56,367 nucleotides of DNA. It comes from an uncultured Bacteroidales bacterium (GTDB taxonomy: Bacteria; Bacteroidota; Bacteroidia; Bacteroidales; Muribaculaceae). Below are positions 1 through 56,367 of this stretch, piece by piece. Both the position numbers and the translations under genes were made by a program. Location: NCBI GenBank assembly GCA_902782465.1, contig CACZNH010000014.1, positions 1 through 56,367 of the forward strand, read 5' to 3'. Numbering within the stretch: the stretch's first letter is position 1; each line of letters starts with the position of its first letter. The notes under the pieces are model-generated. The model was not told the DNA's origin and searched no databases. It saw only the letters and a list, made by a program, of their open reading frames with translations.

Positions 1-3
1 TTG

Positions 4-11
4 TACCTTTG
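4..11 (+). promoter_or_regulatory. -7 box of the rpsA promoter
   Basis: TACCTTTG matches the Bacteroidetes primary sigma factor -7 consensus TAnnTTTG and lies 64 bases before the rpsA start. The partner -33 element would fall outside the window. Confidence 0.7.
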
Positions 12-75
12 CAGTCGCGCTTTTCGGGAACGAGTCCGAAAAGGCTGTTTAACTAACTTATTATTAACAATTTAA

Positions 76-1167
76 ATGAGCGAAGAATTAAAAAATTCTC
101 CAATCGCCGATTTCGATTGGGACGCCTATGAGAAAGGCGAGACCAAAAGAGACAAATCTTTTGAAGAACTGGAAAAAACCTACGACAACTCCTTGAACAA
201 GTTCCAGGAGAACGAAGTGACCGAAGGTACCGTTATCTCAATCAACAAGCGCGAGGTAGTGGTTAACATCGGTGCTAAGTCGGACGGCATCATTCCCGTT
301 AGCGAATTCCGTTACAACCCCGACCTCAAGGTTGGTGACACTGTTGAAGTGTATGTAGAGAACCGTGAGGACAAGAAGGGTCAGCTTGTGCTGTCGCACC
401 GTCGTGCCCGTCAGGCCAAGAGCTGGGACCGCGTTAACGAAGCGCTTGAGAACAACGAGGTCATCAAGGGTTACATCAAGTGCCGCACCAAGGGTGGTAT
501 GATCGTCGATGTCTTTGGCATCGAGGCCTTCCTGCCCGGTTCGCAGATTGACGTACGCCCCATCCGCAACTATGATGACTACGTTGACAAGACCATGGAG
601 TTCAAGATCGTGAAGATCAACCAGGACTTCCGCAATGTTGTTGTTTCGCACAAGGCTCTCATCGAGGCCGAGCTGGAACAGCAGAAGAAAGAGATCATGT
701 CCAAGCTGGAGAAGGGTCAGGTGCTCGAGGGTACCGTGAAGAACATCACCAACTATGGTGTGTTCATCGACCTGGGTGGCGTGGACGGTCTGATTCACAT
801 CACCGATCTGTCGTGGGGCCGTGTGAACAACCCCGCCGACATCGTTCAACCCGAGCAGAAGCTCAACGTGGTTATCCTCGACTTCAATGAGGAGAAGAAC
901 CGCATCGCTTTGGGTCTGAAGCAGCTCCAGCCGCATCCCTGGGATGCCCTGGATCCCGACCTCAAGGTGGGCGACCACATCAAGGGCAAGGTTGTCGTTA
1001 TGTACGACTACGGTGCATTTGTTGAGGTGGCTCCCGGTGTTGAGGGCCTGATTCACGTGAGAGCAGCTGACCAACGATCCTTGGGACACCATCGCCGAGA
1101 AGTACCCCGTTGGTTCGAAGCACACCGCCAAGGTGCGCAACTTCACCAACTTCGGTATCTTCGTTGA
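76..1167 (+). CDS. rpsA: 30S ribosomal protein S1, N-terminal part (gene broken by an internal deletion)
   Basis: S1 is the multi-OB-fold protein that helps the 30S subunit bind mRNA, important in a group that rarely uses Shine-Dalgarno sequences. Residues 1-328 are normal S1, with successive S1 repeats (VEGTVISINKREVVVNIG, LEGTVKNITNYGVFIDLGG, IKGKVVVMYDYGAFVEVAP). The reading frame leaves S1 sequence after GLIHV at about 1059. The last 35 residues are frameshifted and bear no S1 similarity. S1 coding resumes in another frame at about 1064 with QLTNDPW. From remembered Bacteroides S1 proteins, about 41 codons are missing here (end of one S1 repeat), and the loss is not a multiple of three. 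Start chosen at the ATG after TTTAA in the leader. An essential gene would not normally be found like this, so an assembly or sequencing error is the first explanation. Confidence 0.85.
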   Translation: MSEELKNSPIADFDWDAYEKGETKRDKSFEELEKTYDNSLNKFQENEVTEGTVISINKREVVVNIGAKSDGIIPVSEFRYNPDLKVGDTVEVYVENREDKKGQLVLSHRRARQAKSWDRVNEALENNEVIKGYIKCRTKGGMIVDVFGIEAFLPGSQIDVRPIRNYDDYVDKTMEFKIVKINQDFRNVVVSHKALIEAELEQQKKEIMSKLEKGQVLEGTVKNITNYGVFIDLGGVDGLIHITDLSWGRVNNPADIVQPEQKLNVVILDFNEEKNRIALGLKQLQPHPWDALDPDLKVGDHIKGKVVVMYDYGAFVEVAPGVEGLIHVRAADQRSLGHHRREVPRWFEAHRQGAQLHQLRYLR

Positions 1168-1843
1168 GATGGAAGAGGGCGTAGAGGGTCTGATTCACAT
1201 CAGCGACCTGTCCTGGACCAAGAAGATCAAGCACCCGAGCGAGTTCACCAAGGTTGAGGCTCCCATCGACGTTGTCGTTCTGGACATCGACAAGGAGAAC
1301 CGTCGTCTGAGCCTGGGTCACAAGCAGCTCGAGGAGAATCCTTGGGAGACCTACGAGACCATCTTCACCAAGGGTAGCGTGCACGAGGGTACCATCAGCG
1401 AGCTCACCGAGCGTGGCGGCCAGATCCGTCTGGATCCCTACGGCGTTGAGGGCTTTGCTACTCCCAAGCACCTCACCAAGGAGGATGGCACCACTGCCAA
1501 GCAGGGTGAGACCCTGATGTTCAAAGTCATCGACTTCAACAAGGACAGCAAGCACATCATCCTGTCGCACAGCCGCATCTTTGAAGATGAGCAGCGTAGC
1601 GAGGCCCGCAAGGCCCGCCGTCAGGCTGCCGCCAACAAGCCCGCCGCCGAGGCTGCTCCCGCAGCTCCTCAGGTAGAGAAGACTACCCTGGGCGACGTGA
1701 CTGGTCTGGCTGCCCTCAAGGCAAAGCTCGAGAAGGCTGAGGCTAAGGCTGAGCCCAAGGCTGAGAAGGTTGAAGAGCCCAAGGCTGAGGCTCCCGTCGA
1801 GGAGGCCCCCAAGGCTGACGAGACTCCCAAGACCGAGGAGTAA
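1133..1843 (+). CDS. rpsA: 30S ribosomal protein S1, C-terminal part (frame-shifted continuation)
   Basis: This is the second half of the same gene in a different frame. True S1 coding begins near 1064, upstream of the first ATG of this frame at 1133. It carries two more S1 repeats (VRNFTNFGIFVEMEEGVEGLIHISDLSW, then a degenerate one around HEGTISELTERGG) and the Bacteroidetes-type charged tail rich in Ala, Glu and Lys. The tail includes VEKTTLGDVTGLAALKAKL, a sequence familiar from Bacteroides S1. No convincing translation signal precedes it, so it should be read as part of one rpsA gene spanning 76-1843 and not as an independent protein. Confidence 0.8.
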   Translation: MRNFTNFGIFVEMEEGVEGLIHISDLSWTKKIKHPSEFTKVEAPIDVVVLDIDKENRRLSLGHKQLEENPWETYETIFTKGSVHEGTISELTERGGQIRLDPYGVEGFATPKHLTKEDGTTAKQGETLMFKVIDFNKDSKHIILSHSRIFEDEQRSEARKARRQAAANKPAAEAAPAAPQVEKTTLGDVTGLAALKAKLEKAEAKAEPKAEKVEEPKAEAPVEEAPKADETPKTEE

Positions 1844-1872
1844 TCACATCCTGATCGAAATCGAAAAATGAA

Positions 1873-1912
1873 GCGCCGGCATCCTGTTTCTATGGGGTGC
1901 CGGCCCTTTTTA
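1873..1912 (+). terminator. Rho-independent terminator after rpsA
   Basis: GCCGGCA-TCC pairs with GG-GTGCCGGC across a short loop, followed by CCTTTTTAT. It sits 30 bases after the rpsA stop codon. Confidence 0.85.
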
Positions 1913-1952
1913 TGCCTATTTTCACCATTTTGAATAAATATTTGCCGAAATA

Positions 1953-1984
1953 TTTCCGTAATCCAAAAAATGGCGGTAATTTTA
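1953..1984 (+). promoter_or_regulatory. Possible promoter of the hydrogenase operon
   Basis: TAATTTTA at 1977-1984 is one base from TAnnTTTG, with TTTC about 20 bases upstream. It is imperfect in both boxes, but it is the best candidate between the rpsA terminator and hydB. Confidence 0.4.
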
Positions 1985-2040
1985 CACCCCGAAAACCGAA
2001 CATCAAACTATTACAACTAATAACTAATTAATTTTACAAC

Positions 2041-3948
2041 GTGAAAATACTTTCTATTAACGACCTCAATAACTTGAGGAAGCGTGCGCAACAGGCTTTG
2101 GCGCTGCGCGAGGAAAGTTCTGACCAGTCGTCAGAGCAGTGTTGTGGTCTTGCTACCGGTGCCGAGCACTTGCAGCTGTTGTGCTGTGGCGGTACGGGAT
2201 GTAAGGCATCCAGCAGCCACAAAATCGTTGACAACCTGAATGCGGCTCTCCAGGAGAACGGCATCGCCGACAAGGTGGATGTGATTACCACGGGCTGCTT
2301 CGGTTTCTGCGAGAAGGGCCCCATCGTCAAGGTGATGCCCGACAACACTTTCTACACCCAGGTGAAGCCTGAGGACGCTGCCGAAATCGTGAAAGAGCAC
2401 GTCATTGGCGGTCGTCGCGTGGAGCGTCTGCTCTATGTTGACCCCAAGACCAACAAGACGGTGAGCGACAGCAAGCACATGGACTTCTATCGCAAGCAGA
2501 TGCGTATCGCCTTGCGTAACTGCGGTCTCATCGACCCCGAGAACATCGAGGAGTACATTGCCCGTGACGGTTATCAGGGCATTGCCAACGCACTGCTCAA
2601 CCAGACCCCCGAAGAGGTGATTGAAATCATCAAGGCCTCGGGCCTGCGCGGTCGTGGTGGCGCCGGCTTCCCCACCGGTATGAAGTGGGGCTTTGCCCGC
2701 GGCTATGAAGCTGACGAGAAGTACGTGGTTTGTAACGCCGATGAGGGTGACCCCGGTGCATTCATGGACCGCTCCATCATGGAGGGTGACCCCAACTCGG
2801 TCATCGAGGCCATGACGGTGTGCGGTTACTGCATCAACTCCCACAAGGGTCTGATTTACATCCGCGCCGAGTATCCCCTGGCTGTTAACCGCCTGAAGAT
2901 TGCCATCCAGCAGGCTCGCGAGTACGGTCTGCTCGGCAAGAACATCCTGGGTACCGACTTTGACTTTGATATCGAAATCCGCTACGGTGCAGGTGCATTT
3001 GTCTGCGGTGAGGAAACCGCCCTTATCCACTCGATGGAAGGCAAGCGCGGTGAACCCACCCTGAAGCCTCCCTTCCCTGCCGAGGCCGGTTACAACATGA
3101 AGCCCACCAACGTGAACAACGTTGAGACCCTGGCCAACGTGCCCATCATCCTGACCAAGGGCGCTGACTGGTTTGCCTCGATTGGCACCGAGAAGAGCAA
3201 GGGTACCAAGGTGTTCGCCCTGGCCGGTAAGATTAATAATGTGGGCCTTATCGAGGTTCCCATGGGTACCACCCTGCGTGAGATTATCTACGACATCGGT
3301 GGTGGCGTGAAGAACGGTAAGGAGTTCAAGGCTGTGCAGACTGGTGGCCCCTCGGGTGGCTGCTTGACGCAGAAGCATCTGGACACTCCCATTGACTATG
3401 AGAACCTGACTGCTGCGGGCTCGATGATGGGCTCTGGCGGTATGATTGTCATGGACGAGGACGACTGTATGGTCAGCGTGGCCAAGTTCTATCTTGAGTT
3501 CACCTGCGACGAGAGCTGCGGTAAGTGCACACCCTGCCGCATCGGTAACAAGCGCATGCTCGAAATCCTTACCCGCATCACCGAGGGCAAGGGCACCATG
3601 GAAGACCTTGAGCACCTCAAGGAACTGGGCGAAATCATCAAGGATACTGCCCTGTGCGGACTGGGTCAGACTTCTCCCAACCCCGTGTTATCGACCATCA
3701 ACAACTTCTGGGACGAATATGTTGAGCACGTGAAGCAGCACACATGCCGTGCAAAGCAATGCAAGGCCCTCGTGACCTATAGCATTGAGGCTTCCAAGTG
3801 TAAGGGTTGCGGCGCTTGTGCTCGCAAGTGCCCTGCCAACGCCATCATTGGCGACATTCGCAAACCTCACATTATTAACCCCTACGAGTGCATCCGCTGC
3901 GGTATGTGTAAGTCTAACTGCCGCTTCGACGCCATCTCGGTTTATTAA
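2041..3948 (+). CDS. hydB: [FeFe] hydrogenase subunit HydB (NuoF-like, flavin- and NADH-binding)
   Basis: HydB is the flavoprotein of trimeric HydABC hydrogenases, which couple NAD(H) and ferredoxin to H2 in the cytoplasm. An N-terminal thioredoxin-like [2Fe-2S] domain (about residues 40-105, CCGGTGC and GCFGFC) precedes the NuoF core. The core has the FMN loop GRGGAGFPTG (about 203-212), GAGAFVCGEETAL (about 316-328) and the cluster motif ESCGKCTPCRIG (about 491-502). The last ~58 residues form a two-cluster ferredoxin domain (CKGCGACARKCP, CIRCGMCKSNC). This domain string is typical of HydB/HndC and separates it from complex I NuoF, which lacks both ends. The start is GTG at 2041. hydA follows after 14 bases and hydC after that. 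The remaining complex I genes are absent. Confidence 0.9.
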   Translation: MKILSINDLNNLRKRAQQALALREESSDQSSEQCCGLATGAEHLQLLCCGGTGCKASSSHKIVDNLNAALQENGIADKVDVITTGCFGFCEKGPIVKVMPDNTFYTQVKPEDAAEIVKEHVIGGRRVERLLYVDPKTNKTVSDSKHMDFYRKQMRIALRNCGLIDPENIEEYIARDGYQGIANALLNQTPEEVIEIIKASGLRGRGGAGFPTGMKWGFARGYEADEKYVVCNADEGDPGAFMDRSIMEGDPNSVIEAMTVCGYCINSHKGLIYIRAEYPLAVNRLKIAIQQAREYGLLGKNILGTDFDFDIEIRYGAGAFVCGEETALIHSMEGKRGEPTLKPPFPAEAGYNMKPTNVNNVETLANVPIILTKGADWFASIGTEKSKGTKVFALAGKINNVGLIEVPMGTTLREIIYDIGGGVKNGKEFKAVQTGGPSGGCLTQKHLDTPIDYENLTAAGSMMGSGGMIVMDEDDCMVSVAKFYLEFTCDESCGKCTPCRIGNKRMLEILTRITEGKGTMEDLEHLKELGEIIKDTALCGLGQTSPNPVLSTINNFWDEYVEHVKQHTCRAKQCKALVTYSIEASKCKGCGACARKCPANAIIGDIRKPHIINPYECIRCGMCKSNCRFDAISVY

Positions 3949-3962
3949 ATTTCGATAGCATC

Positions 3963-5732
3963 ATGGAAGAAAAGAATATGATCACTCTGACGATTGATAA
4001 ACACGAGGTAACTGTTCCCGCAGGAACCATGTTGCTCGATGCAGCCAAGACTGTAGGCATCAGCATTCCCACCCTGTGCCATATCAACCTTGAGGGCACC
4101 TGTGTACAGAATATGCCCGCCTCGTGCCGCATTTGTGTTGTGGAGATTGAGGGACGTCGCAATCTGGCTCCCGCCTGCGCTACCCGCGTGACCCCGGGCA
4201 TGGTGGTTCACACCAACAGCGCCCGCGTCATCCGCGCCCGCAAGACCATCGTTGAGCTCATGCTCAGCGACCATCCCAACGATTGCTTGACCTGCCCCAA
4301 GTGCAGTGACTGTGAATTGCAGCGTCAGGTTATGCGCTTCAATATCCGCAAGATGCCGTATAACGGTGGCGAACAGAGCATGCGCAAGCAGGAGCTCACC
4401 CCCGCCATCTCGCGCAACATGGAGAAGTGCGTTTACTGCCGCCGTTGCGAGAGCGTCTGCAACAATGTGCAGTCGGTAGGCGTGCTGAGCGCTATCCGCC
4501 GTGGTTTCAACACCACCATCGCTCCCACCTTTGACAAGATGTTCACCGACACCAACTGTACCTATTGCGGTCAGTGTGTTGCCGTATGTCCCACCGGTGC
4601 CCTCACCGAGCGTGACTACACCGACCGTCTCATGGACGACATCACCAACCCCAACAAGGTGGTTATCGCACAGCCCGCTCCCGCCGTACGCTTCGCCCTG
4701 GGCGAGGAATTCGGCATGAAGCCCGGCACCATCGTGACCGGCAAGATGGCTACCGCCCTGCGCGACCTCGGCTTTGACTACGCGTTTGACACCGACTTTG
4801 CTGCCGACCTGACCATCATGGAGGAAGGCACCGAGATCCTGCAGCGCTTGAACAAGTTCCTGGCCGGCGACAAGGACGTGAAGCTGCCCATCATGACCTC
4901 TTGCTGCCCCGCTTGGGTCAACTTCTATGAGCACGAGTATCCCGACCTGCTCGAGTATCCCTCGACCGCCAAGTCGCCCGCTCAGATGTTTGGCGCTGTT
5001 GCCAAGACCTACTGGGCCGAGAAGATGGGTATCCCCCGCGAGAAGCTCGTGGTTGTTTCCATCATGCCCTGCTTGGCCAAGAAGTATGAGGCCGGCCGTG
5101 AGGAGTTCAAGGTGGATGGCAATCCCGACGTGGATTACAGCATCTCGACCCGCGAGTTGGGCCGCCTGATCAAGCGTGCCAACATCGACTTCGTCAACCT
5201 GCCTGAAAGCGACTTTGACTCGCCCCTGGGCGAATCGACCGGCGCCGGTGTCATCTTCGGCATCACTGGCGGTGTGATGGAGGCTGCACTGCGTACCGTC
5301 TATGAGGTATACACCGGCAAGACCCTGCCTCACCTGGATTTCAACGACGTGCGCGGCTTTGAGGGCATCAAGGAGGCTACCATCGACCTCAACGGCTTTG
5401 AGCTGAAGGTCTGCGTGGCCCATACCCTGAGCAACGCCCGTAAGGTGATGGACGCCCTGCGTGCAGGCAAGCTCAACTACCATGTGGTTGAGGTGATGGC
5501 ATGTCCCGGCGGTTGCATCGGTGGTGCCGGTCAGCCCTATCACCACGGCAACATCGAGGTGCTCAAGGCACGTGCCGCTGCCGTCTATCGCGAAGACGAG
5601 GGCAAGGCACTGCGCAAGAGCCACGAGAATCCCGATATTCAGAAGCTCTACAAGGAGTTCTTGGGTAAGCCCTGTGGTGAGAAATCGCATCACCTGCTTC
5701 ACACGCACTACTTTGATAAGAGCATTCATTAA
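3963..5732 (+). CDS. hydA: [FeFe] hydrogenase catalytic subunit HydA
   Basis: HydA makes or oxidises H2 at the H-cluster. In order it has: an N-terminal [2Fe-2S] ferredoxin domain (to about residue 80); the His-ligated cluster motif HPNDCLTCPKCSDC; two [4Fe-4S] motifs (CVYCRRCESVC, CTYCGQCVAVC); and the three H-cluster signatures: L1 TSCCPAW (about 312-318), L2 MPCLAKKYE (about 368-376) and L3 MACPGGCIGGAGQP (about 512-525). L3 has Ala where many relatives have the second Gly of GGGQP. The C-terminal HHLLHTHY is common in subunits of trimeric enzymes. The length (589) suits group A3 enzymes. The start could instead be the ATG 15 bases later (MITLTIDKHEV), which aligns better with shorter ferredoxin N-termini. 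Maturases HydE/F/G are not in the window. Confidence 0.93.
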   Translation: MEEKNMITLTIDKHEVTVPAGTMLLDAAKTVGISIPTLCHINLEGTCVQNMPASCRICVVEIEGRRNLAPACATRVTPGMVVHTNSARVIRARKTIVELMLSDHPNDCLTCPKCSDCELQRQVMRFNIRKMPYNGGEQSMRKQELTPAISRNMEKCVYCRRCESVCNNVQSVGVLSAIRRGFNTTIAPTFDKMFTDTNCTYCGQCVAVCPTGALTERDYTDRLMDDITNPNKVVIAQPAPAVRFALGEEFGMKPGTIVTGKMATALRDLGFDYAFDTDFAADLTIMEEGTEILQRLNKFLAGDKDVKLPIMTSCCPAWVNFYEHEYPDLLEYPSTAKSPAQMFGAVAKTYWAEKMGIPREKLVVVSIMPCLAKKYEAGREEFKVDGNPDVDYSISTRELGRLIKRANIDFVNLPESDFDSPLGESTGAGVIFGITGGVMEAALRTVYEVYTGKTLPHLDFNDVRGFEGIKEATIDLNGFELKVCVAHTLSNARKVMDALRAGKLNYHVVEVMACPGGCIGGAGQPYHHGNIEVLKARAAAVYREDEGKALRKSHENPDIQKLYKEFLGKPCGEKSHHLLHTHYFDKSIH

Positions 5733-5756
5733 TCGACACAAAACATCAATAACGAT

Positions 5757-6251
5757 ATGAAGAAGAAAGAAGAAATCAAACTGGCGTGTACCGTTGTTAA
5801 ACAGGTTGAGGAAATCTGTGACAAGCACGGCAATAAGCCCGGTGAACTGATCAACGTGCTGCACGAGTGCCAGGCGCTGCACGGCTACCTGCCCGAGGAG
5901 ATGCAGCGCATCATCGCCCGCAAGCTGGGCGTGCCCGCCTCCAAGGTGTATGGCGTGGTGACGTTCTACTCGTTCTTCACCATGACCCCCAAGGGCAAGC
6001 ACCCGATTTCAGTGTGCCTGGGTACCGCATGCTATGTGCGCGGTTCCGAGCGTCTGCTTGAGGAAATCAAGCGTATCCTCAACATTGAGGTGGGCGAGAC
6101 GACCGCCGACGGCAAGTTCTCACTCGACTGCCTGCGTTGCGTGGGCGCCTGCGGTCTGGCTCCCGTTGTCATGATTGGTGAGCAGGTTTATGGCCGTCTC
6201 GATGTCAAGGACATCCGCGGTATCCTTGATAATATCGCCGCACAGGACTAA
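5757..6251 (+). CDS. hydC: [FeFe] hydrogenase subunit HydC (NuoE-like [2Fe-2S] protein)
   Basis: This is a thioredoxin-fold ferredoxin of the NuoE/HndA family. It carries an N-terminal helical part and the four cluster cysteines in CLGTAC and CLRCVGAC. It passes electrons between HydB and HydA. The 164-residue length is normal for the family. It lies 24 bases after hydA and before a strong terminator, so it closes a hydB-hydA-hydC operon. Many characterised operons place the NuoE-like gene first, so this order is worth noting. Confidence 0.9.
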   Translation: MKKKEEIKLACTVVKQVEEICDKHGNKPGELINVLHECQALHGYLPEEMQRIIARKLGVPASKVYGVVTFYSFFTMTPKGKHPISVCLGTACYVRGSERLLEEIKRILNIEVGETTADGKFSLDCLRCVGACGLAPVVMIGEQVYGRLDVKDIRGILDNIAAQD

Positions 6252-6274
6252 TCATTGAAACAGTAAGTATTCTG

Positions 6275-6308
6275 AGCGGGAAGACTCACATCCGAGTCTT
6301 CCCGCTTT
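6275..6308 (+). terminator. Rho-independent terminator after hydC
   Basis: AGCGGGAAGACTC pairs perfectly with GAGTCTTCCCGCT around a 6-base loop, followed by TTTGT. Confidence 0.85.
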
Positions 6309-6421
6309 GTCATGGTGGGGAATAAATCCGTTTTTGGTTAATTGATGTTTTCGGGTGTTAATAAATGTTTTATTCCTGGCTTTTGTTTACCGATTCTGGC
6401 TTTTAGACAGAGATTTATGAG

Positions 6422-6429
6422 TAACTTTG
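6422..6429 (+). promoter_or_regulatory. Possible -7 box for the BadF-family kinase gene
   Basis: TAACTTTG fits TAnnTTTG 76 bases before the next start codon. The -33 region is weak, with only a TTTT run at 6401-6404 at a short spacing. Confidence 0.45.
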
Positions 6430-6505
6430 CGGCGTTAAAATGAGAGGAGCCTAATAATTTAACAGGACATTAATAGAAAAGAACAGTTGTTAACAATCGA
6501 AACCT

Positions 6506-7363
6506 ATGGTAAAAGGTCAAGATATCATATTGATTGCCGAGAGCAGCACGACGCGCACCGAGTGGTCACTGGTCGATAACGGTGAGGTGATTGCGCATGC
6601 CTATACGTCGGGACTGAACCCGTTCTTCAAGACTCGCCGCGAGATTAGCCACAGCATCCGCCTGGAATTGCCGTCGGAGTTTTTCAAGCGTCGTTGGGGA
6701 CATGTTTTCTTTTATGGCGCCGGTTGCTCGGGTCCTGAGAAGAACAAGATTATCGAGGCTTCGCTGGTGGCGCAATTCAAGACGCCGGTGACGGTCAATA
6801 GTGACCTGTTGGGTGCCGCCCGCGGTCTGCTGGTGCGTGAGCCGGGACTGGCGTGCATACTGGGAACGGGTAGCAACTCGTGCATGTATGACGGGCATGA
6901 AATTGTGAAGAACGTGCCCGCATTGGGCTTCATCCTGGGTGATGAGGGCAGTGGTGCCGCACTGGGACGCGTCTTTCTGGGCGATGCCCTCAAGGGACTG
7001 GCTCCCCATGAGTTGACCGAGGCCTTCTTTGACAAATACAAGGTGACGCGGGCCGAGGTGCTCGACGCCGTGCTCAACAACCCTGCAGCCACCCGTAACC
7101 TGCGTTCCTATTCGTTCTTCCTGAGCGAACATCTGGACAGCCCCTACGTGCACGACCTGATTGTCGGTGAGTTCCGCCGCTTCTTTGAGCGCAACGTGGC
7201 GCAGTATGACTACAAGAAGTATCCCGTCAATTTTGTCGGCGCCATCGCTACGACCTACAGCGACATCCTGCTGGAGGTGGCCAATGACTTCGGCGCAACG
7301 GTCCGCAAAATCCTCCTCAGTTCCATGCCCGGCCTCGTGGCCTATCACAGCGAGGAAAATTGA
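6506..7363 (+). CDS. BadF/BadG/BcrA-family sugar kinase-like protein (divergent MurK paralogue)
   Basis: This belongs to the actin-like ATPase fold of the N-acetylglucosamine kinase/MurK group. It is a clear paralogue of the protein at 19362-20213, sharing LLGAARGLLVREPGLACILGTG-type sequence, GTGSNSC and LGDEGSGA. The phosphate-1 loop differs: AESSTTRTEW here against ADCGSTKINW in the paralogue. The usual Asp, Gly and Lys are therefore replaced by Glu, Ser and Arg. The other ATP-site motifs are intact, so it may still bind nucleotide, but with changed catalysis, or serve as a sensor. It stands alone between the hydrogenase terminator and a repeat element. Calling it a kinase is family inference. 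Confidence 0.7.
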   Translation: MVKGQDIILIAESSTTRTEWSLVDNGEVIAHAYTSGLNPFFKTRREISHSIRLELPSEFFKRRWGHVFFYGAGCSGPEKNKIIEASLVAQFKTPVTVNSDLLGAARGLLVREPGLACILGTGSNSCMYDGHEIVKNVPALGFILGDEGSGAALGRVFLGDALKGLAPHELTEAFFDKYKVTRAEVLDAVLNNPAATRNLRSYSFFLSEHLDSPYVHDLIVGEFRRFFERNVAQYDYKKYPVNFVGAIATTYSDILLEVANDFGATVRKILLSSMPGLVAYHSEEN

Positions 7364-7422
7364 ATAGAAATCCGATGATGATATCAAAGTGGGACGCTGT
7401 GTCATAATTCAATTGCAAGGAT

Positions 7423-7607
7423 TATAACCGCCCTGCGAGCGGGAAATTAAGCAAAATAATTATGAAATTTTTATTATTATACATAGATTATTAATTTTAA
7501 TTTAATAATTTGTTTAATTTCCAGAAGCTTGGCGGCACTTCAGCAAATCGAGTAAACTCGTTTGCCTTCAGTTTGCACAAGCTTTCCCGTGCGAAAGCAC
7601 GGTTATA
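7423..7607. repeat. Hairpin-capped AT-rich inverted element, copy 1
   Basis: The element starts TATAACCG and ends CGGTTATA. Just inside each end is a small GC hairpin with the sequence CGGGAAATTAAGC on the left and its near-reverse complement (GTTTAATTTCC, TTTCCCG) on the right. The right cap is CCGTGC-GAAA-GCACGG. The middle is very AT-rich. A second copy lies at 20255-20397, also directly downstream of a BadF-family kinase gene. The rest of the 7364-7730 gap holds only the promoter below. Confidence 0.6.
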
Positions 7608-7670
7608 TTACCATGTAGCAATAGTTAAACCATAAAAATACTGAAATTTCGGGCGATATGGGTGCAATGT

Positions 7671-7701
7671 TTTGGTTTTTCGTTTGGTTTGAGTAATTTT
7701 G
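7671..7701 (+). promoter_or_regulatory. Promoter of the peptidoglycan-salvage cluster
   Basis: TTTG at 7671-7674, 19 bases, then TAATTTTG at 7694-7701: a full match to the Bacteroidetes -33/-7 pattern. It lies 30 bases before the amidase start codon. Confidence 0.8.
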
Positions 7702-7730
7702 TTGCATTACAAATTGCGAAAAACTGAAAT

Positions 7731-10700
7731 ATGAAAAGGATGTATAAGTTATTGTTGAGTGTTGCCGCCTGCCTAGCGGTGATGCCGACACAGGCCCAGG
7801 AATTGACATCGGTGCCGACTCCGACGTTTACCCAGGAGCAGCAGGACGCTGTGCAGCGCATTGTGGAGAGCAAGTTGCCCGAGCACATGGGTGTGGGCAG
7901 CCTGAAGGTGCGTTCGCTCGTGTTGGATAATGACAGCATCAAGGTGGACTTGAGTGAGAACTTCGGCGATGTGCCGTTCACCCAGGATGGGGTGGAGCGC
8001 ATGCGCGACGAAATCCGCGAGGCGCTGGGCAAGGAGTTTGACGACAGCCCTGTGTTCATCACCATCGTGGGCAACGACATCAACAAGTACTTTGCCGACT
8101 ATGAACCGGCCTACAAGCGCTCACACAAGGCCTTCATCAGCGAGCTGGATGCCAATCGTCACTACAAGCACGGCTTGGACGGCAACATCGTGGCGATGTG
8201 GCCCAGCCACGGCTGGTATTTTGAGCCCAAGCTCAACCGCTGGGAGTGGCAGCGTGCCCGCCTGATGCAGACCGTCGAGGACATGTACACCCACAGCTAT
8301 GTGCTGCCTTTCCTCATCCCGATGCTGGAGAATGCGGGAGCCTATGTGTGGAATGCCCGTGAACGCGACACGCACAACATCGGTGCCGTGGTCGATAACG
8401 ACGGCGGCGAGGCGCAGCAGGGCTACAGCGAGCACAACGGCAAGCAGAAGTGGCAGGTTGGCGATGACGCAGGCTTTGCCTTCCTGCGTCCGCAATACAA
8501 GGACTTTGAGAATCCCTTTGCCGAGGGCACTTACCGCATGGTCAAGGCCGAGAAGGACAAGAAAAAACTCTCGACCGCCACGTGGGATGTCGATATGCCC
8601 GAGGCTGGCGAGTTTGCCATATACATTTCCTACAAATCGCTGCCCAACAGCGCCAGCGACGTGACCTATACCGTCAACAGCCTGTCGGGCACACGCAGTT
8701 TCCGCGTTGACCAGAAGATGGCTGGCGGCGTGTGGGTCTATCTGGGCGATTTCCCCCTTGCCAAGGGCTTGAACAAAGCCGTTGTCGAGGTCTCGAACCT
8801 AAGCAGCGACAAGGACGCCGTCATCACCGCCGACGCCATCAAGGTGGGTGGCGGCAAGGGCAACATCGTGCGCCGTGTGGCCTTGCCCACCGAGGAGAAC
8901 CGCCGCATCGCCGCCGAACAGGAGAATGAGAAATACCTGGGTCAGGAGGGCGTGCAGTACAACTACATCGGCAGCGGTGAGCATCCTTGGTTCCATCTGG
9001 GCTCCCGCTACTTCCTGCAGTGGGCCGGTTTCCCCGACAGCGTGTATTCCACCTCGCATGGCATCAACGACTATACCGACGACTACCGCAGCCGTGGCGA
9101 GTGGGTCAACTACTTGGCTGGCGGCAGTGACGTGCTGCCCGACCGTGGCGGCCTGAAGGTTCCGGTGGACATCTCCTTCTGCCTGCACACCGATGCCGGC
9201 AGTACGCCCGACGACGAGATTGTGGGCACCCTGCTCATCTACTGCACCCGCGCAAACGGCAAGCAGTTCGGCAAGTATGCCAACGGCACGCCGCGTGAGC
9301 TGTCGCGCCGCTACTGCAACCTGCTCTCGACCGAGATTGCCAAGGACATCCGCGCCAAGTGGGAACCCAACTGGACGCGCCGCGGTATGTGGGACAAGAG
9401 TTACTATGAGGCCCGCGTGCCCGAAGTGCCCGCTGTGCTCATGGAGCTGCTCTCGCACCAGAATTTCGCCGACATGAAATACGGCCTCGACCCGATGTTC
9501 CGCTTCGACGTGAGCCGCGCCATCTACAAGGGCATGCTCAAGTTCATCGCCCAACGCGACCACCGCTCCTACGTCGTGCAGCCGCTGCCCGTCAACACCT
9601 TTGCCATCAGCAAGACCGAGAAGGGCCATTACCTGCTCACGTGGAATCCCACCCATGACGACCTGAGCGACAATGCCGACGCCACGAGCTATATCGTGTG
9701 TGAGCGCGTGGGTCTGGACGGTGCCTTCAAGGAAATCGCCACCGTCAAGAGTCCGCAGTACAGCGTGCGCATCGACGACCACAAGATTCACAGCTACCGC
9801 ATCATCGCCATGAATGACGGCGGCCGCAGCTTCCCCAGCGAGACGCTCAGCTTGGGTGAGGCGGCTGGCAGCCAGGGCGACGTGCTGGTGGTGAACGGCT
9901 TCACCCGCGTGAGTGCCCCCGACTGGTTTGACGGTCCCGAGCGTGCGGGCTTTGACGACGACAAGGATCACGGTGTGCCCTATATGCAGCAAATCAACTA
10001 CCTGGGCTCACAGTATGAGTTCCGTCGTGCCATCGAGTGGAAAGACGACGATGCACCGGGCTTCGGCAGCAGCCGCAGCGACCACGAGACGATGAACGTG
10101 GCCGGTAACAACTTCGACTATCCCTCAGTGCACGGCGAGGCGCTGATGAATGCCGGCTACTCCTTCGTTTCCTGCAGCCAGCAGGCTCTGGAGGGCGGAT
10201 ACAACACTGGTGATTATCGCCTGATGGATTTGGTCCTGGGTAAGCAGAAGGAAATCAAGACGGGCAGCGGCAGGATGCCCACCCGCTTCAAGATATATAC
10301 CGCAGGTCTGAAGGACGCCCTGCGCCGATTCACCGCTGGCGGCGGTAGCGTGCTGCTGTCGGGTGCCTACGTGGGCAGCGACCTGTGGGACAATGCTGCC
10401 GGCAACAATGACGAGGAGGGCAAGACGTTTGTCAAGAGCGTGCTGGGCTTTGAGCACCTGCACGGCAGGGCATCGCTCGACGGCACCGTCATTGCCACCG
10501 ACAGCCCCGACAACTACCTGTCATCGCCCGGCGCGTGGACCTTTGTCAGCAAGTTGAACGACAAGGTCTATGCCGTGGAGTCGCCCGACGCCATCCGTGC
10601 CAGCGACAGCCGTGGCTTCACCTGGATGCGCTACGGCGAGAACGGCCTGCCCGCCGCCATCGCCAGCGACCGTGGCAACTACCGCACCGTGGTCGTGGGC

Positions 10701-10775
10701 TTCCCCCTCGAGACGGTGACCACCGCCCAGGAGCGCACGAGCCTGATGAGCCGCATCATGGAATTCCTTAAGTAA
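7731..10775 (+). CDS. Secreted N-acetylmuramoyl-L-alanine amidase (Amidase_3) with golvesin-like insert, FnIII and C-terminal domains
   Basis: This is probably an amidase that strips stem peptides from peptidoglycan. A signal peptide (VAACLAVMPTQAQE) directs it out of the cytoplasm. Amidase_3-like metal and catalytic motifs are spread through the first ~600 residues: SHGWYFEP, then E in EWQRARLMQTVEDM, then NARERDTHN, CLHTDAG, and finally VLMELLSHQN. A golvesin C-terminal-like beta domain (about 240-380) is inserted into the catalytic domain. A fibronectin III-like domain follows (about 610-710), then a ~300-residue flavodoxin/GATase-like region that I cannot name. Databases often label such Bacteroidales proteins xanthan lyase; the residues above argue for amidase. 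It heads the salvage cluster and would supply denuded glycan to the downstream enzymes. Confidence 0.7.
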   Translation: MKRMYKLLLSVAACLAVMPTQAQELTSVPTPTFTQEQQDAVQRIVESKLPEHMGVGSLKVRSLVLDNDSIKVDLSENFGDVPFTQDGVERMRDEIREALGKEFDDSPVFITIVGNDINKYFADYEPAYKRSHKAFISELDANRHYKHGLDGNIVAMWPSHGWYFEPKLNRWEWQRARLMQTVEDMYTHSYVLPFLIPMLENAGAYVWNARERDTHNIGAVVDNDGGEAQQGYSEHNGKQKWQVGDDAGFAFLRPQYKDFENPFAEGTYRMVKAEKDKKKLSTATWDVDMPEAGEFAIYISYKSLPNSASDVTYTVNSLSGTRSFRVDQKMAGGVWVYLGDFPLAKGLNKAVVEVSNLSSDKDAVITADAIKVGGGKGNIVRRVALPTEENRRIAAEQENEKYLGQEGVQYNYIGSGEHPWFHLGSRYFLQWAGFPDSVYSTSHGINDYTDDYRSRGEWVNYLAGGSDVLPDRGGLKVPVDISFCLHTDAGSTPDDEIVGTLLIYCTRANGKQFGKYANGTPRELSRRYCNLLSTEIAKDIRAKWEPNWTRRGMWDKSYYEARVPEVPAVLMELLSHQNFADMKYGLDPMFRFDVSRAIYKGMLKFIAQRDHRSYVVQPLPVNTFAISKTEKGHYLLTWNPTHDDLSDNADATSYIVCERVGLDGAFKEIATVKSPQYSVRIDDHKIHSYRIIAMNDGGRSFPSETLSLGEAAGSQGDVLVVNGFTRVSAPDWFDGPERAGFDDDKDHGVPYMQQINYLGSQYEFRRAIEWKDDDAPGFGSSRSDHETMNVAGNNFDYPSVHGEALMNAGYSFVSCSQQALEGGYNTGDYRLMDLVLGKQKEIKTGSGRMPTRFKIYTAGLKDALRRFTAGGGSVLLSGAYVGSDLWDNAAGNNDEEGKTFVKSVLGFEHLHGRASLDGTVIATDSPDNYLSSPGAWTFVSKLNDKVYAVESPDAIRASDSRGFTWMRYGENGLPAAIASDRGNYRTVVVGFPLETVTTAQERTSLMSRIMEFLK

Positions 10776-10807
10776 TTAGGAATGAGGAGTTAGGAGTTAG
10801 GAGTTGG
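10775..10807. repeat. Heptad run (TTAGGAG type)
   Basis: This is a short direct run of the 7-base word GAGTTAG with one degenerate unit, right after the amidase stop codon. It belongs to the heptad family also seen near 12378, 13443, 14857, 19273 and 51579. Confidence 0.6.
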
Positions 10808-10889
10808 CTGACGCTGAACTAGTCCTACTAATAATAATCATGAAGTGAACAATCAATTATCAACAATCATAAAAACAAGAAAAGAAATC

Positions 10890-12377
10890 ATGGGAAGAAT
10901 TAATTGCTTTATTCCGTTTGTCAGCCCCGAGCAGGCTGCCCAGACCATCGAGCACCTCAAGAGTCTGGAACTGGTGAACAAGATTTATCTGCTTGCCACT
11001 GTCGACAAACCCAAGCCCGTCGAGGGCTGCGAAATGCTGCCCGTCAATGTGCTGTTCTCGAGTGCCACGATGCGCGAGATTGCCGCTCATGCCGATGCCG
11101 ACTATGTGCTGCTCTACACCAAGTATGACACCCTGAAGATGGGTACCTTTGCGCTGGAGCGCTTCGCCAAGTTGGGCGACGACACCCAGTCGGGTATGCT
11201 CTATGCCGACCACTACAACGTGACCGAGAAGGGTGCTGACAAGGCTCCCGTCATCGACTACCAGATGGGTAGCCTGAGGGACGACTTCGACTTCGGCTCG
11301 GTGCTCTTCTTCTGCGGCAAGTGCTTCAAGAAGGCTGTCGAGGCCATGAAAGAGAAATATGAGTTTGCCGGCCTGTACGACCTGCGCCTCAAACTCTCGC
11401 AGTTTGCTGCCATCACCCACATCAACGAGTTCCTGTACAGCGACGTTGAACTGGATACCCGCAAGAGCGGCGAGAAGATTTTTGACTATGTTGACCCGCG
11501 CAACCGCGGTCGCCAAATCGAGATGGAGAAGGCCTGCACCGAGCACCTCAAGGAAATCGGCGGTTACCTGTCTCCCGTTCGCACCGAGAATGGTGAAGAA
11601 GTGCCCAACTTCCGCCACATCGACTTTGACAAGGGCGGTGAGTTTGAGGTTGAGGCCACGGTAATGATTCCCGTGCGCAACCGCATCCGCACCATCCGCG
11701 ACGCCATCGACTCGGTGCTCAAGCAGGAATGCAACTTCAAGTTCAACCTGATGGTGGTCGATAACTTCTCGACCGACGGCACCCGTGAGGCCATCGCCGA
11801 GTATGACGACCCGCGCCTGATTCACATTATCGCCGACTTCTATGACATGGGCATCGGCGGTTACTGGAACCTGGCTGCACACCGCCATAACGTCGGCAAG
11901 TTCATCGTGCAGCTCGACAGCGACGACATGTACAAGGACGAGCACACCCTGCAGACGATGGTGGATGCCTTCTACGAGCAGAATGTGGCTATGGTTGTCG
12001 GCACCTATGAGATGACCGACATCCACCTCAATCCCATTCCCCCCGGCATCATCGACCACCGCGAGTGGTCGCCCAGCAACGGCCGCAACAACGCCCTGCG
12101 CATCAACGGCCTGGGCGCACCGCGTGCCTTCTATACCCCCGTGCTGCGTGAGGTAAAGCTGCCCAACACCAGTTATGGCGAGGACTATGCCTTGGGCCTG
12201 AACATCTCGCGCTACTACCAGATTGGGCGCGTCTATGACCCCGTGTATTTGTGCCGCCGCTGGGACGACAACAGCGATGCCGCCCTCGACGTCGAGAAGA
12301 TGAACCGCAACAACCTGTACAAGGACCGCATCCGCACCTGGGAACTCCAGGCCCGCATCGCCTTGAACAAGAAATAA
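10890..12377 (+). CDS. Family 2-type glycosyltransferase with a second N-terminal nucleotide-diphospho-sugar-like domain
   Basis: The C-terminal half (from about residue 250) is a GT-A transferase: ATVMIPVRNRIRTIRDAIDSVL, then DNFSTDGT and the metal-binding LDSDD. The first ~240 residues look like a related but degenerate domain (FIPFVSPEQAAQTIEHL, LLYTKYD). There is no signal peptide or membrane segment. The start is taken at the ATG of MGRINCFI; a GTG 45 bases upstream is possible but adds a low-complexity leader. Its place between the amidase and the DUF4922 gene recurs in Bacteroidales from memory, but its acceptor is unknown. Confidence 0.7.
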   Translation: MGRINCFIPFVSPEQAAQTIEHLKSLELVNKIYLLATVDKPKPVEGCEMLPVNVLFSSATMREIAAHADADYVLLYTKYDTLKMGTFALERFAKLGDDTQSGMLYADHYNVTEKGADKAPVIDYQMGSLRDDFDFGSVLFFCGKCFKKAVEAMKEKYEFAGLYDLRLKLSQFAAITHINEFLYSDVELDTRKSGEKIFDYVDPRNRGRQIEMEKACTEHLKEIGGYLSPVRTENGEEVPNFRHIDFDKGGEFEVEATVMIPVRNRIRTIRDAIDSVLKQECNFKFNLMVVDNFSTDGTREAIAEYDDPRLIHIIADFYDMGIGGYWNLAAHRHNVGKFIVQLDSDDMYKDEHTLQTMVDAFYEQNVAMVVGTYEMTDIHLNPIPPGIIDHREWSPSNGRNNALRINGLGAPRAFYTPVLREVKLPNTSYGEDYALGLNISRYYQIGRVYDPVYLCRRWDDNSDAALDVEKMNRNNLYKDRIRTWELQARIALNKK

Positions 12378-12464
12378 GGCGTTAGGCTTTAGGTTTTAGG
12401 CGTTAGGTGTCTGCGGATGCCTCCTAAAACCTAAAGCCTAAAACCTAAAACCTAAAACCTAAGT
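12378..12464. repeat. Heptad inverted repeat (TTAGGCG/TTAGGTT type)
   Basis: Runs of TTAGGxx heptads on the left are answered by CCTAAAx heptads on the right, around a 15-base centre (GTCTGCGGATGCCTC). It can fold into a long hairpin filling the whole intergenic gap, and it could act as a processing or termination site. Confidence 0.75.
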
Positions 12465-12465
12465 T

Positions 12466-13416
12466 ATGGACTACAGCAAGGTGATAGACAGGCTCATTAC
12501 CAGGCAAATGCGTGACTGGGACGTGGCTGGCGCCAATTATGCGGCGCTAAGCCATGTCGCTACGCGCACGTTGCAGCTCGATGAGGCCACTATTACGCTG
12601 CAGTTCAATCCCGAACGGCGCCGTTCGTCGGCTGCCGCCATCGACAAGAAGTCGCTGGCACGCCGCCAGTGCTTCCTGTGCACCGAGAACCAACCTGCCA
12701 GGCAAAAGGCCATCTTGTGGGGCGACCACTACAAGATTCAGGTCAATCCGTATCCCATTTTCAAGCGCCACCTCACCATTGCCGACCTGCGGCACATGCC
12801 ACAACGCATTGCGGACAGGGTGGGGGATATGTTGCAGTTGGCCAAGGATTTGCCCGACTTTGTGGTGTTCTACAACGGGCCGCAATGCGGTGCCTCAGCC
12901 CCTGACCACGCCCATTTCCAGGCAGGGGGCAAGGGCGAGATGCCGCTGTGTGACGAGATGGCTCACGCTACGACCCACATGCTGACCGACAGTGACGAGG
13001 GCTTTATCGGTTATGTCGATATGCTGGGACGCAGCCTGTTCACGATTGAGACCTCGACCCAGCGTGCTGCTGAGCGCTATGCCCTGCGTTTGCTGGACCT
13101 GCTGCCCGTGCCACGAGGAGCCGAAGAGCCCATGGTCAATGTCTTGTGTTGGTGGAATACCCGCGACCGCGCCTGGCGTATGGTCGTCTTCCCGCGCCGC
13201 AAGCACCGTCCTGCCTGCTATGGCGAGGGCGAAGGCCGTCTGCTGCTCAGCCCCGGCGCTGTCGATATGGGCGGTCTGTGGGCCGTCCCCGAGCGCAAGG
13301 ACTTCGATGCGCTCACGCCCGACATCATCCAAGCCTTGTATAACGAACTGTGCATGTCCCGCCAGGATCTGGCCCCCGTCATCGACGGATTCACCCGCCA
13401 CTGGGAGAATTTTTGA
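12466..13416 (+). CDS. DUF4922 protein, HIT/GalT-like nucleotidyltransferase fold
   Basis: The sequence has CFLCTENQP (a CxxC pair usable for zinc) near residue 70 and SAPDHAHFQAG near residue 147. The latter is an HxHxQ-type motif as in GalT, Ap4A phosphorylase and GDP-galactose phosphorylase. In those families the His attacks a nucleoside diphosphate. The part between (INPYPIFKRHLTI-like) also matches that group. There is no signal peptide, so it is cytoplasmic. Between a glycosyltransferase and SpoIID/MurT/MurK/MurQ genes, a phosphorolysis or nucleotidyl transfer on a sugar phosphate from wall salvage is a reasonable guess. The substrate is not known to me. Confidence 0.65.
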   Translation: MDYSKVIDRLITRQMRDWDVAGANYAALSHVATRTLQLDEATITLQFNPERRRSSAAAIDKKSLARRQCFLCTENQPARQKAILWGDHYKIQVNPYPIFKRHLTIADLRHMPQRIADRVGDMLQLAKDLPDFVVFYNGPQCGASAPDHAHFQAGGKGEMPLCDEMAHATTHMLTDSDEGFIGYVDMLGRSLFTIETSTQRAAERYALRLLDLLPVPRGAEEPMVNVLCWWNTRDRAWRMVVFPRRKHRPACYGEGEGRLLLSPGAVDMGGLWAVPERKDFDALTPDIIQALYNELCMSRQDLAPVIDGFTRHWENF

Positions 13417-13442
13417 TTCGATTTGCACTTTTGTGCAAATCG

Positions 13443-13480
13443 AGGATTAGAGATTAGAGATTAGAGGTTAGAGATTAGGG
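13443..13480. repeat. Heptad run (TTAGAGA type)
   Basis: About five direct units of the 7-base word GATTAGA, with small changes. There is no inverted partner here. Confidence 0.65.
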
Positions 13481-13521
13481 ATGGTTCCTTTGATGTAAAA
13501 AATAACTAAAAATAGAATATT

Positions 13522-14856
13522 ATGGACGAGAAGAAGATACCTCAGGTGAGGGTGGGCATCTTGAATGAGCCGACGATAGATTTTGTGCTCAATGGTGACT
13601 ACCGCGTGAATGGTGCCGTCTGCAGCGGTGACCAGAGTGCCCGCTGCGTTGACGGACAGGTGGAGTGGGGCGGCAACCGCTATGGCGAGCTGCTCTTTGA
13701 GCCTGTCGATGGCGAGAACGCCTCGTTTACCCTCAAGGCGGTGACCATCGGTGTGAGTTTCCACTGGAAACGCCAAGAGGACCAGACCTTTAAGGGCGCC
13801 TTGCACCTTATCGTCGAGGACGGCAAACTGACGCCCGTCAACGTGCTGAGCGTTGAGGACTACCTGCTGAGCGTCATCTCCAGCGAGATGAGCGCCCATG
13901 CCTCGCTCGAACTGCTCAAGGCCCATGCGGTCATCTCGCGCAGCTGGCTGCTGGCGCAGATTCACACCGAGGAGACTGTCAAGCCCGCCGAGCGCAACCC
14001 TGAAGCCCCTGGCGAGATGATGAACACCCCCGAGGAGCAGGTCAAGTGGTGGGACCGTGACGACCATGTGAACTTCGACGTGTGTGCCGACGACCACTGC
14101 CAGCGCTATCAGGGCATCACCCGCGCCTCGACCGAGAAGGTCGAGCAGGCCATCCGCGCCACGTGGGGGCAGGTGCTGATGCACCATGGCGCCTTGTGCG
14201 ACGCCCGCTTCAGCAAGTCCTGCGGCGGCGTGATGGAAGAGTTTGAGAACTGCTGGGAGCCACATCACCACGACTATCTGGAGGCACGTCGCGATGGCGA
14301 GGACGAGGCGAACTTCCCCGACCTGACCCGCGAGGATAATGCCGCCGAGTGGATTCTTTCTTCTCCCAGCGCATTCTGCAACACTACCGACCCCGAAATC
14401 CTGTCGCAAGTGCTCAACGACTATGACCAGGAGACCAAGGATTTCTACCGCTGGAAGGTGGAATATACCCAAGACGAACTCGCCGCGCTGATTAAGGAGC
14501 GCACGGGCATCGACTATGGCCGCATCTGCGACCTGCAGCCGGTGGCGCGCGGCACCAGCGGCCGTCTGTACCGCCTGCGCATCGTGGGCGAGAAGCGAGA
14601 ACGCATCATCGGCAAGGAACTGACCATCCGCTACGCCTTGTCGCCCTCGTGCCTGTACAGCTCGGCCTTCGTCGTCGAGAAACACGACAAGGACGATGAC
14701 GGCTATCCCGCCAAGTTCGTGCTGCGCGGGGCGGGGTGGGGCCATGGCGTTGGCCTGTGCCAAATCGGTGCTGCCGTGATGGGTGCCAAGGGCTATGACT
14801 ACAAGCAAATCCTGCTGCACTACTTCGTTGGCGCCTCGATAGAGAAGAGGTATTAG
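13522..14856 (+). CDS. SpoIID/LytB-domain protein, probable lytic transglycosylase
   Basis: SpoIID enzymes cleave glycan strands lacking stem peptides. The domain spans about residues 110-440, with the catalytic Glu in VISSEMSAHAS, SCGGVMEEF, and the C-terminal RGAGWGHGVGLCQIGA block. The N-terminal ~100 residues form a beta-rich region. Unusually for a wall enzyme, the protein begins MDEKKIPQVRVGIL with no signal peptide or membrane anchor. It may therefore act on imported fragments in the cytoplasm or use another export route. It lies between DUF4922 and a MurT-like permease. With the upstream amidase it forms a logical pair: peptide removal, then cleavage of denuded glycan. Confidence 0.75.
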   Translation: MDEKKIPQVRVGILNEPTIDFVLNGDYRVNGAVCSGDQSARCVDGQVEWGGNRYGELLFEPVDGENASFTLKAVTIGVSFHWKRQEDQTFKGALHLIVEDGKLTPVNVLSVEDYLLSVISSEMSAHASLELLKAHAVISRSWLLAQIHTEETVKPAERNPEAPGEMMNTPEEQVKWWDRDDHVNFDVCADDHCQRYQGITRASTEKVEQAIRATWGQVLMHHGALCDARFSKSCGGVMEEFENCWEPHHHDYLEARRDGEDEANFPDLTREDNAAEWILSSPSAFCNTTDPEILSQVLNDYDQETKDFYRWKVEYTQDELAALIKERTGIDYGRICDLQPVARGTSGRLYRLRIVGEKRERIIGKELTIRYALSPSCLYSSAFVVEKHDKDDDGYPAKFVLRGAGWGHGVGLCQIGAAVMGAKGYDYKQILLHYFVGASIEKRY

Positions 14857-14893
14857 GTTTTAGGTTTTAGGTATTAGGCTTTAGGCTTTAGGT
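14857..14893. repeat. Heptad run (TTAGGTT/TTAGGCT type)
   Basis: Direct TTAGGTT, TTAGGTA and TTAGGCT units starting right at the stop codon of the SpoIID gene. Confidence 0.65.
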
Positions 14894-14935
14894 AATCTAT
14901 TGATAATTGACAACTTACATTAAAGACTCAACGAT

Positions 14936-16276
14936 ATGAAAGAAGTATTGATTGAACCCAAACAGAAGACCCCCTGGTGGTGGGTACCGACCCTCTACTT
15001 TGCCGAGGGTGTGCCTTACTTTGTGGTCAACAACATCTCGGTGATGATGTTCACCAAGATGGGTGTCCCCAACGGTGACATGTCGTTCTTCACGACACTG
15101 TTGTATTTCCCGTGGTTCCTCAAGGGCATCTGGAGCCCCATTGTTGACGTGGTCAAGACAAAACGCTGGTGGATTGTCGCCATGCAGGCCATCATGACCG
15201 CCATGCTCATCCTGCTGACCGTGACGCTGCCGCATCCCGATGCGGCATCCATCGCTGGCGGCAACACGTCGATCAGCATCTTCTGGTTTACTCTGGTGCT
15301 GTTCATCATCGCCGCGTTTGCCAGTGCGACCCACGATATTGCTGCCGACGGATACTATATGCTGGCGCACAGCCCGAGCAGTCAGGCGGCCTTTATCGGC
15401 ATCCGCAGTGTCTTCTACCGTGTGGCGTCGGTCTTCGGCCAGGGTGTGCTGGTGTTCATAGCCGGCGTGGTCGAGAACAAGACGGGCAACATCCCCATGT
15501 CGTGGCAAGTCACGCTGGGCGTCTCGGCTGTCGTATTCTTCCTGATTACGCTGTACCACACCTTCGCCTTGCCGCGTTCGGCCGACGACAGGCCCCGCAA
15601 CGAGATCGCCGGCACTGCCGCCAAGAGCAACCTGGCTGAGTTGGGCAATTCCTTCGTGACCTTTGTCAAGAAGCCCGGTGTGCTGCTGGCCATCGCCTTC
15701 ATGCTGTTGTACCGCTTGCCCGAGGGCTTCCTCATCAAGTTGTGCCAGCCTTTCCTCGTGCACAGCACCGAGCAGGGCGGCCTGGGCCTGAGCACCGAGA
15801 TGGTGGGTACCGTCTATGGTGTGTTCGGCGTGATTGCGCTGTTGCTGGGTGGTATCCTGGGCGGTATCTATTCCTCGCGTGTGGGTCTCAAGAAGTCGTT
15901 GTGGGTGATGGCGGCCTGTATGACGCTGCCGTGCCTGACGTTCGTCTATCTGGCTATTGCACAGCCCACTAACATCGTGATTATCACCATTGCCCTGTGC
16001 ATTGAGCAGTTCGGTTACGGCTTCGGTTTCACCGCCTACATGTTGTACATGATGTACTTCAGCGAGGGCGAGTTCAAGACGTCACACTATGCCATCTGCA
16101 CCGCCTTCATGGCGCTGAGCATGATGCTGCCGGGCTTTGTCGCCGGTTACATCCAGGAGGCCATCGGCTATGTGAACTTCTTCTGGATGGTGATGGCCTG
16201 CTGCTTTGCCACCCTGCTGGTTACCTACTTCGTGGACCGCACCATCGACCCCGACTACGGCAAAAAAACCGACTAA
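14936..16276 (+). CDS. murT: MFS permease of the AmpG/MurT type, likely muropeptide or MurNAc importer
   Basis: A 446-residue protein with about 12 hydrophobic segments and AmpG-like features (TLYFAEGVPYFVV at the start, FLKGIWSPIVD, TADH-like THDIAADGYYM). It belongs to the inner-membrane importers of wall sugars. In Tannerella forsythia, MurT imports N-acetylmuramic acid and is encoded with MurK and MurQ. Here the kinase and etherase genes follow a few kilobases downstream with NamZ between. The gene symbol rests on this context; AmpG-like anhydro-muropeptide uptake is equally possible. Confidence 0.75.
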   Translation: MKEVLIEPKQKTPWWWVPTLYFAEGVPYFVVNNISVMMFTKMGVPNGDMSFFTTLLYFPWFLKGIWSPIVDVVKTKRWWIVAMQAIMTAMLILLTVTLPHPDAASIAGGNTSISIFWFTLVLFIIAAFASATHDIAADGYYMLAHSPSSQAAFIGIRSVFYRVASVFGQGVLVFIAGVVENKTGNIPMSWQVTLGVSAVVFFLITLYHTFALPRSADDRPRNEIAGTAAKSNLAELGNSFVTFVKKPGVLLAIAFMLLYRLPEGFLIKLCQPFLVHSTEQGGLGLSTEMVGTVYGVFGVIALLLGGILGGIYSSRVGLKKSLWVMAACMTLPCLTFVYLAIAQPTNIVIITIALCIEQFGYGFGFTAYMLYMMYFSEGEFKTSHYAICTAFMALSMMLPGFVAGYIQEAIGYVNFFWMVMACCFATLLVTYFVDRTIDPDYGKKTD

Positions 16277-16297
16277 CTTTAAACTACGGACTCTTTA

Positions 16298-16770
16298 AAC
16301 AACTGATTTTTCTGAAATATCTGATTTGATATGGTAAAGTATTTATATCAGAATGAGACTTATGCTATTCGTGGTTGTTTGAAGAGGGTTGCTTATGAAT
16401 TGGGTAGTGGCTTTCTTGAGAAGGTCTATCAGGAAGCTTTGGAAATAGAGTTTATTGAGGCTGATATTCCTTATCAACGTGAAGCGTAATTAGAAATCTG
16501 CTATAGAGGTAAATCACTAAAACAGGAGTATATTGCTGATTTTATCTGTTATGATAAGATTATTGTTGAACTCAAGGCTGTTTCAAAATTGGATGAGACT
16601 CATGAAGCTCAAGTATTTAACTATCTGAAAGCAACAGGATTTGACTTGGCTCTGCTTGTCAATTTTGGTGAAGTGCCGCTTAACATTAAGCGATTGTTTA
16701 ATTTCATGAAGAAATAATCAGTCTTTTCTGTTGGCGGATGCCTTCAGATAATTCAGATTTTTCAGTTGTT
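16298..16770. repeat. Inverted pair of 9-bp-period repeats (CTGATTnnn type) bracketing a GxxExxY gene
   Basis: The left arm (16298-16330) reads AACAACTGA....TCTGAA..ATCTGA. The right arm (16737-16770) is its reverse complement with the same spacing. Each arm is three degenerate 9-base units. The pair encloses the broken GxxExxY gene almost exactly. Related copies lie at 31838-31995 (inverted pair with only ~85 bases inside) and 33529-33567 (right arm only). Confidence 0.65.
16331..16717 (+). pseudogene. GxxExxY-family protein with an in-frame stop
   Basis: Reading from ATG 16331 gives 128 residues typical of GxxExxY proteins. It has the signature GFLEKVY (residues 27-33) and, in the second half, KQEYIADFICYDKIIVELKA, the conserved block resembling a PD-(D/E)XK nuclease core. 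One codon, TAA at 16487-16489 (codon 53), interrupts it. CAA to TAA is a single transition that would explain it. The rest of the frame is clean to TAA at 16715-16717, so the inactivation is recent or the stop is misread. The family is often multi-copy and its function is unknown. It is AT-rich compared with its neighbours and sits inside the inverted repeat above, like a small mobile passenger within the salvage cluster. Confidence 0.75.
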
Positions 16771-16787
16771 AATAAAAAATCAGTTGT

Positions 16788-18104
16788 ATGAAGAAGATAT
16801 TGTTTTTGATAGTGTGTGTGATGGCGGTGGTGACGGCTGGGGCCATTGTCAAGCCGGGTGTGGAGGTGCTGCGTGACGGCGGCTTTGCACAGTTGCAGGG
16901 CAAGCGCGTGGGGCTGGTGACCAACCCCAGTGGCATCGACAACAACCTCAAGAGCACCGTTGACATCCTCAACGAGGCGCCGGGTGTGAAACTGGTTGCC
17001 CTGTTCGGCCCTGAGCACGGTGTGCGCGGCAATGCCCATGCGGGTGATGCTGTAGGCGATGCCGTGGACCCGCTGACGGGCATTAAGATGTATTCGCTCT
17101 TCGGCAAGACGCATGAGCCGACCGCCGAGATGCTGAAGGACATCGACGTGCTGGTCTATGACATTCAGGACGTGGGCTGCCGCAGCTACACGTTCTATGC
17201 CACCATGGGCGTGTGTATGGAGGCCTGTGCCAAGCATGACACCGAGTTTATGGTGCTGGACCGTCCCAATCCGCTGGGCGGCATGAAGGTTGAGGGCAAC
17301 CTGGTTGAAGACGGCTACTATTCCTTTGTGAGCAAGTACTCCATCCCCTATATCTACGGCCTCACGCCGGGCGAATTGGCTACCTTTCTTAACGAGGAGG
17401 GCATCATCGCCGAGCGCTCCAAGACGGGCCACGGATGCAAACTCACCGTCATCCCCATGGAGGGCTGGGTGCGTAGCATGCAATTCCGTGCTACAGGAAT
17501 GCCTTGGGTGGCTCCCTCGCCTCAGATTCCCACGCCCGAGAGTGCCTTCTTCTATCCCGTGTCGGGCATCCTGGGCGAGCTGTACATCTTCAACACCGGC
17601 ATCGGCTACACGCTGCCGTTCCAGACGTTTGCCGCAGCGTGGATCAACGCCGACTCGCTGGCGATGAAGATGAACGCGTTGAACCTGCCAGGCATGCAGT
17701 TCCGCCCCATCAACTACAAGCCATTCTTTGCGTTGAGCGTGGCAGTCGATAAGTCACTGCAAGAGGTGCACGGCGTTCAGACTTATATCACCAACATCAA
17801 TAAAGCCAACCTGTGCCTGACGCAGTTCTACTTCCTGCAGGTCATCCACGAGATGTACCCCCAGGTGGAACTGTTTGAGCAGAATCCCAAGCGCTATGCC
17901 ATGTTCGACAAGGTGTGCGGCAGCAAGGAAATCCGTGAGCGCTTCGTGAAGCGTTACCGTGTTGAGGACATGGCCGACTACTGGAACAAGGATGCCGAGG
18001 ACTTCCGTGTCCGTTCCTCAAAGTATTGGCTGTATCCCGAATATGAGAGTTGGATGTTAAAGGCTTCCCCGGAAAAACTGATAATCCTTAATCCTGACAA
18101 TTGA
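16788..18104 (+). CDS. namZ: Exo-beta-N-acetylmuramidase NamZ (DUF1343, GH171)
   Basis: NamZ enzymes release MurNAc from the non-reducing end of peptidoglycan glycan. Family motifs are clear: GKRVGLVTNPSGID, FGPEHGVRG (with the conserved Glu-His), VYDIQDVGCRSYTFY, DRPNPLGG and GLTPGELATFLN. An N-terminal signal peptide (VCVMAVVTAGAIV) puts it in the periplasm. The 438-residue length is normal. It lies between the permease and the NagX, MurK and MurQ genes, so its product MurNAc would enter through MurT and be phosphorylated by MurK. Confidence 0.85.
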   Translation: MKKILFLIVCVMAVVTAGAIVKPGVEVLRDGGFAQLQGKRVGLVTNPSGIDNNLKSTVDILNEAPGVKLVALFGPEHGVRGNAHAGDAVGDAVDPLTGIKMYSLFGKTHEPTAEMLKDIDVLVYDIQDVGCRSYTFYATMGVCMEACAKHDTEFMVLDRPNPLGGMKVEGNLVEDGYYSFVSKYSIPYIYGLTPGELATFLNEEGIIAERSKTGHGCKLTVIPMEGWVRSMQFRATGMPWVAPSPQIPTPESAFFYPVSGILGELYIFNTGIGYTLPFQTFAAAWINADSLAMKMNALNLPGMQFRPINYKPFFALSVAVDKSLQEVHGVQTYITNINKANLCLTQFYFLQVIHEMYPQVELFEQNPKRYAMFDKVCGSKEIRERFVKRYRVEDMADYWNKDAEDFRVRSSKYWLYPEYESWMLKASPEKLIILNPDN

Positions 18105-18110
18105 ATCATT

Positions 18111-19271
18111 ATGGGTAAAGACAATAAACGATTGCTGTCGCTCGACATCCTGCGTGGTATCACCATCGCGGGCATGCTGCTGGTAAACAATCCCGGGACG
18201 TGGAGTTACATCTACCGGCCGCTGGAGCATGCCGACTGGATCGGGTTGACGCCTACCGACCTGGTGTTCCCGTTCTTCGTCTTCTGCATGGGTGTGTCGA
18301 TGGCATTTTCCCTCAAGAAGTTCAATTACAAGATGTCGGGCCCGCTGATTTGGAAAATCGTGCGCCGCACCATCATCCTGTTCCTTATCGGTTGGGCTGT
18401 GGGTTGGTTCAGCCACCTGGTGCGCGGCCTGTGCAAGGGTGACCCCTTCAGCGAGGCGGTGAACAACCTGGACACCATACGCATCCTGGGCGTGTTCCAA
18501 CGCCTGGCGCTGGTCTATTTCTTCGGGTCGGTTTGCGCCGTGTTGTTCAAGCGCAAGTTCATCCCGTGGCTCGTGGGCATCATCCTGGTGGTTTATGCCC
18601 TCATCCTGGGCTTGGGTAACGGATATGAGTTCTCGCTCGAGAACATCATCGCCAGGATTGACAACAGCATCCTGGGCACAGACCACATGTATCACGAGAG
18701 TGCCTACGGCGAACAGATTTCCTTTGACCCTGAAGGCATCCTGAGTACGTTGCCGTGCATTGCCCACGTGCTCATCGGGTATCTGGTGGGACGCATGATT
18801 CTGAGCGTCCACAACAACACCGAACGCGTCACCACGATGCTCCTGTGGGGCACGGTGATGCTGCTGGCTGGCTGGCTGCTGCAATATGGCATCCCCTGCG
18901 GCAAGAAGATGTGGTCCTCGACCTTTGTGCTGATTACCTGCGGCATGGCGATGTGCATCCAGGCGATGCTCACCTATGTCGTCGATGTCAAGGGCAAGAA
19001 GGGCGGCTGGACACGGTTCTTTGAGACCTTCGGCGTGAATCCGCTGGCGTTGTACCTGATTGGTACGATTCTCGCCATCCTGTTCGGCGCCATCCCCATC
19101 GGCCACGATGCTGAGGGCGGCAACATCACCATCCACGGTGCTGTGTACAACTTCTTCAAGTCGTTCTGCAACGAGTACACGGCTTCGGCACTGTATGCTG
19201 TTTGCTTTGTCCTGCTCAACTGGGTCATCGGCCACGTGCTGTATAAAAAGAAAATTTACATAAAAATTTAG
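18111..19271 (+). CDS. nagX: NagX-like membrane acetyltransferase (DUF5009, HGSNAT-like)
   Basis: This multi-pass membrane protein begins RLLSLDILRGITIAGMLLVNNPG, the hallmark of the heparan-alpha-glucosaminide N-acetyltransferase/NagX group. Conserved DLVFPFFVFCMGVSMAFSL and RILGVFQRLALVY follow. Relatives transfer acetyl groups across the membrane to amino sugars. It starts 6 bases after namZ, so the two are co-transcribed. In this context it may acetylate glucosamine or muramic acid in the periplasm before uptake. No substrate can be read from the sequence. Confidence 0.75.
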   Translation: MGKDNKRLLSLDILRGITIAGMLLVNNPGTWSYIYRPLEHADWIGLTPTDLVFPFFVFCMGVSMAFSLKKFNYKMSGPLIWKIVRRTIILFLIGWAVGWFSHLVRGLCKGDPFSEAVNNLDTIRILGVFQRLALVYFFGSVCAVLFKRKFIPWLVGIILVVYALILGLGNGYEFSLENIIARIDNSILGTDHMYHESAYGEQISFDPEGILSTLPCIAHVLIGYLVGRMILSVHNNTERVTTMLLWGTVMLLAGWLLQYGIPCGKKMWSSTFVLITCGMAMCIQAMLTYVVDVKGKKGGWTRFFETFGVNPLALYLIGTILAILFGAIPIGHDAEGGNITIHGAVYNFFKSFCNEYTASALYAVCFVLLNWVIGHVLYKKKIYIKI

Positions 19272-19272
19272 A

Positions 19273-19348
19273 AGTTTTCAGTCTTCAGTTTTCAGTTGTC
19301 AGTGGCTTGCGCTTTCAACTGAAAACTGAAAACTGAGAACTGAAAACT
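19273..19348. repeat. Heptad inverted repeat (TTTTCAG/CTGAAAA type)
   Basis: TTTTCAG, TCTTCAG, TTTTCAG, TTGTCAG units are followed after a short centre by CTGAAAA, CTGAAAA, CTGAGAA, CTGAAAA. It fills the gap between the NagX-like gene and murK and can form a long hairpin. Confidence 0.75.
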
Positions 19349-19361
19349 AAAAAAGAAAAAT

Positions 19362-20213
19362 ATGATGATTCTTATTGCTGACTGCGGCTCCACCAAAATC
19401 AACTGGACGCTGCTCAACGGAAAAGAAAAGGTAGCGCAGATTTTCACTACCGGAATGAACGCCCTCCTGCTCACCGAGGAGGAGATGAAGGAACAAATCA
19501 AGCGTGAGCTGATGCCCCACCTGACCAACTACAAGGTGGACGAAATCCACTACTATGGCGCCGGCATCATCTCGGACGAAATCAAGCAGCAGGTGGTCAA
19601 CGCCCTGCGCGCCAACCTGCCCAGCGCAGGCAAAATCGAGGTGGCCAGCGACCTGCTCGCCGCAGCGCGTGCCGTGTGCGGCCGTGAGCCGGGTATCGCC
19701 TGCATCATGGGCACGGGCAGCAACTCGTGCTATTACGATGGCGAGAAGGTGGTGATGAACGTGTCGCCGCTGGGCTACATCCTGGGCGACGAGGGCAGTG
19801 GCGCCGTGCTGGGCAAACTGCTGGTGGGCGATGTGCTCAAGAAACAGCTGCCGCAGCACCTGTGCGAGAAGTTCATGAAGGAATACAACCTGGACTACAC
19901 GACTATCATCACGTCGGTCTATCGCAAGCCTGCCGCCAACCGCTTCCTGGCGCAGTTTGCCCCCTTCCTGGAGCACAACATCGAGGAGCCGGCCATCCAC
20001 AACATCGTGCTGCGCTCGTTCACCGACTTTTTCACCCGCAATGTTGCCAGCTATCCCAACTATAAGGAACTGCCGTGCAACTTTGTCGGGTCTATCGCCT
20101 TCTGTGAGAAAGCGGTGCTGCAAGAGGCCGCCGAGGCACTGGGCATCACCATCGGCACGATCATCAAGGACCCGATGGAGGGACTGGTGAAGTACCACTC
20201 GGCCGAGGCGTGA
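19362..20213 (+). CDS. murK: N-acetylmuramate (or N-acetylglucosamine) kinase MurK, BadF family
   Basis: A 283-residue actin-fold sugar kinase with intact nucleotide motifs: phosphate-1 loop ADCGSTKINW near residue 7, GTGSNSCYYDG near residue 120, and LGDEGSGAVLG. In T. forsythia, MurK phosphorylates MurNAc at C6, and MurQ then removes lactate. Here murQ follows after a repeat element, supporting the same role. Its paralogue at 6506-7363 has lost key phosphate-1 residues. Confidence 0.8.
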   Translation: MMILIADCGSTKINWTLLNGKEKVAQIFTTGMNALLLTEEEMKEQIKRELMPHLTNYKVDEIHYYGAGIISDEIKQQVVNALRANLPSAGKIEVASDLLAAARAVCGREPGIACIMGTGSNSCYYDGEKVVMNVSPLGYILGDEGSGAVLGKLLVGDVLKKQLPQHLCEKFMKEYNLDYTTIITSVYRKPAANRFLAQFAPFLEHNIEEPAIHNIVLRSFTDFFTRNVASYPNYKELPCNFVGSIAFCEKAVLQEAAEALGITIGTIIKDPMEGLVKYHSAEA

Positions 20214-20254
20214 CCGCCACCGGGGCATGAGACTGCGTGGTGATTGCAACTCGG

Positions 20255-20397
20255 TAATAAAACCGTGCTGTTGCACGGGAAATTAAGCAAAATTTTTAAA
20301 TTAAATTCTGATTTCTAGTATGTTGTCACAATTTTAAAAATAATTTGATTAATTTGGCTTCGCCGAGCTAAAGGTTCCCGCCTGCAAGGCGGTAATC
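20255..20397. repeat. Hairpin-capped AT-rich inverted element, copy 2
   Basis: The left cap CCGTGC-TGTT-GCACGG is followed by GGGAAATTAAGCAAAAT, identical to copy 1. An AT-rich middle leads to TTTGATTAATTT and a right cap CCGCCT-GC-AAGGCGG. The cap sequences differ between copies while the inner motif is kept. Confidence 0.6.
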
Positions 20398-20497
20398 ATT
20401 CCATCAGTTGAATTTTGACACAGGCACGCAAGAGATAAGGCACCACCAGTTGGCGAGTGCTATGAAAAAAGAGTTGAATAAAATTTGATATGAGATT

Positions 20498-21313
20498 ATG
20501 GCATTTGTGAAAATCAGCGAACAAGAGTCGCTATATAATGACCTGGAAAAGAAGTCGGTGCATGAGATACTCACCGAAATCAACCAGGAGGACCACAAGG
20601 TGGCCGACGCGGTGCAACTGGCGATTCCGCAAATCGAACGCCTGGTGACGGGCATCGTTGAGCGCATGAAGAAGGGTGGCCGCATCTTCTATATGGGTGC
20701 AGGCACCAGCGGTCGCCTGGGTGTGCTCGATGCCAGCGAGATACCGCCCACCTTCGGCATGTCGCCAGGGTGGATTATCGGTATCATTGCCGGTGGCGAT
20801 ACCGCCCTGCGCAACGCCGTCGAGAATGCCGAGGACGATACCGAACAAGGCTGGAAGGATCTGCAGGAGTATAACGTTACACCGCTTGACACGGTCATCG
20901 GCATTGCGGCATCGGGCACGACGCCCTATGTCATCGGTGCCCTGCGCGACGCGCGTGCCAACGGCTGCCTGACGGCTGCCATCACCAGCAACCCCGACGC
21001 TCCCGTGAGCGAAGCTGCCGAGATTGCTATCGAGATGATTGTGGGTCCCGAGTATGTCACCGGCAGCTCGCGCATGAAGAGCGGCACGGGGCAGAAACTC
21101 ATCTGCAACATGATTTCGACCAGCGTGATGATTCAGATGGGACGTGTCAAGGGCAACAAGATGGTGAACATGCAGCTCACCAACCAGAAGCTTGTGGACC
21201 GTGGCACCCGCTGGCTCGTCGAGGAACTGAAACTCCCCTATGACGACGCCAAGCGCCTGCTGCTGCTCCACGGCTCGGTAAAAAAGGCCATCGACGCCTA
21301 CCGCGGCCAGTGA
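20498..21313 (+). CDS. murQ: N-acetylmuramic acid 6-phosphate etherase MurQ
   Basis: MurQ splits MurNAc-6-phosphate into GlcNAc-6-phosphate and D-lactate in the cytoplasm. The SIS domain motifs FYMGAGTSGRLGVLDASE, PPTFG, GIAASGTTPYV and SSRMKSGTGQK are all present. The 271-residue length is slightly short but typical. It completes the NamZ, MurT, MurK, MurQ route and links wall sugars to GlcNAc-6-phosphate metabolism. The 21314-21471 gap holds the inverted repeat below. Confidence 0.93.
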   Translation: MAFVKISEQESLYNDLEKKSVHEILTEINQEDHKVADAVQLAIPQIERLVTGIVERMKKGGRIFYMGAGTSGRLGVLDASEIPPTFGMSPGWIIGIIAGGDTALRNAVENAEDDTEQGWKDLQEYNVTPLDTVIGIAASGTTPYVIGALRDARANGCLTAAITSNPDAPVSEAAEIAIEMIVGPEYVTGSSRMKSGTGQKLICNMISTSVMIQMGRVKGNKMVNMQLTNQKLVDRGTRWLVEELKLPYDDAKRLLLLHGSVKKAIDAYRGQ

Positions 21314-21323
21314 CCACTGATTG

Positions 21324-21410
21324 TTAACGGCTAATTTTTCTAATAAAACGAATTATTAATTTGTGCTGCGTCGACATATTATTAGTCTAATTCGTTCAAT
21401 TCGCCGTTAA
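21324..21410. repeat. 9-bp-period inverted repeat (AATT-word, AACGGC ends), copy 1
   Basis: It begins TTAACGGCTAAT and ends ATTCGCCGTTAA, with three to four 9-base units of the form nnAATTnnn in each arm. Other copies are at 24678-24757 and 34594-34673. Confidence 0.65.
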
Positions 21411-21471
21411 GAAAAGACATAGCGCGGATGCCAAATCAGTATAATTAGCGAAATTCGTAGTTTAAGAAAAT

Positions 21472-22125
21472 ATGAAGAAGTTAGCATTAGTGGTTGTGAT
21501 GGCGCTTATGTGCCTCACTGCTGTGGCGCAGGCCAACCAGGACCCGTACTATGCCCGCCGGGCGACGCTCTTTGACGAGCTGCCCATCGGCAAGAAGGAT
21601 ATCGTGATGCTGGGCAATAGCCTGACCGACGGCTGCGAGTTCAACGAGCTGTTGAACAACCGCCACATCAAGAACCGCGGCATCGTGGGTGACATCGTCC
21701 AGGGACTGATTGACCGCATCGGCCCGATTATCAAGGGACAGCCCAAGAAGCTGTTCATCATGACCGGTGTCAATGACATCTCACACGACGTGAGTGCCGA
21801 TAGCATCGCACGCGCGATGGAAAAGCTCATCGTCATGGTCAAGCAGGGCTCGCCCAGGACTAAAATCTATCTGCAGAGCCTGTTGCCATTCAACAACGAT
21901 GTGCGCGAGTGGAAACTGCTCAAGGGGCGTGACCACGTCGTGGTCGAGGCCAACGTCCTGCTTGAACAGGTGGCTCGCCGTCAGGGAGTTACGTGGATTA
22001 ACCTGTATCCGCTCTTTGTCGATGAACAGGGGCGCCTGCGTGCCGACCTGACCAACGATGGCCTGCACCTGATGGGCAAGGGCTACCTCATCTGGCGCGA
22101 CGCCATCAAGCCCTACGTCAAATAA
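21472..22125 (+). CDS. Secreted SGNH/GDSL hydrolase
   Basis: This has a signal peptide (VVVMALMCLTAVAQAN) and the SGNH blocks: block I MLGNSLTDGCEF (Ser), NRGIVGD (Gly), TGVNDI (Asn) and NDGLHLMGKGY (Asp/His). Relatives act as acetylesterases on sialic acids, xylan or O-acetylated peptidoglycan. Following murQ, an O-acetyl-MurNAc esterase is attractive but unproven. 217 residues is normal for a single-domain enzyme. Confidence 0.8.
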   Translation: MKKLALVVVMALMCLTAVAQANQDPYYARRATLFDELPIGKKDIVMLGNSLTDGCEFNELLNNRHIKNRGIVGDIVQGLIDRIGPIIKGQPKKLFIMTGVNDISHDVSADSIARAMEKLIVMVKQGSPRTKIYLQSLLPFNNDVREWKLLKGRDHVVVEANVLLEQVARRQGVTWINLYPLFVDEQGRLRADLTNDGLHLMGKGYLIWRDAIKPYVK

Positions 22126-22149
22126 TTTAGTCAGTATTTTTTTGAATCA

Positions 22150-23220
22150 ATGGCGATAACAGCTAAAGTCCGAGACAGCAATATCGAACTCCTAAGGATT
22201 CTCCTGATGCTTATGATTATTGCCCATCACTATGTTTACCATAGTGGAGTGGCCGACTTATACAATTATGATCATATCACTGGGAATCAGGTGTTCCTCA
22301 TTCTGTGGGGTTGGGGTGGCAAGACGGGTATCAATTGTTTCCTGCTCATCACAGGGTACTTCATGTGCAAGCAGCAGTTCACATGGAAAAAGCTTCTGAA
22401 ATTGTATCTGGAAATTAAGTTCTATGCGTTGCTGATCCCCGTAATTTTTTGGGTTATGGGTACCCAACCAATGACGTTAAAGAGCTGTTTCGATAATCTC
22501 TTTGGTGTTGCGATCAACATTGGCCAAACCTTTGCGCCAACATTCATCGCGCTGTTTCTGTTGATTCCGTTTATCAACAAACTGGTTAACGCGCTTGACA
22601 AAAGGAGTCATCTTTTGCTCCTGGCAATCTTGTTGCTGATATTCACTGTCACAAGCTCGTTCTTTCGTAATGTGAGTGAAGATAGAGTAGCATGGTATGT
22701 CACGGTCTATCTTATAGGGGCATATCTGCGGCAGTACCCACCTGCCAAACTCCAGAATTTTAAGAATTGTGCTTGGTTGGCAGTTATATCCTTGTCGCTA
22801 TGCGCAGCGTCTATGCTGTTCTTTGCCTTCACTAAGCAGACATTCGGCTTTTCCAACTATCATCTCGTTGAGGATTCCAACAAGTTGTTAGCTATACTGG
22901 GTGCTGTCTCTCTGTTCTGCCTGTTCAAGAGCATTAACTTGGGACACATTTGCTGGATAAATCGTATTGCCACCGCAACGTTTGGTGTTTTCCTGATTCA
23001 CGACCAGCCATATGTGCGGGACTGGTTATGGCACAAAGTATTATGCTGCAAAGATTATTTTACCAGTGATGGGTTGTGGCTTCATGCCATTTTTGCGATG
23101 TTAATCGTCTATCTCACATGTGTTGTAATCGACATGTTGAGGCAACGGTTGATTGAAAAACCTTTCTTTGCTTGGTTGGGTAAAAAGTATCCTGCCATAG
23201 AGATCGGTAGGGACATCTAA
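22150..23220 (+). CDS. Membrane acyltransferase (acyltransferase family 3)
   Basis: It starts with RDSNIELLRILLMLMIIAHHYV, the family's RxxH-type first segment, followed by about ten hydrophobic segments. Such proteins O-acetylate cell-surface sugars, usually polysaccharide or peptidoglycan. It is less GC-rich than the upstream salvage genes and ends before a terminator. It may be the last gene of that transcript or an outlier of the polysaccharide locus. Confidence 0.8.
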   Translation: MAITAKVRDSNIELLRILLMLMIIAHHYVYHSGVADLYNYDHITGNQVFLILWGWGGKTGINCFLLITGYFMCKQQFTWKKLLKLYLEIKFYALLIPVIFWVMGTQPMTLKSCFDNLFGVAINIGQTFAPTFIALFLLIPFINKLVNALDKRSHLLLLAILLLIFTVTSSFFRNVSEDRVAWYVTVYLIGAYLRQYPPAKLQNFKNCAWLAVISLSLCAASMLFFAFTKQTFGFSNYHLVEDSNKLLAILGAVSLFCLFKSINLGHICWINRIATATFGVFLIHDQPYVRDWLWHKVLCCKDYFTSDGLWLHAIFAMLIVYLTCVVIDMLRQRLIEKPFFAWLGKKYPAIEIGRDI

Positions 23221-23245
23221 TCATATTCATTGAGTGTTAAAAATG

Positions 23246-23284
23246 ACCATTGTCGCCCATGATGTGACAATGGTTTCTGTTTTG
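23246..23284 (+). terminator. Rho-independent terminator after the acyltransferase gene
   Basis: ACCATTGTC pairs with GACAATGGT over an 11-base loop, followed by TTCTGTTTT. It separates the salvage region from the polysaccharide locus. Confidence 0.75.
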
Positions 23285-23320
23285 TATGCCGATTCTTTTT
23301 TGCCCAAATATCAAAAGATA

Positions 23321-23352
23321 TTTGCATACATCGACGAAAAGTCTTAATTTTG
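23321..23352 (+). promoter_or_regulatory. Promoter of the surface-polysaccharide locus
   Basis: TTTG at 23321-23324, 20 bases, then TAATTTTG at 23345-23352. Transcription should begin near 23359, about 180 bases before the first gene. No inverted repeats flank it of the kind used for promoter inversion. Confidence 0.75.
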
Positions 23353-23358
23353 CCATTT

Positions 23359-23541
23359 CATGTGGTGGTCTGAGATGTGCAGGAACGGTCCTGCAATATC
23401 TCCGCCACAAGACACATAACAGGTAACTCGCTGTAAATGACTACTGAGAGAGTGTCTCGAGATTTACCCGTATCCTTGGCTTGCCAGACTCCAAAGGCCT
23501 GGTGACCCCCTTTGTTTGTGCGCTGAAAAACCTGATTTCCT
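23359..23541 (+). promoter_or_regulatory. Structured 5' leader RNA of the polysaccharide locus
   Basis: The predicted transcript begins with a nearly complete hairpin at 23361-23409: TGTGGTG/CGCCACA, then GAGAT/ATCTC, then TGCAGGA/TCCTGCA closed by ACGG. A second helix joins GTAAAT with ATTTAC (about 23434-23467), with an inner GAGA/TCTC stem. A third weak one lies near CCAGACT...CCTGG. No ORF of note is seen. It might protect the 5' end, attenuate, or recruit an antitermination factor. Confidence 0.55.
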
Positions 23542-24660
23542 ATGGATACAAAGAACAAGATTACTGTTACCTCACCGCTGTTGCCCGACCTCGACGAGTT
23601 CACCGCGATGCTGCGCGAGATTTGGGACAACAAGTGGATTACCAACAACGGTGACTTCCATCAGCGGCTGGAGGCAGCCCTGTGCGAATACCTCAAGGTG
23701 CCCTACATCAGCCTGTTCACCAACGGCACCCTGCCGCTTATCACGGCACTGCAGGCGTTGAACATCAGTGGCGAGGTCATCACCACGCCCTACAGCTTTG
23801 TGGCGACGACCCATTCCATCTGGTGGAACGGCATCAAGCCCGTGTTCGTCGATATCGACCCTGCCACGGGCGGCATCGACCCCGACCGCATCGAGTCGGC
23901 CATCACGCCACGCACGACGGCCATCATGCCCGTGCACGTGTATGGCAAGCCCTGCCGCACCAAGGAGATTCAGGCGATTGCCGACAAGTACGGCCTGCGT
24001 GTCATCTATGATGCTGCCCATGCCTTCGGCATTGAAGTCAACGGTGAAAGCATCCTCATGGAGGGCGACTTGTCCACCTTGAGTTTCCATGCTACTAAGG
24101 TCTATAACACCGCCGAGGGTGGTGCACTGGTCATGCACGATGCCAAGATGAAGCAGCGCATCGACTATCTGAAAAACTTTGGCTTCAATGGCGAGACCGA
24201 GGTTGTCGCACCTGGCATCAACAGTAAAATGGACGAGATACGTGCAGCTTACGGACTGCTGAACCTGCGTCAGGTGGATGCCTGCATCGATGCGCGTCAC
24301 AGGGTCGCCATCCGCTACCGCGAGGCGCTGCGTCCCGTCGAGGGCATTGACTTCTGGGACGACATGCCCGGTGTGCGCCACAACTACAGCTACTTCCCCA
24401 TCTTCGTCGATGCCGAGAAGTATGGCATGACGCGCGATGAACTCTTCACCAAGTTGCGCGAGCAGGGAATCCTGGCCCGCCGCTACTTCTACCCCCTCAT
24501 CAGCAACTTCTCGACCTATCGCGGCCTGCCCAGCGCCACCCGCGAGAACCTGCCCAACGCCACCCGCATGGCCGACACCGTCCTCTGCCTCCCGATCCAT
24601 CACGAAATCACCGATGCCGACCTCACCCGCATCCTCAACCTCATCGTGATGCACGGCTAG
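23542..24660 (+). CDS. DegT/DnrJ/EryC1-family PLP aminotransferase (sugar aminotransferase)
   Basis: A 372-residue fold-type I aminotransferase. Motifs: TNGTLPLITALQAL near the PLP phosphate site, DAAHAFG, and the PLP lysine K186 in FHATKVYNTAEGGAL. Members transfer an amino group from glutamate to a keto sugar nucleotide. It is GC-rich and first in the locus behind its own promoter. The C-terminal part (PLISNFSTYRGLP, ADTVLCLPIHHEI) is typical. The sugar is not identifiable from sequence. A 9-bp-period repeat follows. Confidence 0.85.
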   Translation: MDTKNKITVTSPLLPDLDEFTAMLREIWDNKWITNNGDFHQRLEAALCEYLKVPYISLFTNGTLPLITALQALNISGEVITTPYSFVATTHSIWWNGIKPVFVDIDPATGGIDPDRIESAITPRTTAIMPVHVYGKPCRTKEIQAIADKYGLRVIYDAAHAFGIEVNGESILMEGDLSTLSFHATKVYNTAEGGALVMHDAKMKQRIDYLKNFGFNGETEVVAPGINSKMDEIRAAYGLLNLRQVDACIDARHRVAIRYREALRPVEGIDFWDDMPGVRHNYSYFPIFVDAEKYGMTRDELFTKLREQGILARRYFYPLISNFSTYRGLPSATRENLPNATRMADTVLCLPIHHEITDADLTRILNLIVMHG

Positions 24661-24677
24661 TTTTTTACGGCTGATTT

Positions 24678-24757
24678 AAACGGCTAATTTAACTAATTAA
24701 ACGAATTAATTTGCTTTGCGTCAGCCAATTAGTATAATTTGTGCAATTCGCCGTTAA
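24678..24757. repeat. 9-bp-period inverted repeat (AATT-word, AACGGC ends), copy 2
   Basis: From AAACGGCTAATTT to CAATTCGCCGTT. Its units are CTAATTTAA, CTAATTAAA and CGAATTAAT, answered by CCAATTAGT, ATAATTTGT and GCAATTCGC. A partial extra unit (ACGGCTGATTT) precedes it at 24667. Confidence 0.7.
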
Positions 24758-24785
24758 GCCAGAAAGAGTTTATCTTGAGACAGAT

Positions 24786-26006
24786 ATGAAAGTAAATAAG
24801 CCGAAAAAACTGATGCTCCTGGGTGGCCTGCGATACCTGTTGCCCGTCATCGAGGCAGCGCATCGTCATGGCATCCATGTGATTACCGTGGACTACTTGC
24901 CCGGCAACATCGCCCACAAGTACAGCGACGAGTACCACAACGTGAGCATTATCGACAAGGAGGCCGTGCTCAAGCTGGCCCAGGAACTGCAGATTGACGG
25001 CATCATGTCCTTCGCTGTGGATCCCGGTGTCGTGGCAGCCGCCTATACCGCCGAGAAGATGGGCCTCCCCTTCCAGTGCAGCTACGAGGCCGCCTGCATC
25101 CTGCAGGACAAGTCACGTTTCCGCAAATTCCTGGCCGACAACGGTTTCAACGTGCCCAACGCCCGCGGTTACAGCGAGGCCGACGATGCCCTCAAGGACG
25201 TTGATTACTTCAACTGGCCCGTCATCGTCAAGCCCGTGGACAGCGCCGGCAGCAAAGGCGTCACCCGCGTCGACGACCCCGCCGACCTCCCCGCCGCCAT
25301 CGCCCACGCCCTCGACTGCTCCCCCTCCCGCCACTACATCATCGAAGACTTCCTGGAGAAAGTCGGCCCGTCGTCTGATACTGACAGCTTCTCGGTCGAT
25401 GGCGATCTGGTCTTCTGCACTTTCGATAATCAGTACTTTGATGCTGATGCCGAGAACGAATATACGCCAGCTGCCTACAGTTGGCCATCATCAATACCGC
25501 AGTGGGCACAGGATGAGCTGCGCTCAGAACTACAACGCTTGGTGACGTTGCTGAACATGAAGACAGGTCTCTACAACATCGAGACCCGCTTGTGCACCAA
25601 TGGCAAGGCTTATATCATGGAAGTGTCGCCCAGGGCGGGCGGCAACCGTCTAGCCGAAATGCTGAAGTACGTCACAGGCGAAGACATCATCGAACGTGCT
25701 ACGTTAGCTGCAGTGTCCGAGCCTTTCCAACTTATTGCTCAAGGCGCAGACCAGACCAAGCAACACGTCGTGGAGATTATCCTCCACGCCAATCAGTCAG
25801 GCACTTTCTCGCATCTGGAGATTGCACCAGAGTTGAGGCCTATCATCATCGAAGAAGACCTGTGGATACAACCTGGCACCCAGGTAGAAACCTTCACAGG
25901 CGCCAACATGGCCATCGGCACCCTCGCCTTGAGAGCTGATTCCCAAGAGGATGTGAGCCGAATCGTCCAACAGACAAAACTAGGCGTAAAAGTAGTGGTG
26001 TCGTGA
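24786..26006 (+). CDS. ATP-grasp ligase (carbamoyl-phosphate-synthase-like superfamily)
   Basis: ATP-grasp enzymes join a carboxylate to an amine or thiol through an acyl phosphate. It has an N-terminal Rossmann-like part (LMLLGGLRYLLPVIEAA), the ATP-binding lysine in WPVIVKPVDSAGSKGV, the lid, and the metal site YIMEVSPRAGGNRLAEM. The usual Asn of E-x-N-x-R is Ser here. The start is the ATG of MKVNKPKK, since an upstream GTG lies inside the repeat. Third-position GC is very high up to about 25350 and lower afterwards, suggesting a mosaic gene. It overlaps the next gene by four bases (GTGA). Confidence 0.8.
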   Translation: MKVNKPKKLMLLGGLRYLLPVIEAAHRHGIHVITVDYLPGNIAHKYSDEYHNVSIIDKEAVLKLAQELQIDGIMSFAVDPGVVAAAYTAEKMGLPFQCSYEAACILQDKSRFRKFLADNGFNVPNARGYSEADDALKDVDYFNWPVIVKPVDSAGSKGVTRVDDPADLPAAIAHALDCSPSRHYIIEDFLEKVGPSSDTDSFSVDGDLVFCTFDNQYFDADAENEYTPAAYSWPSSIPQWAQDELRSELQRLVTLLNMKTGLYNIETRLCTNGKAYIMEVSPRAGGNRLAEMLKYVTGEDIIERATLAAVSEPFQLIAQGADQTKQHVVEIILHANQSGTFSHLEIAPELRPIIIEEDLWIQPGTQVETFTGANMAIGTLALRADSQEDVSRIVQQTKLGVKVVVS

Positions 26007-26956
26007 TCAATCGCCAAAAGTCCATAGGAGGTTATTTTGAGCTGGAACTGCCGCAAGGTTCCGAATACCACAATGCAGCCATTGCCCTAAATACAGGCCG
26101 CAACTGCTTGGAGTACATCTTGCGGGCGCGAGGTTACAGGCGAGTCTATCTGCCTTACTACTCTTGTGAGGTATTGCTTGAGCCGTTCAATAAATTGGGT
26201 GTCGAATACACGTTCTATCACATCAATGAGCGTTTGGAGCTCGACGAAGATATCCACTTGCAAGATGGCGAGGCCCTGCTGTGTATCAACTATTTCGGCC
26301 TCAAGCAGAACCATGTCGAAAGGCTTGCGGCAAAATACGGCCAACAGCTGATCGTTGACAATACCCAGGCCTTCTATGCACACCCCCTTGAGGGCATTGA
26401 CACCTTCTACAGCTGCCGCAAGTTCTTCGGCGTTCCCGACGGTGCCTATCTGTATTGTGACAAACCTTTGGACGAGGAATTGGAGCAGGACCAGTCATGG
26501 GACAAAATGACACACCTGTTAAAACGAATAGATATATCATCTGAAGCTGCATATAAAGAGTTTTCTCAACACGAAGAGCAGTTAAAGGGTAGTCCCATCA
26601 AGACGATGTCAGCCCTGACGCATCGCATCATGGCGTCCATCGACTATCAGCAGGCATCCCAACGTCGCCGCGGCAATTACCAGATATTGGATGGGGCTTT
26701 GAAAGCCAAAAACCGCATTTCACTGCCGTTAGCCGACAGTGCAGTGCCCATGGTCTATCCCTCCCTCACCGACGATGAATACCTGCGCAAACGACTCATC
26801 GACAGCAAGATATTCGTGGCCCAATACTGGCCCAACGTACTGGACTGGTGTGAAGCGGATTGTAAAGCATATCAATTAACCCAATGTCTCCTCCCATTGC
26901 CCATAGATCAACGCTATAGCACCGAGGATATGAATCGAATCATAGAACTGATATGA
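26003..26956 (+). CDS. Divergent DegT-like PLP-dependent protein
   Basis: A short (317-residue) fold-type I protein. The N-terminal part AIALNTGRNCLEYILRARG binds the PLP phosphate, VDNTQAFYAHP supplies the Asp, and the presumed PLP lysine is in YSCRKFFGVPDGAYLY. It is shorter and more divergent than the enzyme at 23542 and may not use a sugar nucleotide. GTG start overlaps the preceding ATP-grasp gene, and its stop overlaps the next ATP-grasp gene (ATGA). This places it tightly between two ligases, consistent with an amino-acid-like substrate passed along. Confidence 0.65.
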   Translation: MINRQKSIGGYFELELPQGSEYHNAAIALNTGRNCLEYILRARGYRRVYLPYYSCEVLLEPFNKLGVEYTFYHINERLELDEDIHLQDGEALLCINYFGLKQNHVERLAAKYGQQLIVDNTQAFYAHPLEGIDTFYSCRKFFGVPDGAYLYCDKPLDEELEQDQSWDKMTHLLKRIDISSEAAYKEFSQHEEQLKGSPIKTMSALTHRIMASIDYQQASQRRRGNYQILDGALKAKNRISLPLADSAVPMVYPSLTDDEYLRKRLIDSKIFVAQYWPNVLDWCEADCKAYQLTQCLLPLPIDQRYSTEDMNRIIELI

Positions 26957-28206
26957 AAGAAAATAAAAAGAAACTATTGATTTTAGGAGCAACCAATAAT
27001 GAAATTGCAATAGTTAATAAGGCTCTTTCATTGGGCCTTTATACTATTGTTACCGATAATCACATAGATTGGTCACAAGCACCAGCAAAGGAATATGCTG
27101 ACGAAGCTTGGAATATTAGTTGGAGTGATATCGATACATTGGCTCAAAAGTCAAGAGATGTTGGTGTCGATGGGGTTATGGCTGGATTTAGTGAGTTTAG
27201 AGTTGAGAAAATGGTGAAATTATGTGAGGCTTTAGGCTTGCCATGTTACATCAATGAAGAACAATTAGAAATTACACGAAATAAAATACAATTCAAGAAT
27301 TGGTGTGCCAAATTTGGAATACCTGTTGTAAAGGAATATTCTGTTGACGATAAGGATATAAGGTTCCCGGTTATCATAAAACCTGTCGACAGAGCAGGAG
27401 GTATAGGTGTAAATGTTGCCTATAGTAGGCAAGAAATGGTTGATTATTACAATCGAGCATTAGAACTTTCACCAACAGGAAATGTTATTATCGAGGAATT
27501 TATTGATAATGGGACAAAATTTGATTGCTACTATGTCATCAATAATTCTCAAGTAAGACTCTTGTGTACAACCGATACAATCATGTATTCAGGTTTTGAC
27601 AAAGGTTTTGAGACGATACAGAAGGCATGGATATATCCTTCGAAGCACGAAAAGGATTTCATCAAGGTCTATCATCCTAGATTTATTAGGATGATAGAAT
27701 CATTGAAAATGGAAAATGGATATACCAGCATTTCGTGTTTTTACAGGGATAATGAGTGTTTGGTGTTTGAGGCTGGATTTAGGTTAACTGGAGGACAGTC
27801 TTTTAATTATCAGAAAGCAGTTAGTGGGACTGATTATTTGGAATCAATGATTTGTTATTCACTTGGACTGCCTGTAAAGAATTATGATTTTCAGAGTAGC
27901 CCTGAACAAGCTGTCACATTCCATTACTATGGTATTGCTGATAAAGAAGAAACGATAAACACGTTACCAAATATGCGTGAAATCAAGAATTATAAAGACT
28001 TGATTTCAGTAGTTCCTCATGTGTTGATTGGTCAAAGGATTGAGCCGAATAAGCTTTTTAAAATGATATCGTGTACATTTTTGTATAAAGACTTAAAAAA
28101 GGCTGTTAAACTTATTAATGAGTTAAAGGATTCCATTTGGGTCGTAACTGCATCTGGTACAACAATCTGTCCCATCAATGGAATCTCAGAGGAAGAATTG
28201 TCATAG
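26953..28206 (+). CDS. Second ATP-grasp ligase
   Basis: This has an N-terminal domain LLILGATNNEIAIVNKALSLG, ATP-binding FPVIIKPVDRAGGIGV, and a C-terminal region LVFEAGFRLTGGQSFNY. In the metal motif E-x-N-x-R the Asn is Gly (EAGFR). The gene is clearly AT-rich, unlike the ATP-grasp gene at 24786, so the two are not a recent duplication. A four-base overlap upstream and 17 bases to the next gene make it part of one transcript with the opine-dehydrogenase-like and mutase-like genes. It probably forms an amide bond with an unusual amino acid (inference). Confidence 0.75.
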   Translation: MKENKKKLLILGATNNEIAIVNKALSLGLYTIVTDNHIDWSQAPAKEYADEAWNISWSDIDTLAQKSRDVGVDGVMAGFSEFRVEKMVKLCEALGLPCYINEEQLEITRNKIQFKNWCAKFGIPVVKEYSVDDKDIRFPVIIKPVDRAGGIGVNVAYSRQEMVDYYNRALELSPTGNVIIEEFIDNGTKFDCYYVINNSQVRLLCTTDTIMYSGFDKGFETIQKAWIYPSKHEKDFIKVYHPRFIRMIESLKMENGYTSISCFYRDNECLVFEAGFRLTGGQSFNYQKAVSGTDYLESMICYSLGLPVKNYDFQSSPEQAVTFHYYGIADKEETINTLPNMREIKNYKDLISVVPHVLIGQRIEPNKLFKMISCTFLYKDLKKAVKLINELKDSIWVVTASGTTICPINGISEEELS

Positions 28207-28223
28207 AGACAAAAATATCTGAT

Positions 28224-29300
28224 ATGAAATCGAGGCGAATAAGTATTATTGGCGGTGGCAATGGTGGACAGGCAATTGCTGGATATTGCGCTTCTCAAGG
28301 TTATAGTGTTTGCCTCTATGATAGGTCAATTGAAGCATTAACACCATTTATTTCAACTAAACGTATCACATTAACTGGTGCGTTAAGTTTGGAGGGCGAT
28401 GTGGATGTCATTACTCAAGATATTTGTGAGGCAGTTAATTATGGTGATTTGATTCTTGTCGTTACTACTGCCACTGCACATCGCGAGATTGCCGAACAGA
28501 TTGCACAATATCTGACAGATGATCATACAATCATTCTAAATCCAGGTCGAACATTTGGCGTACTAGAATTTGGCAATGTGCTGAAACTTAAACGACCTTC
28601 GTTGAAGTGTCATATTGCAGAGGCTCAGACGTTAATATTTGCTTGCCGTATCAAAACTCCTGGTGTTGTTAACATCATTGGGGTTAAAGATAAAGTATTG
28701 CTCGCAGGTAGAAATTCTGAGGAAACAAGTTATGTACATCATTTGTTGTCTCCAATTTTCCCTTGTTTTATAAAGGCCGAAAGCCTAATTGAAACAGGAT
28801 TGTTGAATGTGGGCGCTATTTTTCATCCGAGTATTGTTATTTTTAATGCTGCCACGATAGAACGCAATGAGAACTTCTTTTTCTATCGCGAGATGACTCC
28901 ACAAATCGCAAGTTGTATTGAAAGCCTAGACCTTGAAAGACTTGAGGTCGCTCGGGCTTTTGGGTTAAACTTAATGCCTGTTAATGAATGGATTTCCTAT
29001 GCGTATCCATCGACTAAAGGTGTGACTTTGTGCGAGAGAATGAGAAATAACCCTGCGTATTATGACATAAAGGCGCCAGGCAGCATTTTCACTCGACAAT
29101 TAACAGAAGATATTCCAACAGGATTGTTGCCCATGAGTGAATTGGGGCGCGTTGCTGGAGTGGAAACTCCGTTGATGGAATCGTTTATTAATCTGTCTTC
29201 GGCAATTCTGAATACTGATTTTAAAAAGTCGGGTAGGACACTGAAACGTCTTGGCCTAGCGGGACTTAGTGTGGACCAAATCATTGATGCAATATCATGA
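28224..29300 (+). CDS. NAD(P)-dependent octopine/nopaline dehydrogenase-family protein
   Basis: The N-terminal Rossmann motif IIGGGNGGQAIAGYCASQG is followed at about residue 200 by GAIFHPS, which holds the catalytic-type His. The opine dehydrogenase C-terminal fold has TEDIPTG and MSELGRVAGVETPL. Family members reductively couple an alpha-keto acid to an amino-acid amine, giving N-(carboxyalkyl) amino acids, which are known decorations on some O-antigens. The start is the ATG of MKSRRISIIG; longer versions overlap the previous gene. Its stop overlaps the next start (ATGA). AT-rich. Confidence 0.8.
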   Translation: MKSRRISIIGGGNGGQAIAGYCASQGYSVCLYDRSIEALTPFISTKRITLTGALSLEGDVDVITQDICEAVNYGDLILVVTTATAHREIAEQIAQYLTDDHTIILNPGRTFGVLEFGNVLKLKRPSLKCHIAEAQTLIFACRIKTPGVVNIIGVKDKVLLAGRNSEETSYVHHLLSPIFPCFIKAESLIETGLLNVGAIFHPSIVIFNAATIERNENFFFYREMTPQIASCIESLDLERLEVARAFGLNLMPVNEWISYAYPSTKGVTLCERMRNNPAYYDIKAPGSIFTRQLTEDIPTGLLPMSELGRVAGVETPLMESFINLSSAILNTDFKKSGRTLKRLGLAGLSVDQIIDAIS

Positions 29301-31156
29301 AGGAATTAGGAGTAAATGATGTTTTTGGCTTGCTAAAAACATCTATTGATGTTCATACACTGGGCCTGTCAACGGTTTATCATCTACTGCTTGACTGTGG
29401 GTACGGTTGTTATATCTCACCTGAAGATGTATCAGAGGCAGTAGAAGACATTAAAAAACTAAATAATTACGGAATCATCAAACGGTGGATTAACCAGAAC
29501 CATATCAGTGTACTTGGTTTCAGTTATCGCCTTGATCCGTATGAGGCGAGGGATTATTTCTGTAAGCTGTATTACGCATTGCAAGCAGACAATATGTTTG
29601 CTGACAATGGCGGATGCATTAAACTCATTTACTTTGCTGGACTTCCTGATTCTTGTGATTTGGTTCAACGTGAGATAGGGAAACACATTCTTGTTTTTGA
29701 GGGTGATGAATCTCCTCAAGAAACATTACTCAAGTTAGGCGTGCCTGAAAGAAAGCTTCCTCGTGACCTGGTGCTCAGTTCACAATATGATAAAATGAGG
29801 ACCGATTTCGCGAAGAAGTTAATAGAAAGTGAATCATACAAGGATCTTGCTCCGAGGGACCATTTGGGCTATTTGACAGCTGGGACCAATCGGGATAATG
29901 TGATCGATAGGCTGAACTATTGCACCGCTAATCATTCATTGCCCCTCATACGAGCTCATGCGGGGCCTTATAACCCAAATAGAGTAGAAGCGGTCAAGGA
30001 ATTTATGGATTGGGCAAACACCTTATCTTCAGCACACTATTTAGATGTCCTTTCTATTGGAACCTCTCAATTAACACAATCTCGTTTTGGAGAGAATTGG
30101 GATGGACTGCCTAATGGAGGAGGTGTGCCTGTTAATAGTGAGCTGGAATATAGAATGATAAGCGATGCCGCTAAACCGATGTTGGTTAGAACCTATGCGG
30201 GTTCCAATAATCTTCCTTGGTTGGCAAAGATTCATGAACATGCTCTGAATATCTGTTGGCATGCTCTGTCCTTCTGGTGGTTTTGTGAGATTGATGGCCG
30301 TGGCCCAAATACGGTGAAGGATAACCTGCATGAGATGATTGAAACAATAAAATACATTTCATCAACAGGGAAACCGTTAGAACCCAATGTTCCTCATCAT
30401 TTCGCTTTTAGAGGAGGAGATGATGTGACATTCATAATATCAGGTTATCTTGCTGCAAAAACGGCTAAAAAATATGGCATTAAGCATCTCATTTTGCAAA
30501 ATATGCTCAATACACCTAAATACACTGTAGGAATGCAGGATATTGCAAAGTGTCGTGCTATGCTATCTCTTGTCCGTACATTAGAGGATGATCATTTTAA
30601 AGTTCATTTGCAGTTAAGGGCAGGTCTTGACTACTTCGCACCAGATTTAGATAAAGCTAAAGTCCAATTGGCTGAAGTTACAGCGCTAATGGACGATATA
30701 GAGCCGAACAATGACAATAGTCCAGAAATAATTCATGTAGTCAGCTACAGCGAAGCCGTTAGACTGGCAACGCCTGATATCATTAATGAGAGTATCAAGA
30801 TAACGTTGTCTGCTTTAGAGCATTATCGGGCTCAGCGTAAGAAGGGCTTAATTGAGAATATGGCTTACGATAAAGACGTAGAGACCCGGTATGAAAGTTT
30901 GAAAACTGAAGCAATTGAGAGTATTCAGATATTAGAGAATTATATTCCGAACTTATATACCGCCGAAGGTCTTTATCAAGTGTTTGAAGAAGGATTCTTG
31001 CCAGTTCCATATTTAATGGATCCAATGAGTAAATATCCGAAAGCTACTAAATGGCAAACTGCTTTGAAAGATGGCGGTATTAAAGTTGTGGATAGCACTG
31101 GTAAACCAATTTATACGCCATCTCGATATCTGTCTATCATTAATGATGCTTCTTGA
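29297..31156 (+). CDS. Single-chain cobalamin-dependent glutamate-mutase-like protein
   Basis: The N-terminal ~140 residues resemble the B12-binding domain of glutamate mutase S. The signature D-x-H-x-x-G is at residues 18-23 (DVHTLG; His20 would bind cobalt), then the S-x-L-like GFSYRLDP and a later FAGLP. The rest (about 180-600) looks like the TIM-barrel of the mutase E chain: RAHAGPYNP, NGGGVPVNSELEYRMI, RTYAGSNNLPW. The C-terminal EEGFLPVPYLMDPMSKYP recalls the E-chain tail. Classical enzymes use two proteins; here they appear fused. Such enzymes move a carbon branch via an adenosyl radical (glutamate to 3-methylaspartate). The true substrate may differ. AT-rich, and coupled to the opine-dehydrogenase-like gene by a four-base overlap. 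A non-mutase B12 protein remains possible. Confidence 0.6.
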   Translation: MKELGVNDVFGLLKTSIDVHTLGLSTVYHLLLDCGYGCYISPEDVSEAVEDIKKLNNYGIIKRWINQNHISVLGFSYRLDPYEARDYFCKLYYALQADNMFADNGGCIKLIYFAGLPDSCDLVQREIGKHILVFEGDESPQETLLKLGVPERKLPRDLVLSSQYDKMRTDFAKKLIESESYKDLAPRDHLGYLTAGTNRDNVIDRLNYCTANHSLPLIRAHAGPYNPNRVEAVKEFMDWANTLSSAHYLDVLSIGTSQLTQSRFGENWDGLPNGGGVPVNSELEYRMISDAAKPMLVRTYAGSNNLPWLAKIHEHALNICWHALSFWWFCEIDGRGPNTVKDNLHEMIETIKYISSTGKPLEPNVPHHFAFRGGDDVTFIISGYLAAKTAKKYGIKHLILQNMLNTPKYTVGMQDIAKCRAMLSLVRTLEDDHFKVHLQLRAGLDYFAPDLDKAKVQLAEVTALMDDIEPNNDNSPEIIHVVSYSEAVRLATPDIINESIKITLSALEHYRAQRKKGLIENMAYDKDVETRYESLKTEAIESIQILENYIPNLYTAEGLYQVFEEGFLPVPYLMDPMSKYPKATKWQTALKDGGIKVVDSTGKPIYTPSRYLSIINDAS

Positions 31157-31174
31157 TGGCTCTTTTTACTGTAT

Positions 31175-31825
31175 ATGACAGGTTTACATTTGTCAAAGCA
31201 TTCGATGAAGGCAATTAAAAATATCAACACGGTCTTCGCGTCGTGCACATGGGTGCTGGACGGCAGGTGGCTGGTTGACTGTGGTGACATGGAACCCTTG
31301 TTGCCCTTGCTGGATAGCGAGAATGTGCGAGGGGTGCTGTTGACGCATGGACATTTTGACCACATCTACGGGTTGAATGAACTGTGCCAACGATTCCCCG
31401 ATGCGCGGGTATATTGCAGTGAATGGGCAAGACGTCAACTGCTTGATGCCAAGCTGAACATATCGTTCTACCACGAGACGCCGTTTGTGTTTGACTACCC
31501 CGAGCGCATCGTGATAGTGCAAGATGGCGATACCGTGGACATGGGTGACGGTAACGTGGCGTCCGCTGTGGCGACGTCGGGGCATACGCCGGGATGCATC
31601 ACTTGGATGACCGACGATGCCCTGTTCACAGGCGATGCCTACATCCCCGGTGTTCGCGTGGTGACCAACCTGCCTCACGGTAACAAGCGCTTGGCGGCAC
31701 AGTCTGTAAAGAAAATCCTTGACCTAGCAGCCGCCCGCACCATCTGCCCCGGCCATGACGTGGACCCTTCCATCCTCACGACTAGCCTCTCCCTGAGCAC
31801 GAACAATCCTAATCGTCCTGTCTAG
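31175..31825 (+). CDS. Metallo-beta-lactamase-fold hydrolase
   Basis: Zinc motifs are intact: THGHFDH (about residues 58-64), GHTPGC, FTGDAY and CPGHD. At 216 residues it is of glyoxalase II-like size, without extra domains. It is GC-rich again, marking the end of the AT-rich block. A thioester or lactone hydrolysis step in the upstream pathway is possible but not supported by anything specific. The start could also be the ATG 30 bases later (MKAIKNINT). Confidence 0.8.
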   Translation: MTGLHLSKHSMKAIKNINTVFASCTWVLDGRWLVDCGDMEPLLPLLDSENVRGVLLTHGHFDHIYGLNELCQRFPDARVYCSEWARRQLLDAKLNISFYHETPFVFDYPERIVIVQDGDTVDMGDGNVASAVATSGHTPGCITWMTDDALFTGDAYIPGVRVVTNLPHGNKRLAAQSVKKILDLAAARTICPGHDVDPSILTTSLSLSTNNPNRPV

Positions 31826-31837
31826 TGAATAGACAAA

Positions 31838-31995
31838 AACAGCTGATTCATCTGATGTTTCTGATTTGATATGATGAGATACTAGTAACAATAGGAGTCA
31901 TTTATCATTCAAAGTTGTTCATTTTATCTAATAATTCAGTAGTCGGTATCAAAAGAGCGAAAGCACTCAGAAGAATCAGATTAATCAGTTGTTTA
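31838..31995. repeat. Inverted pair of 9-bp-period repeats (CTGATTnnn type), empty version
   Basis: The left arm AACAGCTGATTCATCTGAT at 31838 matches the reverse complement of AATCAGATTAATCAGTTGTT at 31974-31993. It is the same family as the pair around the GxxExxY gene, and both left arms end CTGATTTGATATG. Only ~85 non-coding bases lie inside. Confidence 0.6.
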
Positions 31996-32010
31996 ATAGA
32001 ATAGTTAGCA

Positions 32011-33447
32011 GTGGCTGAAGAATCGCTGAAGAAAAAAACCGTCAAAGGCGTCGCCTGGACCTCGTTGGACCAGGTCTTGAGCCTTGGCTTTAGCTTTGTC
32101 ATCGGGGTTATCTTGGCCCGAATACTGAGTCCGAGCGACTACGGTATGCTGGCGATGATTGCTGTGTTCAATGCCATTGCGATGGCGTTTGTGAACAGCG
32201 GTTTTGGTAATGCCTTGATTCGCAAACCTGACCTGACAGAAGATGATAACACGACGGCATTCAGTTTCAACATCGTTGTCGCAATTGTGATGGTAGGTGT
32301 CCTGTGGCTTGTCGCACCATGGGTCGCAAAGTTCTACGACAAGCCGATATTGGCATCGTTGTTGCGCGCCGAAGCCTTCTTGCTTGTCATCTCGTCACTC
32401 AGAATCGTCCAGAATACCCAGCTGTCCCGTGCCTTGAACTTCAAGGCTAAGATGATTATCAACGCGACATCTCAAGTTGTCGCAGGCGTGGTAGCAATTG
32501 TGGCTGCTTATAGAGGTTTTGGTGTGTGGTCACTGGTGATTCAGCATTATGTGAGTAATGTTACTGGCTTGGTGTTGTTGTGGATATTATCTCCATGGAG
32601 GCCAAAGGGACATTGGGACAAGGCCTCCTTCAGTTATCTCTGGGGCTATGGTTCCAAGATGTTAGCATCTAATTTGCTTGATACGGTTTATGGCAATATC
32701 TATCCGATTATCATTGGTAAGTTATTTTCAGCGGCTGATTTGGGCCAATATAGTAGGGCAAAAGGTTATGCATATTTGCCTTCTACGGGGTTGACAAGTG
32801 TATTGCAGCAAGTGACCTTCCCCGTGCTGAGCCAAATCCAGGGGGATGACGAGCGTTTGAGAGATGCCTATCGTCGAATGCTGCGTTTCTCTGTGTTTTT
32901 GGTTTTTCCGATTATGATAGGGATGGCAGCGTTAGCTTATCCACTGGTGGTGGCTCTTGTGACAGACAAGTGGGCGCCGTGTGTACCTTATTTGCGGGTC
33001 ATATGTCTTGCCTCGATGTGGTATCCTGTGCATGCTATAAACTTGAATCTGTTGCAGGTGAAGGGCAGGAGTGACCTCTTTCTGCGACTGGAAATTATCA
33101 AAAAAGCTATTATCACTGTTGTCATTTTCGTCTGTGTGCCATTCGGCATCATGGGTATTTGTTATGGATCTGTGTTCACTTCGCTGGCATGCCTGGCCAT
33201 TAATACCTATTTTACTGGCAAACTTATCAATGTTGGTTTCTTCCGGCAGATGATGGACATGGCGCCTACCTTGCTCAATTCGCTCGTCATGGGTGCAGCA
33301 ATCTATCTGCTTACCTTGCTTCTTGACGGCAATGTCTTGAAGCTTGCAGTGGGCATCCCCGCAGGCTTGGTCCTCTACCTGGCTGTGGCATGGCTGTTCC
33401 GCCTGCCTGAACTGAAAGAGGCCATCAACATTATCCGCCGCCGTTGA
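32011..33447 (+). CDS. wzx: Polysaccharide flippase (Wzx/WzxC, MOP superfamily)
   Basis: A 478-residue membrane protein with about 12-14 hydrophobic segments. It opens KTVKGVAWTSLDQVLSLGFSFVIGVILARILSPSDYGMLAM, a typical start for WzxC-like oligosaccharide exporters. It would move undecaprenyl-linked repeat units across the inner membrane. GTG start, as no ATG gives the full N-terminus. It sits between the amino-acid-like module and the glycosyltransferases. No Wzy polymerase is recognised nearby. Confidence 0.85.
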   Translation: MAEESLKKKTVKGVAWTSLDQVLSLGFSFVIGVILARILSPSDYGMLAMIAVFNAIAMAFVNSGFGNALIRKPDLTEDDNTTAFSFNIVVAIVMVGVLWLVAPWVAKFYDKPILASLLRAEAFLLVISSLRIVQNTQLSRALNFKAKMIINATSQVVAGVVAIVAAYRGFGVWSLVIQHYVSNVTGLVLLWILSPWRPKGHWDKASFSYLWGYGSKMLASNLLDTVYGNIYPIIIGKLFSAADLGQYSRAKGYAYLPSTGLTSVLQQVTFPVLSQIQGDDERLRDAYRRMLRFSVFLVFPIMIGMAALAYPLVVALVTDKWAPCVPYLRVICLASMWYPVHAINLNLLQVKGRSDLFLRLEIIKKAIITVVIFVCVPFGIMGICYGSVFTSLACLAINTYFTGKLINVGFFRQMMDMAPTLLNSLVMGAAIYLLTLLLDGNVLKLAVGIPAGLVLYLAVAWLFRLPELKEAINIIRRR

Positions 33448-33528
33448 AATGATATTGGCTGTTGCCACTGTGAGTGGTGTATTTGCGGCTTATACCGTGA
33501 GAGTGGATATATAAAGGCCACGAATACA

Positions 33529-33567
33529 GATGCCTTCAGACAGTTCAGAATAATCAGTTGTTTGAAC
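33529..33567. repeat. Solo right arm of the CTGATTnnn 9-bp-period repeat
   Basis: GATGCCTTCAGA.AGTTCAGA.TAATCAGTTGTT matches the right arms at 16737 and 31966. No left arm is found in the 33448-33528 spacer. Confidence 0.55.
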
Positions 33568-33574
33568 AAAACGG

Positions 33575-34591
33575 ATGCCGAAAGAGAGGATTGCATACAT
33601 CGACTTCATGAAGGGTCTGTGCATCATGCTCATCGTCATGGGGCATGTGAACGACTTCTCGTTTGACGCAATCTTGCCAAATCTGAATTTTGCCTTAAGG
33701 TCTTTCAGGATTCCGATGTACTTCTTCCTGTCCGGCTTGTTTTTCAAGACCTACAGCGGTTTCAATGAGTTCCTGCGCAAAAAAATCAATAACCTGATTG
33801 TCACGTTATTGTTTTTTCACTTCCTGTGCTGCCTCCTGTGGGTGCCGTTATTGTATTTGACGCATCATTTCCTGCCCGAGATTGACCTCCAGTTCCCCTT
33901 GCCCTATGCCATTCCGTCGTTTCACCGCCGTTTCTGGTTTGCCGCAACGGCATTGTGGTTCCTGGTGGCACTGTTCGGGGTGAACATGCTGTATTACCTC
34001 TTCCAGCGATACATGAAGTTTGCCGGCGTGGTGGCGGTGGTGGCAGTGTGCTCGGTCATTGGCTATGTCTTGATGAAGCACAGCATCAAGCTGCCCTTGG
34101 AATTGGATATCGCGCTTGTCGGCTTGCCTTATTTCGTGTTGGGCTCGGCGGTCAAGCGGTTTGGGCTGATGGAACCATCCAGATATGACAAATACGGATT
34201 TTTGGTCATCTTGCCGTGCATATGGATTATTTATCGTTTTTCGGGCGATATAGATTTATTGCACCAGGTGGTGCCCAATTATCTTCAGTTATATCTGATA
34301 CCCTTTGTGGCCATCCTGTCCTTATTCTGGCTGTGCAAAAACCTCAGCTACGTTCCACTGGTGTGCCATTACGGACGTTACTCCATCATCCTGCTCGGAA
34401 CACACCAGATGCTCATCGCCTACGTTTGGCTGGCATTGATAGGCTTCAGTCACCTGCAGCCCTCTGTGATACCCATAGTGACCATCGTGCTGGTATTCGC
34501 GCTTGAACTGCCGGTTATCCACCTGCTGGTCAAGTATTTCCCCAGATTTACAGCCCAGCAAGAGTTCTTCAAGCCCGGCTGGACCATTTAA
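33575..34591 (+). CDS. Membrane acyltransferase (fucose 4-O-acetylase-like, family 3)
   Basis: It begins ERIAYIDFMKGLCIMLIVMGHVNDF, the family signature with the catalytic-type His, and has about ten membrane segments. YGRYSIILLGTHQML near the C-terminus is a familiar end block. It likely O-acetylates a sugar of this polysaccharide on the periplasmic side. It is one of three such genes in the window (others at 22150 and 44584). Confidence 0.85.
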   Translation: MPKERIAYIDFMKGLCIMLIVMGHVNDFSFDAILPNLNFALRSFRIPMYFFLSGLFFKTYSGFNEFLRKKINNLIVTLLFFHFLCCLLWVPLLYLTHHFLPEIDLQFPLPYAIPSFHRRFWFAATALWFLVALFGVNMLYYLFQRYMKFAGVVAVVAVCSVIGYVLMKHSIKLPLELDIALVGLPYFVLGSAVKRFGLMEPSRYDKYGFLVILPCIWIIYRFSGDIDLLHQVVPNYLQLYLIPFVAILSLFWLCKNLSYVPLVCHYGRYSIILLGTHQMLIAYVWLALIGFSHLQPSVIPIVTIVLVFALELPVIHLLVKYFPRFTAQQEFFKPGWTI

Positions 34592-34593
34592 GA

Positions 34594-34673
34594 TAACGGC
34601 TAATTTTGCGAATTTAACGAATTATAATCATACTGTTTCAGCCAATTAGCTCAATTCGTATAATTCGCCGTTG
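34594..34673. repeat. 9-bp-period inverted repeat (AATT-word, AACGGC ends), copy 3
   Basis: From TAACGGCTAATTTTG to TAATTCGCCGTT, with CGAATTTAA and CGAATTATA units and their inverted partners. It starts within three bases of the acyltransferase stop. A stray half unit, TTCGCCGATTAAG, follows at 34690. Confidence 0.7.
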
Positions 34674-34710
34674 TTAAAATAAAAGTTATTCGCCGATTAA
34701 GAAACCATTT

Positions 34711-35682
34711 ATGGAAAAGAATGTGCCGCAAGGCGATCCCTTAGTAAGCATTCGTTGCTTGGTTTATAACCATGAACCATACCTGCGCCAATGCCTGGAC
34801 GGCTTTGTGATGCAGGAGACCACCTTCCCGTTCGAGGCCATCGTTCACGACGACGCTTCGACCGACGGCTCAGCCGCCATCATCCGCGAATACGCCGAGA
34901 AGTACCCCGACATCATCAAACCAATCTTCGAGACCGAAAACCAATACAGTAAACATGACGGCTCGTTAGTGCAGATCATAGATAAAGCCATGCATCCTAA
35001 TTCTAAGTACATCGCCCATTGCGAAGGCGATGACTACTGGACTGACCCTTACAAACTCCAAATGCAAGTTGATTTCCTTGAATCTCATCCTGATTATTCC
35101 TTATCGGTTCACGAGTATTTGGTGTGGAATGAAGTGAAGAAGGAATTCGAACCACATCAGATAGAATTCTTAAAAGGGGTAAAAGGAAATCTGACATTGA
35201 ATCTAGATGATTTTGCAACACGTGTTCTATTCACAAGGACCTTATCAAGTGTCTATCGAAGGAGCGCAATGGATAATTCTAAATATGCGCAATATGATGT
35301 CAAATTTGATTTGTCTAAATTCTATGCCTTAATGACCCAGGGCAAATGTTATCTGTTTAATCGCGTCATGGGGGTTTATAGAGTTCAACCGAATAGTGTT
35401 ACAGCATCCAAAAATCTCAAAAAATTCTATTCCTTTACTAATGATGCAATGTTTAGCATTGTCAGAGAGGAACAGACAGAACAATCGAGAGAATTTGTTT
35501 TTAATTATTTAAAGACATTTGCTTTTTCGGTTATTTATGACCGCAAATGGAGCACAATAAAAAAATACTTCAAATATTTAGGATTAAGAAGAGCATTACT
35601 GATGACCTTTGTGGAACCTATTAAAAGACTTGGCGAACTTATAGAGTATAAGAGAAAAATCAAGAAAAACGGCCTTCAATAA
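34711..35682 (+). CDS. Family 2 glycosyltransferase
   Basis: The GT-A core starts LVSIRCLVYNHEPYLRQCLDGFVMQ and has HDDASTDGSAAIIREYAEKYP and the metal-binding CEGDDYW. It acts in the cytoplasm, adding a sugar to a lipid-linked repeat unit. The first ~240 bases are GC-rich with C/G third positions. From about 34960 the gene turns AT-rich and stays so, a sign of recombination within the conserved catalytic domain. 323 residues is normal. Confidence 0.9.
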   Translation: MEKNVPQGDPLVSIRCLVYNHEPYLRQCLDGFVMQETTFPFEAIVHDDASTDGSAAIIREYAEKYPDIIKPIFETENQYSKHDGSLVQIIDKAMHPNSKYIAHCEGDDYWTDPYKLQMQVDFLESHPDYSLSVHEYLVWNEVKKEFEPHQIEFLKGVKGNLTLNLDDFATRVLFTRTLSSVYRRSAMDNSKYAQYDVKFDLSKFYALMTQGKCYLFNRVMGVYRVQPNSVTASKNLKKFYSFTNDAMFSIVREEQTEQSREFVFNYLKTFAFSVIYDRKWSTIKKYFKYLGLRRALLMTFVEPIKRLGELIEYKRKIKKNGLQ

Positions 35683-35743
35683 CAAATATACCAATTTGCG
35701 GCTTAGGTATACGATCCTTATTTCCGTCTAAACGAGATATTAT

Positions 35744-36859
35744 ATGAAAAAAAAGATTCTTTTCTTTCACTATGATTTGAAAGGTGGAGGTGCTGAGAGG
35801 GTGTTGATTAATCTCCTTCAGCATTTGGACCTTGATAAATATGATGTGACTTTATATACCATCTTTGGGGCAGGACCACACCGAAATAGTGTGCCCAAGG
35901 GCGTTAAGTTTAAATATTTGTTCAGGTATGAGTTTTATGGCTTTAACCAGATTATGAAACTGCTGCCTCCTCGTTTTTGGCATAAGTTGCTCATTAAAGA
36001 AGAATATGACATTGAAATTGGCTATTTAGAGAATGCTCCGACCCGTATTGTTTCGGCCTGCCCTAACAAGGGAACAAAGAAAGTGGGGTGGCTGCATATA
36101 GAAATCAATGATCGTGACACGATGTTTATTGGATACAGGAATGAGCAAGAGATGCTTGAGTGCTTCAATGAACTGGATCACTTGGTGTTTGTGGCTCAAC
36201 GAACTCGTGAATGCTTCGAGAGGCTCTTCCCTGAAATCAAGGTGCCCATGTCGGTCATCCATAATGTGAATGATTTTGATCGCATTTACAGATTAGCCGA
36301 GGAAGATGCCCCAATCGAATTATCTCCGAATGAACTGAATCTTTGTGCGGTAAACAAACTGACCAAGTTGAAAGGCTTCCACCGATTGGTTGAAGCCTGC
36401 TCACGCCTGAAACAGGACGGATTAATGGAGGGTGTGAATATCTTTATTCTTGGAAGAGGAAATGAGAAATTCGCATTAAAGAGTGCTATAGATAAAGCTG
36501 GCTTGAACAATCATATAAAATTGTTAGGCTTCGATCCCAATCCATATAGATATGTGTCAAAGATGGATATGTTTGTATGCACATCTTATCGAGAGGGCTA
36601 CAGCACTGCAGTAACTGAATCCATTGCACTTGGAGTCCCTGTTTTCACTACAGATTGCTCAGGCATGGAGGAAATCCTGGAGAATGGCAAGTATGGCATG
36701 ATTGTGCCCAATGAAGATGACGCCATCTATGAAGGCTTGAAGGATTTACTTACTCATCGAGAGAAAATCAAGCAATACGCCGATGCGATTGCACAAGCGC
36801 CTCGCATGATAACTCAACGGCTGGTTGATGGGTATGAAAAGTTTTTTGACTCACTGTAG
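35744..36859 (+). CDS. Family 4 glycosyltransferase
   Basis: A GT-B enzyme. The N-terminal acceptor domain starts LFFHYDLKGGGAERVLINLLQHL. The C-terminal donor domain has NKLTKLKGFHRLVEACSRL, the E-x7-E motif in SYREGYSTAVTESIALGVPV, and TDCSGMEEIL. It retains the donor stereochemistry, as known for the family. AT-rich. It precedes the CDP-sugar genes by 12 bases and is probably co-transcribed with them. Confidence 0.9.
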   Translation: MKKKILFFHYDLKGGGAERVLINLLQHLDLDKYDVTLYTIFGAGPHRNSVPKGVKFKYLFRYEFYGFNQIMKLLPPRFWHKLLIKEEYDIEIGYLENAPTRIVSACPNKGTKKVGWLHIEINDRDTMFIGYRNEQEMLECFNELDHLVFVAQRTRECFERLFPEIKVPMSVIHNVNDFDRIYRLAEEDAPIELSPNELNLCAVNKLTKLKGFHRLVEACSRLKQDGLMEGVNIFILGRGNEKFALKSAIDKAGLNNHIKLLGFDPNPYRYVSKMDMFVCTSYREGYSTAVTESIALGVPVFTTDCSGMEEILENGKYGMIVPNEDDAIYEGLKDLLTHREKIKQYADAIAQAPRMITQRLVDGYEKFFDSL

Positions 36860-36871
36860 AAACATACTGAT

Positions 36872-37651
36872 ATGAAAGTTGTTATTTTAGCGGGTGGGTT
36901 TGGTACCCGCATTTCAGAGGAATCTCAGTTTCGCCCTAAACCAATGGTGGAAATTGGTGGAATGCCCATCCTGTGGCATATCATGAAAGTGTATTCCCAC
37001 TATGGTTTCAATGATTTCATCATTTGTGCTGGATACAGGCAACATGTCATCAAGGAGTGGTTTGCTGATTATTTCCTGCACACATCGGATGTCACCTTTG
37101 ATTTCACTAAGGGGAATGAGATTATTGTGCATCGCAAGCATGTTGAACCCTGGAAAGTTACAATTATCGACACCGGCTTGAATACCCAGACTGGTGGTCG
37201 TGTGAAACGCATCAAGGATTATGTAGGCGATGAAACGTTCATGCTTACATACGGTGATGCAGTCGGCGACATCAATGTCAAGGAACTTCTCGAATATCAT
37301 CGTTCTCATGGCAAGATTGGTACTGTCTCAGTATATAACTTCAGCCAGAACAAGGGCGTTCTTGAGCTGTCGGCAGGCGGTGATGTAGAGGCTTTCCGTG
37401 AGAAGAGTGATCAGGATGATGACATGATTAATATCGGCTTTATGGTTTTTGAGCCGGCCTTGTTTGATTACATCTCAGGTGACGAAATCATTTTTGAGAA
37501 AGAACCCATGAATGGCCTGGTGCGTGAACACCAGCTGATGGGCTATGTCCATAAGGGTTTCTGGCAGTGTATGGACACCCTGCGAGAGAAAGAAAAACTC
37601 GAACAACTGTGGGCATCTGGCAAAGCACCATGGAAGTTGTGGGATAAGTGA
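36872..37651 (+). CDS. rfbF: Glucose-1-phosphate cytidylyltransferase
   Basis: It forms CDP-glucose from CTP and glucose-1-phosphate, the entry to CDP-deoxysugars. The protein starts with the nucleotidyltransferase signature VVILAGGFGTRISEESQFRPKPMVEIGG. RfbF-specific sequence follows (GYRQHVIKEWFADYF, DTGLNTQTGGRVKRIKDYV, MLTYGDAVGDI). 259 residues is the standard length. The following dehydratase gene begins a few bases on, so the two steps are coupled. Confidence 0.93.
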   Translation: MKVVILAGGFGTRISEESQFRPKPMVEIGGMPILWHIMKVYSHYGFNDFIICAGYRQHVIKEWFADYFLHTSDVTFDFTKGNEIIVHRKHVEPWKVTIIDTGLNTQTGGRVKRIKDYVGDETFMLTYGDAVGDINVKELLEYHRSHGKIGTVSVYNFSQNKGVLELSAGGDVEAFREKSDQDDDMINIGFMVFEPALFDYISGDEIIFEKEPMNGLVREHQLMGYVHKGFWQCMDTLREKEKLEQLWASGKAPWKLWDK

Positions 37652-37677
37652 TTCATGGTTTAAATTATAATAACCCA

Positions 37678-38742
37678 ATGGAATTCAACTTGGATTTTTA
37701 CAAAGGCAAAAGGGTGCTTGTGACCGGACACACTGGTTTCAAAGGGTCGTGGTTGTGCAAGCTGTTATCGATGCTAGGCGCAGAGGTGACAGGGTATGCC
37801 CTTGCACCGAATACATCACCTTCGTTATTTGAACTTATGGGAGGTGAGAAACTCTGCAGATCGGTTATTGGAGACATTCGGGACCTAGACCATTTGATGA
37901 GAACTTTCGATGAGGCTCAACCCGAGGTCGTCCTGCACATGGCCGCACAGCCGATTGTCAGAGACAGTTACAAAGAACCACGCTATACCTATGAAACCAA
38001 TGTCATGGGTACTGTGAATGTGATGGAGTGTTTGAGACAGACGCCATCAGTTCGTTCATTCCTTAACGTCACGACCGATAAGGTCTATCTGAATAGGGAA
38101 TGGGCATGGGGCTATCGTGAAGACGAGATGCTGGATGGCTATGATCCGTACTCCAATTCCAAGTCATGTTCCGAATTGGTGACGCATAGTTATAAGAATA
38201 GTTTCTTTTCAGATGGCAGAACAGCCATTTCCACTGCGCGCGCCGGTAATGTGATTGGCGGAGGCGATTTTGCCAATGACCGTATCATACCTGATTGCGT
38301 CCGCGCTGCAGTAAGTCATGGTGAAATCATAGTTCGCAACCCCAATTCTACACGCCCCTATCAGCATGTGCTGGAACCCTTGTTTGCCTATCTGATGATT
38401 TGTGCCCGTCAGTGGGATGACAACAGTTGTTCTGGTTGGTACAATGTGGGGCCTGATGAGCAGGATTGTTTCCAAACTGGCGCATTGGTGGATTTGTTCG
38501 TGAATCATTGGGGTGAAGGTCTCTCGTGGAAGACTCCCACTGATGTGGAGGGCCCTCATGAAGCCAATTTCCTGAAATTGGATTGCTCAAAGATCAAGTC
38601 GACATTCGGTTGGTCGCCACGCTGGAATTTAGATGCCGCCATTGCTAAAATTGTTGAATGGAGCAAGTGCTGGCAGAGTGGGGGAGACATTGATTCCTGC
38701 ATGGAAAAGCAGATCAGGTGTTTTTTAGAGACGAAGCAATAG
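37678..38742 (+). CDS. rfbG: CDP-glucose 4,6-dehydratase
   Basis: An extended SDR enzyme with VLVTGHTGFKGSWL (NAD site), HMAAQPIVRDSY, NVTTDKVYLNREW, and the YSNSK catalytic Tyr/Lys, plus the RfbG-specific RAGNVIGGGDFANDRIIPD. It produces CDP-4-keto-6-deoxyglucose. The start is the ATG of MEFNLDFYKGKR by comparison with known RfbG starts; a GTG at 37648 that overlaps the rfbF stop would add ten residues. Confidence 0.92.
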   Translation: MEFNLDFYKGKRVLVTGHTGFKGSWLCKLLSMLGAEVTGYALAPNTSPSLFELMGGEKLCRSVIGDIRDLDHLMRTFDEAQPEVVLHMAAQPIVRDSYKEPRYTYETNVMGTVNVMECLRQTPSVRSFLNVTTDKVYLNREWAWGYREDEMLDGYDPYSNSKSCSELVTHSYKNSFFSDGRTAISTARAGNVIGGGDFANDRIIPDCVRAAVSHGEIIVRNPNSTRPYQHVLEPLFAYLMICARQWDDNSCSGWYNVGPDEQDCFQTGALVDLFVNHWGEGLSWKTPTDVEGPHEANFLKLDCSKIKSTFGWSPRWNLDAAIAKIVEWSKCWQSGGDIDSCMEKQIRCFLETKQ

Positions 38743-38758
38743 TTTAATTCAGATAGTA

Positions 38759-39670
38759 ATGAAAAAAGTCGTTATAACAGGAGCTGATGGTTTTGTGGGC
38801 AGCTACACTGTTCAATGTTTTCTTGACAATGGCATTGAGGTGTTGGCCTTAGACATACTGCAGGAGCCAAAGCGTTTAAAACCTCAAGCAGGCTTGACTT
38901 ATCAATGTGTAGACGTCAGCAATACTGCAGACTTGCTGAGGGTCATACCTTCAGGTGAATATGATACGTTTATCCATTTCGCATGGGCTGGTTCGGCAGG
39001 CCCGTTGAGAACTGACTATAATTTGCAGTTGCAGAATGCCCTGAATACTGTGGAGTGTCTCAAGGCTGCCAAGGCTTTGGGGTGTACTCGTTTTGTTTGC
39101 GCTGGTAGTATCATGGAACGGGAAGTAGAGGCCGCAGTACATAGCCAAGGAAGCCGTCCTGGCATGGGATATATCTATGGCATGGGAAAGCACATTGCGC
39201 ATTGCTTGTGTAAATCGGTTGCTGCCGACATCGGCATTGACCTGTTGTGGCCGATGATTACCAATGCTTATGGGGTGGGGGAACTGTCTCCTAGATTTGT
39301 CAACACCACATTGCGCAAAATCATCAACCGGGAGCCCTTGCAATTTACAGCCGGCACTCAGAATTATGATTTTGTGTATGTGACCGATGTTGCCCGAGCT
39401 TTTTATGCAGTAGCAAATAACGGTCATCCGTTTAAAGAATACATCATTGGAAGTGGAAACGCTCGCCCTCTCAAGGAATTCATCCTTGAGATGCAGCAGG
39501 CGCTGGCTCCAGACATGGTGCCTCAATTTGGTGATGTACCCTTTACGGGTACGAATCTGCCTCTGATGGCTTTTGACACGACTGATATTGAGCAGGATTG
39601 CGGATTTAGCCCTCAAGTGGGTTTTGCTGAGGGCACTCGTATGACCATGGAATGGCTTAAAACAGTATAA
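38759..39670 (+). CDS. NAD-dependent epimerase/reductase acting on the CDP-4-keto sugar
   Basis: A 303-residue extended SDR with VVITGADGFVGSYTV, FIHFAWAGSAGP, and the catalytic pair in YGMGKH (YxxxK). The family includes CDP-abequose and CDP-6-deoxyaltrose synthases (4-reductases). It lies between rfbG and a 3,5-epimerase-like gene, so it most likely performs the final 4-keto reduction. Product stereochemistry cannot be told from the sequence. Confidence 0.75.
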   Translation: MKKVVITGADGFVGSYTVQCFLDNGIEVLALDILQEPKRLKPQAGLTYQCVDVSNTADLLRVIPSGEYDTFIHFAWAGSAGPLRTDYNLQLQNALNTVECLKAAKALGCTRFVCAGSIMEREVEAAVHSQGSRPGMGYIYGMGKHIAHCLCKSVAADIGIDLLWPMITNAYGVGELSPRFVNTTLRKIINREPLQFTAGTQNYDFVYVTDVARAFYAVANNGHPFKEYIIGSGNARPLKEFILEMQQALAPDMVPQFGDVPFTGTNLPLMAFDTTDIEQDCGFSPQVGFAEGTRMTMEWLKTV

Positions 39671-39682
39671 AGCTACAAAAGA

Positions 39683-40255
39683 ATGATACAAAAGTTTGAA
39701 TTTCAGGAGTTGGACCTTAAGGGTGCCTATCTCATCAAGAGTTTCCATGCGACCGATATCCGTGGCGGTTTCATCAAGGACTATAATGTTGATACTTTCA
39801 TGGACAATGGCATCGACCACGAGCTGAAAGAAGTATTCTATACCATATCCAAGAGAGGGGTTATCCGTGCCCTGCATTTTCAGCTGGTGAAGCAGCAGGC
39901 AAAACTGGTTAGGTGTGTAAGCGGACATGTCTATGATGTGATAGCCGATTTGCGGCCAGATTCACCCACTTATGGACAGTGGCGAGGTTTCCATCTCACA
40001 GGAGATAACACATTGTCGTTGTTGGTCCCCCAATATTTTGGCCATGGCTATCTCGTTCTTGAGGACTCCATTGTCAGTTACAAGTGCGGGGAGGTGTTCT
40101 ATGGTGAGGGCGATTCAGGCATCATGTACAACGACCCAGACCTTGCTATTGAATGGCCATTTGAAGAAATTGGAGGAGAACAAAACCTTATCATCAGTGA
40201 AAAAGATCTGAATCTGATGAGTTTTAAAGAGTATTCGCAACTAGAAGTATTATGA
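39683..40255 (+). CDS. dTDP-4-dehydrorhamnose 3,5-epimerase-family (RmlC-like) cupin
   Basis: The RmlC fold is clear: RGVIRALHFQ with the catalytic His, KLVRCVSGHVYDVIADLRPDSPTYG, VPQYFGHGYLVLED, YKC with the conserved Tyr, and DPDLAIEWP. No dTDP-sugar genes are nearby, while CDP-glucose genes are. It therefore probably epimerises CDP-4-keto-6-deoxyglucose at C3 and/or C5. Its stop overlaps the next start (ATGA). Confidence 0.82.
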   Translation: MIQKFEFQELDLKGAYLIKSFHATDIRGGFIKDYNVDTFMDNGIDHELKEVFYTISKRGVIRALHFQLVKQQAKLVRCVSGHVYDVIADLRPDSPTYGQWRGFHLTGDNTLSLLVPQYFGHGYLVLEDSIVSYKCGEVFYGEGDSGIMYNDPDLAIEWPFEEIGGEQNLIISEKDLNLMSFKEYSQLEVL

Positions 40256-41016
40256 AATCAATTGAGAACTTAAAATCAAGGATTATCTCTGCTCGTCAGT
40301 ATATCTCTAATCGTTCAATTTGCAAAGAATTGAAGCGTTACAAAGGTATTCATTCAGGACAGCGTTGTTTCATTATTGGCACAGGACCCAGTTTGTCAGT
40401 TAGCGATTTGGAGAAATTGAAAGGTGAAGTGACCATATCATCTAATAGGATTTTTGAGATATTTGAACAAACTGACTGGCGCCCTGTATATTACATGAAT
40501 CAGGACACTAAACTAATTAATAAATTTAAGGATGACATTTCTAAATTGCAATGTAGACGCAAGTTCTTGCCTATCGATGTGAAGAATTTATTTGATAGCA
40601 GTGAGGATATTTCCTTCTTTGTTCTGAGGCACAAGGAGTTCTATCCCAATACTGCTGATTTCAGTATTCATATTGATCGATTTCTTGGACAGGGGTTCAC
40701 GGTGACTTATGGCGCAATTCAGTTAGCATACTATATGGGATTCGCTGAGGTATATTTATTGGGTATTGATCATAACTATGCAATTAGCTTAGATGAGAAA
40801 GGCGTGCCGGTCTATAAAGAGGGTGTAAAGGAATATTTTGCAGGTTCAAAGGCTAGTAATGTTGGTTTAAACTTGCCACGTATCGTAGAGAGCACTTTGG
40901 CTTACATCACTGCCCAGCGCTTTGCTCAGCACCACAATAATTTTAAAATCTATAATGCCACACGAGGAGGCCGATTGGAAGCATTTCCCCGCGTAAATCT
41001 TGATGATATTCTGTAG
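40252..41016 (+). CDS. DUF115/GT42-like protein, probable glycosyltransferase using a CMP-sugar
   Basis: The N-terminal CFIIGTGPSLSVSDLEKLKGEV (about residues 39-60) and GFAEVYLLGIDHNY (about 164-177) match the pattern G-x-G-P-S-L and YLxGID. This pattern is shared by Campylobacter sialyltransferases of GT42 and the Maf/DUF115 proteins that add nonulosonic acids to flagellin. It is 254 residues, with no signal peptide. Directly downstream are an aldolase with a similar C-terminal domain and a CMP transferase gene, so transfer of a CMP-activated ulosonic acid is the best guess. AT-rich. Confidence 0.6.
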   Translation: MKSIENLKSRIISARQYISNRSICKELKRYKGIHSGQRCFIIGTGPSLSVSDLEKLKGEVTISSNRIFEIFEQTDWRPVYYMNQDTKLINKFKDDISKLQCRRKFLPIDVKNLFDSSEDISFFVLRHKEFYPNTADFSIHIDRFLGQGFTVTYGAIQLAYYMGFAEVYLLGIDHNYAISLDEKGVPVYKEGVKEYFAGSKASNVGLNLPRIVESTLAYITAQRFAQHHNNFKIYNATRGGRLEAFPRVNLDDIL

Positions 41017-41066
41017 TGATTTTACTCGTTCGATTAGAGAAGTCGAGAATATAAAAGTATTTTTTT

Positions 41067-42599
41067 ATGGAGAAATTTCAAATACTCGATTGCACACTGC
41101 GAGATGGCGGATACTATACAAATTGGGATTTTGGATCCGAAATAGTTGAATCATACATCGGAGCGGTTAATCAATTGCCTATTGATTACATTGAAGTGGG
41201 TTACAGAAACCTGCCTGAAAAAGATTATATGGGTGAGTTTGGATATACACCCGCATCGACACTTGAGCATATAAGGCGGTGTACAACTCGCAAGGTTGCC
41301 GTTATGATTAATGAGAAGAGCGTGCGGATTAATGACCTTCCCAAATTACTTGGTCCAATCAAAGGTTTGGTAGATATGGTGAGAATGGCCGTAAGCCCTG
41401 ATAACTTAGACCGTGCAGTAGCTCTTGGTAGTGAGGTTCGAGCGATGGGCTTTGAAGTCGCTTTCAATTTGATGTATATGTCCAAGTGGGATCAATATGA
41501 AGGCTTGTACAATAAAATGCCTCAGTTGAATGATGTTGCGACTATACTCAACATGGTTGATTCTTTTGGGAGCATGATGCCTGAGGAAGTGATTACTAAA
41601 ATCAATAAGTTGAAGTCCATCCTAAACTGTAAATTGGGCTTTCATGGCCATAATAATCTCCAGATGAGTTTAGCTAATACGCTTGCAGCTATTGATTGTG
41701 GAATAGACTCGGTTGATGCGACTGTTTTGGGGATGGGGCGAGGTGCTGGTAACTTAAATATAGAACTCTTGCTCACAACTCTCAATAGACGAGGGCTAGA
41801 TGTGGATTTCAACGTTTTAGGAGATTTGATTTTGGCATTTAAGCCCTTGCAAGAAGAATACCGATGGGGTACATCGCTACCATATATGATTTCAGGAGCC
41901 AATTCGATACCTCAAAAAGAAGTTATGGCACTGGTTACCAATCGTGTATATAGTTTTAATAACATTGTTAGGGCCGTTGATAATAAACGCATTCATGTTG
42001 CTGACAATGCCCATTATCCATTGCTTGATGCGTCTTCGTGTGAGGAAGTGCTGATTATAGGAGGCGGTCAAAGTGTAAGTGCGCACATCAATGCAATCAA
42101 GCGTTACCTTATGAGTCATCCAGGCGTTGCTATAGTTTTTGCGACAACACGTCATGCTGCTTTGTTCAGAGATGTGTTAAACAAGAAATACTATGTGTTG
42201 GTTGGCAATGAGGCCAAGAGGATGCTGAAAACAGTGCCTCAAGACCATTATCAAGGTTGTTGTGTGCTGCCTCCTTATCCTCGGCTGATGGGAACTGATG
42301 TGCCAACTTATGCTCAATCAAGTACATTTGAATTGCCGGAAATCTCATTTATCAATCGTTATGCTGACTCATGTACCACTGTCGCTCTGCAAATAGCTAT
42401 TGAGTTAAAATCAAAGCGTGTGAATATAGTGGGCTATGATGGTTATCGCGGACAAATGCTCTCGGACAAAGAACTGACTTTGACAAGCGAAAATAGGGAA
42501 TTGTTTGAGACTTTTGCAAAGAACGTGAGTACCCTTTACTCATTAACCCCATCATTATTTAATGCATTAAAGAGCGAATCAATATATCAATTAATTTAA
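41067..42599 (+). CDS. DRE-TIM aldolase fused to a DUF115/GT42-like domain
   Basis: Residues 1 to about 315 are an HMG-CoA lyase/4-hydroxy-2-oxovalerate aldolase-type barrel. It has LDCTLRDGG (Arg12 and metal-binding Asp13), GFHGHNNLQMSLANTLAAI (metal His193 and His195) and DATVLGMGRGAGNLNIE. Such enzymes add pyruvate to, or remove it from, an aldehyde. Residues from about 325 to 510 form a second domain, EVLIIGGGQSVSAHINAI ... VALQIAIELKSKRVNIVGYDGYRG, with the same layout as the DUF115/GT42-like protein just upstream. I know of no characterised protein with this fusion. With the KdsB-like gene 7 bases downstream, it suggests synthesis and use of a 2-keto-deoxy sugar acid. Confidence 0.7.
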   Translation: MEKFQILDCTLRDGGYYTNWDFGSEIVESYIGAVNQLPIDYIEVGYRNLPEKDYMGEFGYTPASTLEHIRRCTTRKVAVMINEKSVRINDLPKLLGPIKGLVDMVRMAVSPDNLDRAVALGSEVRAMGFEVAFNLMYMSKWDQYEGLYNKMPQLNDVATILNMVDSFGSMMPEEVITKINKLKSILNCKLGFHGHNNLQMSLANTLAAIDCGIDSVDATVLGMGRGAGNLNIELLLTTLNRRGLDVDFNVLGDLILAFKPLQEEYRWGTSLPYMISGANSIPQKEVMALVTNRVYSFNNIVRAVDNKRIHVADNAHYPLLDASSCEEVLIIGGGQSVSAHINAIKRYLMSHPGVAIVFATTRHAALFRDVLNKKYYVLVGNEAKRMLKTVPQDHYQGCCVLPPYPRLMGTDVPTYAQSSTFELPEISFINRYADSCTTVALQIAIELKSKRVNIVGYDGYRGQMLSDKELTLTSENRELFETFAKNVSTLYSLTPSLFNALKSESIYQLI

Positions 42600-42606
42600 G
42601 TAAACT

Positions 42607-43359
42607 ATGAAAATTATAGCTGTTATTCCAGCCAGATACCAGTCTTCTCGTTTTGAGGGGAAACCCCTTGCCGAGATATGCGGTAAAATAATGATAGAGC
42701 GTGTTTATTTGCAGGCTAAAAAGGTAGAGCAATTTGACGAAGTATATGTTGCTACTGATGACAAACGCATCCTGGATGCATGTACAATTAGACAAATTCC
42801 TGTAATCATGACATCTACATCTCATCGTACAGGCACAGATCGATTAGGTGAGGTGGCAGAGAAGATTTCGGCGGATTTGTATGTTAATATTCAAGGTGAT
42901 GAGCCGCTTATTGAACCGGCAACAATTATTAAAGCAATTGAGCCGTTCTTGAATAATCCAGAAACAGATATACAAGTGACTAACTTGATGACCAAGATAA
43001 AAGACCCTGTTGATTTGATTAATGTCACGGTTCCTAAGGTTATTGCAGCGGCTGATGGACGTGGTATTTTCTTAACCCGTGCTGCAGCTCCGTTCCCTAA
43101 AGGAAATATTAATGTAGATTATTTCAAGCAGGTTTGCGTATATGGCTTCACACCACAAGCCTTAAAGTTTTATTGTGAATTTGGCAAGAAGTATGGGAAA
43201 GCCAAAATAGAATCTGTTGAAGACATTGAGATTCTTCGTTTCATTGAGAATGGTTATCGTGTTCAGTATATAGAGGTAGATAGTGAGACTATAGCCGTGG
43301 ATACACCTGCCGATTTGCAGCGTGTCATACAATTTATTGAGGCAAATGGATTGCAGTAA
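42607..43359 (+). CDS. kdsB: 3-deoxy-manno-octulosonate (KDO)-type cytidylyltransferase
   Basis: This CMP transferase activates a 2-keto-3-deoxy sugar acid with CTP. The N-terminal VIPARYQSSRFEGKPLAEICGK, VATDD and YVNIQGDEPLIEPATI motifs are those of KdsB. 250 residues is standard. It lies 7 bases after the aldolase-GT42-like fusion gene, not among lipid A genes. It may thus be a second, pathway-specific copy that activates another ulosonic acid. The symbol reflects the family, not a proven KDO substrate. AT-rich. Confidence 0.85.
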   Translation: MKIIAVIPARYQSSRFEGKPLAEICGKIMIERVYLQAKKVEQFDEVYVATDDKRILDACTIRQIPVIMTSTSHRTGTDRLGEVAEKISADLYVNIQGDEPLIEPATIIKAIEPFLNNPETDIQVTNLMTKIKDPVDLINVTVPKVIAAADGRGIFLTRAAAPFPKGNINVDYFKQVCVYGFTPQALKFYCEFGKKYGKAKIESVEDIEILRFIENGYRVQYIEVDSETIAVDTPADLQRVIQFIEANGLQ

Positions 43360-43397
43360 TCATTCGTTATAATAGAACGCATAACAAATCACGTTAA

Positions 43398-44429
43398 ATG
43401 AAGGTAAGTATCATCACAACGATTTATAAAGCAGAGAAGGACTTGCCTCGTTTGCTGGATTCGATGATGGCACTTAAGAGTCCAGAACTGGAGTTTTTTC
43501 TCATCGATAACGGTTCGCCCGATCGTTGCGGTGAGATTTGTGCAGAATATGCCGAAAAGGACTCAAGATTCTTTATTAGAAGCTTGAAAGACAATATAGG
43601 ATATATCAGAGCAAGGATGTTGGGGATTCATGAGTGCCATGGGGATTATGTTGGATTCAGTGACTCTGATGATTATTTGGAGCCAAGTGGATACGATCGT
43701 GCGATAGAAATATTAAAGCAGCATGATTATGACATGTTTATTGGTGCTTATAATGTTCATACAGGTAATAAGGTGATTCAAAACTTGCCACCATTTCTGC
43801 CAGGTGTTTATGTAGATGAGGAAATAAAAAATGATATCAGTCCCCAAGCCTTCGGTTGTTTGAGATCGAGAAGTCGCTTGCATGGCTTTATGTGGAAGCA
43901 TATTTATAGACTCAGCATACTGAGGCATTCTAATATTGCACTAGAAGAAGCAATACAGCCATGGGAGGATCAGTTGTTTAATATTGATGTGATAAATAAT
44001 TGTAATCATATCTATGTGGATAATTTGATCTTGTATAACTATTTCGCTAATAGTAATTCAATTACAGCTGAATTGTATAAACATTTTGATGGTGTTGATT
44101 TTTGGAGAAAGACTCGCCTGCTCTATCTTGAGAAAGTTAAGCGTACAAGTACTGGTCTTGAAAAAAGGGCAAATGCAAATGCGTCATTGACCAATATCTA
44201 TTCTTTGGCCATTAACCTGTGTAAAAATTCTTCATTGAAAACAAGAGAAGTTGTTAATAGACTAAAGTCGTTGATAAACAATGATAATGTTCTTGAGGAT
44301 ATAATTGCGGAAACATGTGATATGGATTTGGATAAGAGATGTTTATTTGTCAAATATTGCCTTAAATTTGGACTATATCAGCTGCTTGTCAATGTCATTA
44401 GGCTTCTTAAGTCTTTTAAGTGCTTATAG
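43398..44429 (+). CDS. Family 2 glycosyltransferase
   Basis: The GT-A core starts KVSIITTIYKAEKDLPRLLDSMMA, with DNGSPDRCGEICAEYA and the metal site FSDSDDYLEP. Residues from about 220 are a helical C-terminal region of unknown role. Normal length (343), cytoplasmic. AT-rich. The 44430-44583 spacer downstream shows no clear promoter or terminator. Confidence 0.9.
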   Translation: MKVSIITTIYKAEKDLPRLLDSMMALKSPELEFFLIDNGSPDRCGEICAEYAEKDSRFFIRSLKDNIGYIRARMLGIHECHGDYVGFSDSDDYLEPSGYDRAIEILKQHDYDMFIGAYNVHTGNKVIQNLPPFLPGVYVDEEIKNDISPQAFGCLRSRSRLHGFMWKHIYRLSILRHSNIALEEAIQPWEDQLFNIDVINNCNHIYVDNLILYNYFANSNSITAELYKHFDGVDFWRKTRLLYLEKVKRTSTGLEKRANANASLTNIYSLAINLCKNSSLKTREVVNRLKSLINNDNVLEDIIAETCDMDLDKRCLFVKYCLKFGLYQLLVNVIRLLKSFKCL

Positions 44430-44583
44430 AGAGCGAATTGTATCATGGTCAGTTTTTGCAATCTGGTGTATAGTATCGTTTTGAAGTGGGACGAGCCAAT
44501 GCTTGATAGAAATGCGTGATATTAATGAACGTGAACTATTATAAGGTTTGTATTTTGTCATAAGTTCTGACGGGTGAAAAATT

Positions 44584-45603
44584 ATGCAAAGTGTAAACAA
44601 TCGTATAACATGGATTGATACAGCTCGAGGAATCGGGCTGTTGTTGGTTTTTTTTGGCCATATGCATGTCTCTTATCTGTCGACATGGATTTATACTTTT
44701 CACATGCCGCTGTTTTTCTTTCTTAGTGGCATGCTTTATCCTGGGTGTGAGAAGTACTCTTTTTCTGAATTTGCTTGGCGTAGATTTAAGGGATTGGTAA
44801 TTCCATATTTTGCACTTGGAATTGTGATTGCATTGTTCTATTGTTGTTTGTTTGCTTATTATAATCGTCCGCTATCAGCTTATACTGACATGCTGCGTTC
44901 ATTTTTAATCCAGGAACACTATTGGACAATATGGTTTCTTGCGGCTTTATACTTGACTCAGATTTTGTATTACTGTATTGATAAATGTTTTGGTCAATGG
45001 AGATACATATCGTCTTTGATATCATTATTGGTGTGTGTAATTGGTCTTGTTCGCTATCGACTTGGTTGTGGGAGTTTGCCTTGGAATCTTGATATTGCTT
45101 TGATTGCCCAGTTTATTTTCCACATGGGTTATCTTTTCATGCAAAGTCGGCGCATTTTGGATTTCTTTACTGGAACGATGAAAGCATGGAAACGATTTGT
45201 GATTGCGAGTTGCTGCTTGGTGGTTAATTTTATTGCTGGAAAATTCTGTATCATGTTGTCGGGCCATTCGTTGGATATGTCCATCGGCATGTATGGTAAT
45301 GAAATTATGACCATGATTTCGGCACTTGCTGGCATCTTATTGGTGCTGACTGTCTCGCCAATTATTCATTCTGCTTTTTTTACTTATTTGGGGCGCAACA
45401 CAATGATCTTGTTCTCTTGGCATTCGCGTATCATACTTGTAGCTTGTGGTTTGGCATATGCTCATTTCGGGTTATTCCAGTCAGAGTCTTTCGCTGTTGA
45501 ATTATTGCGTGCTTTATTATCTTTGATTATCATACTGGTAGTATTAATACCAATTAACGAATTTATAAAGCGTTTGCCCTGTCACAAGATATTTGGTGTT
45601 TAA
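44584..45603 (+). CDS. Membrane acyltransferase (family 3)
   Basis: It begins NRITWIDTARGIGLLLVFFGHMHVSYLSTWIYTFHMPLFFFLSGM, a classic start for this family, and has about ten membrane segments. YLGRNTMILFSWHSRIIL is the usual late block. It probably O-acetylates the polysaccharide and is the last gene of the locus before a convergent terminator. Confidence 0.87.
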   Translation: MQSVNNRITWIDTARGIGLLLVFFGHMHVSYLSTWIYTFHMPLFFFLSGMLYPGCEKYSFSEFAWRRFKGLVIPYFALGIVIALFYCCLFAYYNRPLSAYTDMLRSFLIQEHYWTIWFLAALYLTQILYYCIDKCFGQWRYISSLISLLVCVIGLVRYRLGCGSLPWNLDIALIAQFIFHMGYLFMQSRRILDFFTGTMKAWKRFVIASCCLVVNFIAGKFCIMLSGHSLDMSIGMYGNEIMTMISALAGILLVLTVSPIIHSAFFTYLGRNTMILFSWHSRIILVACGLAYAHFGLFQSESFAVELLRALLSLIIILVVLIPINEFIKRLPCHKIFGV

Positions 45604-45656
45604 GGATCTTTTGATGAGATTGCTGTAGGAGACACGAAGAATAGGTTCTCTAGATG

Positions 45657-45700
45657 AACACAGTGGAGCTGACTCTGCATTGAGTCAGCTCCACTGTGTT
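45657..45700. terminator. Bidirectional terminator between convergent genes
   Basis: A perfect 19-bp stem (AACACAGTGGAGCTGACTC and its complement) around the loop TGCATT. It lies between the + strand acyltransferase and the - strand dockerin protein and can serve both. Confidence 0.8.
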
Positions 45701-45725
45701 AGATGATGGTAAAAGTGCTGGGGGA

Positions 45726-47093
45726 TTACCAGTGGTTGTTGAGGAGGTAGTCGATGAGGGCGGTCACGTCGGCGATGTTGAGGTCGCCGTTCTGATCGGT
45801 GTCGGCATTGGCGGTGCTGAAGCCACTGACATTGCCGCCGAGGAGGTAGTCGATGAGGTCGGTCACGTCGGCAATCTCGACGGCTCCGTTCTGGTTCACG
45901 TCACCGCGCAGACCTGCGGGCTCGTCTTCCTCGTCCAACCACATGCAGCAGAAGATGTAGCGGTCGTCGATGTTGGCGATGCGGGTTGCCTCGCCAGTGG
46001 TGATATCGACTTCATAAAGCGAGGTGTCATACTTGCCGTTGGTCTTCCAGCTCTTGTCAGACAGCGGAGTCCAGTTGCCGTAGGCATCCAGGCCCATGCC
46101 GCTGTTGTAGTATCCCATCCAGTACATCTTGTTGGGGTCGTTCTTGCTGAAGCAGGCGGCTTGGCGCTTCACCTGTGACATGTAGCCGGTGTGGCTGCGG
46201 CTGTCGGTGATAATCATACCGCTTGTGAGGTCAAACTCATAGAGGCGTGAACCGGCAAGTTCGCCATTGATGTCATAGTATTTGCCGTCCTCGTCCATCA
46301 TGGCTGCGGTGCCACCGCTAGTCAGGGCAAAGGCGCGTCCGTCGCTGTTGATGGCGAAGGTGATGAAGTTCTCGTAATACAGTCCGGGAGTGATCTGACT
46401 GATTTCCATCTTGTCGAGGTCAATGGTGCAGATGGCATAACCGCTGTCGGTCGAGTCGGCTGCTTCGTCGGCGAAGAAGTCCGGGTCATTCAGAATGGAG
46501 TCGGGCAACAGTTGGTTGGTAATGTGGAACAGGCCATACACCTTTCCGTCCTTGGGGTTCAGGGCCATGCCTGCCGATTCCAGGCACCTGTTGGCGTGAT
46601 AGTCGGCGGTGGACAGCATGTCGCCGGTCACGGCGTCCCACTTGCGCACGGCAAAGCGGTTGGAGTCGTTGTTGACAACTTTGCCGTCGGCGCCCTTATA
46701 GTCGGTTCGCGAGGTCACGGTAGTGAGAATGCCGTTCACCATCACGGCGCCCGAGTTGCCGTACATCAGGTTGAAGTTAGCGCACCACAACGCCTTGGCA
46801 TTGTCGGTGAACTGTCCGTTGCTGTAGAAGTCTTCCTTGTTGACCTCGGGATCCTTGACAGGCTTGGTTAGCGTTGTGCCGTCCCATTCCATCTTGTACA
46901 GGCCTTGCTGAACGATGAAGATGGCCTTCTGCAGCTCGTAGTTCCATCCTACATACTCGCTGTAGAATCCATTGGGATAATCGTCGTCACGACTGGTTTG
47001 ATACGCGCCACGGATGGTGATGTTTTGCGCTATAGCACTAGCGCACATACTTGCCAACACGGCAAGAACAAAAAGTTTTGTCAATTTTCTCAT
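45726..47093 (-). CDS. Secreted protein with C-terminal type I dockerin
   Basis: A signal peptide (LTKLFVLAVLASMCASAIAQ) leads a ~370-residue beta-rich region with repeats of the form GKVYGLFHI, GRAFALT, NKMYWMGY and YEVDITTGEATRIANIDD, suggesting a beta-propeller. The last ~60 residues are a dockerin pair: DVNQNGAVEIADVTDLIDYLL and DTDQNGDLNIADVTALIDYLL, each a calcium-loop plus helix. No cohesin is in the window. The start is the ATG of MRKLTK; the frame extends 123 bases further, but that part lies upstream of the promoter below. Confidence 0.8.
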   Translation of the reverse strand: MRKLTKLFVLAVLASMCASAIAQNITIRGAYQTSRDDDYPNGFYSEYVGWNYELQKAIFIVQQGLYKMEWDGTTLTKPVKDPEVNKEDFYSNGQFTDNAKALWCANFNLMYGNSGAVMVNGILTTVTSRTDYKGADGKVVNNDSNRFAVRKWDAVTGDMLSTADYHANRCLESAGMALNPKDGKVYGLFHITNQLLPDSILNDPDFFADEAADSTDSGYAICTIDLDKMEISQITPGLYYENFITFAINSDGRAFALTSGGTAAMMDEDGKYYDINGELAGSRLYEFDLTSGMIITDSRSHTGYMSQVKRQAACFSKNDPNKMYWMGYYNSGMGLDAYGNWTPLSDKSWKTNGKYDTSLYEVDITTGEATRIANIDDRYIFCCMWLDEEDEPAGLRGDVNQNGAVEIADVTDLIDYLLGGNVSGFSTANADTDQNGDLNIADVTALIDYLLNNHW

Positions 47094-47187
47094 TTCTTTG
47101 GTTTTTGGTAAATTTGAGATGGTTGTTAATGGTAAAAATGCTGACATTGTGATGTCATTTGCCCGCTTTCTCAAGCAAAAAGCGTTG

Positions 47188-47217
47188 CAAAGATAGTATA
47201 TTATTTCAATATGCAAA
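47188..47217 (-). promoter_or_regulatory. Promoter of the dockerin-protein gene
   Basis: On the minus strand, TTTG (47217-47214), 18 bases, then TATCTTTG (47195-47188). This gives a leader of about 90 bases before ATG 47093. Confidence 0.75.
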
Positions 47218-47413
47218 ATGTAAGGCTCGTTCTTTTATCCTTTTTTCGTCATAATCACTATAAATGGCACTCTACAGTAATGGCAGAGGCGCTTTCCATT
47301 TCTAAATAATGTGAAAAATGGTTCTGATTTGCCGTTTTTTTCGTGGGGTTTGGCGGTTTATTAGTAATTTAGCGGTTTAAAATGAGGCCATGTTGGCCGA
47401 TGGAATACGATTT

Positions 47414-48310
47414 ATGAGATATATACTGTTGTTTATCACTGCATTGGCTATTTGTGCCGGCACGTTGTCGGCACGTGCTCAATTGGCCGAGCAGCAGCCT
47501 GGTACGCTGTTTGCTTACCCGCAGGCACCTGACACCTGTGCCACGCTCGAGAGCCGCTGCAACTACATCATTACCCACTTTTGGGATAATTTCGACATCA
47601 GCAAGCCCATCACGGACGATGCTGCGTTCGAGACCACTTTTCGCGACTTTGTGGAGTTCTTCAAGTATGCTCATCGCAATGTCGTAATGGTTACCGTGCG
47701 CGATCTGGTCAACAAGGCGCAATCCAACACCTCGAACCTGCAGAAGTTGGGCCAGGTTGCCGAACGTGCCCTGTATGGCCCCACTGCCGAATTTTGGAGC
47801 GACGAGGTCTATGTGGCATTTGCCAAACCCCTTGCCTCGTCCAAGAAGTTGCCCAAGGATGTCCGCGAGCACTATGCCCAGCAATTGGCTGCCATGAATG
47901 CGGTGCAGACTGGCGTGACGCTCGACTTTGAGTACATTGGTACCGACGGCGCCAAGCACCGCCTCAGCGAGTTTCCCGCTGGGACGACCGTGATAGTCCT
48001 CTTCCTTGACGACAGTGCCGACAGTTCCATCGGCCGCCTGCGCTTGAGCACCGATGTTGTCCTCAACAGCCTGCTCGATGAAGGCAAGGCGGCGCTGCTG
48101 TGCATCTGCCTGAACAAATACAGCGCCGATTGGGCCACAACTGCAGCCGGTTATGCCACAAATTGGACGATGGGCTGTGGCGAGACCCTTTCCAGCCAGC
48201 TTGACCTGCGCGTGCTGCCCTGCTGCTACTTGCTTGATGGCGAGCACAAGGTGTTGACCAAGGCTCTGTCGGTCGATGCGCTGATTTCCACATTGAATCC
48301 CAATTATTAA
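47414..48310 (+). CDS. DUF5106-family secreted thioredoxin-like protein
   Basis: The signal peptide (LLFITALAICAGTLSARAQ) precedes a DUF5106-type helical region (THFWDNFDISKPITDD, FVEFFKYAH). From about residue 185 there is a thioredoxin-like fold (FEYIGTDGAKHRLSEFPAGTTVIVLFLDD). The active CxxC of TlpA proteins is absent. Cysteines appear instead in ALLCICLNKYSADW and LPCCYLL, so redox activity is doubtful. The function of the family is not known to me. The start is the ATG of MRYILLF. Confidence 0.7.
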   Translation: MRYILLFITALAICAGTLSARAQLAEQQPGTLFAYPQAPDTCATLESRCNYIITHFWDNFDISKPITDDAAFETTFRDFVEFFKYAHRNVVMVTVRDLVNKAQSNTSNLQKLGQVAERALYGPTAEFWSDEVYVAFAKPLASSKKLPKDVREHYAQQLAAMNAVQTGVTLDFEYIGTDGAKHRLSEFPAGTTVIVLFLDDSADSSIGRLRLSTDVVLNSLLDEGKAALLCICLNKYSADWATTAAGYATNWTMGCGETLSSQLDLRVLPCCYLLDGEHKVLTKALSVDALISTLNPNY

Positions 48311-48331
48311 TCAAGTAATGCCACTATTGTC

Positions 48332-48817
48332 ATGACCGGATTTTTCAAGAACCTGTTTTTATATAGCGCGGGCCACACCTACAGCAACCTGTCGCGTCTG
48401 TTCCTGCGTCTGTTCACAGGCATCATGTTCATGCAGCTGTGTATCAGGCAGTCGCTTAACTTCGAAAGCCTCGTCAACACTTATCAGGGCATTATGGGCC
48501 TCTCTCCCGAGGGTACTATCACCGTGTTGCTGATTATTGAGCTGCTGTGTGCCGTGTGCATCATGCTTGGACTGCTCACCCGTCTGGCGGTGCTGTTCCC
48601 ACTTGCACTGATGCTTATTGCCGAGAATATCATCATGTCGTCGGGCGAGTCGATTACCAACCAGCTGTTCAACTTCGGGCCGGGCTATCCGGTGATGTTC
48701 ATCGGCATCTTCATCTATTTGTTGCTGGCAGGCCCCGGTAAAATCTCGCTGGACTATATCATTGCTGCTCACTTTACCGAGACCCCGGCCGATGAACAGG
48801 TCCTTGACAAAGCATAA
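48332..48817 (+). CDS. DoxX-family membrane protein
   Basis: 161 residues with four hydrophobic segments. The pattern LFLRLFTGIMFM, LSPEGTITVLLIIELLCAVCIMLGLLTRLA and PGKISLDYII is characteristic of DoxX. Members sit in the inner membrane, and some act in redox or thiol stress. It lies 21 bases after the DUF5106 gene, and mnmA follows 12 bases later. Confidence 0.8.
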   Translation: MTGFFKNLFLYSAGHTYSNLSRLFLRLFTGIMFMQLCIRQSLNFESLVNTYQGIMGLSPEGTITVLLIIELLCAVCIMLGLLTRLAVLFPLALMLIAENIIMSSGESITNQLFNFGPGYPVMFIGIFIYLLLAGPGKISLDYIIAAHFTETPADEQVLDKA

Positions 48818-48829
48818 CACACTGGTAAT

Positions 48830-49894
48830 TTGAAAACTGCCGTTCTCATATCAGGAGGCGTCGATAGCGCCGTGGTGGTCCACCTGCTCAAGGAGCAGGG
48901 CGAGGACCTGCACCTGTTTTATATCCGCATCGGCATGGACAATGACGAGGGGGACTGCAGCGCCGAGGAAGACATCGAGATGTGTACCCTCATCGCGCAC
49001 CGCTACGGTCTGCCGCTCGAGGTCGTCTCGCTGCACGAGGAGTATTGGGACCATGTGATGGAGTATGCCCTGCGCACCGTCAAGGCTGGTCTCACGCCCA
49101 ACCCCGACATGATGTGCAACCGCATGATTAAGTTCGGCTTCTTCGAGCAGCGTTGGGGCAAAGACTTTGACCAGACCGCCACGGGCCATTATGCCACGAC
49201 CGAGGTCATTGACGGTGTGAAGTACCTTGCAACAGCAGTCGACCCCGTCAAGGACCAGACCGACTTCCTGGCCCAAATCACCTACGACCAGCTGCGTCAC
49301 GTCATCTTCCCTATCGGCAATCTTCCCAAGGAGGAGGTTCGCCGCATTGCTGAGGCTGCTCACCTGCCCAACGCCCATCGACGTGACAGCCAGGGCATCT
49401 GTTTCCTGGGCCAAATCGACTATAACGACTTCATCCGCCGCCATCTGGGCGAGCGACCCGGCCCCATCATCGAGCTCGAAACAGGCCGCAAGCTGGGCGA
49501 GCATCGCGGTTACTGGTTCCACACCATCGGTCAACGCAAGGGGCTGGGCCTGAGCGGCGGTCCCTGGTATGTGGTGCGCAAAAATGTTGACGAGAATGTC
49601 ATCTACGTCAGCAACGGCTACGGCACTGCCAAGCAATATGGCCGCACGCTGCGGCTTGACGAGATGCACTTCATCTCGGGCAACCCGTGGGAGGGACAGG
49701 ACGGCCCCGTTGACATCATGTTCAAGAACCGTCACACGCCCCACATCATGCGAGGCAAGTTCACCCGCATCGGTGACCGCCAGTGGGTCATCGAGAGTGA
49801 GGAGGACGTGCAGGGCATTGCTCCGGGCCAGTTCGCAGTCATCTACGACCAACAGGGCCACCTGTGCTACGGTAGCGGCATCATCACGGCCTGA
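48830..49894 (+). CDS. mnmA: tRNA-specific 2-thiouridylase MnmA
   Basis: This adds sulfur to U34 of Lys, Glu and Gln tRNAs. The PP-loop [10 protein letters not shown], catalytic Cys in [12 protein letters not shown] and second Cys in [11 protein letters not shown] are present, as is [20 protein letters not shown]. 354 residues is normal. The start is TTG at 48830 (no ATG gives a complete P-loop domain). Confidence 0.93.
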
Positions 49895-49939
49895 AGGATT
49901 CCCCTTCAAACGAATTGTTGACGTTAAATTACTCTAATA

Positions 49940-49982
49940 TCCCCCAAGGTGTTGTGACGTTGGGGGAAAAATTGTACCTTTG
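49940..49982 (+). promoter_or_regulatory. glyS promoter with overlapping inverted repeat
   Basis: TTG at 49952-49954, 20 bases, then TACCTTTG at 49975-49982. An inverted repeat TCCCCCAA (49940-49947)/TTGGGGGA (49960-49967) surrounds the -33 element, with its right arm in the spacer. It lacks a T-tract on this strand, so it may be an operator and not a terminator. Confidence 0.65.
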
Positions 49983-50026
49983 CCGCTTGAAATCAAAAAA
50001 ACTAAACAATATATACAGACAGAACA

Positions 50027-51571
50027 ATGGCAAAACAGGAAGACGTTTTCAAGAAAATCGTGTCGCATGCCAAGGAATATGGCTTTGTGTTCCCCTCAAG
50101 TGAAATCTATGACGGCCTCGGCGCGGTTTATGACTATGCACAGAACGGCGTAGAGCTGAAAAACAATATCAAGCGTTACTGGTGGGAGGCGATGACCCTG
50201 CTGCACGAGAACATCGTGGGCATCGACAGCGCCATCTTCATGCACCCCACCATCTGGAAGGCATCGGGCCACGTGGACGCGTTCAACGACCCCTTGATTG
50301 ACAACCGCGACAGCAAGAAGCGCTACCGCGCTGACGTGCTCATCGAGGACGAAATCGCCAAGATTGAGGAGAAGATGAACAAGGAGTGCGAGAAGGCCGC
50401 CAAGCGTTTCGGCGACAAGTTCGACGAGGCGATGTTCCGCCAGACCAATCCTCGCGTGCTCGAGAACCAGAAGAAGCGCGACGAACTGCATGCCCGTTAC
50501 GAGAAGGCCATGAACGACAACGACTTGGCCGAGCTCAAGCAGATTATCGTCGATTATGAGATTGTTGACCCCGTGAGCGGTACCAAGAACTGGACCGACG
50601 TGCGTCAGTTCAACCTCATGTTCAAGACCCAGATGGGCAGCAGCGCCGACGCCACGATGGACGTGTATCTGCGTCCCGAGACCGCTCAGGGCATCTTCGT
50701 CAACTTCCTGAATGTGCAGAAGACCGGCCGCATGCGCATCCCCTTCGGCATCGCACAGATTGGCAAGGCCTTCCGCAACGAGATTGTGGCCCGCCAATTC
50801 ATCTTCCGTATGCGCGAGTTCGAGCAGATGGAGATGCAATTCTTTGTGCGTCCCGGCGAGGAACTCAAGTGGTTCGACTACTGGCGTGAGCAGCGACTGC
50901 GTTGGCACAAGGCACTGGGCCTGGGAGACGAGAAATACCGTTTCCACGACCACGAGAAGCTGGCCCACTATGCCAATGCTGCCACCGACATCGAGTTCAA
51001 GATGCCGTTCGGCTTCAAGGAGGTGGAGGGTATCCACAGCCGCACCGATTTCGACTTGAGTCAGCACGCCAAGTTCTCAGGCAAGAAAATCCAGTATTTC
51101 GATGCCGAGCTGAACGAGAGTTACACCCCCTACGTCATCGAGACCTCGATTGGCGTGGACCGCATGTTCCTCTCGGTGATGTGTTCCAGCTACGAGGAGC
51201 AGCAGCTTGAGGGCGGCGACACCCGTGTGGTGCTCCACCTGCCCAAGGCACTGGCACCCATCAAGTGCGCCATCCTGCCGCTCGTGCGTAAGGACGGCAT
51301 GCCCGAGAAGGCTCACGAAATCATGAACATGCTCAAGTTTGATTTCGCCTGCCACTACGAGGACAAGGACACCGTCGGCAAGCGTTACCGTCGTCAGGAT
51401 GCCATCGGCACCCCCTATTGCATCACCGTCGATGGCCAGACCCTCGAGGACAACACCGTCACCCTGCGTGACCGTGACACCATGCAGCAGGAGCGCGTCG
51501 CCATCGCCGACCTGCCTGCTATCCTCGCCAAGGAGTGCAGCCTGAACAACGTATTGCGCAAATTGATGTAA
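50027..51571 (+). CDS. glyS: Glycyl-tRNA synthetase (class II, single-chain type)
   Basis: The alpha2-type enzyme: N-terminal KIVSHAKEYGFVFPSSEIYDGLGAVYDY, motif 2 around YLRPETAQGIFVNF and GIAQIGKAFRNEI, motif 3 around IETSIGVDRMFL, and the C-terminal anticodon-binding domain (HLPKALAPIKCAILPL). 514 residues is standard for Bacteroidetes. Confidence 0.95.
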   Translation: MAKQEDVFKKIVSHAKEYGFVFPSSEIYDGLGAVYDYAQNGVELKNNIKRYWWEAMTLLHENIVGIDSAIFMHPTIWKASGHVDAFNDPLIDNRDSKKRYRADVLIEDEIAKIEEKMNKECEKAAKRFGDKFDEAMFRQTNPRVLENQKKRDELHARYEKAMNDNDLAELKQIIVDYEIVDPVSGTKNWTDVRQFNLMFKTQMGSSADATMDVYLRPETAQGIFVNFLNVQKTGRMRIPFGIAQIGKAFRNEIVARQFIFRMREFEQMEMQFFVRPGEELKWFDYWREQRLRWHKALGLGDEKYRFHDHEKLAHYANAATDIEFKMPFGFKEVEGIHSRTDFDLSQHAKFSGKKIQYFDAELNESYTPYVIETSIGVDRMFLSVMCSSYEEQQLEGGDTRVVLHLPKALAPIKCAILPLVRKDGMPEKAHEIMNMLKFDFACHYEDKDTVGKRYRRQDAIGTPYCITVDGQTLEDNTVTLRDRDTMQQERVAIADLPAILAKECSLNNVLRKLM

Positions 51572-51578
51572 TTTTTAC

Positions 51579-51630
51579 AGGCTTTAGGCGTTAGGGATAA
51601 TACCTAACGCCTAAAGCCTAAAACCTAAAG
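51579..51630. repeat. Heptad inverted repeat (TTAGGCG/CCTAACG type)
   Basis: AGGCTTTAGGCGTTAGG and its exact reverse complement around GATAATA, followed by further CCTAAAA and CCTAAAG heptads. It lies between glyS and the FKBP gene and may act as a terminator-like hairpin. Confidence 0.75.
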
Positions 51631-51639
51631 CGTAAATAA

Positions 51640-52179
51640 ATGAAGAAATTTTTCTATACCGTCATCATGGCTGTCGTGGCAATCACGATGCTGGAGTCTT
51701 GTCTGGGCAAGGGCCTCTTTGACGAGTACAAGGACTGGCGAGAGAACAACGAGGAGTATTTCGAGAAACAGGCAAATTCGGGACAATACACCATGCTTAT
51801 TGCCCCCTGGGACCCCTCGGCACGCACGCTCATCCGCTGGCACAACGACACCATGCTGACCAAGAATAATCTCAAGCCGCTGATAACTTCTACCGTTGAC
51901 GTGAAGTACCAGCTGAAACTGTATGACGGAACTGTCGTGGATTCGTCCTATGACAACGTGACCCCCGGTGACAGCATCTTCCGCACCGTCGTCAACCAGG
52001 TGGTAGAGGGATGGATGATGGCCCTCACCCGAATGCATGTGGGCGACAGCTGCACGGTCATTATCCCTTACCAGCAGGGTTACGGTTCTGCCGAGATGTC
52101 CGAAACGCTCAAGCCTTACAGCACGCTCATCTTTGACATGAAGCTGGTGGACATCTACAAGTACAAAGCCAAGGAGTAA
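51640..52179 (+). CDS. FKBP-type peptidyl-prolyl isomerase, lipoprotein
   Basis: A signal sequence ends in the lipobox MLESC (Cys about residue 22), so it is probably anchored in the envelope. The FKBP core follows: YQLKLYDGTVVDSSYDN, VVEGWMMALTRMHVGDSCTVIIPYQQGYGS and LIFDMKLVDI. It is a prolyl isomerase or chaperone for exported proteins. 179 residues. It ends before a terminator shared with the convergent gene. Confidence 0.87.
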   Translation: MKKFFYTVIMAVVAITMLESCLGKGLFDEYKDWRENNEEYFEKQANSGQYTMLIAPWDPSARTLIRWHNDTMLTKNNLKPLITSTVDVKYQLKLYDGTVVDSSYDNVTPGDSIFRTVVNQVVEGWMMALTRMHVGDSCTVIIPYQQGYGSAEMSETLKPYSTLIFDMKLVDIYKYKAKE

Positions 52180-52228
52180 CCCGTTTTTCAAGCGGTAAAT
52201 GAAATTCAAGGCTCCGCCTTGTAAATAA

Positions 52229-52266
52229 ACAATCCCCTCGAGGCACGACCTCAAGGGGATTGTTGT
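52229..52266. terminator. Bidirectional terminator
   Basis: ACAATCCCCT and AGGGGATTGT pair, with an inner GAGG/CCTC stem, followed by TGTTGTT on the plus strand. It separates the convergent FKBP and AAA-CYTH genes. A small CAAGGC-TCC-GCCTTG hairpin lies just upstream at 52207. Confidence 0.8.
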
Positions 52267-52301
52267 TATTGTAGTTGCTAGTAAGGACTATTGTCAAGCG
52301 G

Positions 52302-53399
52302 TTATCTCAGCGACAGCTGGTAGTTGTAGTACTTCTCATTGCCGGTGATGTCCTCAACCACCTTGATGAACGGTGGCATTTCCACCTCGTCACCTTCCTT
52401 GATGCCTTCCAACTCCAGAATCTGCATGCCAAGCTTGGGCTCGATATAGGTGTCCAACTCGAAATAGCGGTTTTTCCACACGAAGCACTTGCGCATCTTG
52501 CTGATGGGCTTGCGGTTCTGGTCTGCCATCTGCAGCAAGTCGACATACTGCTGTGCCGTGATGCGGCGCTCGGTCTCGATTTGCTTGTCGCTGCTCACGG
52601 TCTTCTTGATGGTCTGGAAATAGACATAGCTGCCCTGCCAGCCACGTTTGCGCACACGCATCTCGGTGCCAGGTTCGCTCAGCAGGTAGGTCTGGGTAAT
52701 CTCGCTTTCGGTGTAGTCGGGAATCTCGCCTGTGACCTTGACAAGATATTTGCGTTCCTGCTCGATGGGGCAGGGGACACCCAGCACGGTCGAAATCTCG
52801 TTCAGCACCTGGCGCAGCTTGTCGTCAAAGTCTGTCTGGTTGCCGATGACGCGCAGATGGGGGTGGCCGGTCCATGCGCTCAGCACCTTGCGGTCCAGCT
52901 CACGTGCCAGTTCCACATCCTCGCTGCGGAACTTATTGTTCTCGTTGGTATAAAACTGCTCGGCACCGGCGGCGGCAGTCACCATGTGCAGGATGGCCTC
53001 GTAGCGGGCATCACGCAGTTTCACCGTGTTGGTGCCCATCTCCTCGGTCAGCGCTTCCCACAACTCGGGTGAGACGTATGCGCTGATGTCCATTGTGCCG
53101 CGGTCGCACACGATGAGCACGGGCTTGCTGCACTGGGCAGCCATCTTGGCAAAGTGGTCTTCCAGCGCCAGCTGGATGTTGAGCGTCGATTTCTCGGCCT
53201 CAAAGAAGAGGGCCTTGTTATGGGTCAGATAATTGATGCCGGCGCTGCTGAACATGGTGGGCACCTCGGGGATGGCAAACACCTGGAATCCCAGGCCGCT
53301 GAAGTGCTCGATAATTCTTGCCATCGCGGTGGTCTTGCCCGCGCAAGGTCCGCCGGTCAATACAATCTTAGTGATTTTATTCGTGATGTTATCAGTCAT
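52302..53399 (-). CDS. NadR/Ttd14-type AAA P-loop domain fused to a CYTH domain
   Basis: The N-terminal half holds a P-loop, IVLTGGPCAGKTTAMARI (Walker A), and LIVCDRGTMDISAY in the Walker B region, as in the NadR/Ttd14 nucleoside-kinase-like group. The C-terminal half (from about residue 195) is a CYTH domain, starting EQERKYLV (the ExExK signature) with later TEMRVRKRG and ETERRIT. CYTH domains hydrolyse or bind triphosphates. The same pairing occurs in eukaryotic Ttd14. Substrate unknown; possibly a triphosphate- or phospholipid-sensing enzyme. Confidence 0.75.
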   Translation of the reverse strand: MTDNITNKITKIVLTGGPCAGKTTAMARIIEHFSGLGFQVFAIPEVPTMFSSAGINYLTHNKALFFEAEKSTLNIQLALEDHFAKMAAQCSKPVLIVCDRGTMDISAYVSPELWEALTEEMGTNTVKLRDARYEAILHMVTAAAGAEQFYTNENNKFRSEDVELARELDRKVLSAWTGHPHLRVIGNQTDFDDKLRQVLNEISTVLGVPCPIEQERKYLVKVTGEIPDYTESEITQTYLLSEPGTEMRVRKRGWQGSYVYFQTIKKTVSSDKQIETERRITAQQYVDLLQMADQNRKPISKMRKCFVWKNRYFELDTYIEPKLGMQILELEGIKEGDEVEMPPFIKVVEDITGNEKYYNYQLSLR

Positions 53400-53440
53400 T
53401 TTCTTGTTAATGATAAACTACGGTTTTCAAAAAAGAAGGC

Positions 53441-53471
53441 CAAATTTACACACATTCTTCCACCCCCACAA
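53441..53471 (-). promoter_or_regulatory. Promoter of the AAA-CYTH gene
   Basis: On the minus strand, TTG (53471-53469), 20 bases, then TAAATTTG (53448-53441). It is 42 bases before the start codon. Confidence 0.65.
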
Positions 53472-53559
53472 CCTTTTCACCCATAAAAGTTGTGAAAACT
53501 GCGGTCGTTTTGTCGTCAGTGATGTTGTGGCATTGTGGGCTGTCAGTCCGCATCTCGGG

Positions 53560-54201
53560 TTATCCCAGCCTGCGCTTGACGAAGTCGGCAATCAGTTGGG
53601 CAGTGCCCTCGATGCCCAGCAGGCTCGAGTCAATGCACAGGTCGTAGCTGTCGGCGTGGCCCCACAGTTTGTCGGTGTAGAAGTTGTAGTACTCGGCGCG
53701 CAGTTTGTTGGCTTTGTCGCTGCGTTTTTCGGCAGCCTCGCGCGTGTCGCAGTCGCCGCGTTCCATGATGCGTTTCACGCGGTCCTCAATCGGGGCGTGC
53801 AGGAACACGCTGACTACCGGGCAGTGGTCGCGCAACACATAGTCGGCAGTGCGGCCCACGATGACGCACGACTTGCGGTCCACCAGGTCTTTCATTACCT
53901 GGCACTGGGCCTTGTAGAGGTTGTCGTCGCTCATCGTCACATCGCCCACAAACGACGAGCCCGCCATGGCCAGATTCAGCGGCCACAGGCTGGGGAAGAA
54001 CTTGGGCGTACGCTCGTCGGCGGCCTCAAACAGCTCGGGCAGGATGCCGCTCGCCTTGGAGGCTTCCAGCAGCAGCTGCTTGTCGAAGTAATCAATGTCC
54101 AGCAACTGGGCCACACGTTGGCCCACTTCGCGGCCACCGCTGCCAAACTGGCGCCCGATGGCTATCACATAATTCTTGTTGGTTTTAAGGTCCTCGTTCA
54201 T
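53560..54201 (-). CDS. Cytidylate kinase-like family protein
   Basis: 213 residues with the P-loop AIGRQFGSGGREVGQRVAQLL and IVGRTADYVLRDHCPVVSVFLHAP, as in the cytidylate_kinase2 family. It probably phosphorylates a nucleotide or related small molecule. It is distinct from the housekeeping Cmk by its RQFGSGG loop. It lies 24 bases downstream of the hypothetical secreted gene on the same strand. Confidence 0.8.
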   Translation of the reverse strand: MNEDLKTNKNYVIAIGRQFGSGGREVGQRVAQLLDIDYFDKQLLLEASKASGILPELFEAADERTPKFFPSLWPLNLAMAGSSFVGDVTMSDDNLYKAQCQVMKDLVDRKSCVIVGRTADYVLRDHCPVVSVFLHAPIEDRVKRIMERGDCDTREAAEKRSDKANKLRAEYYNFYTDKLWGHADSYDLCIDSSLLGIEGTAQLIADFVKRRLG

Positions 54202-54225
54202 AGCTATAATTGGGATGATTGGTTC

Positions 54226-54819
54226 TTATTGTTTGTTGGGTCCATCATTGTCGTAGTTCTCGTTGATAGACACCGTGAGCAAGCGTAGCCCATTGTCGGG
54301 AGACCACCGCCCGATGACGTTGGTGGGATAGAGCGGGGTCCTGAATTCCACCAGCTCAAACTCCTGCACAAACTTTACCTTGCCCTGGCGCTTGAATGTG
54401 CGTTCCAGCACTTGCATATTGTCCTTGCTCGTGAGCAAGACAAAGTTGTAGCGCTTATGCTCAAACGTGCCGTAATACATCGTCTGGTTTTGGTGGCCGC
54501 GAGTCACGATATCGTCGTTGCGGGCAGCGATGGCAATCTCACCTTCTTCCTTGGGCTCCAGTAGCAGCACAAAGGTGCGGTTCAGGTAGTCTTCTTGGGC
54601 GATGGTGTCCATCACTTGAGTGATGGCATCAATGAAGCTTGCGTCTGCCTTTTTGGCGAATGTCAGCCGCTTCATTTCCACCGTGATGGTTTTCTCCGGT
54701 AGCATGTTGCGCTGGCCTGTTGTGAACTGGCGGGTGACGATAACCTCGTCATCCTTGGCATACAGGCTACAGGCGACCGACATCGCCACTATCAGTGTGA
54801 CCAACAATCTTTTCATCAT
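54226..54819 (-). CDS. Hypothetical secreted protein
   Basis: I do not recognise this ~197-residue protein. A signal peptide (LLVTLIVAMSVACSLYA) is followed by a mixed alpha/beta region without clear motifs. Segments include NRTFVLLLEPKEEGEIAIAAR and HKRYNFVLLTSKDNMQVLERTF. The start is taken at the ATG pair at 54819/54816, close behind the predicted transcription start, so the leader is very short. Confidence 0.6.
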   Translation of the reverse strand: MMKRLLVTLIVAMSVACSLYAKDDEVIVTRQFTTGQRNMLPEKTITVEMKRLTFAKKADASFIDAITQVMDTIAQEDYLNRTFVLLLEPKEEGEIAIAARNDDIVTRGHQNQTMYYGTFEHKRYNFVLLTSKDNMQVLERTFKRQGKVKFVQEFELVEFRTPLYPTNVIGRWSPDNGLRLLTVSINENYDNDGPNKQ

Positions 54820-54833
54820 AATCAATCAGTCTG

Positions 54834-54862
54834 CTAAATTACACAATTTTTTAGACAATCAA
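54834..54862 (-). promoter_or_regulatory. Possible promoter of the hypothetical/cytidylate-kinase-like pair
   Basis: On the minus strand, TTG (54862-54860), 18 bases, then TAATTTAG (54841-54834), one base off consensus. Confidence 0.45.
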
Positions 54863-54949
54863 CTCTTGAGAGGGTTTAATTTTTCCAAAAAACGACGACA
54901 GGTGTTTTTTATTATATAATATGTGTCTAGAAAATCTCACGACAAATGG

Positions 54950-54979
54950 TTGAGAACTGAAATCTTTGTATTACCTTTG
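54950..54979 (+). promoter_or_regulatory. Promoter of the DUF1460 gene
   Basis: TTG at 54950-54952, 19 bases, then TACCTTTG at 54972-54979, 24 bases before the start codon. Confidence 0.75.
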
Positions 54980-55002
54980 TCATCAATCATCATGACAGAG
55001 CT

Positions 55003-55887
55003 ATGAAACAGTTTATTTTACTCATCGCATTGCTGATGCTCGCCTGCACCCCGCGACAGGCATCGCAGCATCAGGCACAGGCCGCGACCATGGCGCAGAT
55101 GCGCTTTCACTGCGATGGCGACACCACGCTCATCAACGACCTGTTGAGGCAGGGTTATGAAAGCGGTATCAAGGACGCTAACGGCCTCGTCGAGTTCTAT
55201 GCCCGCAAGTTCCTGGGCACCCCCTACGTCGCCCACACGCTGGAAGCCGACCAGGAAGTGCTCACCATCAACGTCCACGAGCTCGACTGCCTCACCTTTA
55301 TCGAGACCCTCTATGCCCTCACGCGTGCGACACTTGCAGGGCGCTACTCCTGGCGCGACTATGCCGCCAACATCGAGAACGTCCGTTACCGTGGCGGCAC
55401 GATGGGCGACTATTCAAGCCGCATTCATTATATCAGCGAGTGGATAATCGATAACCATGTCCGTGGCAATCTTGTGGAAGTCACCCCCGACCTGCCGCAT
55501 GCCGACTACATGGTCAAGAACATCGACTATATGTCCCGCAATCCGCAGCAATACCAGCAGCTCAAGAACGACAGCGCCATGGTGGAGAAGATTAAGAGGC
55601 ACGAGCTGCGCAACCACCGCTTCCCTTACCTCAAGCGCTCATGGCTCAACGACAAGGCGGTGAAGGCCGCGTTGCGTTCAGGCGATTTCGTCACCCTCGT
55701 TACCAAGGCCGAGGGATTGGATGTCTCCCACAACGGCATCATCGTTGTCGACGAGAAGGGCGACCCCTATCTGCTCGACGCCTCCATGTCGGGTGGCAAG
55801 GTTATGCTCCAGTCCAAACCCCTCTTCAAGTATCTTGAGCGTTCCAAGTCCAATATCGGCATCCGTGTTTTCCGCATGATGCAATAG
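55003..55887 (+). CDS. DUF1460 protein, NlpC/P60-like amidase lipoprotein
   Basis: The lipobox LLMLAC places it as a lipoprotein. The DUF1460 pattern is clear: KFLGTPYVAHTLE, the probable catalytic Cys in HELDCLTFIETLYAL, and the His in DVSHNGIIV. DSGDFV-like and YLLDASMSGGKVML blocks follow. Characterised relatives are N-acetylmuramoyl-L-alanine amidases that cut muropeptides. 294 residues is normal. It is outside the salvage cluster, but a functional link is plausible. Confidence 0.82.
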   Translation: MKQFILLIALLMLACTPRQASQHQAQAATMAQMRFHCDGDTTLINDLLRQGYESGIKDANGLVEFYARKFLGTPYVAHTLEADQEVLTINVHELDCLTFIETLYALTRATLAGRYSWRDYAANIENVRYRGGTMGDYSSRIHYISEWIIDNHVRGNLVEVTPDLPHADYMVKNIDYMSRNPQQYQQLKNDSAMVEKIKRHELRNHRFPYLKRSWLNDKAVKAALRSGDFVTLVTKAEGLDVSHNGIIVVDEKGDPYLLDASMSGGKVMLQSKPLFKYLERSKSNIGIRVFRMMQ

Positions 55888-55961
55888 CCGTTTGCCTGTT
55901 ATTTATGCTACCCAATCCCTGTCTATAAAAAAAACAGCAAAATTTTTCAAAAAATTTTTCT

Positions 55962-56002
55962 AACTTCAACCGCTTGTTTATCAAGTGGTTGAAGTTGTTT
56001 TT
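55962..56002 (+). terminator. Rho-independent terminator after the DUF1460 gene
   Basis: AACTTCAACCGCTTG pairs with CAAGTGGTTGAAGTT (one mismatch) and is followed by GTTTTTTG. Confidence 0.85.
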
Positions 56003-56046
56003 TGCGACATTGTTAATAACTTGAATGAAAAAAAGTTGCTAAAAAA

Positions 56047-56077
56047 TTTGCCAGTTTCAAAAATGGCAGTACCTTTG
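56047..56077 (+). promoter_or_regulatory. rRNA operon promoter
   Basis: TTTG at 56047-56050, 19 bases, TACCTTTG at 56070-56077: an exact consensus promoter, with AT-rich sequence upstream. It precedes a ~250-base leader with no protein gene. Confidence 0.85.
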
Positions 56078-56111
56078 CACCGCTTTTCGCCACAGGTGTG
56101 GCGCTAAACGA

Positions 56112-56124
56112 TAGCTCTTTGACA
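56112..56124 (+). promoter_or_regulatory. boxA-like antitermination signal in the rRNA leader
   Basis: TAGCTCTTTGACA resembles the boxA core TGCTCTTTAACA and lies about 35 bases after the -7 box, as expected for rRNA antitermination. The remaining leader to 56325 holds no other feature I can name. Confidence 0.6.
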
Positions 56125-56325
56125 TGTTTGCAGCAACGAGTAGTACAAGAGAACAAGGGACAATGTAACAGTTGTTCCCGTCGATTCCAAGTCATCTAAG
56201 ACGATGTACAACAGGCAGTAAGATACGAGATTCACCCTGATACAAGAGGCCAGAGGTCAACATTGGAAATTCGGTCGAGTGTTGCGTTTTCATTTAATCT
56301 TGCAAAAGATAAAGTACAAAATACA

Positions 56326-56367
56326 ACAACGAAGAGTTTGATCCTGGCTCAGGATGAACGCTAGCGA
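56326..56367 (+). rRNA. 16S ribosomal RNA, 5' end (partial, cut by the window)
   Basis: GAAGAGTTTGATCCTGGCTC is the universal 16S 5' primer site and is followed by AGGATGAACGCTAGCGA. The exact mature 5' end is not determined; a few bases before GAAGAG are assumed. Confidence 0.93.

Follow-up and report, generated by a model that had tools for sequence, protein, structure and literature searches.

A candidate PEP-independent, aldolase-based pathway for a CMP-activated ulosonic acid in Bacteroidota, plasmids and phages

To our knowledge, the CMP-ulosonic acids whose route of formation is known (sialic, pseudaminic and legionaminic acids and Kdo) are all made from PEP by a synthase of the NeuB or KdsA type. 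Pyruvate aldolases such as DmpG, in which we take His21 to be the catalytic base, belong to the HMGL-like family. A close relative of the aldolase considered here has been solved as PDB 3dxi, which we take to be Bacteroides vulgatus Bvu_2661, of unknown function in CDD, and we know of no pathway to which that protein has been assigned.

The window, by which we mean the whole 56,367-nucleotide stretch of Muribaculaceae DNA that was analysed, carries an aldolase of this kind between a putative transferase and a cytidylyltransferase:

40252-41016, + strand: MptE/DUF115-like protein (PF01973), 254 aa, candidate CMP-ulosonate transferase
41067-42599, + strand: fusion of a DRE-TIM aldolase with an MptE/Maf/GT42-fold domain, 510 aa (HMGL-like match)
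41067-41990, + strand: aldolase domain of the fusion, residues 1-308, a 4-hydroxy-2-oxovalerate-aldolase-like DRE-TIM metallolyase (PF00682; PDB 3dxi, DmpG 1nvm)
41991-42599, + strand: C-terminal domain of the fusion, residues 309-510, predicted to have an MptE/Maf/GT42 fold (predicted structure)
42607-43359, + strand: KdsB-like, putative CMP-2-keto-acid cytidylyltransferase, 250 aa, signature KQCII (PF02348, NF009905, tree)

The original prediction had described three neighbouring AT-rich genes at 40252-43359, and same-strand open reading frames are indeed present there, with GC contents of 0.382, 0.409 and 0.396 in gene order against 0.503 for the window. It is quite likely, in our judgement, that the three genes form a pathway of their own, dedicated to a CMP-activated 2-keto-3-deoxy (ulosonic) acid. 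This reading draws on which genes are present, on the folds predicted for them and the residues they conserve, and on gene association and fusions; from these we infer the aldol reaction, the class of the acid and the transfer step. The aldolase domain would join pyruvate, as a metal-bound enolate, to an aldose or aldose phosphate to give the 2-keto-3-deoxy acid; a HAD phosphatase, where present, would dephosphorylate the acid before activation; the KdsB-like enzyme would then use CTP to form the CMP-activated acid, for transfer to a surface glycan by a transferase that has the MptE/Maf/GT42 fold and depends on CMP-sugars; in the window the likeliest candidate for this step is the 254-aa protein. 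Neither a HAD nor a PfkB gene was found within the window, which counts against this pathway and leaves the aldehyde for the window locus unexplained. No description of this gene set was found in the titles and opening lines of abstracts of the papers that literature searches listed.

The assignment of the middle gene to the DRE-TIM aldolases holds. The motifs LDCTLRDGG and GFHGHNN are both present and are invariant or nearly so across relatives, and the protein passes the Pfam HMGL-like model (PF00682) at 95 bits (cut-off 29), which together with the metal/catalytic R, D and HxH residues identifies it as a DRE-TIM metallolyase. The aldolase domain matches the "putative aldolase" 3dxi at E 5.5e-128 and DmpG (1nvm) at E 7.5e-18, and R12, D13, S166, H193, H195 and N197, presumably metal and pyruvate residues, are conserved in 79/79 aligned bacterial fusions and in 31/31 viral rows. 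The predicted activity is an aldol reaction of pyruvate with an aldehyde to give a 4-hydroxy-2-keto acid. The score with the curated 4-hydroxy-2-oxovalerate aldolase model TIGR03217 is 108.7 bits, below the cut-off of 286, and DmpG His21, which follows RDGS, is replaced by Tyr16 in the window protein, in all 79 aligned fusions and in all 31 viral rows, so that the base, and perhaps the reaction too, differs from that of DmpG, a point against the pathway.

Against the Pfam MptE-like model (PF01973, cut-off 34.6 bits), the 254-aa protein passes with 50.7 bits; the C-terminal domain of the fusion reaches 18.3 bits and falls short, but its predicted fold agrees. The two had been thought to share a layout, and profile-profile comparison bears this out with a probability of 94.5%, as do the predicted structures, both of which match the Maf glycosyltransferase 5mu5, MjHPPK (MptE) 8sd5 and the GT42 sialyltransferases CstI/II, GT42 being the fold with which the prediction had proposed a comparison. 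Models of the WaaZ Kdo-III transferase gave 17.3 and 17.4 bits against curated cut-offs of 200 and 473. The C-terminal domain is most likely a module that binds or transfers a CMP-ulosonate, and it may with about equal probability be a second transferase or a regulatory or channelling domain.

Since PseF-like partners escape TIGR00466 (KdsB), that model was too narrow for scoring co-occurrence, and we used six-frame searches with models made from the loci themselves, which are circular for detecting a family but not for its position. Across 81 loci (80 plus the window), a cytidylyltransferase lay on the same strand within 3.5 kb of the fusion in 81, one of them (L092) containing it in part only. 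By ORF calling, it lay at most 2 kb downstream of the fusion in 71 of 76 loci, compared with 121 of 1133 other ORFs of those loci; together with the 81/81 association this rules out a chance neighbourhood. Single-linkage clustering of the cytidylyltransferases merged two families, and a tree separated them: among the 77 partners placed, 36 are KdsB-like and 41 PseF-like. The proposed survey of fusions beside kdsB-like genes thus returned a cytidylyltransferase every time and a KdsB-like one in 36/77. Partner type switches 16 times along the fusion tree, at least 8 of these switches being forced by well-supported branches, and two distant cytidylyltransferase lineages occupy one slot beside the fusion. 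In a draw of 296 genomes of the phylum, a full-length fusion was found in eight, the window's own genome included, and the eight copies from the other seven all have a cytidylyltransferase and a HAD gene nearby (two of these genomes, G054 and G123, overlap with the 80 loci).

Other neighbours are less constant and point to no single substrate across the 81 loci: a HAD gene occurs in 53, a PfkB (2-keto-3-deoxygluconate-kinase-like) gene in 5 and an HpaI-type aldolase in 10. CMP-type transferases, counted over three families (GT29-, polysialyltransferase- and MptE/GT42-like), occur in only 33/81 loci, a point against the pathway. Leisingera plasmids, which are alphaproteobacterial, retain the order fusion-KdsB-HAD at about 27% identity; the C-terminal domain is faint there (27 and 25 bits), which also weighs against the pathway. 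A DNA search of E. coli genomes with one Balneola aldolase gave no match.

The aldolase and a KdsB-like domain share one open frame in 29/33 viral loci (14 clusters at 90% identity). An MptE-like gene overlaps the frame at L133, and genes for a clamp loader and a processivity factor are found 7-10 kb upstream. Viral contigs queried with the 254-aa protein alone gave no match, and in phage records at least 80% coverage of either query was reached nowhere. On one phage contig (L143), an EcbF-like phosphatase, an HldE-like kinase and an HldE/cytidylyltransferase-like domain follow the fusion; these genes may belong to a different sugar.

In the window's own genome one KdsA alone exceeds the cut-off, and it is encoded on a different contig; no NeuB was found in that genome or in the fusion-bearing genomes G054, G112, G123 and G198; NeuB was found in G005, G202 and G203, which also bear the fusion. 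KdsA was not found in four genomes that carry the fusion-cytidylyltransferase pair. Neither KdsA nor NeuB was found in G054, G112 and G123, three of the four fusion-bearing genomes of what we infer to be one order, Balneolales, so that in these three the acid appears to come from an aldolase. The fourth, G203, has two NeuB genes, which counts against the pathway. All CTP_transf_3 matches lie at fusions in G112 (2/2) and G123 (1/1); G054 has two more away from its fusion, one of them below the cut-off, again a point against. A search of 35 genomes, traced from 35 of the 80 loci, found one KdsA above the cut-off in 33 and two in none. A NeuB, or a dedicated KdsA, serving the module was found in neither the window's own genome nor G054, G112 or G123.

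The acid might instead come from another enzyme (an HpaI-type aldolase, NeuB or salvage), with the fusion acting in trimming, retro-aldol recycling or Claisen-type acyl transfer. In 9 loci an HpaI-type aldolase gene separates the fusion from the cytidylyltransferase. Such an aldolase, found also in G112 and G054, two of the three genomes with neither KdsA nor NeuB, could be the true source of the acid where it occurs, and a distinct HpaI-cytidylyltransferase pair is present at L088; the DmpG base is absent, moreover, and homocitrate and isopropylmalate synthases are among the DRE-TIM relatives. We nevertheless consider this explanation unlikely, given that no HpaI match was found in 71 of the 81 loci (window included, over the available stretch) or in the 29 viral frames, that NeuB was not found in the window's own genome, and that among NCBIfam models the fusion scores highest with one for DmpG-type aldolases (123.9 bits; the best synthase model gives 62.8).

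The third gene had been read as a CMP transferase with KDO-type motifs, which holds for the general motifs but not at three positions of the putative sugar-binding region. The protein passes CTP_transf_3 (PF02348) at 142.2 bits (cut-off 22.6) and keeps R10, S13, R15, K19, D98 and D236 as in KdsBs, features that identify a CMP-sugar cytidylyltransferase. It has Q175, C177 and I209 in place of the H, G and Q found in 19/19 comparison KdsBs of the phylum (21 fetched, L173 and L174 removed by a motif filter, and the rest taken as housekeeping on the strength of their TIGR00466 scores) and in five solved KdsB chains with alignments, two of them nearly identical. The signature KQCII occurs in 28/36 module KdsBs, 28/28 phage domains scored and 2/2 Leisingera copies, and RHGLQ in 18/19 comparison KdsBs. 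As most KdsB-like copies carry KQCII instead of RHGLQ, the activated sugar is probably other than Kdo. KQCII is not kept in eight of the 36 module KdsBs, of which four differ from it entirely, nor in L126; this speaks against the pathway.

The gene is the second CTP_transf_3 gene of its genome and hence an extra copy; a housekeeping role is ruled out by a better-scoring kdsB (TIGR00466 204.6 bits) and a kdsA elsewhere. It might still supply extra CMP-Kdo for capsule or LPS, the aldolase fusion being an unrelated neighbour, and both the presence of kdsA and a score of 268.4 bits with NF009905 (cut-off 255), named for a Kdo cytidylyltransferase subfamily, agree with this. We regard such a role as highly improbable: the TIGR00466 score of 144.6 bits is under the curated cut-off of 155.2, the same signature change recurs in most bacterial copies, the phage domains and Leisingera while solved KdsBs keep H, G and Q, the association holds in every locus, viral fusions unite aldolase and KdsB, and the pair is kept in four KdsA-less genomes.

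CTP_transf_3 is a broad family that also covers enzymes inactive on ulosonic acids, and the substrate could conceivably be non-ulosonic, for instance a phosphonate or other acidic alcohol. Nucleotidyl activation in phosphonate pathways is described in PMC6697681. The partners are KdsB-like or PseF-like, however, CMP-type transferases accompany them in 33/81 loci, and no phosphonate gene was found among ten window proteins run against Pfam, so that we give this alternative the least credence of all.

A dedicated ulosonic acid pathway is consequently the reading we retain. The proposal that a 2-keto-deoxy acid is made, activated and transferred without a NeuB- or KdsA-type synthase gains support from the 81/81 association, the viral fusions, the KQCII signature and the KdsA/NeuB-free genomes. 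It is moderately likely that these genes represent a third, PEP-independent route to CMP-ulosonates, in which a DRE-TIM pyruvate aldolase takes the place of NeuB/KdsA and its product passes to KdsB- or PseF-like enzymes, in Bacteroidota, Balneolota, alphaproteobacterial plasmids and, as a synthase-activase polypeptide, phages, and that it leads to an undescribed surface sugar. If so, many Bacteroidota with a seemingly spare Kdo gene actually produce another acidic sugar, and phages carry their own version of the aldolase-based pathway. The viral single-protein form and the P. vulgatus locus L061 (fusion, PseF-like enzyme and PfkB kinase) offer small, expressible enzymes with which the idea is directly testable.

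Set beside the CMP-Kdo pathway (KdsA-KdsC-KdsB-WaaA), the module would share the activation of a 2-keto-3-deoxy acid with CTP by a KdsB-like enzyme and, in the loci with a HAD gene, a phosphatase, but differs in the four fusion-bearing genomes where KdsA was not found and in its changed KdsB signature. It resembles the CMP-nonulosonic pathways (NeuB-NeuA, Pse, Leg) in that roughly half of the loci have a PseF-like cytidylyltransferase and a minority have GT29-, polysialyltransferase- or MptE/GT42-like proteins, whereas a pyruvate-type aldolase apparently substitutes for NeuB. The 254-aa protein and the C-terminal domain resemble Maf, MptE and GT42 proteins in predicted fold, at just 13-17% identity to their solved structures. 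Like DmpG/BphI, the fusion is HMGL-like and retains what we take to be the metal and pyruvate residues; unlike them, it has Tyr in place of the base His21 and a C-terminal MptE-like or KdsB-like domain. PDB 3dxi has the same aldolase domain, but its solved chain of 320 residues matches the aldolase part of the fusion only.

The three adjacent AT-rich genes of the original prediction were recovered at 40252-43359 on the + strand, with a GC content of 0.38-0.41 against 0.503 for the window, and they sit inside a polysaccharide locus. By Pfam family they are:

40252-41016, + strand, MptE-like ORF
41067-42599, + strand, HMGL-like aldolase with an additional C-terminal domain (the fusion)
42607-43359, + strand, CTP_transf_3 ORF

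The aldolase half matches PDB 3dxi, a 'putative aldolase' (E 5.5e-128), and DmpG (E 7.5e-18). Directly upstream (36872-40255, GC 0.462) lies a CDP-6-deoxyhexose-type set, an ordinary pathway, comprising genes for glucose-1-phosphate cytidylyltransferase, CDP-glucose 4,6-dehydratase, an SDR protein and an RmlC-like protein.

Full-length fusions are present in 8 of the 296 genomes of a phylum draw, the window's own genome counted. A scan of species genomes, in which loci were picked by the aldolase alone, gave 179 relatives, of which the best 80 were used as loci; in all 80, as in the window, the aldolase and C-terminal domain share a single open frame. As to how often such fusions neighbor cytidylyltransferase genes, a six-frame search with models derived from the same loci (the family itself being Pfam CTP_transf_3) found one in the same orientation and no more than 3.5 kb from the fusion in 81 of 81 cases, including one locus (L092) that contains only part of the gene; it lies upstream in four loci (L054-L057) and downstream in the rest. 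By ORF calling, a cytidylyltransferase was found within 2 kb downstream of 71 of the 76 fusions with sufficient downstream sequence, compared with 121 of 1133 other ORFs in the same loci. The usual order is fusion-(HpaI)-(SDR)-cytidylyltransferase-HAD; with neighbor families named from one representative each, a HAD phosphatase occurs in 53 of the 81 loci, an HpaI-type aldolase in 10 and a 2-keto-3-deoxygluconate-kinase-like PfkB in five. One single-contig genome (G112) carries two fusion-HpaI-cytidylyltransferase-HAD sets ~20 kb apart (L033 and L034). At L088 (16905-18412) a separate HpaI-type aldolase is followed immediately by a KdsB-like gene, apart from that locus's fusion, perhaps another aldolase-based CMP-acid pathway.

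In a tree of 120 sequences the 77 module partners fell into two classes, 36 KdsB-like (window included) and 41 in a distant group that matches PseF weakly (57-69 bits in the five members checked, cut-off 205.7). Class changes on the fusion tree number 16, at least eight of them forced by well-supported branches. That two distant cytidylyltransferase lineages alternate beside the same aldolase fusion is hard to explain unless both use the fusion's product.

The window's KdsB-like gene is not the only kdsB of its genome, and we rejected it as the housekeeping copy because a second kdsB on another contig scores higher (204.6 bits against TIGR00466; the window copy, at 144.6, falls short of the 155.2 cut-off). 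The tree places the window copy among the KdsB-like enzymes, but the KDO-type motifs noted in the original prediction hold only in part. At window positions 165, 175, 177, 207 and 209, comparison KdsBs of the phylum (21 fetched, two dropped by a motif filter) read RHGLQ in 18 of 19 and WHGLQ in one, versus KQCII in 28 of the 36 module KdsBs (KQCLI in two, KQCIV and KQCLL in one each, four outliers). Five solved KdsB chains with an alignment, two nearly identical, have H at 175, G at 177 and Q at 209. In the Aquifex KdsB, Kdo is bound by the C-terminal domain, residues 100-210 (PMC3149649), and by sequence order the changed positions map to the matching region. Given this, and the retention of RHGLQ in comparison KdsBs, the natural substrate is probably, though not certainly, other than Kdo.

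The original prediction also held that the acid is made in the absence of a NeuB- or KdsA-type synthase, and three genomes, in which neither of these PEP-dependent synthases was found, agree with this. In the order of G112, which we infer to be Balneolales, a search at E <= 1e-80 recovered the fusion from 4 of 128 genomes (G054, G112, G123 and G203); KdsA was not found in any of the four, nor NeuB in G054, G112 or G123, while G203 has two NeuB genes. The CTP_transf_3 matches of G112 (two; one contig, 99% complete) and G123 (one; ~290 contigs, 98% complete) all lie at fusions, and G054 has two further matches away from its fusion, one below cut-off. HpaI adjoins the fusion in G112 and G054 but not in G123, making G123 the cleanest case. 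The other fusion genomes of the draw (G005, G198, G202 and the window's own) all have KdsA, a single one above its cut-off and on another contig in the window's genome; NeuB is present in G005 and G202 and was not found in G198 or in the window's genome (assembly 94.76% complete). From 35 of the 80 loci, 35 genomes were reached: a single above-cut-off KdsA is present in 33, no genome carries a second, and the remaining two, those of L077 and L124, are already counted among the order's four.

In the aldolase domain R12, D13, S166, H193, H195 and N197 are invariant in 79 of 79 aligned fusions and 31 of 31 viral rows, and Tyr16 occupies the position of the catalytic His21 of DmpG. The domain's likeliest reaction is formation of a 2-keto-3-deoxy acid from pyruvate and an aldose or aldose phosphate; the HAD phosphatase, in loci having one, would dephosphorylate this acid, the cytidylyltransferase would activate it with CMP, and a separate MptE-like, GT29-like or polysialyltransferase-like protein would transfer it. 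Such candidates occur in 14, 12 and seven of the 81 loci, respectively (any of the three in 33), and because they vary among loci, whereas the bacterial fusion always has its C-terminal domain, separate proteins are favored as the transferases. For the C-terminal domain we favor a putative CMP-ulosonate-binding module, which may or may not be a transferase itself.

The module also occurs on plasmids and on contigs classed as viral. Leisingera plasmids (two of three records inspected) retain the order fusion-KdsB-HAD at ~27% identity, with weak similarity in the C-terminal domain (27 and 25 bits) and KQCII in both inspected KdsB enzymes. Unfused aldolases of the same family lie beside HAD-IA and SDR genes on Mesorhizobium (L161, 7983-9005) and Paraburkholderia (L162, 7971-8996, with an additional phosphoserine aminotransferase gene) plasmids; a cytidylyltransferase was not found in the stretches around them, and they probably serve a different pathway.

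In 29 of 33 loci from contigs classed as viral by IMG/VR, the aldolase and a KdsB-like domain share one open frame of ~550-600 aa (14 clusters at 90% identity; L139 is cut off by the contig end), and KQCII is present in all 28 domains scored, the partial L139 and L153 domains being excluded. Elsewhere the aldolase and a PseF-like partner are separate adjacent genes (L131), the aldolase and cytidylyltransferase are in overlapping frames (L153), the locus is truncated (L158), or the fusion is of the bacterial type (L126, which may be bacterial DNA). Phage nature was checked by gene content for L133 alone, which encodes a clamp loader, a processivity factor and an exonuclease; there an MptE-like gene overlaps the fusion end and a GT29-like gene is next. 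Of the 33 loci, 19 contain an MptE-like or GT29-like match. Between its processivity factor and clamp loader genes, L133 also has a match to Pfam DruA (Druantia; 674-1861, E 2.2e-24). In one phage lineage (L143, 6354-8164) the fusion is followed by genes for a cupin/EcbF-like phosphatase, an HldE-like kinase and an HldE/cytidylyltransferase-like protein, possibly a nucleotide-heptose set.

The same parts are thus fused differently, the aldolase to an MptE-fold domain in bacteria and to the cytidylyltransferase in phages. No description of the gene set was found in a search of open-licence papers, which is weak evidence of novelty. The set is real and conserved, and would probably constitute a new form of CMP-ulosonic acid biosynthesis.
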